From: Batillaria attramentaria
Lineage: Eukaryota > Mollusca > Gastropoda > Batillariidae
NCBI GenBank assembly: GCA_018292915.2
Contig: JACVVK020000032.1
Coordinates: 2,906,001-2,970,000 of the forward strand
Length of the DNA stretch: 64,000 bases
Direction: 5' to 3'
Shown here: positions 1 through 64,000 of the stretch, in pieces
Position numbering within the stretch: the stretch's first letter is position 1
Layout: each line of letters starts with the position of its first letter
Notes under the pieces: model-generated
Database searches by the model: none
Seen by the model: the letters and a program-made list of their open reading frames with translations, nothing else
What the model was told of the DNA's origin: nothing
Position numbers and translations under genes: made by a program

Positions 1-1001
1 TGACAATAAAGTTGGTGAAATTCTGTAACAATTACATCAAAATACAGTGATCATTTTTTGTTGAAAATCTATGGGTGAAATGGCCCACTGTGACCAACTT
101 ATATGGGCCATTTCCAAATTTTATGGGTCATTCTAAAACGGAACCGAACAGATGAAAAAGCACATAATTTAAATTATATAAACTCTGAGTAATTGGGGTC
201 ACCTTAATGTTTGTGGAAAATTCTCCTGTTCGGCTTGTGAAAAGCTCTCTAAAACGAGGCTCTGGGGTAGACGAACGATTGCTTCTGATTGGGCAGACCA
301 GACCACCTGATTGTAGTCTCATCCAATGAGATTTTACGTAACAATAGCTGTAGCTGGGTAGCAGACGAATTTTGTTGGGGAGTCTTCAGACTGTGAGCGC
401 ACAGCACTCTGTGTCGAAACGTTTAAAGTTATAACGATGCGCCGATCGGCGCACAGCTTAAGATTTTTATGGGTCATTTCTTTTAATTTATGCGCCAATG
501 GCGCAAGGCGTGGACATAAAATGATCACTGAAATATACAGTGCACATTTCATTCATTTTCGAAGCAGTCAGCCGTAGGCCAGTGTTTATGGCTTTGTTGG
601 TTGGTGAAAGCAGTGTTCCTTATTACGCACATAAGTGCGTCATCTACGCAGAGATTTCAGAATCTGACACAGAGATTTTGTGGCTGTACGTCATTGTGAT
701 GCACGGTTTTCATGACTTGAAACCCGAAAGTAAAACCACACACCTCAGAGGGTCTCTGGAATTGAAAACAACAGAGAACTATGTGCCCTAGTGCTGGGTT
801 TTCCAATTCACATAGCATGTCTCGTCTTGTAAACAATGGGTACGGTCGAACCGAGAATTTCCTAATTGGGTCTTACCCTTTGATTTTTCAAAATGACCCT
901 CTGAATGTGATAGACAGGGGTCAAAGTGACCCTCACTTTCGAAAGCTGTAAGGAACACGGATGAAAGTCTGTGCGTGAACAACAGCAATGACATGAATTC
1001 T

Positions 1002-1032
<31 letters not shown>

Positions 1033-1094
1033 TCCTCTTTTACTCAGCAGTTAGCCATGGGCAATTACTCATGGTCTTGCATCAGTCCTGTGAG
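1..1094. other. Region downstream of the aminopeptidase, no gene seen
   Basis: This stretch should include the 3' UTR of the aminopeptidase on its right side. I see no clear AATAAA signal on the minus strand. A variant ATTAAA lies near 483-488. A GT/G run sits at 1,000-1,031. Short open frames on both strands look like chance. Confidence 0.4.
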
Positions 1095-1226
1095 TTATCT
1101 CTTCTTCAGGAAATCTGCAATACTTTGTCCCTCCCTAGCCAGCCAGCGGGCCTTCAGGCGGATATTCTCGCATGCCTGCTGCACAGTTCTGTCTGCTGAG
1201 GGAGCAGGGTTGGCCTTGAAAAAGGC
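1095..1226 (-). CDS. NPEPPS: Aminopeptidase exon 22 (stop codon)
   Basis: This exon codes for residues 852-894 and the TAA ([20 protein letters not shown] ... DFLKKR). It ends a few residues earlier than the human protein. The acceptor is TTTGCAG. Confidence 0.95.
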   Translation of the reverse strand, partial: AFFKANPAPSADRTVQQACENIRLKARWLAREGQSIADFLKKR

Positions 1227-3938
1227 CTGCAAAATACAAAGACCAGAATCAATATTCTGCACTCGCATCGAACTCTTTTAATGTTTGTCACACTGTAGTT
1301 AACACCTCATTTTGATTTAATAATAATAATAATAATAATCTCATTAATATAGGCGCTTTATCCAAAATATTTGGCTCAAACCGCTGCGAGTTAAACCCAA
1401 CACACACGCTAACATGATTCACACGCACTCTTTCACACACTGGACATGAACACATTACAATCACATGGTGCAAAGGGCCGGCTCAGCTATTTAAGTTTCG
1501 GAATTTTAGAATTGCATTCATTTTTTAATTTTGTAGGCTGAACATTTCCAAAGCAGAGGGGGAGGAAGCCAGAGTACCCAGAGAGAGCCCCCGACGGTCG
1601 GCCAGAATGTACAGTGCCACATACGAGAAAGAAAAATTCTTCGCTCAAACTGGGACTTGAACCTGACCTCGCGCATTGGTGACTAAGTCTTAACCACCAG
1701 ACCACTGACCGCCCCACAGGGTACAAGACAAAGACCTTAATTTTCCCTTATCACACCAAAATGAACATCTAACATTGTGAAACTACTAAATGACAATTTA
1801 ATGACCCGGCTTAACCTTGGGCCCATGCTCAGATCATACAAAAGCCAAAGAGAAAAATATGTATACCTCAATTTCGGCAGCTTTTTCCTCTGTCGCAAAC
1901 CCTTGAGTCACCAACTACAACAATCATACAAACAGAGCATACAATTACCTGAATGCAAATAAGCACCCCCCCCCCCCTCTCCCCCCCGGGGGAAAAAAAA
2001 AATTAAATAAATAAAAAGAGAAAGAAAGGCAGAACTTCATTGGATGATCCTGATCCTAAAAGATCCAAAACACAAAAGTTGTGAAACAACAAAATACACC
2101 GACAGAAATATACAAGTATCATAATTCATATGAACACAAGTCCACAACCTCTCAGCATCAGCTGCTAAGCCAAAATTTACTGGTCAAAATGATTGTTAGA
2201 GAGAAGGGCAGATTCTAACAGCGCCTACAATATGCCCACCTAACTTGGCTGAAGGCAAAACAAAAGATATAGAAACATCACCAGGGTTCATCTGCCACCA
2301 ATTCTTGACTATCAACATACTCAGGGGTGCAAGTACAGAGGTACCCCAAAACCTGAAACTATTTGCCAGGTGAAACCGAAAACCTGTAACTTTTTCAGGA
2401 AAAGAGCTGAACCTGAAACTGAATTTTAGACAGCTTCGGATCTAAGTATACTGTAGAAAATGATGTAAAATTTGAAATGTACAAAAATGATAAATAATAT
2501 GCGATATCTATATAATTATACAGTTCTACATTGATGGCTTACAGCAGTTCAACACGTTACAATTAATAAAACCTCTACTTAAAATCAATCCAAAGATTGC
2601 CACAAACCAGAAACCACCGTTTAAGAATTCTGTCAATCCGGAACACTGACTTTCACGATCTCATTCTGGTGTATGCCTGAACAACTTGCACCCCTACATA
2701 CTATGTGATAACAAGAAATTAATCTGATCTGCTGTAAGGGAACATATACTGTCACTCACCTTCACCAGGCGAGCAAATAGAGTACTGGATGAGTAGCGCC
2801 GATGCAATTCCGTGAAGTTCTCTTTCACAAACTGCCATGCGATTTCTCTCCCTTTGACCGTTTTTGTGGCCGACCCGATCACGAAAGGGCTGTCCTGGGA
2901 TCTCACCTCATCCTGAAACATGCAGGAGGAAGCTCCACAGACAAATATTTGACTGCTTCCAGCTATGGTTTCAAGATGAATTCAAAAGAAGTCTGGGATG
3001 TGCTTAAAGGGTCTTTGCGAGGCGTGGTTTGCAGATGAAATGAGCAACCACCTCTCTGAACTGAAGATAATGGCTGTCAATATTTTTTTCTGTATATTCT
3101 TTAACACATCAGAGAGACATTATCTACACACTGGTAGAGCAATTTTGAGATCTAAAAAGATATCACTAGCACTTTGAAGTAAGCATCATAACAGACCTTT
3201 GTAACAGCTGTAAAATTTCAGGTCAGATCTTCGAAAAGGTCTGTAAACACTGAAGTCTGTTCAGGCGACAATGCATCTGAGGATACACTGGCTGCCATGT
3301 TTGCACGCCCAGTGACGTAGTACAGCCAGTCAGAATCTGTTGTGGAACCCACAGTCACAACTGGGGCTATTTGAAATTCCTGGAGCTGTGATGGCGCCAC
3401 AGTGGCGGAAACTCCCGAAATCACAACTGTGCCACATGCGTGCACAACATTGTGGCGCTCCACAGTGCCCAGTTAAGAGCCGCCTTAAGCAATGCCTTGG
3501 GGTGCTCAATGGTTATGGTAAGATTTAACAGGACAGGCGGCTACTGCCCAGGTCAAAAGTCATGCAGTGCTGACTTTGAAGTCATTCTGGTGACAATGTT
3601 CAGAGAGTGTGTCCCAATTAAGCAACAACTCAAAAGAGTGACAAGCAACAAAAAAAAAAAAATTGCTTACAGATATTGAGAAGGCCAGAACCCGAGAAAT
3701 CAAGGCTCCATCTTTCGTGAAACCCATGGCCCGACTCAGAAGACTTTTTTCTTCCTGGGACTCAGTTGCCCGGTAGAGCTGCGACAAAAAAGATAATCCA
3801 AAGGTATCAGCAGATATACAGAGGTGCTAACCCCCAAAAGTGTCACTCAGTACTATTTCACACAAATGTCAGTATTTTTCGGCACTTGTCAGTATTCTGC
3901 CATTACAAAGAAAGAAAGAAAAAAAAAACAGAAAGCAT

Positions 3939-4014
<76 letters not shown>

Positions 4015-7000
4015 AATAAACCAAAAGTGAAAACGCACAGCAATTCTAGCTTAGAGAAAATTGCAAAGTTTCAGAGCTGACTATAGGCAGAAATGCTCAT
4101 GTGTAAATGAACAGCAGTCTGAAACCATATCAACTCTTACTGGTATGACATGCTGTGACTTGCGATATCCCAGAACTAAAAGATGGTGCGCTCACACCAA
4201 TTATCTCCTTTTTGGTTCATGCACAGCTCTACTTCTTAACGATCCCTTTTGATATATTTCAAATTTGTCTCTGCGTATCTTTCGTGACCAAACCGTATTT
4301 CCGTATTCAACTGAGTTACACAGAAAATAATATGGCCAATCCATACTAGTTGGCACCTCTGGATATAAAGCCACTGACTGTAATCTACCTTGTTTACATC
4401 AAGAATGTGGACAGAGGCTCTTCTAACCACACTGACATATAATCTAAGTGTCTTCACAAACAACAGCTAACGCCCATGTCTGTACATGGCATCCTGGACA
4501 AAAGGCCAGCGAAATGAATCGACGATCGCTGTAACTTACACTTGAACAGTATTTTTTATACTTTTAAGTACACGTACACCACATTCTCTCAATCAAGAGC
4601 ATCACAAATCAATTTTTTTTTTCCTCCGAATATGTAAACCACAAAACCTCATTTTCACTTTGACCTACCTTCAGCAGTGCCTCCAGCGTCGATTCATCGC
4701 CGTGACGCATAACTGCGGTGTACACCTAACAATAAGAAAAACAGTTGAGATTTCTATTTTAGTGATGAGAAGAAGAATGGACCACGTGGACAAAAATAAT
4801 AATGATGATGATGAAAACCTATAAATGGGCTCCTTTCTCCCTCAAGACAGAAAGAAGACTCACAGGACTTCTCAAGTCCCCAGGCAGCGTCTGACTGCCG
4901 TCACAGTGTGCCTGAAAACGTCTCTTGGCTTCCTCCACCACGGACGGCTCGCCACAAGATCCAAGCTTCCCAAGTGTCAGGTCTCTCAGCAGAGCCGTGA
5001 GGTGACCTGAACATAGTAACACAGAAACAGACATAAAATACATCCAAGAGTGTGGTGCATACCAAAGATGAATGAACAAGTACATAACAGAGCCGTGAGG
5101 TGACCTGAACATAAGAACACAGAAACAGACATAAAATACATCCAAGAGTGTGGTGCATACCAAAGATGAATGAACAAGTACATAACAGAGCCGTGAGGTG
5201 ACCTGAACATAAGAACACAGAAACAGACATAAAATACATCCAAGAGTGTGGTGCATACCAAAGATGAATGAACAAGTACATAACAGAGCCGTGAGGTGAC
5301 CTGAACATAAGAACACAGAAACAGACATAAAATGCATGCAATAGTGTGGTGCATACCAAAGATGAATGAACAATTACATAACAGAGCCGTGAGGTGACCT
5401 GAACATAACAACACAGAAACAGACATAAAATACATCCAATAGTGTGGTGCATACCAAAGACGAACAATTACATAACAGAGCCGTGAGGTGACCTGAACAT
5501 AGCAACACAGAAACAGACATAAAATACATCCAATAGTGTGGTGCATACCAAAGATGAATGAACAATTACATAACAGAGCCGTGAGGTGACCTGAACATAG
5601 CAACACAGAAACAGACATAAAATACATCCAATAGTGTGGTGCATACCAAAGACGAACAATTACATAACAGAGCCGTGAGGTGACCTGAACATAATAACAC
5701 AGAAACAGACATAAAATGCATCAAATAGTTCAAAAGACGAATGAACAATTACATAACAGAGCTGTGAGGTGACCTGAACATAAGAACACAGAAACAGACA
5801 TAAAATGCATCAAATAGTTCAAAAGACGAATGAACAATTACATAACAGACAGTGTAACAGCGCTGAACAAGATTTCTAATGAAGATTTGATTAGAAGGCT
5901 GTTTTGTGTGAAAGCACTTTTCCTGGGGTTGTTGGGGGAAGGGGAGGGGGGGGGGAGGGACACACACACAACCACCACAATTCAGTAAACTTCTACAGCT
6001 GTACCAAAACAAAAACAAAACAAAAACAAATGAACAAAAATTCAAAGAGTAAGCACAGATAGATACTGTCATCTCTCACCTTCTCCTTCTTTTTTGTCCC
6101 AACCTAGGGTTTTATAAGTGGGCAGCAGGAGATCCGTGACGAAGCGCTGGAAGTCATCATGGGCGTCTGTATACTGCAGCGTCTGCCCCATGTCTGTGAG
6201 ACTGAAGATCAGGTCACTCCACACGGTGTAGTTATCTTCTTTCTGGTAAGCCTTCACCATCTTCAGAACCTCCACTGCGCTCACAAGGCCTGCCTCGGAC
6301 TGGACGTCAGAAAGGGTATACATTCAGAACTTATTTCCTCTGATGTCGTCGTTTGTTTTTGTTTTTTGTTGTTGTTTTTTTTTTTGGGGGGGGGGGGGAG
6401 GGGGGGGGGGAGTGTATTGTGTTTTTGCTTTTTTTGTTTTGATTGTTGTTGTATTTATGTTTTTGGTGGGTTTGTGTTTTTTATGTTTTGTTTTTTGTTT
6501 TGTTTTTGTTTGGTTGGCTTTTTTTTTTTAGGTTGAATAAAGAACTTTTAAGAACAACTCACGACTCTAAACACTCAAAAGTTTAAAAAAAAAAAAAAAA
6601 AGCAGTTGTATTTTTGCTTTTTTTGTTTTGGTTGTTGTTGTTATATTTATGTTGTTGTTTTGTTTTGTTTTGTTTTTTGTTTTGTTTTGCTTTGGGGGGG
6701 GGGGGGGGGTAATGTTTTTATGGTTTTTTTTTTGTTTTTTGTTGTTGTTGTTGTTTTTTTGTTTTTTTTTTGGGGGGGGAGGTTGAACAATGAACTTTTA
6801 AAAACAACTCACAACTCTAAACACTCAAAAGTTTAAAAAAAAAAGAAAAAAAAGAAAGCTGTTCTACACAGAGCTGTCACTATCATACCAGCGCAAAGAG
6901 GTCACTGAGAACCCCCAGCCTATCAACAGGAGGAAGCACTTTGTTCTCGATGCTAGGAACCAAGGCTTGCAGCATTTCGGGGCTGTACTGGACTCTGTAT

Positions 7001-10000
7001 ACACCCAGAGTGCCTGCATTCACCTATAATACAAACATACGCAAATTAAACAATGTTCCCAATTACGCACAGGTGTGCGCATCTGTACGCATCAAACTCT
7101 TAAATTGACACACACAAAAATCTGAGAACAGCGCATCACAGGTGACACACGTTTTTGGTCTCTCATAATGCACTGTCTGGTAAGCGTGTGGGTTCCTCAC
7201 CTTGCCGATTCGCTGTGGCTGACACGCTATAATTCACAATCATCTCTTCTACTTGAATGCTTTTGTTAACAACAACAAATGGTTTTGACGTTCAGACTTT
7301 TTGTACCGAAAGATCATGGACCCCTCAAAATTTACAAAAGGACCCTCAAAAATATGGAGAGAGGAACCTCAAGGGCCTTTGTATCTTCAAATCACTGTAA
7401 ACACTGTAAACGCTGTAAACGCTGTACTGATTGCAGAGTAAGATAAGATAAGATAAGATAAGATAGATTTATTGCTTCTTAGTTACAATTAAGAAGAATT
7501 TGCTTTGCTCCTCTTGATAATAAAACACAATTGATATGCACAAACATACCATATAAATACATATACACATTCACACACTCAGTCATTGGCTAAAACACAA
7601 TTTAAAGAGAAGAAGCACTGGTGTTGCCTCACATTAAACTATGTTAAACAGCACTAAGAATAACAGTTAAAAAGGAGGGGCAGGCCTAACACAGAATACA
7701 GATCACAGATAACAGGGTAGATCCAGAAATCAATGGCACAGCTTAGTAAATGTATTTTTCAATTAGCAGTACATGTAACATTGAAGAAACTCAACCTTAG
7801 TGACCACCACAGAAGCAAGCAAAACTGACACACAAATCAATCTACAATTCCATAACGAGATGCTACTGACAACATTCAGCACAAAATTCTTAACCCCTTG
7901 CCTGTCAGCATATTCATGCAGCTGCCAGCTTGTATGCATTTGCCAAGGTGCGACAGGGTCAAACTCAGAAAAACATTTTTGAACATATACTGCTAAAGAA
8001 AACCTAGCAAAATCTACACTTTTTTGAAAGAAAAATGAATAAAATGCTTACTGTTTCCATCATTCCTTTTAATTTGGAGGCTTTTTTGTATGTTTAATTA
8101 ACTGCACAACGAAGATCTCAGTTATGATGGCAGTTGTTTTTTTGGTTTTTGTTTTTGTTTTTTTGTTTTGTTTTTGTTTTTTTTTGTTTGTTTTTTTTGT
8201 TTTTTTTGGGGGGGAGGGGGCTCATCATGATGGAGATCTACGTCAGAACGGCAGGCAAAGCGTTAAATAGACTGCATGCAACACCTTTTAGAAGAGATAA
8301 ATCATCAGGATAGACACAGCCATGCAAGAAGAAAAAAATCAATTCTTCATCTTAAGATAGGATCATACTAACAATGTTAGCAAAACATTCACTGACAATT
8401 AGTATTGAACTGCTTTTGGAGGAAGAAAACATCAGGATACACAAGCTGACAAAAAAAAAAAACCAAAAAAAATTCAGCTGCAGATAATGATGAAAAGTTT
8501 CAAATGCAAACAAAATGCAAACAAAGCCATTAGATTCACACACCTTAACCCACTTGCCCGCTGGCAGGTCCAGTGTTACAGTGAGTGACACCTGGTCCAT
8601 CAGCACAGTTTTCACAGGCAGGTGCGGACTAGACTGGGTGCAGATGGTGACTGGTACACTCCACAGTTTACCATCGCCTGTCAATCACATGCAAGAAAGT
8701 TAAAGGTGCTGAAAAGGTTTTCCTTCCCTGCTCCACCCCATCTAGTGCTGCTCACCTTCTCTCCTGTTGTTCCATTTGTTTTTATCAATTTTCCTTTACC
8801 ATTTCCCTGCCCTATGACCATTCTGAGCATGGAGTTACTTCGAAAACCATCATCATAATAATAATCGTATTAATATATAGGCGCTTAATCCCACATATCT
8901 GGCTCAAAGCGCCATAAGCAAAACCCAACACACATGCTCACGTGAATCACACGCATTCTCTCAGACATTGGACATGGACACATAAATATCACACGTTGCC
9001 AAGGGCCAGCTCAGCAATTTAAGTTTCGGAATTTTAGCATTGCACTTATTTTTTTAATTTTGTGGGCTGAACATTTCCAAAGCAGAGGGGGAGGAAGCCG
9101 GAGTACTGAGAGAGAGCACCCGACAATCAGCTCGAATGAACGATGCCACATACGAGAAAGAGAAATTCTTTGTCCAAAGTAAGACTTGGACCTTGCCTCA
9201 CGTATTGGTGACAAAGTCTTAACGACTAGACCGCCGTCCCACCATCATCTGGAAACAAAGGTGCACAAGTCTTGTGGCATTGGAAGAGAAAGTCAAGTGC
9301 CATTTCTGTGCATATGAAACCAAGTCTGAACAATGCTGTACTGTGACTATTTTGTAAGGAGGACAGAGTACCCACATGTTCTGCAACTCTTTCCTTTGCT
9401 ATGTTATCCGACCTATCATGCTCAACTCACCAGAGACATTGCCTGATGCAGAAAATTTCTGCTGTGTCATTTCAAAGACTCGTTTGTCTCCCTCCTGCTT
9501 CTCACTGACCTGCACATCATATAAAAGTGGCAACTTCTGGCATTTTGTTTCCGTTGCAACAGTGTGGCTCATCATGCACACCGCTCAGGAATAACTGCTA
9601 AATTGTACAATAAAAGAAGTGTAAGCACACAGACCTCACAGCTGGCGAACACATGAGGTGTTAAATGTCAGGGTCTCTGTATCATCTAAATTTAGTAAAT
9701 TAAGTTAGGACTCCAAGCAGAAATGTCATATATATATATATATATATATCATCAAGTCTGTGGTGCTTTTGGCTCTGTACCAAACGATGGCAGACGTATG
9801 GCAACAACTGGGTGGGCACGATACAAAAATCATTCTCTCACCAATGTTTTATTACACAATAACTTAGACAATAACGAAGGTCCATTACACAAGCAGCATT
9901 TCCTAGGACAAACGTAAATAAGAAATGCTTCACTTTACACAATAATAATAATAATAATAATGAGTATTGTATAGGCGCTTTTCCCAATTTTATGAATCGG

Positions 10001-13000
10001 CTCAAAGTGCCGCGAACTGAACTCAACACGCACGCTCACGTGAATCACACGCATTCTCTCACACACTGGATATAAACATATTACAATCACGTGGTGCGAA
10101 GGGTCAGCTCAGCTATTTAAATTTCGGAATTTAGATTTGCATTTATTTTTCAAATTTGGTGGGCTGAACATTTTCAAAGCAGAGGGGGAGGAAGCCGGAG
10201 TACTCAGAGAGAACCCCCGACGATCGGCCCGAATGAACGGTGCCACATACGAGAAGGAAAAGTTCTTTGCCCCAAGTGGGACTCGAACCCCTGACCTCTC
10301 GAATTGGTGACATGTCTCTTAACCACTAGACCACCGACCACCCTGATGATGAATGTGTATTGTGTAGGCGCTTTACCCAGTTTCTGGAATTGGCTCAAAA
10401 GCGCAGCGAACTGAACCCAACACACACCTCCACGTGAATCACACGCATTCTCTCACACACTGCACACGAACACATTACAATCACGTGGTATGAAGGGTCA
10501 GCTCAGCTATTTAAGACAATTTAACAATCATATCTCTGTTAGGGATAGTACACTGAACCTTGAGCACTGGGTATCCCATCTGAGCTGTCCAGGAGGTCAT
10601 CACTTTGCCCACCGGTTTGCCACTCGCCTCTTCCAGGGCTGCCCACAAGTCTTCTGTGCGAGCACTCTTGAATTGGTGGCGGGTTAGGTACAAGTTCATG
10701 CCCTTGCGAAAATCCTAAAAAAAGAAAAGTTAACCTTCCATTATCAGGGAATTAAAAATAATAATAATAATCTCATTAATATGGACGCTTTGTCCCAAAT
10801 ATTTGGCTCAAAGCGCCGTGAGCTAAACTGAACACACATGCTCATATGAACCACACGCATTCTCTCACACACTGGACATGAACACATTACAATCATGTGG
10901 TGCGAAGGGCCCGCTCAGCTATTTAAGTTTCAGAACTTTTAGAATTGCATTTACTTTTGAATTTTGTGGGCTGAACATACCCAAAGCAGAGGGGGAGGAA
11001 GCCAAAGTACCCAGAAAGAACCCCCGACGATCAGCCCGTATGGACGACGCCACAAACGAGAAAGAAAAAATCTTTGCTGGGGACTCGAACCTCACCTCTC
11101 GCATTGGTGACTAAATCTTAACCACTCGACCACCGACCGCCCCAGTAATAGGAGAATGTGAAGCTAAGTACACTGTAGTCTGAACTGTGTGAAACAGAAG
11201 GATTATCCCCCCCCCCCCCCCCCCCCCCTCCAATATTTTTTTTTTTTCATCAACTTAGTTACTATTTCTCTGTTACAATTACATGTACAGACTATTTTCT
11301 CACTCCTTTGTTCCTGGCTCACACTCATAAACTTGACAGTAAAAGAAAGACCTTGTCTCCAATATAGCTGTGAAGCATCCTGATGATAGAGGCTCCTTTG
11401 CAATAAGAGATGGCATCGAATATTTCATCCACCTCTGATGGGTGCCCAACCTCAATCTGCAAAATAAATTTACAATAAAAATAAGCAAACATCTATGTAT
11501 ATATATATATATATTTTTTTTTTTAACTTCAAAATGACAGAAACAGTAACTGTGAACTTTCGATGTGACATCATGACCTAGCAAAAGTACTGTGATTCAC
11601 TTGCGATTTTATACCTCAATAGGGTGACTGCTTTCCAAGGCATCTGATCGAAGAGCGTTGCCAAGGTCCGTTCGCACAAACTGTGTCCAAATGTCAAACT
11701 CAGGGAAACAGTAGTCCACGCAGAGATACTCAATCCACGAGGCAAACCCTTCTTTCAGCCACAGGTGGGTCCACCATTCCTGCAAAAAAAAAAGTGATTT
11801 GGTGAACTGTTTGTTTGCAGATACATGTAAAACAATGTTTCATACACAAGTAACGCTCAGTTGATATAGTTTGCCTGTCAGGGTGTGCAAATGTATACCA
11901 GTCAATTCCGTCGATATTTCGCACGAAGTAAAGTCGTAGAACGCAGTCAGCGGCCACGTGACTTCACCTCGCCAGACCCCGGAGAACATTTGCACCCCCC
12001 TCCCGCGTTGCGGGGGTACAGTCGCCCCCATTGGTGGACGACTGGAGTTTGTTTGCCCCTTCTGGGCATGACCGGTATATTTTTGCACCCCCTAACGGGC
12101 GAACCACACCAACTGAGCAAAAGTGACTGCTGTTCCATTCCGTTCAGTTCAATGCAAATACTTTATTTTAAACCAAGTGGGAAATAAAATTCAAAACATC
12201 AAATCCTTTATTATGTCAAAATGACAGATTGGTCTTCAAACAGACTTTAAAATGACAGTAAAACAAAACAGCTGAAAGTCAGCAAGATTTCAAAAGGTCC
12301 ATGATCCAAAAGGAGGACAAGTGTGTAGTACAGTCTTCACAAAAAGTTAAGGACCAGTCAACATAATGGGTGACAGTTTCAATAAATCAGAAAAAAAATA
12401 AACGAATAAGATTTTTCCCGTAAAATTCGGTAGCATGGTTAAGGGGTAATTAGTGAACATGGCGACCACTGTGTGGATGGCACGTGCACGTCACACAGCA
12501 TGCTTGGCGCGTTTGAAAATCTGCAATTTCGGCAAAACTAGACTGAGTTTCAGTGTTCAGTGAGTGATACATGGGGCTCTCTGCACGGCAAAAATGAGAT
12601 GCAGGTCAAAGAATGCATCCCTGGTTATGAACTGTGCTCATTTGTTTGCCTACATAAGCCGCCGTTTCAGCGATGTTCAGCACTACACCAGCATGCCACC
12701 ACGACAAAAGTTGAATGATATTTGCAAGTGGTCCTTAACTTTTTGTGGAGGCTGTATTTTGATGAAGTGGCAAAGACACAAGCGCGTGTCTGCAAAGCAT
12801 TTGCGTTAGGTTATGTGCGTCTGGGCGGGGGGGGGGGGGATCCTCCCTGGATTTATCTTAAAAAAACTGGACTAAAATCTGTGCAACTGGGTGCTTTTTA
12901 GTATGAATTTATATGTTTCAGAGGAGGACACACTTTAATTTACAGGCACATTTTTAGAATCAGACTAAAATCTGTTCAATTTGGTGCGTTTGCTTCAGAG

Positions 13001-13791
13001 GAGAAAACACATTTACTGAGGGGAGGCAATTTTTTAGCCAAAGGTGAAAATCCGCCAAAAGATGAAGATGACGATTTAAAGCCCTGAGTTAGATAAGAAT
13101 ATCACGGTAGATGTAAAGCAGTTACTATCACAATTTGTAAGGTTTGCCATCTGGGGTCATTTACAAATTGTCTAAATCAGGCTGGGGAATTGCCCAGGAA
13201 AAGAATTACTGAAATCCGGGCCTGGGTACAGAGGCAGCGCCCAGCTAGGGGTCTACGGGGTGAACACCCCACTAAAGAAAACAAATTTTAGCATTTTTAA
13301 AGGCATTTAGTCGCCTCTCCTGGCACCCCAAAGTAAAATAATACCATTGTACTGACATGTATGTCTTCAAAAATGAAGTTAGACTGTCTCATAATATTAT
13401 GGCATTACATATATCACGATATATGACTGTGTGTGCAACTGACTGTGTGTGCAACTGACTGTGTGTGCAACCTTTTTCCTGCTTCATTTTCTTTGGCTGA
13501 AACTCAGATTTTTGGGGCTAAAAGGGCAGAAAATTTTGCTGAAAATCCCCAAATGACTGAGAATTCCCCAGCCTGCTAAATGCACTATAGCCATCTACTC
13601 AGCACAGCGATTGCAGCATGACCATAATAGTAAATTGCTTTTATATAGCGCAGTATCCCAGCAGACGCTGGCTCAGAGCGCTCTACAATTACACACACAC
13701 ACAGAAAAAGACACACACACACACACACAGAAAAAGACACACACACACACACAGAGAAAAAGACACACACACACACACACACACAGAAAAA

Positions 13792-13830
<39 letters not shown>

Positions 13831-15309
13831 ATCACTTTCATAAAATACAGATGGGATCTTGATAAAAAGAGCTGGGGGTGGGGGGGGGGAGGAGGGGGGG
13901 TAGTATTTACAGAAGGAGGTAACCCTAACCCCAACACCCTCAAGGGCCAAACTAAACTGCACGTTACTATCAACCTGCATGCACATACCATGGTGACAAG
14001 GTTTCCAAACCAGTTGTGTGCCAGCTCGTGGCCCACAATCAACGCAATGTACTGTTTTCTGGCAGAAGATGAAGTTGCTGGATCCAGCAGTAGAGCTGTT
14101 TCTCGGTAGATCACCAGGCCCCAGTTCTCCATAGCACCTGGGAAAAATGTAAAAGTACCACCTATTCCACAAGGTTACAACTAAGTGAAGGCTGGCATCC
14201 TAAAAAAGCATCAACAGCATACAGTGAATATTTTGTTGCATTTATTTGGTATCTTTATTGTCAATACTTTTTTTTACTCTATGCCGGCTCCAGTGGTGTT
14301 CTTCCCTGGTAATGGGTGGAATCCACGGAGGGCTCGAAAGTTGAGGCAATTTTTTTTTTATTATGCATGATGATGGAGATGAAGATGATAGTAAGATGAT
14401 GCTATGGAAGTCCGTGTGGTTTGGGACTGCGGGACAGGGCCGCATTCCACGCTTCCTGTCATAAATATCCCGGCATTAACCAGGCCCGGGAACTACAGCA
14501 CCTGCGGTGACAGCCGTGTAATCATCCACATCATAAGACGTGTCATACCAAGGGAAGCACGCCCAAAGTCGCACCTGTGAAGTGGGTGAAGCTCGGTTGT
14601 GTGGCAACAGCCTCCCCATTGGGCCCATAGCACACCCACTCTGGGTAGAAGCCGACCTAGGTAGGAAAATTCCCGCTTGCCTCAGCTGGGACTCGAACCC
14701 GGGTCTCCCGGTCCATAGTCTGAAGTGCTAACCAATTACACTATGGGGGCCGGTGACATTGTCAATACTGTTATTTTTCACGGAGTCAGAGGCTACAGAT
14801 ACTTTCAATTATGCACTCTATAAACATCATCATAATAATGATCACATTAATATAGGCATCAATTATGCACTCCATAAACATCATCATAATAATGATCACA
14901 TTAATATAGGCGTCAATTATGCACCTCTATAAACATCATCGTAATAATGATCACATTAATATAGATATCCCAAAGCACTGTGCACTAAACCAAACACACA
15001 CGCTCACGTGAATCACACGCATTCTCTCACAAACTGGACATGAACACCATTACAGTCATGTGGTGCCAAGGGCCAGCTCAGCAATCTAAGTTTCGGAGTT
15101 TTAATTTGCATTTATTTTTGGAATTTTGAGGGCTGAACATTCCAAAGCAGAGGGGGAGGAAGCTGGAGTACCGAGAGAGAACCCCCGACGGTCGTCCCAA
15201 ATGAACAGTGCCACACACGAGAAAGGAAAGTGGGATTTGAACCCGACCTCTCACATGGGTGACAATGTCTTAACCACTAGACCACCGATGTTGTTCTCTG
15301 CATACACAC

Positions 15310-15379
<70 letters not shown>

Positions 15380-16109
15380 ATGCGCGTATGAAACTATGAG
15401 AAATCATACCAATTGGAAAGTCTGCAACTGCAATCAAGTCCAGTTTGGGCAGGTTGTACGCCACTTGGAAGTAGTCTTTGTAAAATGGAAGAGTTTTCAC
15501 AGCAACCTACAACAGTAAGACCATTTTCTACATAAAAAAAAACCTTTACAGTGGATGTTTTCTCAGTCCTCATCAAGGCAGAGAACCCGTTTACTAAATC
15601 AGTAGCAATACTGTTTCTGCTTTCAGTTTCAACGACAACAGAATCTCTTTAATCTCACAAAATCAAATCAGTACTCCATATATATTTCTTCCAGCTATCC
15701 TGGTTTCATCATAATCGAATTGTCTGGTGCCGTGGGTGGTCAACTTAAGAAAGAACTAGCCACATTTTTAAAAGAAGAAGGAACTCACCTCCAACGCATG
15801 CTTTCCTTGCTCTTTTTTCTGCAGTGGGGTGTACACCCGCACCCTCACCCCATCCGCGTCGAACGCCTCCAAGTAGTCGAACTCGCCAACGATAAAGGCG
15901 ATGAGGTAGGTTGACATTCGAGGTGTCTGCTCAAAATTGACAACTTTCAGTGAGCTGTCCTCACTGGACACGTTCTCTGCCTTCACTGGCTGTAGAAAAA
16001 AAAAAAAATAATAAAAGTTTCATTGTAACTTCTCAGTCCCGGTTTTGAAGATCTCTACTTTAACAAATACCGATAAGTGCATGCAATATTTGTGCAAATG
16101 TGGGGTGTG

Positions 16110-16171
<62 letters not shown>

Positions 16172-19100
16172 AGCGAGAGAGAGAGAAATCATATGGGCGG
16201 TGATGCACACAATTGAATGTCCAGATTTGTTTGTTTGAGTGTGCATGTAAACATGTTTTTACTGTAAATTACATCTGTACTCAGCAAAAAAGGAAAGAAA
16301 AGAAATTAGGTAAGAAATATAGTGGCATTCTGCCATCACAGCTCAGCCATCTCTTAATTGTTACTACATGTATAGTAATGGTTAAACTGGCTGCAGCAAC
16401 AGTAACAACTGTGTTGTCCCAAGCCTCACCATGTTGGACAGAGCCACTCTGTCACTGGGCACAACCAGCGTGACATCAAACGTTGCTCTTATGGCCGGCT
16501 CATCCCAGCAAGGAAATGCACGTCTAGCTCCAGTGGCCTGTCAAGGGAAACATTGTGAACATTTGTTGATCATACACTTACACGGCACACTGCTACATGG
16601 CCCCCGTAGTGTAGTGGTTAGCACTTCGGATCATGGACCGGGAGACCCGGGTTCGAGTTCCAGCCGAGGCAAGCGGGATTTTTCGGCTCCTATATACCCA
16701 GAGCGGGTGTGCTATAGGCCCAGTGGGGAGGCTGTTGCCACACAGCCAAGATTCACCCACTTCACGGGTGCGACTTTGGGGGGTGCTTCCCTTGGTATGA
16801 CACGTCTTATGATGTGGATGATTACACAGCCGGCACCGCAGGTGCCGTAGTTCCCGGGCCTGGTTAATGCCGGGATATTTATAACAGGAAGCGTGGAATG
16901 CGGCCCTGTTTCACAGTCCCAAACCACGCGGACCTCCACAGCATCATCTTACCATCATCCTCATCTCCATCATCATGCATAATAAAAATTGCCCCAGCTT
17001 GCGAGCCCTCCGTGGATTCCACCCATTACCTGGGAGGAACACCACTGGAACTGGCAAAAGAGTTGGGGCAGCAGCAAAACAAAACAACAACAAAAAAAGA
17101 AAAAAAAAGAAAGAAAGAAAACCTAGGATATACACAAAAAACTTTAAAAAACAAAACTGCTGAACTCAGGACCATCCATTACTTCAAGAATACATAACAC
17201 TTTAACTCTTGAAAGCCCAAGCCTGACCATCCCCTGCCCACTAGGGGATGAGACTGGTAAAAAGGACAAAACGCTGAACACCAGTAGGAGCCACTTCAAA
17301 CCACTATTACACAAGGCATGGGCCTCCCCCACTAGGCCCGAAAGACTGCTGCAGATTGCATACCGGTAATAGTGGCTTCTAGTTAAGAGAGGATTTCAAG
17401 TAAAATCATGATGTTTGCATGGGCTTTTAACTCACTGCCGACACTGACCGCGCGCCATGGAGTTCCCCCGTGACCCAGGCACTGTGTGCGTGCACAACCC
17501 TTGCCAACTGGACAATTTTAGGATTATTTTGAGAGAGGTCTTCCTCAGATGTTTCTTAATTGTGTCTGAATGGTTTGAAAGATAATTATAAACACTTTTA
17601 TGGAAAAATATTTTTGATTGGAAAAATTGGGCATAGCCGCCACAGTGAGAGCGGAGATAACATGGGTTGTGGGAGCTTCGCAACAGCATCCTCACGCGTC
17701 AGTGCCCGGGGTCTAAGTGTGTGGCTGGCAACGGTATGCAAGGGCTCTGCACAAACGCTGGGTGTATGGTCGTGAAAAAGTTCAGAGTTCAGAAAATGCC
17801 AGCAAACCTCAAAGTGAGTGACGGCTGCATAGCGTTGCTCCCCGCCCGGTGTTTTGTAGCTGCTTCTGTAGAACCCACGCAGTTCATCGTTCAAAAATCC
17901 TGTGAACTTCAGCTTCAGGTTGTAGTTTCCTGGCTATGGAAAGCAAAGAAAAAATGCCGAGTACCACTGATATTCATAAGTCAAATGCAACATAATGTTA
18001 TTAAATACTATTGATATCAAACTTTGATTAAGTGATCCATAAATACATGTACAAACAATCTCTTACACATGTACATAAATCTGCTCTTTTTATCTATGCA
18101 TTGCATGTTTTACTGAACCCAGTATTAAATAATCAAATTTCAACTGAACGAACAATTACCTGCAAGGCTTTGCTGAAGGAAAATGCAATCGTTTCCTCTT
18201 TACTATTGCTGGCAACAGTAGCTTGTATTTTTTCCTCTCCAACTGCACAAAAGCAAACAAAACAACAGCAATTTGTATTTGCATTTGTACATTTGCAGAG
18301 CGGCCCGTGCCACATTGGACACACCGGTTCTCACTTGAACACCGAAGTTAAGCAACCCTGGGCCCGGTTAGTACTTGGATGGGTGACCGTCTGGGTACAG
18401 GCCGGGTGCTGCTGGCCCTGGTCCGGGCAGGAATTTGGTGTGAGATTTCTCCTCACTAAATCAAGTCAAAATCATGTGCAGACTCGCTTTCGGTGCCTGT
18501 TTCGGCCCGTGTACACACGCATGCATGTACATGTACCATCAAGTGTGCACGATAAAGATCCCAATTCCATCATTCGAAAAAGAGGAGGCCGAAATGGCCG
18601 GTGGGTTGGAAACACAAACACACGCATGCAGGGGAAAAAAAAAAAAAAGGCGGCGCCAGTTGATGGCGACGCGCGTTCCCGGGGGAAGCAGCCCGCATTT
18701 CCCCTACTACGGTAGTGGGACGAAGAAGAATTCCAATCCAATCCAATCTGTTTTTGTCCCATCAGCGTAGCAAAAGAAATCTGGGCTGCTCCCCTATTTT
18801 TCAAACACCACCCACTTTAACACACCCCCCCCCCTCCCCCAATCTTCCAATATGCATTGTGCTTACAGGTTTTCCATTCCTACGCCCCTAACAGATGGAG
18901 TGGGATTTTAAACATCTGCACCTAATACCAAAAAAAAAAAGGGTAAGATTGGAAAATCTTTTACGTTAAGTTTCGTCCATAAAGGAACATTTCAGTTAGC
19001 CAAGGTCTACAACCACCTTGGTCTAAAGAATAATTCAAACACCCACCTGCAGATAAGTAGGCTTCCTGCACAGCAATATCTCTGGCATTCAGTACCACAG

Positions 19101-20206
19101 TGTCTGTTGCCTGTTTCACCTGCAAGCAACATGTGTATGAAGATGTGAGAACACAGACACAGGGTACAGTGGGGACGCAACCACATCCACCAATATACAA
19201 TTTCTTTCACAATATGCACTCAGTAATTTTTCAGCAGTATCACAAGGAATGACATCTCTTAATAGGTACTGTCTTTCAACAACCGGCCAGTGTAGTGGTT
19301 AGCACTTCGGACCATGGACCGGGACCATGGACCAGGAGACACGGGTTCAAGTCCCAGCCAAGGCAAGCGGGAGTTTTCCTACCTAGGTTCGGCTCCTACC
19401 CAGAGCGGGTGTGCTATGGGCCCAATGGGGAGGCTGTTGCCACACAGCCGAGATTCACCCACTTCACGGGTGCGACTTCGGGGGTGCTTCCCTTGGTATC
19501 ACATGTCTTATGAAGTGGATGATTACATGGCCAGTATCGCAGGTGCCGTAGTTCCCAGGCCTGGTTAACGCAAGGATATTTGAGACAGGAAGTGTACACA
19601 AAAACCCGGACCTCCACGGCATCATCTTACCGTCATCATCATCTCCATCATCATGCATAATGAAAATTGCCCCAGCTTCTGCGCCCTCCATGGATCCAAC
19701 CCATGACCTGGGAGGAACACCACTGGAGGTGGCGAAGAGTTGGGGCAAAAAAAAAAAAGAAAGAAGTACTGTCAATCATGACAAACACACAACATAATGG
19801 TCAGAAGAATTCTGGAACATATTCAGCTCCTCAAACCCAAACTCAGCATACCTCTAGTTCCACCTCCTGTGTTCCATTGAAAGTGAGAGCCTTCAAATCA
19901 GGCTTCAGCTCAATTTTATAGTTGATTGGAAGAACATTTGTTGGCAGTCGCTGGAATGTTTTCGAAACCATCTTGTGTACTGGAACAGAAGACCACACAC
20001 ACACACACACAATAACATCTGCAACCAGATAATTATGTTTGTAATTTCTACCAGATTGTGAAACCAAAACTCTTTCAAAATGTCTCATTCAAAGCTGCTT
20101 GATCAAGTCTGAAATACTTACCAGGTTTATGGTCATACAAAAGCAGAACTGCCAAAATAGCAACCAGTGCTGAGGAAGCAACACCGCATGCAGTTGCGCC
20201 ATGCAT
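1095..20206 (-). CDS. NPEPPS: Puromycin-sensitive aminopeptidase (M1 family), 22 coding exons
   Basis: This is a complete gene for a cytosolic M1 zinc aminopeptidase that removes N-terminal residues from peptides. Joining 20206-20122, 19979-19852, 19119-19047, 18242-18160, 17933-17808, 16537-16430, 15989-15789, 15506-15410, 14137-13989, 11779-11615, 11456-11352, 10714-10559, 9509-9431, 8677-8544, 7023-6889, 6299-6080, 5006-4864, 4725-4669, 3778-3671, 2912-2760, 1914-1867 and 1226-1095 gives 2,685 nt, which is 894 codons plus TAA. All introns are GT-AG and phases agree at every junction. GAMEN is at residues 301-305, HELAH at 337-341, the second zinc-ligand Glu at 360 and the catalytic Tyr at 423. 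Each lies 15 residues before its position in the human enzyme. The length is close to the 919 aa of the human protein. An in-frame TAA (20215-20213) precedes the ATG. An alternative start is Met32 in exon 2. The identification is firm; exact UTRs are not known. Confidence 0.97.
1319..1715 (-). mobile_element. SINE family A, copy 1 (intron 21)
   Basis: This is a tRNA-derived SINE of about 390 bp. Its 5' head (high coordinates) has pol III A-box-like (GGTCTGGTGGTTAAGA) and B-box-like (GGTTCAAGTCC) sequences. The body is AT-rich and the tail ends in (ATT)n. The same layout recurs in eight other copies in the window. It runs in the same direction as the host gene. Confidence 0.85.
1867..1914 (-). 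CDS. NPEPPS: Aminopeptidase exon 21
   Basis: This 48-nt micro-exon codes for residues 836-851 ([16 protein letters not shown]). It aligns without gaps to a 16-residue stretch of the human protein. The acceptor is TTGTAG and the donor GAG|GTATAC. Confidence 0.93.
2322..2696. mobile_element. MITE-like element with CAGGGGTGCAAGT ends (intron 20)
   Basis: The left end reads CAGGGGTGCAAGT and the right end ACTTGCACCCCT, an inverted pair of 12 bp. Both sides are flanked by CATACT (2316-2321 and 2697-2702), a 6-bp target duplication. The 375 bp inside have no open frame of note. CAGGGG ends suggest a non-autonomous hAT-like element, but the family is inferred. Confidence 0.6.
2760..2912 (-). CDS. 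NPEPPS: Aminopeptidase exon 20
   Basis: This exon codes for residues 785-835 ([15 protein letters not shown] ... FARLVK), C-terminal domain. The acceptor is TTTCAG and the donor AAG|GTGAGT. Confidence 0.96.
3278..3488 (+). repeat. Dispersed repeat I, copy 1 (intron 19)
   Basis: This stretch (GTTTGCACGCCCAGTGACGT ... GTGCCCAGTTAAGAGC) matches two further copies at 57,838-58,016 and 58,083-58,275. The function and class are unknown. The copies carry inner short inverted repeats built on CCACAGTG/CACTGTGG. Confidence 0.6.
3671..3778 (-). CDS. NPEPPS: Aminopeptidase exon 19
   Basis: This exon codes for residues 749-784 ([20 protein letters not shown] ...), helical C-terminal domain. The acceptor is TCGCAG and the donor TCT|GTAAGC. 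Confidence 0.95.
3940..4009. repeat. (CA)n microsatellite
   Basis: About 35 uninterrupted CA units in intron 18 of the aminopeptidase. Confidence 0.97.
4669..4725 (-). CDS. NPEPPS: Aminopeptidase exon 18
   Basis: This 57-nt exon codes for residues 730-748 ([19 protein letters not shown]). The acceptor is TTGTTAG and the donor AAG|GTAGGT. Confidence 0.94.
4864..5006 (-). CDS. NPEPPS: Aminopeptidase exon 17
   Basis: This exon codes for residues 682-729 ([16 protein letters not shown] ... LRSP). Its first 17 nt and acceptor (TGTTCAG) are repeated eight more times upstream in the adjoining minisatellite. The copy used here is the only one that continues into conserved coding sequence. The donor is CCT|GTGAGT. 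Confidence 0.95.
4990..5860. repeat. 98-bp minisatellite carrying copies of a splice acceptor
   Basis: Units of mostly 98 bp (also 94 and 89) start at 4990, 5088, 5186, 5284, 5382, 5476, 5574, 5668 and 5757, with a partial unit at 5846. On the minus strand each holds the end of intron 16 (TTATGTTCAG) followed by the first 17 nt of exon 17. There are thus eight copies of the acceptor besides the real one. The array has almost no stop codons on the minus strand in any frame. Confidence 0.95.
6080..6299 (-). CDS. NPEPPS: Aminopeptidase exon 16
   Basis: This is the longest exon (220 nt). It codes for residues 609-681 plus one base, in the helical C-terminal domain ([28 protein letters not shown]). 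The acceptor is GTCCAG and the donor GAAG|GTGAGA. Confidence 0.95.
6357..6850. repeat. Tandem pair of T/G-rich units (intron 15)
   Basis: Two units of about 250 bp each hold a T/G-rich run, a G run, then AACTTTTAARAACAACTC...CACTCAAAAGTTT and a poly-A. The second copy (6,601-6,850) differs from the first at several sites. On the gene strand this gives A/C-rich and poly-C blocks. Confidence 0.8.
6889..7023 (-). CDS. NPEPPS: Aminopeptidase exon 15
   Basis: This exon codes for residues 564-608, including [11 protein letters not shown] and [16 protein letters not shown], both typical of M1 enzymes. The acceptor is TTATAG and the donor CTG|GTATGA. Confidence 0.96.
7024..8543. other. Intron 14, mostly unique sequence
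   Basis: This intron carries a pentanucleotide run AGATA (7,440-7,466) and a T/G-rich block at 8,135-8,220. No transposon or exon is recognisable in the rest. Confidence 0.5.
7440..7466. repeat. (AGATA)n microsatellite
   Basis: About five perfect AGATA units. The sequence just after (AGATTTATTGCTTCTTAGTTA) may be a retroposon tail, but I could not match it to another copy here. Confidence 0.9.
8544..8677 (-). CDS. NPEPPS: Aminopeptidase exon 14
   Basis: This exon codes for residues 519-563 ([11 protein letters not shown] ... DLPAGKWVK), part of the small beta domain between the catalytic and C-terminal domains. The acceptor is TGACAG and the donor AAG|GTGTGT. Confidence 0.94.
8855..9241 (-). 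mobile_element. SINE family A, copy 2 (intron 13)
   Basis: This copy has the same head, body and (ATT)-type tail as the other family A copies. Its B-box region is diverged (AGACTTGGACC). It runs in the sense direction of the host gene. Confidence 0.82.
9431..9509 (-). CDS. NPEPPS: Aminopeptidase exon 13
   Basis: This short exon (79 nt) codes for residues 493-518 plus one base, including TQQKFSASG. The acceptor is TGTGCAG and the donor CTCTG|GTGAGT, leaving phase 1. Confidence 0.93.
9941..10343 (-). mobile_element. SINE family A, copy 3 (intron 12)
   Basis: A nearly full-length copy with (ATT)n tail at 9,941-9,961 and an intact B-box-like GGTTCGAGTCC in the head. Its head directly abuts the tail of copy 4. 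Confidence 0.85.
10344..10514 (-). mobile_element. SINE family A, copy 4, 5'-truncated
   Basis: Only the 3' half is present (GCTGAGCTGACCCTTC to the GCGCCTACAC tail end). It ends within the intron about 45 bp from exon 12. It forms a head-to-tail pair with copy 3. Confidence 0.8.
10559..10714 (-). CDS. NPEPPS: Aminopeptidase exon 12
   Basis: This exon codes for residues 441-492 ([14 protein letters not shown] ... MGYPVLK). It includes the conserved [15 protein letters not shown] stretch. The donor AAG|GTTCAG was chosen because it gives gap-free alignment with the human protein across the junction; two other GTs lie within 10 bp. Confidence 0.94.
10756..11143 (-). mobile_element. SINE family A, copy 5 (intron 11)
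   Basis: A near full-length copy. The pol III head at the high-coordinate side is slightly decayed and has lost a few bases around the B box. Confidence 0.83.
11352..11456 (-). CDS. NPEPPS: Aminopeptidase exon 11 (catalytic Tyr)
   Basis: This exon codes for residues 406-440 ([20 protein letters not shown]...). Tyr423 corresponds to the transition-state-stabilising Tyr of the family. The acceptor is TTTGCAG and the donor AAG|GTCTTT. Confidence 0.97.
11615..11779 (-). CDS. NPEPPS: Aminopeptidase exon 10 (third zinc ligand)
   Basis: This exon codes for residues 351-405. It opens with [15 protein letters not shown], where Glu360 is the third zinc ligand, 18 residues after His341. The residue before it is Lys, where the human enzyme has Asn. 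The acceptor is TTTGCAG and the donor GAG|GTATAA. Confidence 0.97.
11855..12118. mobile_element. TIR element F, copy 1 (intron 9)
   Basis: This 264-bp element starts GCTCAGTTGATATAGTTTGC and ends with the inverted form ...CCAACTGAGC. The inverted repeats are about 45 bp. A related copy in opposite internal orientation lies at 34,464-34,734. No clear target duplication is seen. The ends resemble a tRNA D-arm (A-box-like) sequence. Confidence 0.65.
12331..12754. mobile_element. Tc1/mariner-like non-autonomous element (intron 9)
   Basis: The left end CAGTCTTCACAAAAAGTTAA and the right end TTAACTTTTTGTGGAGGCTG are inverted repeats of about 27 bp. Both are flanked by TA (12329-12330 and 12755-12756), the target duplication of Tc1/mariner elements. 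At 424 bp it is too short for a transposase. A short open frame inside is not convincing as a remnant. Confidence 0.8.
13178..13575. mobile_element. MITE-like element with CAGGCTGGGGAATT ends (intron 9)
   Basis: Perfect 14-bp inverted ends CAGGCTGGGGAATT / AATTCCCCAGCCTG enclose 398 bp. CTAAAT flanks both sides (13172-13177 and 13576-13581) as a 6-bp target duplication. A triple 18-bp direct repeat (GACTGTGTGTGCAACT) lies at 13,424-13,472. The element codes for nothing. It resembles the elements at 2,322 and 42,451 in its CAG...CTG termini. Confidence 0.75.
13604..13880 (-). mobile_element. Retroposon tail J with internal (CA)n, copy 1
   Basis: The minus strand reads CCAGCTCTTTTTATCAAGAT, (GT)n, then GAGCGCTCTGAGCCAGCGTC and GCGCTATATAAAAGCAATTT. 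The second copy is at 59,690-59,900. The GCGCTATATAAA motif is the usual 3' end of CR1/L2-type LINEs and their SINEs. The microsatellite (13,690-13,828) is interrupted by several GAAAAAGA blocks. Confidence 0.7.
13989..14137 (-). CDS. NPEPPS: Aminopeptidase exon 9 (GAMEN and HELAH)
   Basis: This exon codes for residues 301-350 with the substrate-anchoring GAMEN motif and the zinc-binding HELAH. His337 and His341 bind zinc and Glu338 is the general base. The sequence after HELAH reads NWFGNLVTM, where most relatives have QWFGN. The acceptor is TCCCAG and the donor ATG|GTATGT. Confidence 0.98.
14270..14752 (-). mobile_element. SINE family B, copy 1 (intron 8)
   Basis: A tRNA-derived SINE of about 480 bp. 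The head reads GTGTAATTGGTTAGCACTTC (A box) and GGGTTCGAGTCC (B box), and is followed by a long body with CATCATCATGCAT-like runs and a poly-A tail. The other copies start at 16,599, 19,283 and 37,192. Confidence 0.85.
14805..14966. repeat. 54-bp tandem triplication of a SINE-A tail
   Basis: Three units starting TCAATTATGCAC at 14,805, 14,859 and 14,913 each contain the TAATAATGATCACATTAATATAGGC tail region of SINE family A. The third merges into SINE A copy 6. Confidence 0.8.
14913..15289 (-). mobile_element. SINE family A, copy 6 (intron 8)
   Basis: A near full-length copy, again in the sense direction of the aminopeptidase gene. The B box is decayed (GGGATTTGAACCC). Confidence 0.82.
15310..15378. 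repeat. (GT)n microsatellite
   Basis: About 34 GT units, 31 bp from the 3' edge of exon 8 (on the gene strand it is a CA run downstream of the donor). Confidence 0.97.
15410..15506 (-). CDS. NPEPPS: Aminopeptidase exon 8
   Basis: This exon codes for residues 269-300 plus one base ([20 protein letters not shown] then LIAVADFPI). The donor ATTG|GTATGA splits the first Gly codon of the GAMEN motif, which is completed by exon 9. Confidence 0.96.
15789..15989 (-). CDS. NPEPPS: Aminopeptidase exon 7
   Basis: This exon codes for residues 202-268, including [20 protein letters not shown] and VRVYTP. The acceptor is TTCTACAG and the donor GAG|GTGAGT. At 201 nt it is the second longest exon. Confidence 0.96.
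16108..16187. repeat. (GT)n(GA)n compound microsatellite (intron 6)
   Basis: A GT run of about 29 units passes into a GA run near 16,169. Confidence 0.96.
16430..16537 (-). CDS. NPEPPS: Aminopeptidase exon 6
   Basis: This exon codes for residues 166-201 with the strongly conserved [12 protein letters not shown] stretch of M1 peptidases. The acceptor is TTGACAG and the donor ATG|GTGAGG. Confidence 0.96.
16599..17120 (+). mobile_element. SINE family B, copy 2 (intron 5)
   Basis: A full-length copy with head GTAGTGTAGTGGTTAGCACT and GGGTTCGAGTTCC and an A-rich tail from about 17,075. It is antisense to the host gene. Confidence 0.88.
17808..17933 (-). CDS. NPEPPS: Aminopeptidase exon 5
   Basis: This exon codes for residues 124-165, including [13 protein letters not shown] and RYAAVTHFE, both hallmark stretches of this M1 subfamily. 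The correct acceptor is CATAG|CCAGG. A second AG four bases later would break the frame. The donor is GAG|GTTTGC. Confidence 0.95.
18160..18242 (-). CDS. NPEPPS: Aminopeptidase exon 4
   Basis: This exon codes for residues 96-123 ([20 protein letters not shown]...). The acceptor is TGTGCAG and the donor TTGCAG|GTAATT. It belongs to the N-terminal beta domain, which is the least conserved part of the family. The intron upstream of it carries a 5S-headed SINE that begins 57 bp away. Confidence 0.93.
18299..18752 (+). mobile_element. 5S rRNA-headed SINE (intron 3)
   Basis: The first ~120 bp resemble a 5S rRNA gene: CACCGAAGTTAAGCAACCCT, GGTTAGTACTTGGATGGGTG and CCGGGTGCTGCTGGCC match the pol III internal control region. 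The body (18,425-18,590) matches the central region of the tRNA-headed elements at 22,711 and 31,083. The tail is (ATCCA)n-like at 18,730-18,752. This is the layout of 5S-derived (SINE3-class) elements. It is not a working 5S gene because the 5' stem is diverged and the sequence runs on without a terminator. Confidence 0.88.
19047..19119 (-). CDS. NPEPPS: Aminopeptidase exon 3
   Basis: This exon codes for residues 72-95 plus one base ([15 protein letters not shown]...). The acceptor is TTGCAG and the donor GCAG|GTGGGT. It leaves phase 1, which matches the acceptor of exon 4. Confidence 0.94.
19283..19766 (+). mobile_element. SINE family B, copy 3 (intron 2)
   Basis: A full-length copy with a small duplication in the head (the GGACCATGGACCGG stretch is doubled). 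The poly-A tail ends near 19,766. It is antisense to the host gene. Confidence 0.86.
19852..19979 (-). CDS. NPEPPS: Aminopeptidase exon 2
   Basis: This exon codes for residues 29-71 and the start of the N-terminal beta domain, including [19 protein letters not shown]. It begins after a TTCCAG acceptor and ends GAG|GTATGC. Met32 lies just before the conserved VSKTFQRLP stretch, where the human enzyme has its second start codon. Confidence 0.95.
20122..20206 (-). CDS. NPEPPS: Aminopeptidase exon 1 (start codon, hydrophobic N-terminus)
   Basis: This exon codes for residues 1-28 plus one base of codon 29. The ATG lies 9 nt downstream of an in-frame TAA. Residues 9-23 ([15 protein letters not shown]) are strongly hydrophobic, like a short signal or anchor segment. 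The donor is G|GTAAGT. Human NPEPPS also has an N-terminal extension before a second conserved Met, so the extension may be optional here too. No promoter element could be placed with confidence. Confidence 0.85.
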
Positions 20207-22558
20207 TACACTTTACATACGTCACCATTCAGAAGTTCCAAACGGCTGTTGTGTGTGGACAGGTATAGGGAGGGGAGGCGACTGCAGCAAACTGTTACCA
20301 ATGTCTCATATTCTCCAACTCAAAGAGACTCAAGATGAACTGCATGCGAGCAGAATAAAGACCTGCCACAGCTGGAAAACAGCTGTGCAATAATTCCCTT
20401 TGAGAGAATCGATAGTCAGGAAGAAAGCAGTGCTTCGACTGTAACACGAGAAGTGAAAGTTCACCTGTGCGTTTGAGGGAATTACAGGGAAGAGACGTCT
20501 GACAGACTCTTGCACTTGTACAGACAACAGATCTGAGAAGGATAGACAAAACTGGGGTATGCATGCAATGTATGCCAGCAAAATGAAGCAGCAAAAGCGT
20601 ACTGAAGTACCCCTTTCAACCACCCGGCATAAATCAGTCTTGGCTATCCTGTCTGCTCGACCGAGACTTGATGAAAACGAGGCGAGGGAGTAATAATTAT
20701 TTTTCAGAAAAGCTGCATGAAAATCGGCTCTGGCAATAGATCCGGACGCACTCACATCTGAAGCTCAAGCAACGGAAATGATGTATAATTGAACGTTGAA
20801 CCATGTCAAGAAAGCCCGTCACTGTAGTTCATCTGTGATACTACGACCTTCATGTGTGAAGTTCTGCAAAATAAAAGCCTGATTCCTTCTCTCTGTCCGG
20901 CTTTTTGTTTTCAGTTTCTTTTCAAGGCACTCGGCAATTTTTTTCTTAATAATAATAATTATTATTATTATTATTGTATTGATTATTTTTCCTCACTAAT
21001 CGTCCGTGAGTGAAGCCAGTGTTGCCGGTCAGCCGCAGTGTTGGTCAGTGTGTGTGTGTGTGTGTGTGTGTTGTTTTGCCGCCGGTTTGATGTCTATCGT
21101 GCCGGTCAGCCGTGTTGTTTTGCCGCCGGTTTGATGTCTATCGTGCCGGTTAGGCCTTTACTGGCTACTGCCGCGCCTCGGCTGACTGGGCCAGCCTGTG
21201 GCAGCGGCCGGTCAAGTCGGTGCTGGTGTTGTTGTTCAGCAGGCGTTGTTGTTGCCGTTCAGTGTTGCCGGTTCAGCGGTTTTTGTTTTGCCGTGACTGC
21301 ATGACTTGACACATCCGGGAGCCGCGGCTCGGGCAACTGCGGACATCCTTCAGTGCCGCTCCGGAATGCGAACAATGCCTAAGACAGATGTTGTGATGCA
21401 TGGCCATGTGTCACAACCCTGTCCTGCGTTCCGCGTAAACACACATTCACACTCACTATCACATTCACGTACATACCACACACAATCGTGCACAGTTACA
21501 CAGGGGCATACAAGGGTACAATCATATAAACATTTATTACCCCATACAAGTACAATCACACTAACATGTATTACCCCATACAAAACAAAGAGAGAGAGGT
21601 GCGAGGTTTCCAACCGACTATCACGGTTACTAAAACTCGACTAATGAAAAAACACCCTGTCAGTGCTCTCAAACAAGAAAAGTATACAAAGTATTTCACT
21701 ATTTTAGTTCCTGATTGTTTACGGATGTGGCTCTAAAGACAGTTAGAGTATACTTATGAGTTTATTATAAAAAAAAATCCCAAGAAGGCGAACACTGAGT
21801 CCAACGAAGACAGGATTTACGTAGTCACTTCTTCGTGGCTGTCGGCGACACTTTTCCTGATGTAAATACTGTCGTAGCTAATATGAGATTCCAACGGTAA
21901 CTTCCTGGCGTTGCGGCGCTACACCGAGGCCTTCAGCAACCCAGTTCGACCTTACGTACAACCATTAGGGACCTGAACCTTGAACTTGTCCTGCCTGGAC
22001 CGCCCTACACAAAGGGCAAATACTTCGGTAATAGTGACAACCAGCGTCAGAATGGCTATTTGACTCTCACTGCATGGTCTTGACGGTTTTCCGCTCATCA
22101 GCTTCATCTCTGAACAGGAACTGACCTCAGTTTTCGTTTACGTCACCATTTGTTTCTGACGGAAGCAACATACGCAATTTCAGTGGTTGACGTCATCATC
22201 TACTCTATCAGAATTCTATCATTTCAATTTAAAAACACAACTTACTATTATGGCAGGAACCCAGGAACCTGTCTATATGACGGACAGTAGTACTTGTTAC
22301 GATTTAAATTACAATGAATTTTAAAATACAACAATCTGGTTCCTGACACCATGACCGGACTCACTGCCGGATAACCTGAGTTACGATGATAACTCACGGA
22401 TCTTGTTGTGCCGGTCCGCCCCCTCAGTCAGTATATTTAAGTCAGCCACAGAACCGGCTGAATCCGAGTCACTGAGCATTATAGCCTGATTTTCGCCCGG
22501 AATCAGTAACAGAGAATCATAGTTTAAGTTTCGATACTACCAGTTCAATGGTGTTCAA
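20207..22558. other. Upstream region of the aminopeptidase, no gene seen
   Basis: This should contain the promoter and 5' UTR of the aminopeptidase on its left side. It holds a mixed AAT/ATT run at 20,948-20,976, a GT run at 21,048-21,070, and a direct repeat of about 48 bp (TTTTGCCGCCGGTTTGATGT) at 21,074 and 21,118. No coding sequence is recognisable. Confidence 0.45.
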
Positions 22559-22595
22559 TGCGGAGAGTTGCAAGCCGGGTCGGTGGAGTCAGTCC
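22559..22595. repeat. Direct repeat flanking a SINE, left copy
   Basis: GCGGAGAGTTGCAAGC...GGTGGAGTCAGTC occurs here and again at 23,141-23,177 with two mismatches. The pair encloses a (GGTAT)n run and SINE E copy 1. It is long for a target duplication and could instead be an older duplication. Confidence 0.75.
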
Positions 22596-22647
22596 GGCAC
22601 TGAGCTACACAATTTGAACGCCATGCTACTCGGTCGTACTATTTGTT

Positions 22648-22686
22648 GGTATGGTATGGTATGGTATGGTATGGTATGGTATGGTA
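22648..22686. repeat. (GGTAT)n microsatellite
   Basis: About seven GGTAT units just beside the end of SINE E copy 1. Confidence 0.93.
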
Positions 22687-22710
22687 GACTCGGTGCACAT
22701 ATCCATCTGT

Positions 22711-23134
22711 GCTGAAATGCTCACGGCGCCGCAGGGATGGAGGACGATGCCGCTAAGCGCTACTTTATGTGCAAACCTCCACCTAGTTATGGTCTCCCCT
22801 CTCCTGAAATCCCCGAACACTCATGAGTTACCCGAACCAAACAACCTCCACCCTGCTATTCACTCTGGTCAGTGCGTGCGACAGTATTTCTGTTTACCAC
22901 GACACCGGCCACAGCATACTCTTCTTCGAAAGATGAACGTGTGATTTTTAGCGTGCACATCAGTTTGATATATGTGCGTGCGTGTGTACACGAAGGCGAG
23001 ACAGGCACCGTAAACGAGTCTCCACACGGATTTGACTCGATATGCAAAATCCCACCATATTCCTGCCCACCGGGGACTCGAACAACGCAGCTCAGGATCC
23101 GTCCGAAGTCGGAACCACTAGACCAAATCCCCTG
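22711..23134 (-). mobile_element. tRNA-headed SINE E, copy 1
   Basis: Read on the minus strand, the head GGGGATTTGGTCTAGTGGTT and a decayed B box (TTCGAGTCCC) are followed by a body with ATGGTG...GAGTCAAAT and GTGTACACACGCACG. The body is shared with 31,083-31,469 and with the 5S-headed element at 18,299. Confidence 0.82.
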
Positions 23135-23973
23135 TCAAAGCGGAGAGTTGCAAGCTGGGTAGGTGGAGTCAGTCACTGTTGCCAGGTATACTGGTTCGCC
23201 CCCTTGTCACGGCGGTGTGATCATATATAGTTGCACCTCGTGTAAATGCACCTTTGCCATGTAAACAGTTTCAGTTTCTTTGTTTCCCGAAACCCCATCT
23301 GGGGGTATACAGGCATAATGTGTAAACATACATATATACATTCAGCCAGCATGGCTACAGGTAGTCTGTAATCTGTACACAAGTCCGCAACAGCAAACGA
23401 CACAGAGATTGCACGGCCAGGCACACAAGGTAACCCAACCCTAAACCTTAATCTCGGCCTTTTTCCATTTTTTTTTTCGTTTTGTCATAGCACCGCCGCC
23501 GGGAAAAAAAAACCAAAAAAACCTTGAACTGACGCCGGCTTTGGATATTCAGTCAAGGTCAAGTTGTCGCCGGTTAGCGGAACGAGTAAAAGGGGGCGTT
23601 GACCAACCAGAAACCGACGGCCGAAACGCCTTGAATGATCATGAATGTCTTAAAAAATAAAATAAAAAAAATTTAAAAAGCAAGTAGTATACACGCGACT
23701 TCGGGCATAAAACACTGAAAAGTAAAGAGAAAGAGATCGGTCAACTAGACAATACGGCATGGAAGGCGTCAGATCCACATGAATAAGGACGTATATCTAG
23801 ACTGGGATAAGCTCAGAATTTTTTTACCCCCACTACGTTACTACAATCTAAAGATGTGAATAATCTCATGTTTTAAAATAACGGATTTTAATGAGAGCAA
23901 TCGTCGTCGAAACTGACTTCAGAAGCGGCACCCGAGTCAGATTCCAACGGGAAAAGGGCGTCCCGGCATTTTG

Positions 23974-24160
23974 AGGGAGCCGGCCGGAATAGCCGAATGG
24001 CCGGTAGAGCGTTGGACTTCTAATGCTCGGGCCGTGAGTTCGTATCCCGGCTGGGGCCAAGTATTATTTTCTGCTGGCTTTTTCGTCGCTGCCCCGTCTT
24101 TAATATCACCCGTATGTGGTGGAAAAAGACGTTAAACTCCCAAACACCCACCCGCCCACC
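23974..24160 (+). mobile_element. SINE family C, copy 1
   Basis: A ~180-bp tRNA-derived SINE. Its head reads GGAATAGCCGAATGGCCGGT...GTGAGTTCGTATCCCGGC. The tail reads CCGTATGTGGTGGAAAAAGA, CGTTAAACTCCCAAACACCC and ends in an ACCC run. Eight further copies occur in the window. Confidence 0.86.
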
Positions 24161-24424
24161 CCGGCATTTTGATTACCCCCTCAGTCGTGGGCTGGCGGCC
24201 ACCTATGAGGCTGTTACGAGTTCACGCATACCGCCGGTCACACTGACCACAAAGTGTGTTTAATCCGGCATAAGCCTATTCCGCCGTGGCCAAAACTGAG
24301 CCCGGCATCTGCTGCCAATGTGTGCACGATTTTGAGCCAAATAAAACAAACTGATCATCACCAGTGTCGTCAGAATCGTTGTGTCAGTGACTCAGTGCAC
24401 TTCCAGCAGCACAAGTATGACAAG

Positions 24425-24545
24425 AAGTGCATGGGCAGAGTGAATAGCATGGTGGGGGTTTGCACCTAAAGCGGTAGCGCTTCAAGTTAGCGGCAGCCGC
24501 ATCAAGCTTTCACTGCTTCAGCCATCCTTCAACCCTGCGGCGCCT
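24425..24545 (+). mobile_element. 3' fragment of SINE E
   Basis: GGGTTTGCACCTAAAGCGGT ... CCCTGCGGCGCC matches the 3' part of the E copies at 22,711 and 31,083. A SINE-C tail fragment follows at 24,758-24,812. Confidence 0.65.
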
Positions 24546-24903
24546 GGGCGTCTCACAACTGAGAGACGGACGCTGTGTGCCGGCCGAGGAATAGCCTACC
24601 GTGCACACGATACCGTATTCCGCTGCGTGGCAGCTCATCCGGCAGACGTCAGTTCGGCTTACCCATGAGTGATCGTGGGCGCCCTATTGCGCAACTTTCT
24701 CTGTTTCTGAATCACTTCCAAGTGGAAACGCTTACGCAGCGGGTTTCGGGTCAGTTTTTGATATCACCCAACCTTGGTGGAAAAAGACATTAACCTCCCA
24801 AACACTCACCCACTCTCCTGAAGCCTACACTGACATACTGTCAATTGCAACAACGCATGCATAGCACCCCGGCCACCTTTCAACTGCTTTCATTACAGAT
24901 GAG

Positions 24904-24904
<1 letters not shown>

Positions 24905-24978
<74 letters not shown>
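24905..24978. repeat. (GT)n microsatellite
   Basis: About 37 uninterrupted GT units. Confidence 0.97.
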
Positions 24979-24979
<1 letters not shown>

Positions 24980-25043
24980 CATGGTACATACGTGCGTGTG
25001 TTTAATCTAGATTTTAAAGGAAGGGGTTTTAAAATCAGATACC

Positions 25044-25644
25044 CATCCCCGTACCGGGGGCCGAATCGTTAACACTAGGTCCCCGCAACCACGGCCAAGT
25101 CGGGCTAACCGAGACCGAGCCGAGATAAGTAATAGCTAAGAAGGAAAAACATTAAAATACTCGGTGACAAGGAAAGTGGACAGTTGCGAACAACTTTGAG
25201 GTCCCCGTGCTATTTGACAATGTGCACAGAAGCGAGGAATTCTGTCAAATTCACCGGCACAGTGAATTTTTAGCATGGCTCGGAGATTATTGTGCGTGGG
25301 AGTGATTTCCCTTGAAAACAAAAGCAGACGTTTTTTTCCCGGGGGAATTTCGGTCACACCTGTCAACAACATTGTCTCCTCCAAAACCAGGGTACGGTAT
25401 TATTTTGTTATGCTAACAACATTATACAGCTTAGCGAGGCGTTTCCAAATAATTAAGTGCTCTTGAACATTATGCAGCACAAAATTAACGTCTGCTCTAA
25501 AGGACGTTAAACACCCAAACACCCACGTACTTTCTCTTTCGTGTAGTTTACAAATAAAGCTGATGAGCATTGTTGAGAACGGAAAACTGATAAACGTTAT
25601 AGCATCAGAGCTGGTTCTGAAACCTGTCCTGCAAAGGTATAAGT

Positions 25645-25682
<38 letters not shown>

Positions 25683-26984
25683 TTATTTATTTATTGTAAT
25701 GGTCATAACCAACTGACACTATAGGAAAGACATTGCCGGCGCGGGAGAGATAAAACTTGATGCAGCTACAAAGAAACTGCCTCAACGTTCATCTTTTCTG
25801 TTATTAATGCCCGAAACCAAAGACAATATGTCATACCTGTAGCGTTCTCAGAGAGCGTTGTCAGCTGTTTGTAAACCACGTGAAAGATAAAGTACAGGCG
25901 TACAGCAGAGGGGTGGGTGTTCGGGTGTTTAACGTTCTTTACGGCAGACTTTAATTTCGCGCTGCATAACGTTCAAGAGCACTTGATTATTTGGAAACGC
26001 CTTGCTAAGCTGTATAATGTGAGCATTACAAAATAATACCGTACCCTGGTTTTAGTTTCTTTGTAGCTGCATCAAGTTTTATCTCTCCGGCGTCGGTAAC
26101 GTCATTCCTTTATGTCAATTGGTGCGTCTTTGCTAATTGATTCTAAACTTCAGTCATTGCTTACTACATAGCATTTTCTACCTATCTCTAAATGTGCCTT
26201 CGTAGCTGCTGACACTGAGTGACTTTCTTAATTATCGCCTGTTCACAGGATCATTTATACTCTTAAGAGAATGCCATCTTTTCATCAGCTTCACAGCAAG
26301 CAGAGATCCTCGTATATAGGATCATTGCAGCAAGTTGGTTATGATAATATAATTGTTTTCTCTCTCTTTAGTATGTATACCTTTGCAGGACAGCTTTCGG
26401 AACCGATTTTGATGCTCTAGGCCTACCGATCATCAGTTTTCCGAGTCAATTCTCATTAGTGGCCATCAGTTTTATTTGTAAACTACACGAAAGAGAAAGT
26501 ACGTGGGTGTTTGGGTGTTTAACGTCCTTTACAGCAGACGTTAATTTCGCGCTGCATAATGTTCAAGAGCACTTAATTATTTGGAAACGCCTCGCTAAGC
26601 TGTATAATGTTGTTAGCATAACAAAATAATACCATACCCTGGTTTTGGAGGAGACAATGTTGTTGACAGGTGTGACCGAAATTCCCCCGGGAAAAAACGT
26701 CTGCTTTTGTTTTCAAGGGAAATCACTCCCACGCACAATAATCTCCGAGCCATGCTAAAAATTCACTGTGCCGGTGAATTTGACAGAATTCCTCGCTTCT
26801 GTGCACATTGTCAAATAGCACGGGGACCTCAAAGTTGTTCGCAACTGTCCACTTTCCTTGTCACCGAGTATTTTAATGTTTTTCCTTCTTAGCTATTACT
26901 TATCTCGGCTCGGTCTCGGTTAGCCCGACTTGGCCGTGGTTGCGGGGGCCTAGTGTTAACGATTCGGCCCCCGGTACGGGGATG
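25044..26984. mobile_element. Mutator-like foldback element with ~600-bp inverted repeats
   Basis: Both ends read CATCCCCGTACCGGGGGCCG inward. The arms (25,044-25,650 and about 26,380-26,984) are nearly identical inverted copies. TCAGATACC flanks both sides (25,035-25,043 and 26,985-26,993), a perfect 9-bp target duplication as in Mutator-like elements. The centre holds a smaller inverted pair (25,735-25,770 and 26,053-26,092) and a third partial copy of the arm (25,912-26,052). Both arms carry a stretch matching the 3' tail of SINE family C. No transposase is visible, so it would be non-autonomous. A 61-codon frame in both arms is identical because of the arm identity, not because it is a gene. 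Confidence 0.88.
25652..25679. repeat. (GA)n microsatellite inside the foldback element
   Basis: About 14 GA units at the inner edge of the left arm. A weaker TCTC run occurs at the inner edge of the right arm. Confidence 0.9.
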
Positions 26985-26993
26985 TCAGATACC

Positions 26994-28816
26994 TTGTGCC
27001 GGCAACACATACCGGCGTAGCGTCACCGCATCAGTGGGCCCGTTAAAAAAAAAAAAAAAAAAAAAAATTCTTTTCAAAGGCAGAGCTTGCCATACGCAGC
27101 AAGCAGCCACCTAAACTGAACACCCTGCGTCTTAACTGCCCGAGGCCTTGCATGTCTCTGGTCGTATACACTGTATAAATAAATCGCCTGTGGGGGAAAA
27201 AAACTGAAACCACGCGGGAAAAGTGTTCAGGAGTATCGCGGGCATCGGGTCCTTCGCAGTAGATGGCTTGATCAGTCGTCCTGTGGAGTCAACTCTCTGA
27301 GGGCACAGGAAACAAAAGCAAAAAAAAAAAAAAAAAAGGGGGGGGGGGGGGGGCAAAAAAAAAAAAACCAAATCTGAAACAACGAAAACAAAAACAAAAA
27401 AAAACGAAAAGAACAACCGAACAAAACAAAATCAAGAACAAAGCATATAATTGTGACGCTCCACCACGAAATGAGTCGTCTTGTAACGTGAACAAATAGC
27501 ACAAGAAGACTTATTTCGTGGTGGTGGGGGCGTCACAATTATACACACACTCGCATATACGTACTGACTGCGTATACACTGACATAATGACTCAGATCTA
27601 TCTAGTGCATACATACATGCATACATACACTGTGACATACGTACACACCAATGTCCGCACCGCTACGAAGTAAGGGCAAAGACCGTAGGTAATCTGGTCT
27701 TTGGTACGGGTGTCAATCTTCCAAAGAATTCAACGGGTTAATGCTACCATTCTTATGCTCACAGATCGTAGTGACCGGCTGTTTTCGTGGTGTCTATCCG
27801 GTGTCACGCCATTTAGACACTGTGACCTGCACAGTGACAGCATCTGTAATGCTGGCATTGAGCCAACAGAAGCGTACTCGATGACGCGCCAACTACAATG
27901 AGCGCCGGCTCCAGGAGTGTAACAACAGTCGCAGAATTTGAATGTTCGACCGGTCGCTCAAAGTGTAAACAACATTGTGTCGCATTAAGAGCCGTACTTA
28001 TCATCAAGGTAGATTATTTCGTGGCGCACTCACGAGCGAAGCTATATTCCAAAACGTAACTGCTGGCCGCTTGGCAAATATGGAATCAGCCCCCAAGCCT
28101 TGCCGTAACAGTATTAATTTTACTGACAGTCGTAATACTATAATCTTCATCTTTGCGATGTAAGAATTCGTTTTACTATGGGCCATTTCTTTTATTTGTG
28201 TATGTCCCACTTCAGTCCCGAGTGTCAAAGGCAAATTTTCCCCTTTGTCGAGACAGAACTAACTGCCTGTACCCGGTTACAGCGTTCGCGATAGTCACTC
28301 GTCACACACCGCATGCCTGTTCATCCCCGGGCCGAAAATACGCCCACCCCGGGTACATAAAACTTAAAAGTAGCGGCTGTACATCCCCCCCCCCCCTAGT
28401 GTCAACTGTACATCCCCCCCCCCCCCCCCCCCCTAGTGTCAACTGTACCTGCACGCCCTGTTCTAAAACTTCGTCTGTGTTCCGTTGAGTCGGAACGTTT
28501 GAATGACTGATGAGGGCTGAGAACCTGGGAAACTTGTTTTCCCGGAGACCTTAAAGCATGAAGTGGGTCAAAGCAGTCTTGGGTACTCATCCGGGACTTG
28601 TCTTATAACTGGGTAGGTGAGGGTGCGTAAGAGGTGTTTGGGAACGGGCGTGGATGGGGCGGAGGATGAATCAAGTTATGGCCGGGGCCGGCGAGCTTTG
28701 GCCGGCAGTGTAATTGTCAGAGGAGTTGATGTGAATGCAGATGGCGGTAAGATACTAACTAAAAATAGAGAACAGCCGCTGTGTTATCGGTTCTATAACA
28801 CTTCAACTGGTGAACT

Positions 28817-28820
<4 letters not shown>
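26994..28820. other. Non-coding stretch with homopolymer runs
   Basis: I see no gene here. It contains poly-A at 27,045-27,067, a poly-A/poly-G block at 27,322-27,370, a hairpin at 27,446-27,543, and two poly-C runs at 28,384-28,433 within a short direct repeat (TAGTGTCAACTGTAC). Confidence 0.5.
27446..27543. repeat. Short inverted repeat (hairpin-forming)
   Basis: ATAATTGTGACGC and CCACCACGAAAT on the left are mirrored by ATTTCGTGGTGG and GCGTCACAATTAT on the right, with a ~20-bp loop. It has the form of a tiny palindromic MITE but I could not define a target duplication. Confidence 0.7.

Positions 28821-28876
<56 letters not shown>
28821..28876. repeat. (CT)n(CA)n compound microsatellite
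   Basis: A CT run of about 16 units is followed by about 12 CA units. Confidence 0.95.
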
Positions 28877-28882
<6 letters not shown>

Positions 28883-29336
28883 ACACGCAGTGACTGATGT
28901 TGCCAGGGTTTTGTTTTTTTCTTTGGCGATTTAGCCGAAACAGCCATGAAAGTTTCGGCTTTTTACAGAAAGTTTCGGCTCTCTCTGCCGAAGCAGTTTC
29001 ACAAGTTTTTCGACTAGATTCCGTACTGTTACGTTCTCCCTCCACCCCCATGAATTAAAGATGTTCTGTAGTCAGTAGATACATATCCTCACCGAAAGTT
29101 GCGTTTTCTTGGAAATTAGTCCAGCCAGCACAGGAATCTCGCAGAAACGGACATAATCGAGCCGATTCACTCGTGAAAACTTCGGCTCGGCCAGCCGACA
29201 TGACAGATTATCGGCTTAAAAAAAAAAAAAAAAAAAATCGGCTTTTAGCCGAGATCCGACCCCAAACGACATCCCTGCAGTCACGCACGCACTGACGCAA
29301 GCACGCACACAGACTAAGAGTCGAACAGACAGACTC

Positions 29337-29338
<2 letters not shown>

Positions 29339-29433
<95 letters not shown>
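29339..29433. repeat. (GT)n(GA)n compound microsatellite
   Basis: A GT run of about 38 units is followed by a short GA run and three TTGAAA units. Confidence 0.96.
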
Positions 29434-29581
29434 AATTGAAATTGAAATTGAAATAACTTTATTTGAAAACGGTGGAAGTTTTGGTCTTGCAACCAATTTT
29501 CAAACTTGCCGTTTTTAAGAACAAACAACTAAACAAAAAAAAGCCAAATGATCGAACATACGTAAACCTAGAACAAGAAAC

Positions 29582-29681
<100 letters not shown>

Positions 29682-29757
29682 ATTATCGCATGTACTAGTA
29701 TGAACTAGTATGTCCATATGTATGTGAACGTGTGATACCTATTTTTATGATTGTTTG

Positions 29758-29890
29758 TTATTTGTTGGCTAATAGATATTTGAAGAGGCTGCTTTTAAAC
29801 GATGAGGCTGACCGACTGTGCCTAACATGGACAGGAAGGGAATTCCACAATGAAGTTCCGGAAAATGCGAAACTACTTTTATACATGTCA
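29758..29890 (-). pseudogene. LINE 3' ORF end fragment (FSGTSLWNSLP type)
   Basis: The minus strand codes for MYKSSFAFSGTSLWNSLPVH and then a run ending in a stop after FKYLLANK. The F-S-G-x-S-x-W-N-S-L-P signature is typical of the C-terminal end of CR1/Rex-like LINE reverse transcriptases. Everything upstream is missing, so this is a dead 5'-truncated copy. A GA microsatellite lies directly upstream. Confidence 0.75.
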
Positions 29891-29902
29891 ATGCGGGGAC
29901 GG

Positions 29903-29904
<2 letters not shown>

Positions 29905-29944
<40 letters not shown>

Positions 29945-29959
29945 GAGAGGGAGGGAGGT
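29905..29959. repeat. (GA)n microsatellite
   Basis: About 27 GA units with a few GG interruptions. Confidence 0.95.
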
Positions 29960-30456
29960 CAGACTGTACATGAGTATACAAGGAAGGATATCAGAAGGCA
30001 TTCGTTCGAGATAGGGAAAATCCAGAGGCGCACTTTAACAGCTCCCTGAGCAGGTTATTCAAGTTTTAAATCCTCCTTTCACACAAGTGTCAGTCTCACA
30101 TGCGCACATGCGAAGATATCTGTTTCATGAAGAGAGGTGCTTACACAATATCCTCTATTCAAACAGCGATTCTGTCTTGGGAAATTAAATCGTTCACCAA
30201 ACAACGGCATCAGTCACTGACACTGGTATTGTATTGTCCCAGTTTGAATATGAGCACCTGCAGCTGCTCGGGATAACCCTGGCATTTTTTCCATCTTTTT
30301 TATGGATCGTACATTTTTTTATATTAATGATATTAATCTTCATTAGCAAATTGGACAAACAAACAAACAAACAAACCAAAAACAACAACAACAACAAAAG
30401 TGTAACACAAATCTTGAGTAAAAATGACTTCAGACTGTACAACGTTCTGTTTAAAC

Positions 30457-30639
30457 TCCGGGGAGCCGGGATGGCCGAATGGTAGAGCGTTGGACTTCCA
30501 ATGCTCGGGTCGTGAGTTCGAATCCCGGCTGGGGCCAAAGATTTGTGCTGGCTTTTTCATTGTTGCCCCGTCTTTGATATCACCCGTATGTGGTGGAAAA
30601 GGGCGTTAAACTCCCAAACACACACCCACCCACCCACCC
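30457..30639 (+). mobile_element. SINE family C, copy 2, with 11-bp target duplication
   Basis: A full-length copy: GATGGCCGAATGGTAGAGCG (A box) and GTGAGTTCGAATCCCGGC (B box), then the standard C tail. TCTGTTTAAAC is present on both sides (30,446-30,456 and 30,640-30,650), so this is a recent insertion. Confidence 0.93.
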
Positions 30640-31082
30640 TCTGTTTAAACACCGATTAACTGATGTCCGTAAAGTTGTACATTCCACTGTCGTTAGTCTA
30701 ACATACAGTTTCAATAGTTGTTTAGAAAGGTTTTCCAATCACGGCATTTACCCCGTAAAGTGGTCTTGGGCGTTTTCAAATTTTCTCTCCATTTGTTTAT
30801 TTGTTTGGTTGTTGTTGGTGGTGGTGGTTTTTCTGCCTCAAGTCCCGGTTTAGGAAAACATGCATACGTATTACATGAATACAACATTACTTGTGAAGTC
30901 TACTAAATAAACTCTTGAACACTTTCAACCCTGCCACCGTATCACCTACGGTCTCGTAGACCCTAACAATAATATGCGTGTATGTGACCGACTCTCATAC
31001 GCTCTGCACAGTGGAAGATTCCCCTATAGGATGGATCCAATACTTCTTGAGAAATAGGGTTTTGTATGCAAGAGCCCAGCTT

Positions 31083-31469
31083 TATCCATCTCTCCTGAAA
31101 TGCTCACGGCGCCGCAGGGCTGGAGGACGAAGCAGTGAAAGCCTGCTGCCGCTAAGCGCTACTTTATGTGCAAACCTCCACCCCTGCTATTCACTCTGGT
31201 GCGTGCGACAGTATTTCTGTTTACCACGACACCGGCCACAGCCTACTCTTCTTCGAAAGACGAACGTGGGATTTTTAGCGTGCACACTTGATGTATGTGC
31301 GGCGTGCGTGTGTACACGAAGGCGAGACAGGCACCGTAAACGAGTCTGCACATAGATTTGACTCGATATGGTAAGGAAAAATCACACCATATTCCTGCCC
31401 ACCGGGGACTCGAAAAACGCAGCTCAGGATCCGAAGTCGGATGCCTTAACCACTAGACCAAATCCCCCT
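31083..31469 (-). mobile_element. tRNA-headed SINE E, copy 2
   Basis: On the minus strand: GGTCTAGTGGTTAAGGCATC (A box) and TTTTTCGAGTCCCCGG (B box), then the shared body with GTGCAGACTCGTTTACGGTG. Length is about 390 bp. Confidence 0.85.
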
Positions 31470-31499
31470 GTACGTTCACCACTACGCCCAGTGAGGACA

Positions 31500-32485
31500 C
31501 CTGTCTGCATACGACTGTGAGCACGCTCAGCTTGCAGTGCTTGTATTGTTCGCTTGATTTAGGAGACTCGACTCAGGAAATAAACTGTCGCCTGCCTGAC
31601 ATATTTATAAACACCTACCCCCCCCCCCTCCCCCTCCCCTCACTATTATCCCAATCCCTACGGCTTTCTGATCAACTTAATGTGCACTTTAAACGTTATT
31701 CTTGACAGTAATTGATTCTTGAGGCTGGGTCACATCGATCGCGCAGTGGGGAGGGTTTATTGTGGCTGCACCTGCCGATGACTGATCTGAGCTTGACAGC
31801 AGCCCGATCGATTCTGATTTACTATGTCTGTGGATGGAACAGCTGACGGCGTCTCTCTATAGATCTTACCCGCCGCGGCCGCAAAACGGTGGGAAACCTG
31901 TCTGCTGGGTCCAGAATGATGCTAGACCGTGAGTGCCAGAAACAGGGAGGGAGTGTTTAGAGCTTTGAGCCTCGCAAGCAACAAAGACTAACGCGCATTT
32001 TTGTTGTTGTTGTTGTTGTTTGTTCTGTTGTTTTTCGAGTTTTTTAATTTTTTAAATTATTATTCTGTTTTCTTTTTTTTTTTTTTGATATAAAAAAAAC
32101 TTCTTTTTTTTACTTTTTTTTTCAAGTCTTGTTTGATTTTTGTTATGATATAAATATATCCACGTATCTAGAGATGGTTGCATATACTGATATAATTGTG
32201 TATGTTTGTAAGTCCCAAAGTATGAATGTTTGTTCTATACATGTCAGACAGACAGACACCCATCCCCCCCCCCCTCCAAGAATAAAAAATAAAATAAAAC
32301 AGAACAAATCGTAAAAAAGACTAAAGCGCTGCTGCCGTGAGACGAGACGACACAGTAGTAGTAGTAGTAGTATTTTCTTCTTTTTTATTTGTCATGAGGA
32401 GAAGTTTAAACTAACACTCTGTGCGAATGTATGAACATTTTTCCAATCACTGAGGTACTTCGAGTCACAGCCGCAGGGAAACAAT
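31500..32485. other. Non-coding stretch
   Basis: I see no gene. It holds poly-C runs near 31,619 and 32,265, a TTG run at 32,000-32,020, T-rich DNA at 32,040-32,130, and a short GTA run at 32,353-32,371. Confidence 0.5.
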
Positions 32486-32583
32486 CGAAGATACTCAGGT
32501 GACAGACATAAATATGTCATTTAGCTCAGTGACACTTATTTGCTTTCGAACTTGTGCGGTCTCGATGGCCGTCAGGACGTGAC

Positions 32584-32666
<83 letters not shown>

Positions 32667-32750
32667 ACACGGCCAACATGACTGCACTGGTTCGGAAGCA
32701 AGTAAGTGTCGTTCAGCTAATCGACATAATTTATGTCTGTTACCGAGGTA
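32486..32750. mobile_element. Foldback element with a (CA)n loop
   Basis: The left arm (ACAGACATAAATATGTCATT ... GACGTGACA) is an imperfect inverted copy of the right arm (TGACACGGCCA ... AATTTATGTCTGT). About 40 CA units (32,585-32,664) sit exactly at the centre. It has the shape of a palindromic MITE whose loop is now a microsatellite. No target duplication was found. Confidence 0.7.
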
Positions 32751-33442
32751 CGTTCAGCTGCTTTGCCGAGCATTTTATTGTCCCCGGATCCGATCAGCGC
32801 GACACCAGCCATATCAACTCGCAATTTATTTCTCAGTAGGCAAATAAAAACAGAAGGGTAAAAAACAAAAACTGTGCAGTTCAAACTGGACGGAATCAAA
32901 CTGTATGCAGCTACCAGACCTCCACGGTGAGACAGTCCTTCCTTCGTCCAGTACCACCAAGCATTTTACACTAACGCTGACGGAGTTCCTAGGAGTTCCT
33001 AAAGAAGCATTTATAGGTGGTGCATGTGGTGGTGGGGGTGTGTGGGAAGGGGATGAGAAGGGGGTGGGGGGGAGGGACTTTGATGGCACATCCCTTCCAA
33101 CCCTTTATCTCTTGAATGAGAAAAAAAAAAAGAGCAAAAGCAAAAACAAAAACAAAACAGCAAAACACTATTCATGGTAAAGTAATGCCTGGCGGCTTTT
33201 TTCCCGCTCTTTGTCCTGTCTTTGATATCACCGCTGATACTGGTATGACGGAAAAAGACGTTAATTAAACCCAGGTAGGAAAAAAATGTTTTGTAGGGTC
33301 ATGGTGACCTAGTAAACCGCAGACACAAATGTAGACCATTACCGGTTGACATAGTAAAACCTGACTGAAATTCGACGCCAATGTTCGATTTGCATGAAGG
33401 CTATGACGTCAGCTCCTACCTGAAGTTTCCAAGGAGATCTGG

Positions 33443-33577
33443 ATGCTGGCTCACGTTCTGCTTCGACTGCTAGAGATTAAAGAAAAGGGGGGGGGGGGGG
33501 AGGATGGGAGGGGGGTGAGGGGAGGGGGGGGGGGGAGGAAGAGAAAAAGTAGGAGGAAAGCTAGGCCGAGTAAAGAG
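33443..33577. repeat. G-rich low-complexity block
   Basis: GGGGAGG-type purine-rich DNA with several G runs, likely able to form four-stranded structures. Translations of it are artefacts of composition. Confidence 0.8.
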
Positions 33578-33825
33578 CAAGTAAATCCATTAAAGGTCTG
33601 CAATCTCAGCAAAAAGCCGCAAACATTGTGTGTTTTAAACGGCAGCGACTCCTTCGACTGTGCGTAATCCAAGCAACTCTGTCACAGCTGCAGAGTTTTC
33701 AGAGCTTCGGAGACCCTCATAAAACCAGAGCGCGAGTTTTCCGTGACATCATTGTGCTTTTGGTAAGTGAACGAGACACATCGCTGCAGTGTCTAGCGGG
33801 TGTTGAGTGCTGCACGATCTTTCTC
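33578..33825 (-). repeat. Dispersed repeat H, copy 1
   Basis: This is an inverted copy of 40,838-41,042 (shared features include GAAAACTCTGCAACTGTGAC-like and CACAATGTTTGCRGC-like stretches). A third partial copy in the plus direction lies at 33,975-34,110. Class unknown; no coding content. Confidence 0.6.
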
Positions 33826-33974
33826 GCTCAGTGTCAAAACGCAACCTGAGCTGTGAAATCATCATCATTAGCTTGCTTTACGTCCTATGGCTTTTGGCCC
33901 TTAAGGACAAGTTGTTCCTGGCATGTGTCTTTGGCTGCTTGGCTGGGCGAGTGTCTTTAGCTGTGAAATCAGGC

Positions 33975-34110
33975 TGCCCTTTGCTTTTATAGGGGTTTCA
34001 GGCCGGGAAAACTCTGTAACTGTGTCAGAGTTGACTGTGCATTTTGCACAGTCGGTGAGCTCTTTAAAACACACTGTTTGGGGCTTTCTCTTGAGCTTGC
34101 AGATCTTTAA
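33975..34110 (+). repeat. Dispersed repeat H, copy 2 (partial)
   Basis: TATAGGGGTTTCAGGCCGGG and TCTTGAGCTTGCAGATCTTT match the repeat H copy at 40,838-41,042. Together with copy 1 it forms a spaced inverted pair. Confidence 0.55.
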
Positions 34111-34463
34111 ATTAATGTCAGTGGTAATGGTGGTACATGCTGACATCATAGCGCGCAAGCAACCAATCAACAGACGATCTATGCGTGCTAAAGTGTTTAT
34201 TAATTATCAATGTTCGGTTGGCGCTTTTAAACAGAAAACAGCATAGAGATCTATTTCCGATCTAAACAGTTTCAACTTCCAATTCCGTTGATTCACTTTT
34301 GTGTCAGTCCTGTTGCCCACACTGACAGCTTCCACTGAATGCACAGTCTAATGTGTGTGATGTGTAGATTTAAGTAAACTTTCAATTCACCATTCAGACA
34401 TAATCAGCACAATCCCGATCGTTGTCGCAGCCACACAATCGCTCGACGGCTGCAGCTAATGTG

Positions 34464-34734
34464 GCTCAGTGGGTACAGTTCGCCCGTTAGGGGGTGCAAA
34501 TGTATACCACTCATACACAAGAGGAGCAAATAAACTCCAGTCGTCCACTAACGGGGGTGACTGTATCCCCGCAGCGCGCAGGGAAGGGTGTGCAAAATTT
34601 AATGTATTCCTGGGTCTGGCGAGATGAGGTCACGTGGCCGCTGACTTTGTTCTACGACTTTACTTTATGCGAAATATCGACGGAATTGACTGGTATACAT
34701 TTGCACCCCCTAACGGGCCAACTATACCAACTAT
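34464..34734. mobile_element. TIR element F, copy 2
   Basis: It starts GCTCAGTGGGTACAGTTCGC, continues CCGTTAGGGGGTGCAAATGT, and ends with the inverted form ATTTGCACCCCCTAACGGGC. The interior matches the copy at 11,855 in the opposite direction. A SINE A copy follows within 35 bp. Confidence 0.65.
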
Positions 34735-34765
34735 ATAGGGGGTGGGGGGGGGGGAGGGAGCGAAG

Positions 34766-35127
34766 GGGCGGTGGTCTAGTGGTTAAGAGACTTGTCACCA
34801 ATGCGAAAGGTCGAGGGTTCGAGTCCCTCTCGGGGCAAAGAATTTTTCCTTCTCGTATGTGGCACCGTTCATCTGGGTCCTCCGGCTTCCTCCCCCTCTG
34901 CTTTGGAAATGTTGAGCCCACCAAATTTGAAAAATAAATGCAATTCCAAATTCCGAAATTTAAATAGCTGAGCTGACCCTTCGCACCACCTGATTGTAAT
35001 GTGTCCCAGTGTGTGAGGGAATGTGTGTCATTCACTTGAGCGTGCGTGTGGGGTTCAGTTGGCGGCGCTTTGAGCCGAGTCAGGAAATTGGGTAAAGCGC
35101 CTATACAATTATTATTATTATTATTAA
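34766..35127 (+). mobile_element. SINE family A, copy 7
   Basis: A full-length copy: head GTGGTCTAGTGGTTAAGAGA and GGGTTCGAGTCCC, body, and (ATT)n tail at 35,108-35,127. Slight deletions occur in the body. Confidence 0.88.
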
Positions 35128-35471
35128 CTAAGCGTCGCTTCGGCCTGCGACAACGATACTGACCCTCTTCCGACGCGATCACAATCAGCTTCGCTTCTCA
35201 TTATAACGGCACCATTCTTCTCACTATGTAATTTTTAATAGCACAGTCACGATCTTTGTCGTAGCCACACAATGACAGGATGACAACTACGGCTGACTAG
35301 ATCGAGTGTGAGTGACTATGTGACACTCGCCTGGCACGTGCACAATTCAGCTTAGCCTCTCAGTATAATGGCACTATTCTTATCGTTATGCATCCCGCCC
35401 AAGAGGATGAGTACACATTAGCTAGCCTGCTTGTGTCAGAAGTGACGCGGGATGCTCAATGCACGACTACA

Positions 35472-35822
35472 CTGCTGTCAGTCAAAAGTGCCGAGCCAAC
35501 AGAATTCAGCCAATCGCGTCCCGCGGCATAATGAGCACAAGACGTGGCATGGTCTGGCAAGCCTTTTGCCAGACACGACAACGTGGGAGGCACGAGTAGT
35601 TTGATATGACTGAAACTTGGAAAGAAAGTACTGTAGTAAGTTCACTGACGTCATTTGAGGAAACAGACCATAACGTAGATGTCGTTCATCTTGAAATCAT
35701 CTATTTATCCATAAAACGGCGTCATGGACGTACTGTGTTTTGCCAATACACGGCACTGAGAGGAAAGGGGCGGGGCCGTGCTTTGGCCTCGGGTCTTGCC
35801 GAGTGGAGACGTGGCAGGTTCA
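35472..35822 (+). repeat. Dispersed repeat G with CRE-like and GC-box-like sites, copy 1
   Basis: Matches 62,866-63,313. Shared blocks are ATTCAGCCAATC, CTGACGTCATTTGAGGAAA (containing the palindrome TGACGTCA), GACGTACTGTGTTTT and GGGGCGGGGC...GCTTTGGCCTCGG. It has CCAAT, CRE and GC-box-like sequences together, but no gene follows. It may be a promoter-bearing transposon piece or LTR; this is inference. Confidence 0.6.
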
Positions 35823-35957
35823 TGTTTTGAGGACGGAAGAAAGTAATTATAGTATTATATGTAACAGTTTTACTCAGCGTAGTAACTATAATGTAAGAAT
35901 AAGAATAATCCAATAAGAATTAACCAATAGCTGTCGCCACATCATCATCTTGCTGGT

Positions 35958-35958
35958 C

Positions 35959-36038
<80 letters not shown>
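35958..36038. repeat. (GC)n(GT)n compound microsatellite
   Basis: Seven GC units lead into about 33 GT units. Alternating purine-pyrimidine DNA of this kind can adopt Z-form. Confidence 0.95.
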
Positions 36039-36040
<2 letters not shown>

Positions 36041-36525
36041 CGGAGACCGTGTATGATGCTGCACATTATGTGTTTGTAGTTAACTGTATGTGTGAAGGAA
36101 TGTTGCGTGTGTTTCCGTTTCTGTGTGAGTGAGTGCGTGTTGACTGTAAGGCGCCCTGAGCTCCTGCGGGAGGGAGGGCGTCCCTGAAATACCCATTATT
36201 ATTATTATTATTATTATTATTAATAAGAATAATAAATTTATTTAGGGATGTATTGGATACGTTTGTTTTTGTTGTTGTTTTCTTTCTTTCCTTTCCTTTT
36301 TACATATACTGTATCGTGATGTGTAGTGTACTGTATTGTATTGTGTATGCTTGTAAAAAAAAGGAGATTTGCAACAACAACAAAATTGAATTTCCAAATG
36401 TGGAACGTTGCTTTGTGGTCTCATAAAAGCATGCTAAACACTCACTCGTATGGCCATACACACCCACTCCACCCACATGTATCATTTCCTCAGTAGCCCA
36501 CACAAATATCAGACCATTTACATGT

Positions 36526-36615
36526 GCTAACGTTGGCACAGTTGTGCTGACGTTGGAACAGTTGTGCTAATGTCGGAACACTTGTGCTAGTGTTGGGACA
36601 GTTGTGCGTGCCTGC
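36526..36615. repeat. 22-bp tandem repeat, four copies
   Basis: Diverged units of TTGTGCTAACGTTGGAACAG type lie between 36,526 and 36,608. Confidence 0.8.
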
Positions 36616-36652
36616 ACGTTCAACATAGTGTATCATAATAATAGTATTAACC

Positions 36653-36985
36653 GGGGCGGTCGGTGGTCTAGTGGTTAAGAGACTGTCACCAATGCGAGAG
36701 GTCAGGTTCGAGTTCCACTCGGGGCGAAGAATTTTTCCTTCTCGTACCTGGCAACGTTCATTCGGGCCGATCGTCTGGGGTTCTCTCCGGGTACTCCGGC
36801 TCCCCCCCCCCCCCTCTGCTTTGGAAATATTCAGCCCACAAAATTTGAAAATAAATGCGATTCTAAGTTCCGAAATTTAAATTGCTGAGCTGACCCTTCG
36901 CACAACGTGATTGTGATGTCCAGTTTGTGAGAGAATGCGTGTGATCTGCGTGAGCGTGCGTGTTGGGTTTAGCTCGCTGTGTCAG
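36653..36985 (+). mobile_element. SINE family A, copy 8, 3'-truncated
   Basis: Head and body are intact (GGTGGTCTAGTGGTTAAGAG, GGTTCGAGTTCC). The GCGC tail region is replaced by a poly-A run at 36,991. Confidence 0.82.
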
Positions 36986-37191
36986 ACACTGTAAAAAAAA
37001 AAAAAAAAAGAGAGAAAAAAAAAAGAGCTCAGAACGATTTGTAAAAACAGTGCCAGAGATGCTGTCACTGTGCAGGTGTCTATGTGGTACGGTGTTAGGC
37101 ACCGTCAAAGGAGCTCAGAACAGTTTGTAAGCCTTGCACTGAAACGACACAAAACGGAGTTTGCTGGTGCTTCTAAAACTGAATGGAGCAC

Positions 37192-37700
37192 CGGCCCCCG
37201 GTAGTGTAGTGGTTAGCACTTCGGACCATGGACCGGGAGACCCGGGTTCGAGTCACAGCCGAGGCAAGCGGGATTTTTCCTACCTAGGTCAGCGCCTACC
37301 CAGAGCGGGTGTGCTATGGGCCCAATGGGGAGGCTGTTGCCACACAGCCGAGCTTCACCCACTTCACGGGTGCGACTTTGGGGGTGCTTCCCTTGGTATG
37401 ACACGTCTTATGATGTGGATGATTACACGGCCGGCACCGCAGGTGCCGTAGTTCCCGGGCCTGGTTACTGCCGGGATATTTATGACAGGAAGCGTGGAAT
37501 GCGGCCCTGTCCCGCAGTCCCAAACCACACGGACCTCTTACCATCATCCTCATCTCCATCATCATGCATAATAAAAAAAATTTAAAATAATAATAATAAA
37601 AAATGCCCCAGCTTCCGAGCCCTCCGTGGATTCCACCCATTACCCGGGAGGAACACCACTGGAACTGGCAAAGAGTTGTGGCGGGAAAAAAAAACAACAA
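37192..37700 (+). mobile_element. SINE family B, copy 4
   Basis: A full-length copy with an A-rich tail. ACTGAATGGAGCA before it and ACTGTATGGAGTA after it look like a 13-bp target duplication with two mismatches. Confidence 0.87.
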
Positions 37701-37754
37701 CTGTATGGAGTAAGTAAGTCTAACCAGAAAATGGCCGTGCATGCACATTTGCAC

Positions 37755-37935
37755 GGGGAGCCAGCGTGGCCGAATGGTAGAGCGTTGGACTCTCAATGCT
37801 CGGGTCGTGAGTTCGAATCCCGCCGGCTGGGGCCAAATATTTGTGCTGGCCTTTTTTTCTCGTTGCCCCGTCTTTGATATCGCCCTTATGTGGTGGAAAA
37901 GGACGTTAAACTCCCAAACACCCACCCAGCCACCC
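37755..37935 (+). mobile_element. SINE family C, copy 3, with 12-bp target duplication
   Basis: A full-length copy flanked by a perfect GCACATTTGCAC on both sides (37,743-37,754 and 37,936-37,947). It lies about 55 bp after SINE B copy 4. Confidence 0.94.
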
Positions 37936-38200
37936 GCACATTTGCACAAACGGTACATACCTCGCAGCACAAAAAGTACTTCATGGTACGCCGGCATGGG
38001 CTATAATTCTTCCGTATAGTTTGGTTAGCCATGGAAATCTAATATGATACGCAGTCGATCTGTTACTGTGATCTACACGTAGTCTTCTTTGTCTGGTTAA
38101 ATGTCACGACTGAGTGTTTAGCGGCGTTGTGTCACGATTTTTCAGTGGATACCCATGAAGACGTCATCATGGTCACTCAATCTTGATGCACGGGCCGTGA

Positions 38201-39095
38201 GCACATACAGGGAGCATCACTAGGCAGTCATGTGTGTATTATACATACAGCCGGGGGCATCACTAGGCAGTCATGTATGCATTATACATACAGCCGGGGG
38301 CATCACTACGCAGTCATGTATACATTACACATACAGAGGCATCACTAGGCAGTCATGTATGTATTATACATACAGCCGGGGGCATCACTAGGCAGTCATG
38401 TATGTATTATACATACAGCCGGGGGCATCACTAGGCAGTCATGTATGTATTATACATACAGCCGGGGGCATCACTACGCAGTCATGTATACATTACACAT
38501 ACAGAGGCATCACTAGGCAGTCATGTATGTATTATACATACAGCCGGGGGCATCACTGGGTATAGTCATGTATACATTACACATACAGGGACATCACTAG
38601 GCAGTCATGTATGTATTACACATACAGCCGGGGCATCACTAGGCAGTCATGTATGTACATGTATTATACATACAGCCGGGGGCATCACTAGGCAGTCATG
38701 TATGTATTATACATACAGCCGGGGGCATCACTAGGTAGTCATGTATACATTACACATACAGAGGCATCACTAGGCAGTCATGTATGCATTATACATACAG
38801 GGGGCATCACTAGGCAGTCATGTATACATTACACATACAGGGGCATCACTAGGCAGTCATGTTTACATTACACATACACTGAGGGGCATCACTAGGTAGT
38901 CATGTCTACATTACACATACAGGGGCATCACTAGGTAGTCATGTCTACATTACACATACAGGGGCATCACTAGGTAGTCATGTCTACATTACACATACAG
39001 GGGCATCACTAGGCAGTCACCAGTGTATACATTACACATACAGGGGCATCACTAGGCAGTCACCAGTGTATACATTACACATACAGGGGCGTGAT
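38201..39095. repeat. ~43-bp minisatellite, about 21 copies
   Basis: The unit reads GGGGGCATCACTAGGCAGTC, ATGTATGTATTATACATACA, GCC. It contains the near-palindrome TGTATGTATTATACATACA. Copies vary in length (39-48 bp) and in the palindrome arm. Open frames across it simply reflect the repeat. Confidence 0.95.
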
Positions 39096-39374
39096 CAGTC
39101 AAGTACATGATTGTACAGAAAACTGTGACATCATTGCACGGCCGGCATCATCAGTCGAGTAGATGTAAATAACATAACACATACAGGGGCATCATCATAC
39201 AAGTGGAAGCACAAGTTGAGGACATTCGAGTGTCGGATGCTGCGAAGGTCAAGTGTTTTGAGTGGCAGAACATCCTGTCAAGACAAATGAACACTCTGTT
39301 TGCGAGCACACGCGTATTTAGTCTTAGGACGCTAAAGTTTAAACACTGAGGCACGCAAGCCACACAAGACATAA

Positions 39375-39444
39375 TAAATAATAATACTAATAATGAATAC
39401 AGTTTATATAGCGCCTATCTGTTTTCTACGAAACACTCTTTGCG

Positions 39445-39511
<67 letters not shown>

Positions 39512-39520
39512 AGTGCTGAT
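39375..39520 (-). mobile_element. LINE 3' tail with (CA)n
   Basis: On the minus strand, the reading frame at 39,536-39,817 is followed by a GT run (39,447-39,510), then GAGCGCAAAGAGTG, GGCGCTATATAAACTG and an ATT-rich end. This is the standard 3' end of a CR1/L2-type retroposon with a microsatellite in its 3' UTR. Confidence 0.75.
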
Positions 39521-39535
39521 GAAAAAGTTGTCGGA

Positions 39536-39817
39536 CTACAGCTCGAAAGCTTGCCTAAAGAGGTAGGTCTTTAAATGGGCTTTGACTTGAGTCAGCGTGG
39601 GAAGATCCCTAATGGTGACAGGTAAAGCGTTCCAGACGGAGGGGGCGGCGTAAGAAAATGAACGACCGCCAGCTGACTTCAGAGTTGTTTTTGGAACCTT
39701 TAACAGTTTTTCTGATGATGAACGGAGAGTATGGGAGTACATAAATAAAGTCAGGCAGTCTTTAATATAATGATCACGATAAGAAGAAGACAGACGCGGA
39801 CCGAACTTACAAGACAC
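39536..39817 (-). pseudogene. LINE (CR1/L2-like) reverse transcriptase C-terminal end
   Basis: The frame codes for TLRSSSEKLLKVPKTTLKSA and SFSYAAPSVWNALPVTIRDL, ending KTYLFRQAFEL and stop. L-R-S-S...V-P-x-T...S-A-P-x-x-W-N-x-L-P is the classic C-terminal signature of CR1/L2/Rex-group LINEs. The catalytic part is missing, so this is a 5'-truncated dead copy. Confidence 0.85.
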
Positions 39818-39901
39818 TTCTACATGAACTACTCAGTCACGTTCATTCCGCCGTACATGACAGAAACTGATAAACAGGTACACTGTTGATGAATAGGGCT
39901 G

Positions 39902-40074
39902 CGTGAGTGTTTGGGAGTTTAACGTCCTTTCCCACCATGTAAGGGTGATGTCAAAGAAGGGGCTACGAGAAAAAGGCCAGCACAAATAATTATTTGGCTC
40001 CTGCCGGGATTCGAACTCATGACCCGAGCATCATGACTGAGAGTCCAATGCTCTAATATTCGGCTGTCCTCCCT
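39902..40074 (-). mobile_element. SINE family C, copy 4 (decayed head)
   Basis: Minus-strand copy with the C tail (GTTAAACTCCCAAACACTCA) on the left and head on the right. The A box is diverged (GCCGAATATTAGAGCATTGG). The B box GTTCGAATCCC is intact. Confidence 0.85.
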
Positions 40075-40837
40075 CGGTGTCAATGAAACGACTCGCAGGC
40101 AGTACTAGACAATGAATTTTGCTGCATCTAATAAGCAAGAGATGGAAACTGACACTGGTGTCAGTCAGACTGACTCGACCCGTGGAACTTCCACCCAAGT
40201 GTCAGAGAGCAGATCAGTATAATTATATTATGGACGGTCTTGGTAAATGAGGTTCTGAAAAGAAGAATCAGTTCACAGTGGCAACACTTGGCTTGCAAAG
40301 CAGAACTGTCACGACTGAGTAGGCCTAACCAGGCTGATACGGGCGTTAGCGTACGTATTCATTCAATGAGGTTCTGAGGGCCTGAATGTAAAAGTCGAGG
40401 TTAGGGATTTTAGCCCCGGGTTAAAGTCTAACCTCGAACTAAACTAGCTCTAAGGTTAAATTTTCTTTTTTTAATCAGGAAGCGGGTCCATTCAACCATG
40501 GAAGGGTCCATTCAGCCGTTATAGAAGGATTTTTTTTCTTGTTCCTTTCTTCGCTTTCTTTTTCATTTAATTTTGTTTGGGGGTTTCTTTTGTCCTAGTC
40601 TGGTTTAGGCCGGTAGCCGTGGGTTAACTTAACCTCGAGTTTTACATGCGGGCCCAGGTACCGTTGAGTCACGGGCGGCAAATCACGCCCCCCCTCCACC
40701 CCCCGCCCCCATCCCTCCCCCCTTCCAAGTCCCCGGCAAAGTCACTGCTGACTAATGAGAAGATTATCTTCGTACTGGGCAGGTGCAGAGGCGTACAGAC
40801 AGACACACAGAAAGCTCGCAGTGACAAGTCTTCAGTC

Positions 40838-41042
40838 TCGTGCAGCACACAACACCCGCTAGACACTATAGTGGTGTGTCACGTTTCGCTCACTGACCAG
40901 ACGCATAATGAAGTCACCGCAAACTCACTCCCTGGTTTTATAAGGGTCTCCGAAGCGCTGAAAACTCTGCAACTGTGACAGAGTTGCACCTGCATCATGC
41001 ACAATGTTTGCAGCTTTTTCTCTTGAGATTGCAGACCTTTGC
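40838..41042 (+). repeat. Dispersed repeat H, copy 3
   Basis: Inverted relative to 33,578-33,825. Boundaries are approximate because only two full copies can be compared. Confidence 0.6.
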
Positions 41043-41081
41043 TATCGACAAACATGTCTCGTGACTGTGGCGTGATCTACG

Positions 41082-41229
41082 AGGGTGGGTGGGTGGGTGT
41101 TTGGGTGTTTGGGGCTTTAACGTCCTTTTCCACCACATACGGGTGATATCAAAGACGGGGCAACGATGAAAAAGCCAGCACAAATATTTGGCCCCAGCCG
41201 GGATACGAACTCACGACTGACCCAAGCAT
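41082..41229 (-). mobile_element. SINE family C, copy 5, head-truncated, with 11-bp target duplication
   Basis: CGTGATCTACG flanks both sides (41,071-41,081 and 41,230-41,240). The tRNA-like A-box end is missing, so insertion was 5'-truncated as in LINE-driven retroposition. Confidence 0.88.
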
Positions 41230-41252
41230 CGTGATCTACGCCGAAGTCTGAC

Positions 41253-41338
41253 TGAACGACAGTTTTGCAGCAGCCGTCTGTATCAGTCAGACTACGAAGT
41301 CTGACTGATACAGACGGCTGCTGCAAAACTGTCGTTCA
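41253..41338. repeat. Perfect inverted repeat, 40-bp arms, 6-bp loop
   Basis: TGAACGACAGTTTTGCAGCA followed by GCCGTCTGTATCAGTCAGAC is exactly mirrored after the spacer TACGAA. It starts 12 bp after the target duplication of the SINE C copy. Confidence 0.97.
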
Positions 41339-41756
41339 CTTGGCATGCATCATTAGGTAATGAGCTGTTGCCATTTACAGACTTATCCATCTTGCAACTG
41401 AAACCATTCAGCAAGCTGCAATTTCATTTCCCAGAACTGAACCTGACGAGCATGGCCAGTCGCCGGCGTTACTTTTCAGTTGTTTCCATAGCAACCTTTG
41501 TAAGAGCCTCACACATGCACTTTGAGAAAATGGAGAGTATTATCATTTTCACTGACCAGTACATTAGTCATGTGCATGTACACACTGACACACGGTCAGT
41601 TTACGTTCTGGCTGCCCAGCCCTGCCTTTAAATTTGCTATCACACGGCAGTCCTGTCACTGAACTGTCGCAGCCATCGCACAATTACCGCCGGGAAGCGA
41701 TTCGATAGTCGCCGGGCAGTCTCGTCTTGTTATAAGATTTCGGTGTACGCCTCGGC

Positions 41757-41852
41757 ATACGATAATAATAAATAAATAATACTACATAGGTTTTTTTTTT
41801 TTTTATAGAGCGCTGCTCTCCAAGCAGTACCAAGAACTTGATGCGCTTAAAG

Positions 41853-41909
<57 letters not shown>
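41757..41909 (-). mobile_element. Retroposon 3' tail with (CA)n
   Basis: On the minus strand, a GT run (41,857-41,909), then AAGCGCATCAAGTTCTTGGT and GAGCAGCGCTCTATAAAA, then an AT-rich tail. Same design as the tails at 39,375 and 58,870. Confidence 0.65.
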
Positions 41910-41911
<2 letters not shown>

Positions 41912-42450
41912 TACCGCTGGCCTTATGGCGTTAAGCCGCGTACAATATCGCTAAAACTATACTGAAGACAGTAAACATTACAGCTTTTTGCTGAAGCCAT
42001 CGCAGCTCAGCCTATACCCAGCCGGGGGGTCTTGGTTGGTGCACGCATCAGCAGGAACTACATTGTTGTCGCCACGGCGCGACCCCGGACAGCCGCGTGA
42101 CCGGCAAACAGTGGAGATCCGACTGACCCGGTGAAATCTAGGGGAAGCATCTTGTCGGCGAGGAGACTGTCTGGGGAAATCCTGTGACTGTAGGGAAGGG
42201 TCAAAATAGCGTAAGCACGCAGTAAGTACGAGCTACGCCCATGAAGTGTCAGCTTCCACAATGCATGACCTAGCATCATGCGCCGCCTTCATTTTCCAAT
42301 TTCACTGTGTCATTTCCTTCGCACCCATTAACAATTGAAGTTGGCGGGGCCTCAGTCACAGTGGTAGAGACTTGAGGAAGGTTGTGATTGCCATTGTTAT
42401 GATTGTGGTATGGGTATTGTCTCTAAACCGAGGTAAACTTGAATACAGTC

Positions 42451-42663
42451 CAGGGGCGCCGGAAGATGTTGGGGGGAGGGGGGGCAGAATCTTAGGGGGG
42501 GGGGGGACGCCAGAGCCAGTGAAAGGAAGGACGTTGCCCGGAGAAAGTGAAAAGCGGGGGGGGGGGGGGGGGCGGCGGCGTTCAGATGCTGCGCAGACAA
42601 AAACCTTTCCGAACCAGGGAGCCACTGAAAGGAAGGACGTTGCCCAAAGAAAGTGAAAAGCGT

Positions 42664-42698
<35 letters not shown>

Positions 42699-43036
42699 GG
42701 GGGGGGGGGGGGGGGGGGGGGGTGGGGGGGGGGGGGGGGGGGGGGAGTGATTTTCAGACGACTTTCTGCCAAGTCGTTTTGATATTTCATGCAACGGCTA
42801 AACTGAGTTCTCTGTTTGGTGGGATGAGGGAGAGAGCAGGAAGAGGGGTAGGGGGAGGGGGGGTAGGGGAACGGAGGGGGGGGGGGCAAGACCATGGCTT
42901 TGCCCCCCCCCCTCTTGCCATAGTCACCTGATTTTCCAGGGGGGGGGGCAAAAAGACACTCTTGCCCCCCCCCCCCCCCTGCTTGGGTACAGGGGGGCAG
43001 CTGCCCCCCCCCTGCCCCCCGGTTCCGGCGCCCCTG
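42451..43036. mobile_element. MITE-like element with CAGGGGCGCCGGAA ends and long G runs
   Basis: Perfect 14-bp inverted ends CAGGGGCGCCGGAA / TTCCGGCGCCCCTG enclose 586 bp. CAGTC flanks both sides (42,446-42,450 and 43,037-43,041), a 5-bp target duplication. Inside is a duplicated block (GAAAGGAAGGACGTTGCC at 42,520 and 42,628) and a G run of ~86 bp broken by two T (42,663-42,748). CAGGGGCG ends are seen in many hAT elements; assignment to hAT is inferred. Confidence 0.8.
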
Positions 43037-43262
43037 CAGTCGTTACAGGTAATGTTCCCTCCACGCCCAACGGCCAAAATCCGCAACTGAACAACCACTG
43101 GAGGATGTGGTGGTTCGGTACAGTTTTCCTGTTACCCATTCGTTTGCATAATTTTGGCCAAAAGTACAAATTGCGCCTGTATCTATGTACAAATATCACT
43201 TTCACTGACTAATGCAGGGTACAGTCAGTCTTACTTATTTCTTTGAACTTCGTCCGTGTTGC

Positions 43263-43384
<122 letters not shown>

Positions 43385-43813
43385 CGGCATCTGGTACAGA
43401 CAAGGCATATGCATTCAGAGGGAACAGAAAGCTTCATTTGTGCAGTTTGTCGTAGGTTTTATCTCCTTTATCGCTAAGTAAAACACACTCTTAAAACGAA
43501 AGCACCCACCTGTCGCGAACGTGTTTTTATCCTGCTCTCTATGGTCGAAGTAACGTGTGCACAGCTCGTAGGATACTCGAAAAACAGTTTATTGACGTTG
43601 TAATGTAAGCTCCACCAATCACATGTTGTCGAGTTTTCGTGTAAGTCAGACGCGGCTGCCCACTTAGGAACCCAAAGATATTACCCTGATGAGCCATATA
43701 ATATCAGACGATAAGGACCATACTGACGAACTAGGCCTTGGTAAAAGCGGGAGGCGATGGCCGAGGGACTGAGGACGAGGGGGTGGGATGATGGTCTGAT
43801 GGGGTGGGATGAT

Positions 43814-44202
43814 GGGGCGGTCGGTGGTCTAGTGGTTAAGAGAATTGTCACCAATGCGAGAGGTCAGGTGTTCGAGTCCCACTTTTTCCTTCTCGTATGT
43901 GGCACCGTTCATTCGGGCCGATCGTAGGGGGTTCTGTCCGGGTACTCCGGCTTCCTCCCCCTCTGCTTTGGAAATGTTCAGCCCACCAAATTTGAAAAAT
44001 AAATGCAATTCTAAATTCCGAAATTTAAATAGCTGAGCTGACCCTTCGCACCACGTGATTGTAATGTGTTTATGTCCAATGTCTGAGAGAATGCGTGTGA
44101 TTCACGTGAGCGTGCGTGTTGGGTTCAGTTCGCGGCGCTTTGAGCCGATTCATGAAACTGGGTAAGCGCTTATACAATACTCATTATTATTATTATTATT
44201 AT
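43814..44202 (+). mobile_element. SINE family A, copy 9
   Basis: The most complete copy: GGGCGGTCGGTGGTCTAGTG, GTTCGAGTCCC, body, GGGTTCAGTTCGCGGCGCTT, and (ATT)n tail at 44,181-44,202. Confidence 0.9.
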
Positions 44203-44464
44203 GGTACTTGACAATGTGATAGCTATAATGCAAGGTGTGTACGTGTGTCCGTCCATCAGCTGTCTGTGACTATGTTCATTGTTGTTGTCTGTTTGGGGGG
44301 GGGGGGGGGGTTCGTTTCTGAGTTGTTCTGGTATTTTGGTTGATTTTTGTTGTTGTTTATTGCTGTTTGGCATGTTTCTTTGCTTTTGGTATGTTTCTTG
44401 TTTGGGGTTTTTAGTGTTGCTCTTTTTTTTTTTTCTTTTACGTTTCTGACGGTGAGGTACAGTG

Positions 44465-44465
<1 letters not shown>

Positions 44466-44510
<45 letters not shown>
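44466..44510. repeat. (CA)n microsatellite
   Basis: About 22 CA units. Confidence 0.96.
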
Positions 44511-44513
<3 letters not shown>

Positions 44514-44972
44514 TACAGAATAAGTGGTTCAGTAAAGTGGAAAAGAACATACAGTATTCAACAACTGATTTATTGTTTGTTTGTTTTGTTTTTAATGACA
44601 AATACACTTGAAACTTGATGAAAAACATTGAAAACAAAAAAACGTCATGCACAAGCAGAAGAATTAATGACAATTACGATGATCAGTCAACACACTCAAC
44701 TCATGGATCCATGATGAAATGTTGAAGATCTTAGTACAGACTACAAAACAGCACAAGAATACAAAGTCGACAAATCGACAAATCGTGAACTGACACGAGT
44801 ATACATGTATACCGTTAGAGAGAACAGAGAAGAAAAAACCAACGAAAATGGTTTAAAGGGCTAAATAAGTTCACTATTAGTTAGTCTTACAAATGCGAAT
44901 ATATAACTTTGACGCACCGGCTGCTAAAATAATAAGGTATTCAAAAGGTGAGTTCGGATCCTTACTGGTAAT

Positions 44973-44977
<5 letters not shown>

Positions 44978-45034
<57 letters not shown>
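44978..45034. repeat. (AT)n microsatellite
   Basis: About 28 AT units; the only long AT run in the window. Confidence 0.96.
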
Positions 45035-45037
<3 letters not shown>

Positions 45038-46492
45038 CAAATTACAAGCTGCAAAGTTTGAACTGTGTATAGAGAAAAGTACAGACTTGAACAAAGTAAA
45101 CAGTAATAGCAAATACAAGAGGTAAATGTCACAAGTGGTATATAACCTAGGGCTGCATTTAGCTGCAGTTTCTAATCATGGTTTGTTCGGATTTGATGTG
45201 CTTTAGCAAAACGCGATGTTATGTTTTGTGCTGCTAGCCACGTTTTGACAGTAACACAACGCTGAGTGTGCAGATATCGGCAGCTGGTTTGTTGGAAAGT
45301 ATAATTTACATTTTGCAACTGACGGCAGCCATGAAATGGAGCCGGCCGCACGTTACAGTGCATGCATAAACTGTTCCTGGTTTTATTTTTCTACGCCTCA
45401 CTCAGCAGGCGCAGGTTACAAACTGTCATGACTGAGTTTGTTCACGAACAAAACAGACACAGTGAAAACAACAGGCAAGGTTCAATTACAGACATAAAAT
45501 TCTTTTTTGCGTAGAAATGCGGCCTACACCTGAAGCGATGACGCTCAGATCATACGGAACCACTATCCACCCCACCCTCTATCCCAAGGTCACCCCCTCC
45601 CCCCCAGACAGCCAATAATCCTCAGACGCAAATACCTGGCTTCAGCAACTGCTGTACGTAATTAGTAGCTCAATAAAACCGCTTCGACGTGACAGGAGCA
45701 AAGCACAGTAAGACCAAGCAACCACTATGACACTGACAAAATTTCCTCAACATTAGTTTTTGTTTAATTCCCAGATCACTGCACCTAATGCTACCACCAG
45801 TAATGTTCTACTAAATCTAGAAACCAAACATTGTACTGGTTGTTGGCAGCAGCGGATCAGCGTTATGTTTGCAGAGGAAGCTTTTAGACGAAACCCAGTC
45901 AAACTGAGCTGTGCACATGTTCCGGCTGGCAAACTGCTGAACAGCGAACAAAATTTCAGCCGCTCAACAGGTGTTCCATTTGCACACGTGTCAAGGCTGC
46001 ATTTACTAACCACAGCGCACCGCATGAATACTACTAAACTGCCTGCACATGTGACGAGGGTCTCCATATTATTTTGACAAGTGAAAGTAACAAAGATTAC
46101 CAAACCGGCGACTGGTTTACAACTTCAAAACAGAAACTTGTCGTGGATTTGCACTCAGCGCATGTCAATACTGATTTCAAACTTTCTGCGAAACTAACAG
46201 TTAGACTTTCCTTTTCAAGTACAATTTCCACTGAAGGACGAACATAAGATGAAACACACAGCACCATAAGACCCAAAGCAACCGTGGATCGATGGATTTC
46301 TGTATTACCCCCACTGTGAATATTGAAATTGTGTGGAGAACGAGAACTATCATTGAGCAGAATTACTGATTGCACGGTTTCAACTCTTCCGTCATAACAC
46401 AGTCTCAATCGTACAACGATTTGCGGAAATACCGCTCATGATAATTGTAAACTTTTTTTCTTTCTTTCTCTCTCTTTCTTACAAGGAACAGT

Positions 46493-46642
46493 CTGCTCCC
46501 AGTGCCTCGTCCAAGGGTTGATATATATAAAAGTAGCCTGTCTTTCTCAGGGGCATCCATGTGGAACTCTTTACCACTGAGTATCCAAAACGTTTCCAAA
46601 TTCATAAACTTCAAACAAATTCTACACGATACGCTTATCTGA
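46493..46642 (+). pseudogene. LINE 3' ORF end fragment (FSGASMWNSLP type)
   Basis: Fifty codons including the stop: LLPVPRPRVDIYKSSLSFSG then ASMWNSLPLSIQNVSKF... The tail continues to (ATC)n at 46,941-46,957 after an AATAAA-like AATAAAAAACG. It is 5'-truncated at a TTTC-rich stretch. Confidence 0.78.
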
Positions 46643-46957
46643 CGATATATATTGAAATGTGTTACATACATGTTTTGCAATATTAGAGACTGTAAATTTC
46701 TTACTTGGCATACAGCCAGTATCATCAGCACATGCCACGTATGTTTTGATTTGTTTATCGTGTGTATTTTTCTCTCCTGTATTTCCCCTAGATAGTTTAT
46801 ACTTTTCTTTTCTTTTTAAACATTTTTATTGTTTGTTTGTTTGTTTTCATTTTTTCTCAATACCCTTTAATGTAGAATAGCAGGACAGCATGTAAGATAG
46901 GCAGCAATGCCTAAATGCTCTATCCTGAATAAAAAACGTTTCATCATCATCATCATC
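46643..46957 (+). mobile_element. 3' UTR and (ATC)n tail of the LINE fragment
   Basis: Follows the stop codon of the preceding fragment and ends TGCTCTATCCTGAATAAAAA then (ATC)5. Confidence 0.65.
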
Positions 46958-49184
46958 TCTCCCCCAATGAAACGTCCTTCAAGAGTATTTTTTCATGGAC
47001 CACTGTAGATTGCATACAATACAACCGTGTGATATTACAGCCTAGTCGTACGGTTTACTGTTGGAACTCCGTACAGCTGCACAGGAAAATAAAATAACCC
47101 AGCAAATGTCACAAATGCAGTGAAGTCTTCCACACGAGTAGCAAAATTCAAGCGTGTACACGGAAAATTTCGTTTATAGTTCACACTAGCCAACAGTACC
47201 AGTGCGCTGTGGTTTGTCTTGGTGGTTATGATTTTATAGAGCTCGTATAGTACACGTTTGTAGGCGGCTAGCGAAGGCGGTCGGCTCAGCTCCCGTACTA
47301 CACAGCCGGTAGTTGGCCATCACCCCCTCCCCTCCCCTCCCCTCGCTTCCCGCCGCTTTGTCGGTCACATTTGCAACGCGTCCCTAGTCAAGCGTAGTCA
47401 AGGATACCAGCTGAAACCGGTCATTTCGGACGGCTCTGGCATTGTAATTGTTATCCATCACCGCTCACCGTGAGAGCATGGAGAGCACTTTCCAACGCGA
47501 CAAGGGCGAGATAACATGACCAGATCGTGTGAGAAGCTTCGCCATTACTGATGAGAATCACACACGTAGTTGTACTACAGTACTGGTCAATGCTGTCGGT
47601 TTCGAGTCCGTGGAGTACTTATGCAAGCTATGGGAAAAACCCCACGAACCTACACAAAAAATGTGAAAATGTACAGAAAGCACATTAGACGTGCTACGAT
47701 ATCATGAGCCGAGAACAGGTCAAAGCTAAGCCCGAAGTATTCAACTCAAATCCGAGGTGTCCTGCGTGCTGCGCAAACGGAGAGCACGTGATTTTTTGTT
47801 GTTGTTTTTTTTGCCGGGCTGAGTGCTAAACTGGAGATGTGAATTGGTTCAGCCGCATGCCATGTATTCGATCTGCTGCAGCCTCTGGCCCGGTGGGATC
47901 AGTAACTGGTGCAAGCGTCAAACGGCTGTTACATTCAAGTTATTTTTCACGTCAAGGCCGCTGTCAGTCAGTGGGTTTTGGTTTTGTTTTTTTCTGGCAT
48001 ATACGCGACTTCATCTACAAAAACATGTAGATGTCCCCTCCCCCCTACACACACACTCACGTGAGCAATGCCTTTTTTTTTGGGGGGGGGGGGGGGGGGG
48101 GGGGGTTGCGCGGACTGCGAGGAGGTAGTGCACTGTGCAGCCATTCACAACTCTGCATCATTCACTTCCATGTGTAAGTCAGAGGGTCTGTTGTGTTCGC
48201 CTCCTCTGAAAATAAACCACATCCCTAGACCGGCGGTGAAGTACTTAGGCCTGCTATTCCTGGCCCGCTCTCGTATTTAGTGCCTACTCCGAGCGCAGCT
48301 GACATCCTTCGAGGAGGGGGAGGTGTACGGAGAGGCCATGTACTAAGTGGATCTCACAAAATGTCCTCCTATGCCCCCTGCCTCCCAACTACTTCCTCCC
48401 TGTGCACACTTACATAGTCAAATTTTTTTTTACATGCACGCAGAATTCACACGCGCGTACACGTTGATGTACTGTACAGTTTCCACCCATCATTCCGCTG
48501 CATAAATGCGCGCAGCAGCAGCATACAGCTGCATAGCACTTTCCCGTCTTACATCTTTATCACACAGTACTCGCTCCAGCTTGGCCTCCCAGCCACCCTT
48601 GACCTTTGTCGCGAGGGAACAGCTATGTACAGTAGAGCCACTACGTCAGAGACTCCTCCATATCCACTACACTCTAGCAGAGACCTACATAGACCGTAAA
48701 TACACACACACACACAGAGACAGTGTTTGTCTGTCTCTGACAACAGGCTATAGCTTAACGGATGCCAAGTGGCCTTGAGGCTTCACTATGCTACACAGAC
48801 GCGTCCAAAAAAAAAAAAATGTTGGAGGGATGCAACAGGAGTCGTGGTGGCCCCCCAAAAGCTGCGGGTCAATATTTCATTGTTGGGCCAGCAAAAGAGG
48901 ACGCCGCTCAGGACTTGCATATTATTCTGCAGTGGGACCGACTCTCCATACATTAGCTTTTAGTGGTAGTGCTCGTGGGAAAAGAACGCACAGCATGCAT
49001 GAGCATACTGATACAGAGCTGATCCATCCCATCCTGTACCACAGATAAAGAGGGAAATCGATAATTCTGGGCACAGCTTGTACCAAAACTGACCACTCTC
49101 CCCTCTCTCTTCCCCGCGACATGCATTGTTACTGGTTCTGTCTATGCTGGCTCGATCTTGGTGTTGTGTGGTAAGGAGGTAGTA

Positions 49185-49217
<33 letters not shown>

Positions 49218-52200
49218 GTTCAGTTGAAAGGAGAAGGAAGGAAAACGCTGGAAAACCTGTTTGAATTGACTTCCTCTCGAGATTCAAGGCTTTTTAGCCG
49301 ACGCCCCCACCACGCCAAAGTAGAGAGACTCATTATCGTTCACTGTATTCCCAATTCCGCACCGGTACGAACTCGTTTTCCCTTATTTGTTTTTTTTACA
49401 CTCTGATTCATTCTTTAACACCTCCCAACGCGTAATGAAAGTGTTACTGGTTTTCAGTCGTGGCGCGGCCGAACTAAACAATCCGTTACGACCAGAGACT
49501 GCCGAGACGTCCTCGACACGTCGCGGCTTTCTGTTCAAGTCTTAGCCGAAGATCAAGACATGCAAATGTATGCGTGCGGGTAATGAAAAGGCCGTGTCTG
49601 TCAAGAGAGCAACGCCGGCTGCAGCCACTATGACAGCGTTCACACACAAATAATCGCCAAACAGGCTGACCTGAAAGTGAAACGGGGAAAAAAAATCCGA
49701 GGCTTCAGCGAACCCATAGACAATACCTTCCTGTACCGTCTATGATCAAACCCAAGCCCTAGATTAAAACTGAAATTGACCAATCGGTCGCGTCAGCCCA
49801 TAAATCCTCGGTCAGCCGGCCTTGACCTCTACGCAGACTGCCCTCGGGTTTGCAACAAGCCATTTCGCGGTAGAGACAATTTCCAAACGCCAGCAGTGGT
49901 TACAATTATAATTCACATCCATTCCGACAAGGTCGTTAAACGTTCAGCAGCTCAGTGGCACAGACTAATGAGAGGCTTTTCAATACTGGCGGTATGGTTA
50001 ACTCTACTGTCATCAGTAAACACATCATTTTTCAATTTTTTTTAAAGGCCTACGCGCCATGCAATTGATAAGCGTTCACGCCGGAAGAGGTTAGTTCCAA
50101 ATGTGACGCGACACCCATCCGGTGTTGAATAATGCAACCCAGGGAGTCCGCGTGATTTTTGCCGCATCAGGACAATACACAGACAAAGCAATCGATAAGT
50201 TTTCATAACCCGCCAACCACAGATAAACACGGAGCTGCCGAGCGGAATGACACATTACCGAGGAACCAGCAGCTGGGGCGACGCCTCATTTGCATGCTGG
50301 ACTGAGCACAGACCTGTGAGAGTGGTGATCAGCATTCACAAACCTGTGTGGTTGTGAATGGCGAAGTGCCAATGGGGATGCGTAACAAATGAGTTGTCGA
50401 GGTGGCCTACATTTTGAATAGTCCACGAACTGGCAGATGGATTGACAGCTGTGAACAATGCCAAGTACGGCCACCTGTTGCATGGATTTCCAACAGTGTT
50501 ACACCCCAGCAGCATCTTCTGCTGAGAAAACTACCTTACGCTGTGTCGGAAGACTTCACTGCATTTGACATCAACGCACTGCCATTTTCTTTCAACAATT
50601 TGCAAACCCCTAAGATGGCGGCAAAAGTGCATGACTAATCATTTTGTGTTCATTCCCCTTCCTAGTTCCAATCGTGGGTATACACAAACACATCTATACC
50701 TATTGATCTAGTATACATGACAGCAAAACACTTGTTTTTAACTAAAAGAGGTGTGCATCTGAACAAATCACTTGTGCAAATGAATGACATGACCCTTTTG
50801 AAAGTTACAAAATGATAAAAATATATATTGTTGTTTTTTTTTTTTAAGTCAGCATACCCAGCCAAGAATTATACAAACAATGACAAACTTGAATGCTACG
50901 AATTATCAAAATAAAAATTTATGGAAAATCTAAGAACCTTTGAATTTTTGCAACAGCAACAGCTAGGTTTTGAGCAGAAAGCTATAAAATCCCGAGCTTC
51001 TGATCAGTGTAAAGGAATGAAAGTGGAAAACAGCACTTGATCCAGCAGAGTCAAAAGACGACGCTCACTGACAGAACTTACACAATATATAAATTTGTCA
51101 GCAAACCTTCAGAGGGCTGCTCTCACAAAAAAATCCTGAAAGAAAGCTTCAAAGCAAGGCACACACTGAAAGAAAAGCTCAGCAGATTAAGTTTCCCCTA
51201 ACTTGAAAAGAAAAAGGAAAAATTTTATACAGGCCACTTAGTTGTAATAGTTAAAGCAAACACATGATTGCACAACATCCAAGCCATTTTTACCAACAAA
51301 AAAAAACTTTTCTTCTTCCGTTTCTTTTTTTTTATGCGATGACGTACGTATCTAGCGACATAACAAACAGAGAATGTTGACATGTTCACAGAAAGTTCCC
51401 TGGGTCGCGCATGGTCAGTGGAGCGTACACTGACGTCACTAATAAGTCAGATGTTGATGGAGTAGTGTGATCATGAGTGGTACATCTTGCGTGCTGCTTG
51501 ATGGATGGTGATACGTCAATTTACCTCCAGTACGCTACACGCACAATCACAGTTTCACGGTCTTCAAGTTATCAACACCACACAAGGCTCTGGGTGAAAT
51601 GTGAAGGCAATCGCACGGATGGTTCTGTGTGGATTATTATTAAATTTAGTGCGTGTCAAAAGTTACTACAAAAAAAAAAAAAATTAAATCACTGACCCTT
51701 TTGTTTCGTGTCAGGTTGACCTTTGACCTGGATGAAACAAGACACTTACACACACTTTCAGTTTCAGTTGTTGTCGGCACTTGTTGAATACTTCACTGGG
51801 AAAACTGACACAGCACGCGTTAAGTCAACGTAACACGCGGACGACTCAGTCAATCATCGTGAGGCCAACCAAATGATAAGACTTGCACTTCCAGTGACCA
51901 GTCAGAAACATGTTTGCAGTAAAAATTACACTACAGCACAAAGAAACTTGCAAGTGCTTTCACACACAATGGAAGGACGAGATGAGAAAGCAGCTGCATC
52001 AGAAGAAGAAAGATACAATGTCCAGTCGAATGAAGGAAATTATTGTTACACAATGAGTTCGGCTGGAGGTTACCTGGGAGAGGGGGAGCTGGCATGGTGA
52101 ACGAGAGGGGAAAACCGCCGTTGTACAACACAGAATCCAAAGGCGTCAACCGTAGTGATGAACCGAGATGGGGGTACAACAGAAAGGAAACAGTGTCACG

Positions 52201-52529
52201 CCCCCCTCTCTTCCTGGGCCGTCTGGCAGGGCTATCTCTCTGACCCATTGTCCTCCCCGGCCTCGACCCCCCGGGAAAGAAAGGCACGCGGGCCGGGCGG
52301 AAGGCACGAAGAACACAAATAAAGAGGCGGCAAGGACAGAAGACAAAGCTTGCAGTAGAGGACGCTCGGCCTTTGGATCTCCATTTTCTCCCCCCTCCCC
52401 GTCAGCTCCCCGGCCGGCCGTTAGGGGACGCCCGGTGACGCAGAGGTGGTGGTGGTGGTGGTGGTTCGTGGTACATGTATAATGATGGCGGTGGTGCGGC
52501 TAGGCGTCGGTACTCGGTAGTGATGGAGA
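46958..52529. other. Long stretch without recognisable genes
   Basis: It contains G runs at 48,078-48,105 and 49,184-49,216 and short A or T runs. Low repeat density at 50.3-52.3 kb suggests it could partly be 3' UTR or regulatory DNA of the PLAC8-type gene on the minus strand, but no clear polyadenylation signal was found. Confidence 0.4.
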
Positions 52530-52859
52530 CTATTCACGCGCCATGGACACCTGACCCGGCGCCCCCTGCACCTCCTGTGCTTCTTGAACCAACGCACACA
52601 GCGTGCAAAAACAAATAAGCAGCAGGTCGTTTAACGTAGACCCCGGTATCCCCTTCTGCTCCCGAATCTTGCCTCGGATTTTCAGCGCCGCGATGATATT
52701 CACAATGGGGCAGAGATAAGCGAGACCGCAAGTGAAGCAGCTCTCCCCTACAGCCTCAGCATTCCGCCCGAACTGGTAGCACGGCACGAAGTAGGAGATG
52801 ATGCAAAGGCCGAAATTATCGAAGCAGCCGCAAAGTCCATGTTGCCAGTCAGCACTCAT
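52530..52859 (-). CDS. PLAC8/cornifelin-family protein, single exon
   Basis: A complete 109-aa protein with ATG at 52,859 and TAG at 52,530-52,532. An in-frame TAG lies 24 nt upstream (52,883-52,881), so this start is bounded. The PLAC8 domain covers most of the protein: WQHGLCGCFDNFGLCIISYF (5-24), VPCYQFGRNAE (25-35), a cysteine-rich hydrophobic stretch CFTCGLAYLCPIVNIIAALK (41-60), IRGKIREQKGI (61-71), and ND-LLL-FC-CALVQEAQEV (77-97). The family includes vertebrate PLAC8 and cornifelin and plant FW2.2/PCR proteins. Members are small, cysteine-rich and often membrane-associated, with varied roles including cell number control and metal transport. The usual CCxxxxCPC motif appears here as CIISYFVPC. 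The exact role is unknown. The minus-strand upstream region (52,884-53,200) would hold the promoter. Confidence 0.92.
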   Translation of the reverse strand: MSADWQHGLCGCFDNFGLCIISYFVPCYQFGRNAEAVGESCFTCGLAYLCPIVNIIAALKIRGKIREQKGIPGSTLNDLLLICFCTLCALVQEAQEVQGAPGQVSMARE

Positions 52860-54209
52860 GATTGCAGGTAGTTGGTGGATCTAATGTATGCTAACACGAT
52901 GCAAAACACACAGTCGCCAAAAGATGCGATGGAGAGGACGGCAACGGCTGAAAGACGAAAGCCGAGCAAGAGCCACACCTGAGTAGTCAGAAAAAATCCC
53001 GGCGCTCGATCAGCTATCTAGACCAACCGTGCAAAACTGTGCGCGTCTACTCCACAGCCCAAACTTGCCTCCTTGCCTCTCTCTTCTCTCTTCTGACTGG
53101 CTGCTGCGGCCGCTCTGTGTGCGCAAAGGAGAACGGGGGGGTGCGGTTCCGCGCAGGCGCACTCAGAACCCGTTTCACATTACAGTACGTGTAGAACTGG
53201 GAGCTGCGTGCAACTGGTGTGGCAGTGATGGTGGTTGTGAAAAGCGTTCAGGTTTGGATTCCCCCCTCCCCCCCCCCCGTGTCACCTCTTTTCTGCTTAG
53301 GTGTGCAACGCAGTTGACAAAAACGTCTGTCGTCACGGAAAAAGGGCCAAACCGCTATCGGATATGATAGGCGTTTCGACCTTCTTCTTTTTTTTCTAGA
53401 TACTAAACTGAACTAACGTCGGACCGGCGTAGTTTCGCTGAGTAAAGAGGGGAGCCGGTTTGCGTGCATGCATTCCATCAGTGTGCCACTCAGTCAAAAC
53501 TTGTGTTTAACTAACTTGTGATCAGTCTTTTGTGCTGCTGGCGCAGTGACAAATACTGAAAGGATTAGTAGACTGATGTTCTTATAGTAGCCTGCTGAAA
53601 CCGGTGACTGACGAGTAGTCGGCCCAGTTACTGAGACTGGGTTTGCCCGGATGTCTCAGTCGTGTCGGTGCTGACTGACAAAACAATAGGTTTTTTTTTT
53701 ATATATATGACTCGAGTAAGTTACCTCCGTGACCCGGCTGCGTAGCGGCAGCTTATCTTGACCGATTCCGTGCAGCCTATTTCAGTCTCAAATACTTGAC
53801 TGGAACTAAACTCGGCTCAAGTTTGCCGATAGGTCTCTACGGGCACAACTTTACTGACTTTAGAGCAAGTTCAGTCGTCAGTCCACGGCAACCTTATAGC
53901 AAAAACAGTCCATAAAAGCAACAACTAAGAATTATCACTAACAACACCGCTTCCTTTTGAAAATGTTTGACTCGAGCATCTACAGTAACCGCCGGGCCGT
54001 TGACTGTGACGCCACTGACTGGCGTGGATCATGAGTACTACGGACAAGGGATGCTGCTGGTGTGCGGGGCGGTGGGTGGGCCGGGGAGGTGGGGGCTCAT
54101 GGTGAGTGTGGTCCGTGACATTTTGTTAGGGCGCTTGCTTTAGCAGCATCGGCCCGCCCCGCAGGAAACACGGTGCTCTCACTGCAGTGATGGTATCTCA
54201 GTAAAACAG

Positions 54210-54250
<41 letters not shown>
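54210..54250. repeat. (CA)n microsatellite
   Basis: About 20 CA units. Confidence 0.96.
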
Positions 54251-54252
<2 letters not shown>

Positions 54253-54818
54253 TGACGTTTCAAGACTGTCACATCAGTACACGTATACTGTCAGACCGGC
54301 GCAGGTAGACTGTGAGCGGCTGTCAGTCAGCCTTGAGACTGACTGGCCGTGACCTTCACTGATTTTATTCCCAGAACGGAACGGGACCTAACCGGTTTAC
54401 TTGATCCAGATGCTCTGGGGTACATCTCACCCCGGCCTAAACGTCCATACCGCCCCCCCCCCCTCCCCGAGTCCCCCTCCACGGGAGAAGGCCCCCACCC
54501 CAGGCTGTACCCATCCCTGACGAGAAACCGGAGACGCGAACTGACACCCACGCAACCCCTGAGGCCGTGTCCGCAGTAACTATTTGTGATTCAAACGTGT
54601 GCGATAATTGGGCTGCAGTGGTCATCATCACACAGTATGGTGAAAATAGGTAGGCTGCTTGTACTGACAGAAATATATTTTTTTTTATTCCTGCTTTTTG
54701 GGATTTTCAAGCAGGTGACAGGCATACAATAACAATATTCAGTACAGACACACATACAATGATACATAAATATATATATACATGTCGATATGAATGTTTT
54801 CTCACACCTGCATATAGG

Positions 54819-54820
<2 letters not shown>

Positions 54821-54879
<59 letters not shown>
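54821..54879. repeat. (CA)n microsatellite
   Basis: About 29 CA units. Confidence 0.96.
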
Positions 54880-54881
<2 letters not shown>

Positions 54882-54955
54882 GTGCCTGCATCTCTCGGTG
54901 CCTATTTACACACACTGACACACATAATATAGTCATTCACTGAATAAGTTGATGA

Positions 54956-55942
54956 TCATTGTAGGAGTTTTTCATATGGGAGCCAATCTAATACAAATTT
55001 TGGCATTTTGCAAATGGTACCAAATCTGTATCTCTCAACACTGTATCGCTGTTTAAAAAGCTGAATAAAAACATCGATGTCTGGTCTTAGATCCTTGAGT
55101 CTACTTATATAAATATGATACTTGGCAAGTAGTAATAGCAAATCTATTACAGTGTCTGATTTAAAATTTCTTGCTACTCCGAACAAAACAAAGGTTTCTG
55201 TCAGAGATAATGTAGTACAGTTGTCACAGTTTCTCTTCAGCCATTCCTGCAACGAATTCCAAAATAACTGTACATGCGAGCAACCCCAGAACAAATGTCT
55301 TAAAGTTTCCTCTTCCATACCACAGAATGTACAGTTTGCAGAATCAGTTAGTTTCCTTAAGTGTAAGAATCTCTTTGTAGGTAGTAGGCGGTGTAAAAGT
55401 CTAAACTGAAACCATCGCATCTGCGGATCAGGAGTTGTTTTGATAGGTTTACAGAATATGAGATTCCATGACGGTAGATCAATAAAATGCTGTGACCACT
55501 TCACTGTACAGATAGGGGCTGAGTCAGGCTCAACAAAAACAGAGTAAATAAGCTTTGGATCTCCATGCATAATCAAAGTCCACACTTTGCTATCGTGTAC
55601 AGTACATTCATCAGTTTTCTCAATCCCTATCTGGCGCCTGTACTCCTTAGCAGCACTAATAACACCTGAGTACACAAGGAAATTGGAATTTAACAATGGA
55701 TATTTATGACAGAATTGTTCAAACTCTAAAAACTCCCCAGTAGGATCCATCAAGTGCCCAATAGCCAGTATTCCACTGTCTTTCCAATCTTGTATATGAA
55801 CAATTTTTCTGCCTCGTTTAACTTTAATGTTATAGTATAAGCGTTCAGAAACAAAGTCACTGTATCGTTCTGGTACACATTTGCAACTAAAATTTTTATA
55901 ATGCTTGACAACATCAACCGAAATATTACTTGAAAGTATCAA
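54956..55942 (-). pseudogene. LINE (L1/Tx1-like) reverse transcriptase C-terminal fragment
   Basis: A 328-codon open frame ends in a stop at 54,956. It lacks the catalytic YxDD region but has the post-catalytic part: MRWFQFRLLHRLLPTKRFLH, then the zinc-knuckle-like CTFCGMEEETLRHLFWGCSH (C-x2-C-x7-H-x4-C), then VQLFWNSLQEWL. This is the zf-RVT end typical of L1/Tx1-clade elements. It is 5'-truncated at the (CA)n block at 55,973. The long intact frame suggests a fairly young copy. Confidence 0.88.
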
Positions 55943-55970
55943 ACTTATCAGGCATCCTCGGCCCAGTCCC

Positions 55971-55972
<2 letters not shown>

Positions 55973-56053
<81 letters not shown>

Positions 56054-56265
56054 GTCACACACCGTCACACACACACACACACACGAGGCGCGCGCGCACA
56101 CACACACACACTGACACACGCACACACACACACACACACCGTCACACACACACACACACACACTGACACACACACTGACGCCGCGCGCGCGCACACATAC
56201 ACTGTGAAACAGACATACTGACAGACACACCGTCACACACACACACACACACAAACACGCTTGCG

Positions 56266-56348
<83 letters not shown>
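55973..56348. repeat. Compound CA-rich satellite block
   Basis: About 375 bp of CA repeats broken by CACCGTCACAC, CACTGACAC and GCGCGCGC segments. The GCGC parts make it an alternating purine-pyrimidine tract. It sits directly at the 5' truncation point of the LINE fragment. Confidence 0.96.
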
Positions 56349-56350
<2 letters not shown>

Positions 56351-56957
56351 CTCAATAGCGTACGGGCCATTCACAAGTGGTACTAGTAGTAGTCACATCT
56401 ATTACCTACGTGCACTATTCATAAAATCACTGAGACTGTGCACCCAGGGGTGTTGCTGTTGTGGTTCACTACTGAGAGTGGTGTAGTTGGTGGTGGTGGT
56501 AGCGGTCATTGTCACAGTCACTGAGCCGAGTTGTGTCGGAAGGCCACGGTATGTCGGCAGTGGGTCCAACTTGAATTAAACTCCATCCAGTGGTATAACT
56601 TGACAGATTCAATAATAATAATAATAATAATAATGAGAATGTGTCTGGTATCGGACCTCCTGTTGGAGCTCTTACAATAGCAATACCGTTACATACACAC
56701 AGTCATACAATACGGGTGAGTGAGTGAGTGAGTTTTTGAGGCTTAACGCCGCGCAAGTCATACGATACATTCTTACAAACATCATGATGATGGATCGTAT
56801 GAAACAGTAGTAGTCACATGATACATTGGCACACACATGCACACATGCATGCATACGTGTAGGTACACTCATACATTCTACCATGCATAACATTTTACAA
56901 ACATGAAAAGATGAACATGACAACTAGCCTGACAAGAAGAAGAACTGAGCTACATGA

Positions 56958-57136
56958 GGGCGCCGGTGGGTGTTTGGGAGTTTTATGTCCTTTTCCACCA
57001 CATACGGGTGATATCATAGACGGGGCAACGATGAAAAAGCCAGCACAAATATTTGGCCCAACTGAGCCGGGATACGAACTCACGACCCGAGCATTAGAAG
57101 TCCAACGCTCTACCATTCGGCCATCCCGGCTCCCCG
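56958..57136 (-). mobile_element. SINE family C, copy 6, with 12-bp target duplication
   Basis: A full-length minus-strand copy flanked by a perfect TGAGCTACATGA (56,946-56,957 and 57,137-57,148). Confidence 0.94.
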
Positions 57137-57340
57137 TGAGCTACATGAAAAACCAGCTCAGTGCTACATAAACAGCATAATACATAAGTTCGGCACACAA
57201 ACAGCCGAATCCCGGCACTGTGACCACCGTGAACTGTACACTTCACTGTAAACTGCAAGCAGGCAGCATCCCCCAGGGAAAACAAAGGTCCATATAAAAA
57301 TAACAGCCTTCCGATGGGGAACACGTTCACACGCGAAGGA

Positions 57341-57510
57341 GGGTGGGTGGGTGTTTGGGGGTTTAACGTCCTTTTCCACCACATAGGGTGATATCAAAGA
57401 CGGGGCAACCATGAAAAAGCCAGCACAAATATTTGGCCCCAGCCGAGATCGAACTAACGACCCGAGCATTAGAAGTCCAACGCTCTACCATTCGACCACC
57501 CCGGCTCCCC
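57341..57510 (-). mobile_element. SINE family C, copy 7, with 14-bp target duplication
   Basis: A full-length minus-strand copy flanked by a perfect TCACACGCGAAGGA (57,327-57,340 and 57,511-57,524). The pol III boxes are intact. Confidence 0.95.
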
Positions 57511-57640
57511 TCACACGCGAAGGAAGCCGCTGAAGAGTATAACTTGATTTACTGAACGCTAGCCGGATCGTTTTGACCAAAGACGATAGGTCCGTCGTAG
57601 AGCGTAGCGAATTTTGCGTGTTCGTTAGTGTTTGTTTCAA

Positions 57641-57799
57641 CAAGGAGGGTGGGTGGGTGTTTGGGAGTTTAACGTCCTTTTCCACCACAGTTAAGGGTGA
57701 TATGAAAGACGGGGCAACGAGAAAAAGGCCAGCACAAATATTTGGCCCCAGACGGGATTCGAACTCACGACCCGAGCATTGGAAGTCCAGCGCTCTACC
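57641..57799 (-). mobile_element. SINE family C, copy 8, head-truncated
   Basis: The tail and B box (GAGTTCGAATCCCG) are present. The A-box end is cut at 57,799. Confidence 0.85.
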
Positions 57800-57837
57800 T
57801 GAACACACCTGTGCTCGGTTACAAATCGATTGAAGAT

Positions 57838-58016
57838 CATAGTGTTTGCGCGCCGTGTGACGTAATACAGCCAATCAGACGGAATCTGTTGTGGAAACCG
57901 GCCACAGTCACAGCTGTGGCTACGTGTACTTGAAATCCAGGTTGCTGTGGTGACGCCACAGCGGCGGAAACCTCCAAAATCACAACTCCGCAGTGCCCAG
58001 TTAAGAGCAGGCTTAA
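57838..58016 (+). repeat. Dispersed repeat I, copy 2 (left arm of an inverted pair)
   Basis: Matches 3,278-3,488 and, inverted, 58,083-58,275. The spacer of ~65 bp makes a possible foldback of about 180-bp arms. Confidence 0.65.
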
Positions 58017-58082
58017 CACATCTGATAGGACACCCCGCAAAGCGATTTGTTTTGCAGGAAAGCCGGCTCTTACTGAACTGGG

Positions 58083-58275
58083 CACTGCGGAGCGCCACAG
58101 TGCCGTCCACAGTTGTGGCACAGTTGTGATTTGGGGGGTTTCCGCCGCTGTGGCGTCATCACAGCAACCTGGATTTCAAATAGCTACAACTGTGACTGTG
58201 GTTTCCACAACAGATTCTGATTGGCTGTACTACGTCACTCGGCGCGCAAACATGGCGGACAGTGCATCTTCAATT
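58083..58275 (-). repeat. Dispersed repeat I, copy 3 (right arm)
   Basis: Inverted copy of the preceding repeat. It keeps GGCGTCATCACAGCAACCTG and CTGATTGGCTGTACTACGTC. A short tail-like piece (GTGCCCAGTTAAACGCAGGC) recurs at 58,374. Confidence 0.65.
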
Positions 58276-58869
58276 GGTTTGTCACCGCCGGAGTACAGCT
58301 GTGTCCAGTTTTGTACTTAGTAGACACACCGAGCGCAACGACTGTGATGTGCACATGTGTGTTTCGCGCGCTGTGCCCAGTTAAACGCAGGCTTAAGGTT
58401 TAATTAGACTTTTATCATTATTATTATGACTGGTATTCCTACAGGAGGAGAGAAGGGGCTTTAGACTAGTCAGTGGAAGGTGGAGCCCCAACATGCCTGA
58501 AGTGACCGCGTGTGGTGTTAACTGGTAGTCGTGATGTGTGTCAGTACAGGCAGACGTGAAGAGAGATGTGTTATCAGAGATAGTTTTATTTAGCTTATAG
58601 ATAACAAACAAAGCGCGACACTTGGTCCGTCCTGGCGATGGGGGAGTGTAACATGACAGGTCACTTTATCTGACTCTGCTAGCTGGTTTGAACAGGTTTA
58701 TTTCGTTGCACTGGGGGAAATACAGAGAAACAGTTTGAGCATAAACAAGACGTACTTATGATACGCTCAATATGAGAAAAAAGTTCAGCTAAAGCAACCT
58801 TTGCAACGTCGGTTTACGACTCTGCTAGCTGAGGGCGGCATGGAGAATAGTGAAGATGGTGGAACATTA

Positions 58870-59035
58870 CAATAATAATAATAATATATTAATAATAATA
58901 TATTACACTTGTAGAGCGCGGAGTTCTGCTTAGAAAAGCAATCAATGCGCTTTTTGCTCACGCATACACACAACATTCACATGCACACATTTATACACAT
59001 CACTGAATACAGGCGGTGGAGTTTAAACTTAAAGA
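58870..59035 (-). mobile_element. LINE 3' tail next to the truncated frame
   Basis: On the minus strand, after the stop codon at 59,036, a CA/TG-rich stretch leads to GAACTCCGCGCTCTACAAGT and an ATT-rich tail. Same design as 39,375-39,520. Confidence 0.65.
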
Positions 59036-59304
59036 TTAAAGGCTAGTTTGAAAAGATGTGTTTTGAGTCAGTAGTGCTTTAAACTGTAGGAGGGAAGGGA
59101 TGTTTCTCAGAGAAGATGGCAAGGAGTTCCAAACGCGGGGAGTGGGGGGGGGGGGGGGGCACTATAACTGAAAGAACGTTGGCCAAATGTTTTGAGGCTG
59201 ACCCGAGGCACCTTAAGTAGCTTTGCTGAGGATGAGCGGAGAGTGGGGGATGTTTCGTACGTGGTGAGCTTATCATTACTTTGATTTAAACGGGCTAATT
59301 CCAT
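59036..59304 (-). pseudogene. LINE (CR1/L2-like) C-terminal end with frameshift in a poly-C run
   Basis: The first frame codes for TLRSSSAKLLKVPRVSLKTF and GQRSFSYSAP. The second, after a poly-C run (59,145-59,159 on plus as G), codes for RVWNSLPSSLRNIPSLLQFK to the stop. The change of frame inside the homopolymer points to slippage. Related to, but distinct from, the copy at 39,536. Confidence 0.8.
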
Positions 59305-59689
59305 ACTTGTTGAGCCAGTCTATGTTTTGGAACAGTTTCGCTTGCGAGTTCGCCTATACGCGCGACATACTCGAAAAGACAGTCGAATTTCTCTTACCGC
59401 AGTAGAGTAAGTTGTACTAAAACCGTACCGCGTACCGAGCAGACGACTTTATTTGGTTGCGGACTGAGGACCATCCAGACGGCGCTGATTGGTTGCTAAT
59501 TCAGTCAAGAAGCTTTTTCGAGTCCAGGTCTGTTCAGGAACGGACCCGGCGAAGGCACAAAGAAAGTCGTATTTCTCTAATAGTTGACTGGAGTCCTTTT
59601 TCCGGTCAGCCTTCTTCCCTCTTAGTTAATTAGCTGCGAAATGGTCTTTGTTGCTTGAGTAGATCTATCCATCTGTAAATACTCATCCC

Positions 59690-59742
59690 CCTTTCTTCCC
59701 CAGCTCGTTTTATCGAGATCCCAGCTGTATGTTATGAAAGTG

Positions 59743-59817
<75 letters not shown>

Positions 59818-59900
59818 TGAGGAGCGCTCTGAGCCAGCGTCTGCTGGGATACTGCCCTATATAAAAGCAATTTAGTAGTAGTAGTAGTAGTAGTAGTAGT
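59690..59900 (+). mobile_element. Retroposon tail J with internal (GT)n, copy 2
   Basis: AGCTCGTTTTATCGAGATCC, (GT)n at 59,742-59,814, then GAGCGCTCTGAGCCAGCGTC, CTATATAAAAGCAATTTAGT and (AGT)n. Matches 13,604-13,880 on the other strand. Confidence 0.72.
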
Positions 59901-59949
59901 TGTCACAAAGTCCCGAAAACGATCGCAATGGCCATAATTATGAAACATT

Positions 59950-60589
59950 CTTCTATCTGGCAAACAGCCTCGGACCTTCGAATGCGGCAGTTTTTCATCT
60001 CAGTTTCGTTAGAGAGAACTTAGAGGCTTTCACTACTACGTACAACGTGTGCATACATTGGAGTCACCTGAGAGCAGTCGCCGTCTCTGAGGACAGTCAC
60101 TCGTGACCACCAATGGTGGGTTGCATGCGCAGACCTAGACATATAACGCTCAAGGTGTGTAAGTGGATGTCAAGACGACAAGGTGACTAAAGGGAGTGTG
60201 CAAAGGTACAGCCTTCAAGGGGATTTTAGTTCAAGAACAACACTTATGATATGACAGGTAGCTAAAGGACACACGCGTAAACGTTTGCGCAAGGCAGATG
60301 GCAAGGTTGTGATGATGTGACTTGGAGATGTTGCTAACTGGTGCGGTTATCAGGGGTGTGATATTGTACGATAACACACAAGGCCACGGTAAGCACAAAA
60401 TGGCTGTATATTAGTGCATGTATCGTGTGTATTATGTATGTATCTTTCAACAAGTCGTATGCTTATCGAAGTCCGACCTGAAGTAGTTTTGACTTGGTGA
60501 AGGAATCTCCATTTAGATTAGGAATTGAGTGGCCTTGAGTAGCTGAAGATGTTGACCGTCTGTCTGCCTGTCTGTCTGTCTCATGTGTC
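59950..60589. other. Non-coding stretch
   Basis: I see no gene or recognisable repeat here. Confidence 0.45.
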
Positions 60590-60734
60590 TGGGGAGCCGG
60601 GATAGCAGGATGGTAGAGCATTGGACTTTCAATGCTCGGGTCGTGAGTTCGAATTCTCGTTGCCCCGTCTTTGATTATGATCACCCTTACGTGGTGGAAA
60701 AGGACAAACTCCCCAAAACCCACCCACCCCACCC

Positions 60735-60738
<4 letters not shown>
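60590..60738 (+). mobile_element. SINE family C, copy 9, inserted in a (CTGT)n run
   Basis: Head GGGAGCCGGGATAGCAGGAT, B box GAGTTCGAATTCTCG with a deletion after it, then the C tail. (CTGT)n lies on both sides, so the target was a tetranucleotide repeat. Confidence 0.83.
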
Positions 60739-60767
<29 letters not shown>

Positions 60768-60771
60768 GCCA

Positions 60772-60775
<4 letters not shown>

Positions 60776-60851
<76 letters not shown>
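60776..60851. repeat. (GT)n microsatellite
   Basis: About 37 GT units. Confidence 0.97.
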
Positions 60852-60852
<1 letters not shown>

Positions 60853-61163
60853 CGCTTCTTAGGGCATAATTATCCAGCGCAGTAAAGACACAACTGGAGT
60901 TTCCAAGCTGTTTCCACACTCCTCCACCCCTTCACCATCAACTTGTATCTCCGTGTTCTGGCCCTGACCGTGTACACACAATCTTAATTTTTTATTACGC
61001 GTTAACTGGGAAAAATAATACCACTTTGTCCCGTGGCTTTATTTGCTGTAGCCGTTGCCGCTAGCGATGCTCAGTGAACGCCCATAGGCATTCAACAGGC
61101 GAGTGAAGCGTTGTTTTGGGTATGTTTTTTTGTTTTTTTTTTTTTTTTTTTCCCCGTTTGCAG

Positions 61164-61217
61164 CGCAATACAATGTCTGCTTTAATGTATGGTGAAGCGG
61201 GAAAGTTTCCATTGGAG
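61164..61217 (+). CDS. Possible coding exon of an unidentified plus-strand gene
   Basis: A strong acceptor (T17-TCCCCGTTTGCAG ending 61,163) and a consensus donor (GAG|GTAAGT at 61,218) bound 54 nt. An ATG at 61,173 opens 15 codons (MSALMYGEAGKFPLE) in phase 0 at the donor. I do not recognise the protein. No second exon could be joined within the window, so it may be the first coding exon of a gene continuing beyond 64 kb, or chance. Confidence 0.3.
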
Positions 61218-61629
61218 GTAAGTGTAAAGGTTAGAATGATCAGATTCTGGGGTAACATTGTCAGCTCCACCGCTGACACTTTTTGTTTTTTTAATCTGTT
61301 TTTTTTTATGTATATATCTAGATCTAGGGAGCGCTCTCAGTTTTACTTACTTCCCCTACTTTCAAATTGACCTGACTGAGCGCATGTTTTCGGCTTTAGC
61401 GACGCCTTTGTTCCTCTTCTATATGTGAGGCCTTTGTTCCTATTCTGTATGTGACAAGGACAAGTACAAAATGCATGCATTATATGCATTATATGCTTGA
61501 ACATATCTGAGCTGACATAGCATTTGAGTAGAGTCATAACACAGTCATAGGCCATAGGGATTATGAAAAAATATGAAGCTGTCAAAGGATCAAGTCCTTG
61601 GTCCTTCATGTGCATGGGTGCCGCTGACA

Positions 61630-61873
61630 CTTTCTCCAAGAAAATGTACTCTTTGCCGTGCCAGCTACATAACTATCTTACATTCTGACTGGTTGGATAG
61701 AATAAAAGCTATTCTCGTTGACACCGGATGTGTCTCCCCCCTCCCCTAGCCCCCCTCCCCCCCCTTTCTCCAAGAAAATGTACTCTTTGCCGTGCCAGTT
61801 ACATAACTATCTAAAGATTCTGACTGGTTGGATAGAATAAAAGCTATTCTCGTTGACACCGGATGTCTCTCTC
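61630..61873. repeat. 134-bp tandem duplication
   Basis: TTTCTCCAAGAAAATGTACT ... TTCTCGTTGACACCGGATGT occurs at 61,630-61,738 and 61,764-61,873 with a few differences, separated by a C-rich stretch. Confidence 0.92.
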
Positions 61874-62333
61874 CCCACGAAGTGGCTGGAGACAGGACTT
61901 GCCTGGTGCGTGTAGTCGCACATTCTATGGCGTCTGGCTAGCTGTCACATTGTCACGGCTGTGTGCACAGCCTGTTCTTGGGTAATGTTACTGGCCGGGT
62001 GGCTTAGTCCCTATCAAGAAGGATCAACAGCTAGAAATAGAATCTACACACAACCAGTTTGGATGGAAATCGGGTTTCTACGGTGGTTGCGACATACCAG
62101 CAGGTGGTCGGTACGTTACTGCGTGACTGGCCAGATCAAACTGATGTCGTCGGTTTTCAATTCATGTTAATTAAACGACCGGTTAGACCATGGACCATCA
62201 GTTTTGGTCGTCTGTTTGTGTGTTTGTTGTGTTCTTCATGATCCCTGAATCTTGGTTACGGTGTGCAAGATCTGCAGAATCGTCTGTCTTGTTGTTGCTG
62301 TTGATGTGAAGTTGTCGTCGTTGCTCTGTGTGC

Positions 62334-62335
<2 letters not shown>

Positions 62336-62420
<85 letters not shown>
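62336..62420. repeat. (GT)n microsatellite
   Basis: About 42 GT units. Confidence 0.97.
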
Positions 62421-62421
<1 letters not shown>

Positions 62422-62865
62422 AATCAAAAAGTGCATTTTCCTGCGTTTCAAATGATCGTGTGCTTGTTCCTGCGTTTAGACTTAATCATCATATGTATCA
62501 GCAGGACATTTCAGTTGTGGAAAATTGAAAATAAAAAATTTGTACAAGGGAACCCTATGCGAATTTTAATGAGGTGTGCGTCTGGTCAAATAAAAATTCC
62601 TACTTTTCAGGAGCGGTTTTGGCTCGGAAACTGCGTAACGGACACGAAGTATTGTGAAATCCAAAAACGAATTACACCTGACTTGTCTGATTTATACACA
62701 CGATGGCACGAAGTACCATTTGCAGTTCAACCCTCATTGTCGTAAGCTGACTCAGTCGACTGCTGTCAAAGAAGCCCGTGGTTAAAATTATGGCCCATTG
62801 TGAGGAATCTAATGGGCCAACGCTGTTAGTTCCAACCATGAATTTGATTTATTATCGACGACTCC

Positions 62866-63313
62866 ACTCCTGTCAATCAAAAGGATCGAGTCCCTGGAAT
62901 TCAGCCAATCACGTTCCGCGGCACGGTCTGGCAAACGTTTTAGATAGTTTGATAAGACTCTCTCTTTCTCTCTCTCTCATGATTCGTGTCCCACCGTTGC
63001 AAAGGTTGCTTTCATCGAATTTTATTGAGCATGTCATAAGTACGTCTTGTTTATGCTTAAATTGTTTTTCTGTAATTTGTCCAATGCAGCAAAATAAATC
63101 TACTTAAACCAAACATGGGGAGGTGGAGGGGGGGGGGGGTAGCAGCGTCCATTGACGTCATTTGAGGAAAAAATACCATTACGCCAATCTCTTTCATCCT
63201 TAAATCACCCTTTTCCCATACAATGACGCCATGGCCGACGTACTGTGTTTTTCCAATACATGGTAGAGTAATGGGGCGGGGCTTTGGCCTCGGGGATTGC
63301 CGAGTGGAGTCGT
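62866..63313 (+). repeat. Dispersed repeat G, copy 2
   Basis: Matches 35,472-35,822 but has about 190 bp of other sequence between 62,956 and 63,145, including a short CT run and an A/T-rich stretch. TGACGTCA (63,152) and GGGGCGGGGC (63,273) are conserved. Confidence 0.6.
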
Positions 63314-63488
63314 CTATTGCGTACACGGACATGTCCGGCCAACCCCTCCCCACCCCGGGCACTGTTACTCTCAGGTGCCCCCATCTCCCTCCCCGGCACA
63401 CCCACCATTTCCACACTACACTTCAGTTCCCGCCCACTCACTGACAAACATACATACATGTGGGTGAAACTCACTCACACTGAGTCAT

Positions 63489-63699
63489 AAGGCATATTTA
63501 GTAAGACTTCGTCAAGAGGACTTCGCTGGGCAGCGTAACCCATTTACTGTACATGTAAATTAGGCACGTTAGGGGTACCATCAGCTAATGGTAGCGCGTT
63601 AGACGCTCGCGGCCTCTGCCGTAGGAGCCTAGTTTACATGTAAATGGGTTACGCTGCTCAGAGAACTACTCATTACGAAGTCATACTAAACATGCCTAC
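63489..63699. repeat. Palindromic element with tRNA-D-arm-like core
   Basis: CAGCGTAACCCATTTAC (63,531) is mirrored by GTAAATGGGTTACGCTG (63,641-63,657). Outside these, AAGGCATATTTAGTAAGACT is mirrored by CATACTAAACATGCCT. The core has CATCAGCTAATGGTAGCGCG, like a tRNA D arm / A box, but no B box. Confidence 0.65.
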
Positions 63700-63969
63700 T
63701 GTCCATTCAAGTGGTGGCGGAACAAGACACTACGCAGTTTCCAAAGAGAACCGGATTTTACTTTACTCCTCCGTACGAAGTAATACTAAACATCCCTACT
63801 GTCAATTCAACTGGTGGCGGAACAAGACATTACGCAGTTTCCAAAGAGAACCGGACTTTACTTTACTCCTCCTTACGAAGTAATAGTAAACATGCCTACT
63901 GTCAATTCAACTCAGTGGTGGCGGAACAAGACATTCATACGCAGTTTCCAAAGAGAACCGGACTTCACT
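63674..63969. repeat. 100-bp tandem repeat, three copies
   Basis: Units start TACGAAGT at 63,674, 63,774 and 63,874. The third has small insertions. The array may be cut by the window end. Confidence 0.93.
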
Positions 63970-64000
63970 AGTCATAAATCCACACTGGCAACCGTGACTG

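Follow-up and report, generated by a model that had tools for sequence, protein, structure and literature searches.

A mirage-type minisatellite with nine acceptor sequences at an intron-exon border of a puromycin-sensitive aminopeptidase gene in Batillaria attramentaria

The gene for a puromycin-sensitive aminopeptidase of the caenogastropod mud snail Batillaria attramentaria contains, at one of its intron-exon borders, a minisatellite in which a splice acceptor and the first 17 nt of the following exon are repeated in nine full tandem units, the genuine one included, which bears out the eight extra copies reported in a preliminary description of this DNA; the anatomy was well captured there. 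The array is a mirage minisatellite, a class already described in amphioxus, of which the snail member is new. The explanation preferred here, with a rough probability of 0.8, is that the array grew by recurrent tandem duplication and that its upstream acceptors are mostly ignored in splicing. Coordinates refer to the window, i.e. the whole analysed stretch of 64,000 nucleotides, which sits in a contig of 2,986,515 bases; the assembly searched has 715,342,989 bases in 863 contigs, and the B. attramentaria assembly described in PMC10382545 (863 contigs, about 715 Mb) was obtained with PacBio Sequel and Illumina polishing.

The gene and the anatomy of the array

The array-bearing gene lies on the minus strand and corresponds to the deposited protein BaRGS_00007454, the top protein match of the window in the protein database search, where it was found at 95% and the next match at 55% among the best 120 of 224 proteins, both values being protein comparisons without bearing on RNA. 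The Pfam domains of the gene are M1 N-terminal, M1 peptidase and ERAP1-like C-terminal. Two of the three matches of the local piece to solved structures were puromycin-sensitive aminopeptidases and the third was a glutamyl aminopeptidase; alignment to a puromycin-sensitive aminopeptidase of known structure also backed the exon junction (GEG|HLDALLR), as did the deposited protein, and the earlier identification of the gene as an aminopeptidase is correct. BaRGS_00007454 was mostly covered by tblastn blocks on the minus strand, with 19 blocks listed (counted from matches of at least 70%, exons 16 and 17 not being among them) and with 83–100% identity, a range due to some blocks that overrun exon ends. 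When joined, the three exons that surround the array agree with this protein, by which the exon 16 and 17 junctions were confirmed. The numbering "intron 16 / exon 17" used previously would need one more 5' exon, because by our own mapping the deposited partial model has 21 coding exons and the one with the copied start is the 16th. The previously given donor at 6080 and acceptor at 5006 were both recovered. The features are as follows.

6080–6299, minus: upstream exon, coding exon 15 of the deposited partial model by mapping to BaRGS_00007454, with the end ...GAAGGAGAAG|GTGAGA
5007–6079, minus: array-holding intron of 1073 nt (306 nt without the 767 extra nt)
5846–5849, minus: TCTG, present both in the outer flank and at every unit end, possibly a microhomology of the first duplication
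4990–5845, minus: array of nine units, from k0 on the exon side (4990–5087) to k8 (5757–5845)
5088–5773, minus: eight extra acceptors, scores 11.7–13.4
5007–5034, minus: genuine 3' splice site region, from the branch-point-like TTTAT (A at −28) to AG, score 10.7, the lowest of nine
4864–5006, minus: exon of 143 nt, the first 17 nt of which are copied in each unit
4726–4863, minus: next intron of 138 nt, donor CCT|GTGAGT

Counted from the exon outward (k0–k8), the units measure 98, 98, 98, 98, 94, 98, 94, 89 and 89 bp, and TRF gave the array a score of 1371 with 93% matches, which is far beyond chance. The tandem repeats span the exon-intron border, each unit ending 17 nt inside the exon, and they carry splice signals: a branch-point-like site, a pyrimidine tract, AG and the 17 exonic nt. 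Every unit's end reads CAG|GTCACCTCAC(G/A)GCTCTG, and the first exon bases after the nine acceptors are 5006 (genuine), 5104, 5202, 5300, 5398, 5492, 5590, 5684 and 5773. The AG was said to be kept in all extra copies, and CAG|GT is indeed present in nine of nine units; nine of the 10 AG dinucleotides in 5849–5007 are these acceptors. The splice-site sequence previously described as common to all units, TTATGTTCAG, is present in six copies, the other three, genuine one included, reading CTATGTTCAG; likewise the exonic 17 nt are identical in eight units and have one change in the outermost. A scan of the 60 nt upstream found one branch-point-like site in k0, TTTAT with A at −28, which the alignment shows unchanged in all nine units. 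The outer border lies at 5845/5849 instead of 5860 as proposed before, the 4-nt TCTG being common to the flank and the unit end at 5846–5849.

Turnover of the units and the paralogous intron

Units k1 and k2 are identical, and k0, the genuine unit, differs from both at two positions; k7 and k8 share a changed block together with a 9-nt gap, two positions setting them apart. According to these data a minisatellite-like turnover took place. Compared with the inner seven units the outer k7 and k8 show 6–11 substitutions and 9 or 13 gap columns, i.e. concerted evolution inside with divergent border units, as in mirages. The units near the exon have thus turned over recently, the outer ones earlier. 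A dispersed or mobile origin of the unit is unsupported, since the nine matches that the unit has in the 715-Mb assembly all fall at the array locus, in a search that scored one candidate region and skipped very common words.

In the aligned units the acceptor core varies in 3 of 45 columns versus 22 of 53 elsewhere, but selective conservation of the core is not supported, the Fisher test giving P 0.14 once gaps and blocks were counted as events (nine events, counted by hand). Few columns of the alignment vary as much as positions −11 and −10 of the pyrimidine tract; on the minus strand of 5000–5849 five different pairs of bases occur there among nine otherwise near-identical acceptors, and the cause was not found.

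The same strand carries another puromycin-sensitive aminopeptidase gene in tandem, BaRGS_00007455 (contig C32, 2,892,997–2,893,878), about 12 kb below the window start, with local exon matches of 45% and 53%. It has an intron of 516 nt at the same place with the single acceptor TGTGCAG|GTCACCTGACGGCC, in which no tandem repeat was found by TRF. Since the intron is at the same place in both paralogs, it probably predates their split, and the array would have arisen later in the BaRGS_00007454 gene or have been lost in BaRGS_00007455. With one acceptor and no array in the paralog intron, the array is evidently unneeded for splicing there.

Choice among the nine acceptors

The acceptors were scored with a matrix of 36 acceptors of the two paralogs, placed by homology without RNA check (of 39 placed, the genuine one and two that lacked an AG nearby were excluded). 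The genuine acceptor scored 10.7 and the eight copies 11.7–13.4, the gap stemming from positions −11 and −10; the genuine one ranked lowest under all 15 pseudocount and width settings and was strictly the lowest in 1893 of 2000 bootstraps. By this model, which has a small training set and whose score is no measured strength, it is not weak in absolute terms, ranking 25th from the bottom among the 37 sites of the leave-one-out list and being equalled or exceeded by 0.66% of the 7,300 AG in the window.

The deposited protein BaRGS_00007454 joins to the last acceptor at 5006, and the earlier suggestion that the spliceosome chooses the last of nine fits this published gene model. As the genuine site is the lowest-scoring of nine, position decides over strength if the deposited model is right. 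The annotation combined ab initio prediction, Trinity transcripts and homology (PMC10382545), so the last-acceptor junction is suggestive and no proof; at this point the model may derive from homology or from ab initio prediction.

According to the preferred explanation a segment of about 98 bp, consisting of the intron end and the first 17 exon nt, would have been tandemly duplicated and expanded to nine units, the first duplication being perhaps seeded at the TCTG microhomology. Splicing would still most likely use the exon-adjacent acceptor, because it alone precedes the full exon and is nearest to the downstream donor, and because the upstream intron of 1073 nt and the next one of 138 nt resemble the exon-definition-like layout of human genes. 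In the human data of PMC9225289 a long upstream and a short downstream intron mimic exon definition (cut-off 250 nt), and exon definition favours the site nearest across the exon. Due to this long-short layout, if the human rule is carried to the snail, position may outweigh the small strength deficit of the genuine site.

The acceptors k1–k8 would add 98, 196, 294, 392, 486, 584, 678 and 767 nt, respectively. The frame stays open through the next exon for k3 only, with 294 nt and 98 residues added; that three units keep frame had been stated correctly, and the third-copy product stays open as well. The k5 (486) and k7 (678) products are in frame by length, yet they meet TAA inside the array, and the five remaining acceptors shift the frame and lead to a stop, within the array for k8 and within the exon for k1, k2, k4 and k6. 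The effect on the protein had thus been overstated: one upstream acceptor gives a full-length product, and seven of the eight give a premature stop. As several exons are still ahead, these seven outcomes would likely undergo nonsense-mediated decay, and if the upstream products are mostly decayed the array would persist as nearly neutral baggage.

The low stop content of the array, taken before as a sign of translatable sequence, is unremarkable and is what the base composition yields. Ten stop triplets occur in three frames over 839 nt of the array, none of them below 5374; the three unit types have 0, 1 and 1 stops against shuffle means of 1.08, 1.60 and 1.53, and dinucleotide shuffles gave P 0.20, 0.45 and 0.48, so that a coding signal was rejected.

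Against the preferred explanation, all eight extra acceptors outscore the genuine one in the matrix model, the human preference for the upstream of two 3' sites at least 20 nt apart, reported as holding overall (PMC9225289), would point the other way, and the exon with k1 would measure 241 nt, still an ordinary size. The higher scores of the copies and the human preference also favour a leaky splicing, costly or useful, in which the upstream copies are used measurably, most products are decayed and the array length tunes the enzyme amount, with the k3 form longer by 98 residues. The open k3 frame speaks for it too, as does the human IFI6 minisatellite, whose repeated donors are reported to be used in mRNA. 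It is nevertheless judged unlikely: the deposited protein has the last acceptor only, amphioxus mirages are reported without disturbed splicing (PMC3087553, PMC3902484), and the k3 product piece gave no protein match at E ≤0.001 among 25 candidates in a search weakened by length limits, which hide full-length proteins.

Quite improbable is the array as a length-variable splicing tuner, where the copy number sets the amount of functional aminopeptidase mRNA and the third copy yields the form with 98 more residues. If this were true, each added unit would be a stronger acceptor upstream of a weak genuine one, and the added units would also lengthen the intron (from 306 to 1073 nt) into the range favouring the exon-proximal site.

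Scarless stepwise splicing would proceed by upstream joining that recreates AAG|GT, since the exonic part of each unit starts with GT, and by resplicing to the next acceptor until the last; alternatively the units could serve as raw material for a new intron. AGGT lies inside the duplicated segment in nine of nine units, and intron gain from duplicated AGGT segments or a duplicated intron-exon border is described in PMC3087553 and PMC4974935. However, the recreated donors AAG|GTCACC and CAG|GTCACC score 2.7 and 2.3, at the bottom of the 2.6–11.2 of the gene's 20 donors, and a score of at least 2.7 is reached by 19% of minus-strand GT dinucleotides, which makes this reading very improbable. An error of the assembly in the array or its copy number is hardly probable either: k1 and k2 are identical and the copy number can be misjudged with haplotig-purged, short-read polished PacBio Sequel subreads (PMC10382545), but the other units differ mutually by substitutions or 4- and 9-nt gaps, and with about 0.86 kb the array is small relative to the roughly 20-kb libraries (PMC10382545).

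Known systems and wider significance

The preliminary description overlooked that the class already bears the name "mirage" and has RT-PCR outcomes in amphioxus. Mirage minisatellites were described there in the globins BflGb6 and BflGb9 and in Adh3 (PMC3087553), to which TnC and PGBD5 were added (PMC3902484). As in the snail, the tandem units span the exon-intron border, many amphioxus units carry AG/GT signals, and the inner units are homogenised with the border units left out (PMC3087553, PMC3902484). An array length that differs between haplotypes or tissues is a further mark of the class. The closest in layout is BflGb6, an acceptor type composed of the intron end and the start of exon 2, with units of 150–160 bp and 81–100% identity, six and three of them in two haplotypes; RT-PCR suggests regular splicing (PMC3087553). 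The snail array differs in animal and gene, in its nine units of 89–98 bp, all with AG, and in the genuine site being the lowest-scoring; whereas the amphioxus mirages were studied by RT-PCR, it is known from genome sequence and the gene model, in one purged haploid assembly. The units of the human IFI6 (6-16) minisatellite (Turri et al. 1995) also carry splice sites, but these are donors, and the repeat units are reported to be used in mRNA species. In PMC4974935 copied AGGT segments yielded introns, in cases including ATP2A1 and potato RdRp. In potato RdRp the duplicated intron-exon border includes a branch site, a pyrimidine tract and a 3' site, as in the snail, and there a new intron emerged from it, whereas none is evident in the snail array, where the copied donor-like site is weak.

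A mollusc mirage was not found by titles or abstract starts among open-licence papers, which does not imply absence from print, and in the available passages of a gastropod hemocyanin paper (PMC7931591) the tandem duplications involve functional units and the term minisatellite is absent.

Other minisatellites of the window lie at 38202–39090 (units of 39–43 bp, about 21 copies), 63674–63969 (100-bp unit, 2.9 copies) and 14805–14964 (54-bp unit, 2.9 copies, within an intron of the aminopeptidase gene). On the minus strand the window also has an open stretch at 52533–52880 with a Pfam PLAC8 match (E 5.7e-23) and one of 337 codons at 54959–55969 with zf-RVT, the zinc-binding domain of reverse transcriptases (E 1.2e-8), probably part of a non-LTR retrotransposon.

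Since the mirage papers found among open-licence papers concern amphioxus, the snail array suggests that the phenomenon is more widespread. Minisatellites (period at least 30, at least 2.5 copies) make up 6,305 of 200,000 sampled bases of the genome (20 pieces of 10 kb at the same position in contigs C1–C20, a non-random draw), and other genes of this genome may therefore well have mirages. With arrays placed regardless of genes, about 5,200 of 164,674 acceptors would fall within arrays, a rough upper bound in which one 1.7-kb array weighs heavily and selection is ignored. In this snail gene nine near-identical complete acceptors, differing mainly by position and two pyrimidine-tract bases and with the genuine one scoring lowest, constitute a natural test of position versus sequence in 3' splice-site choice.
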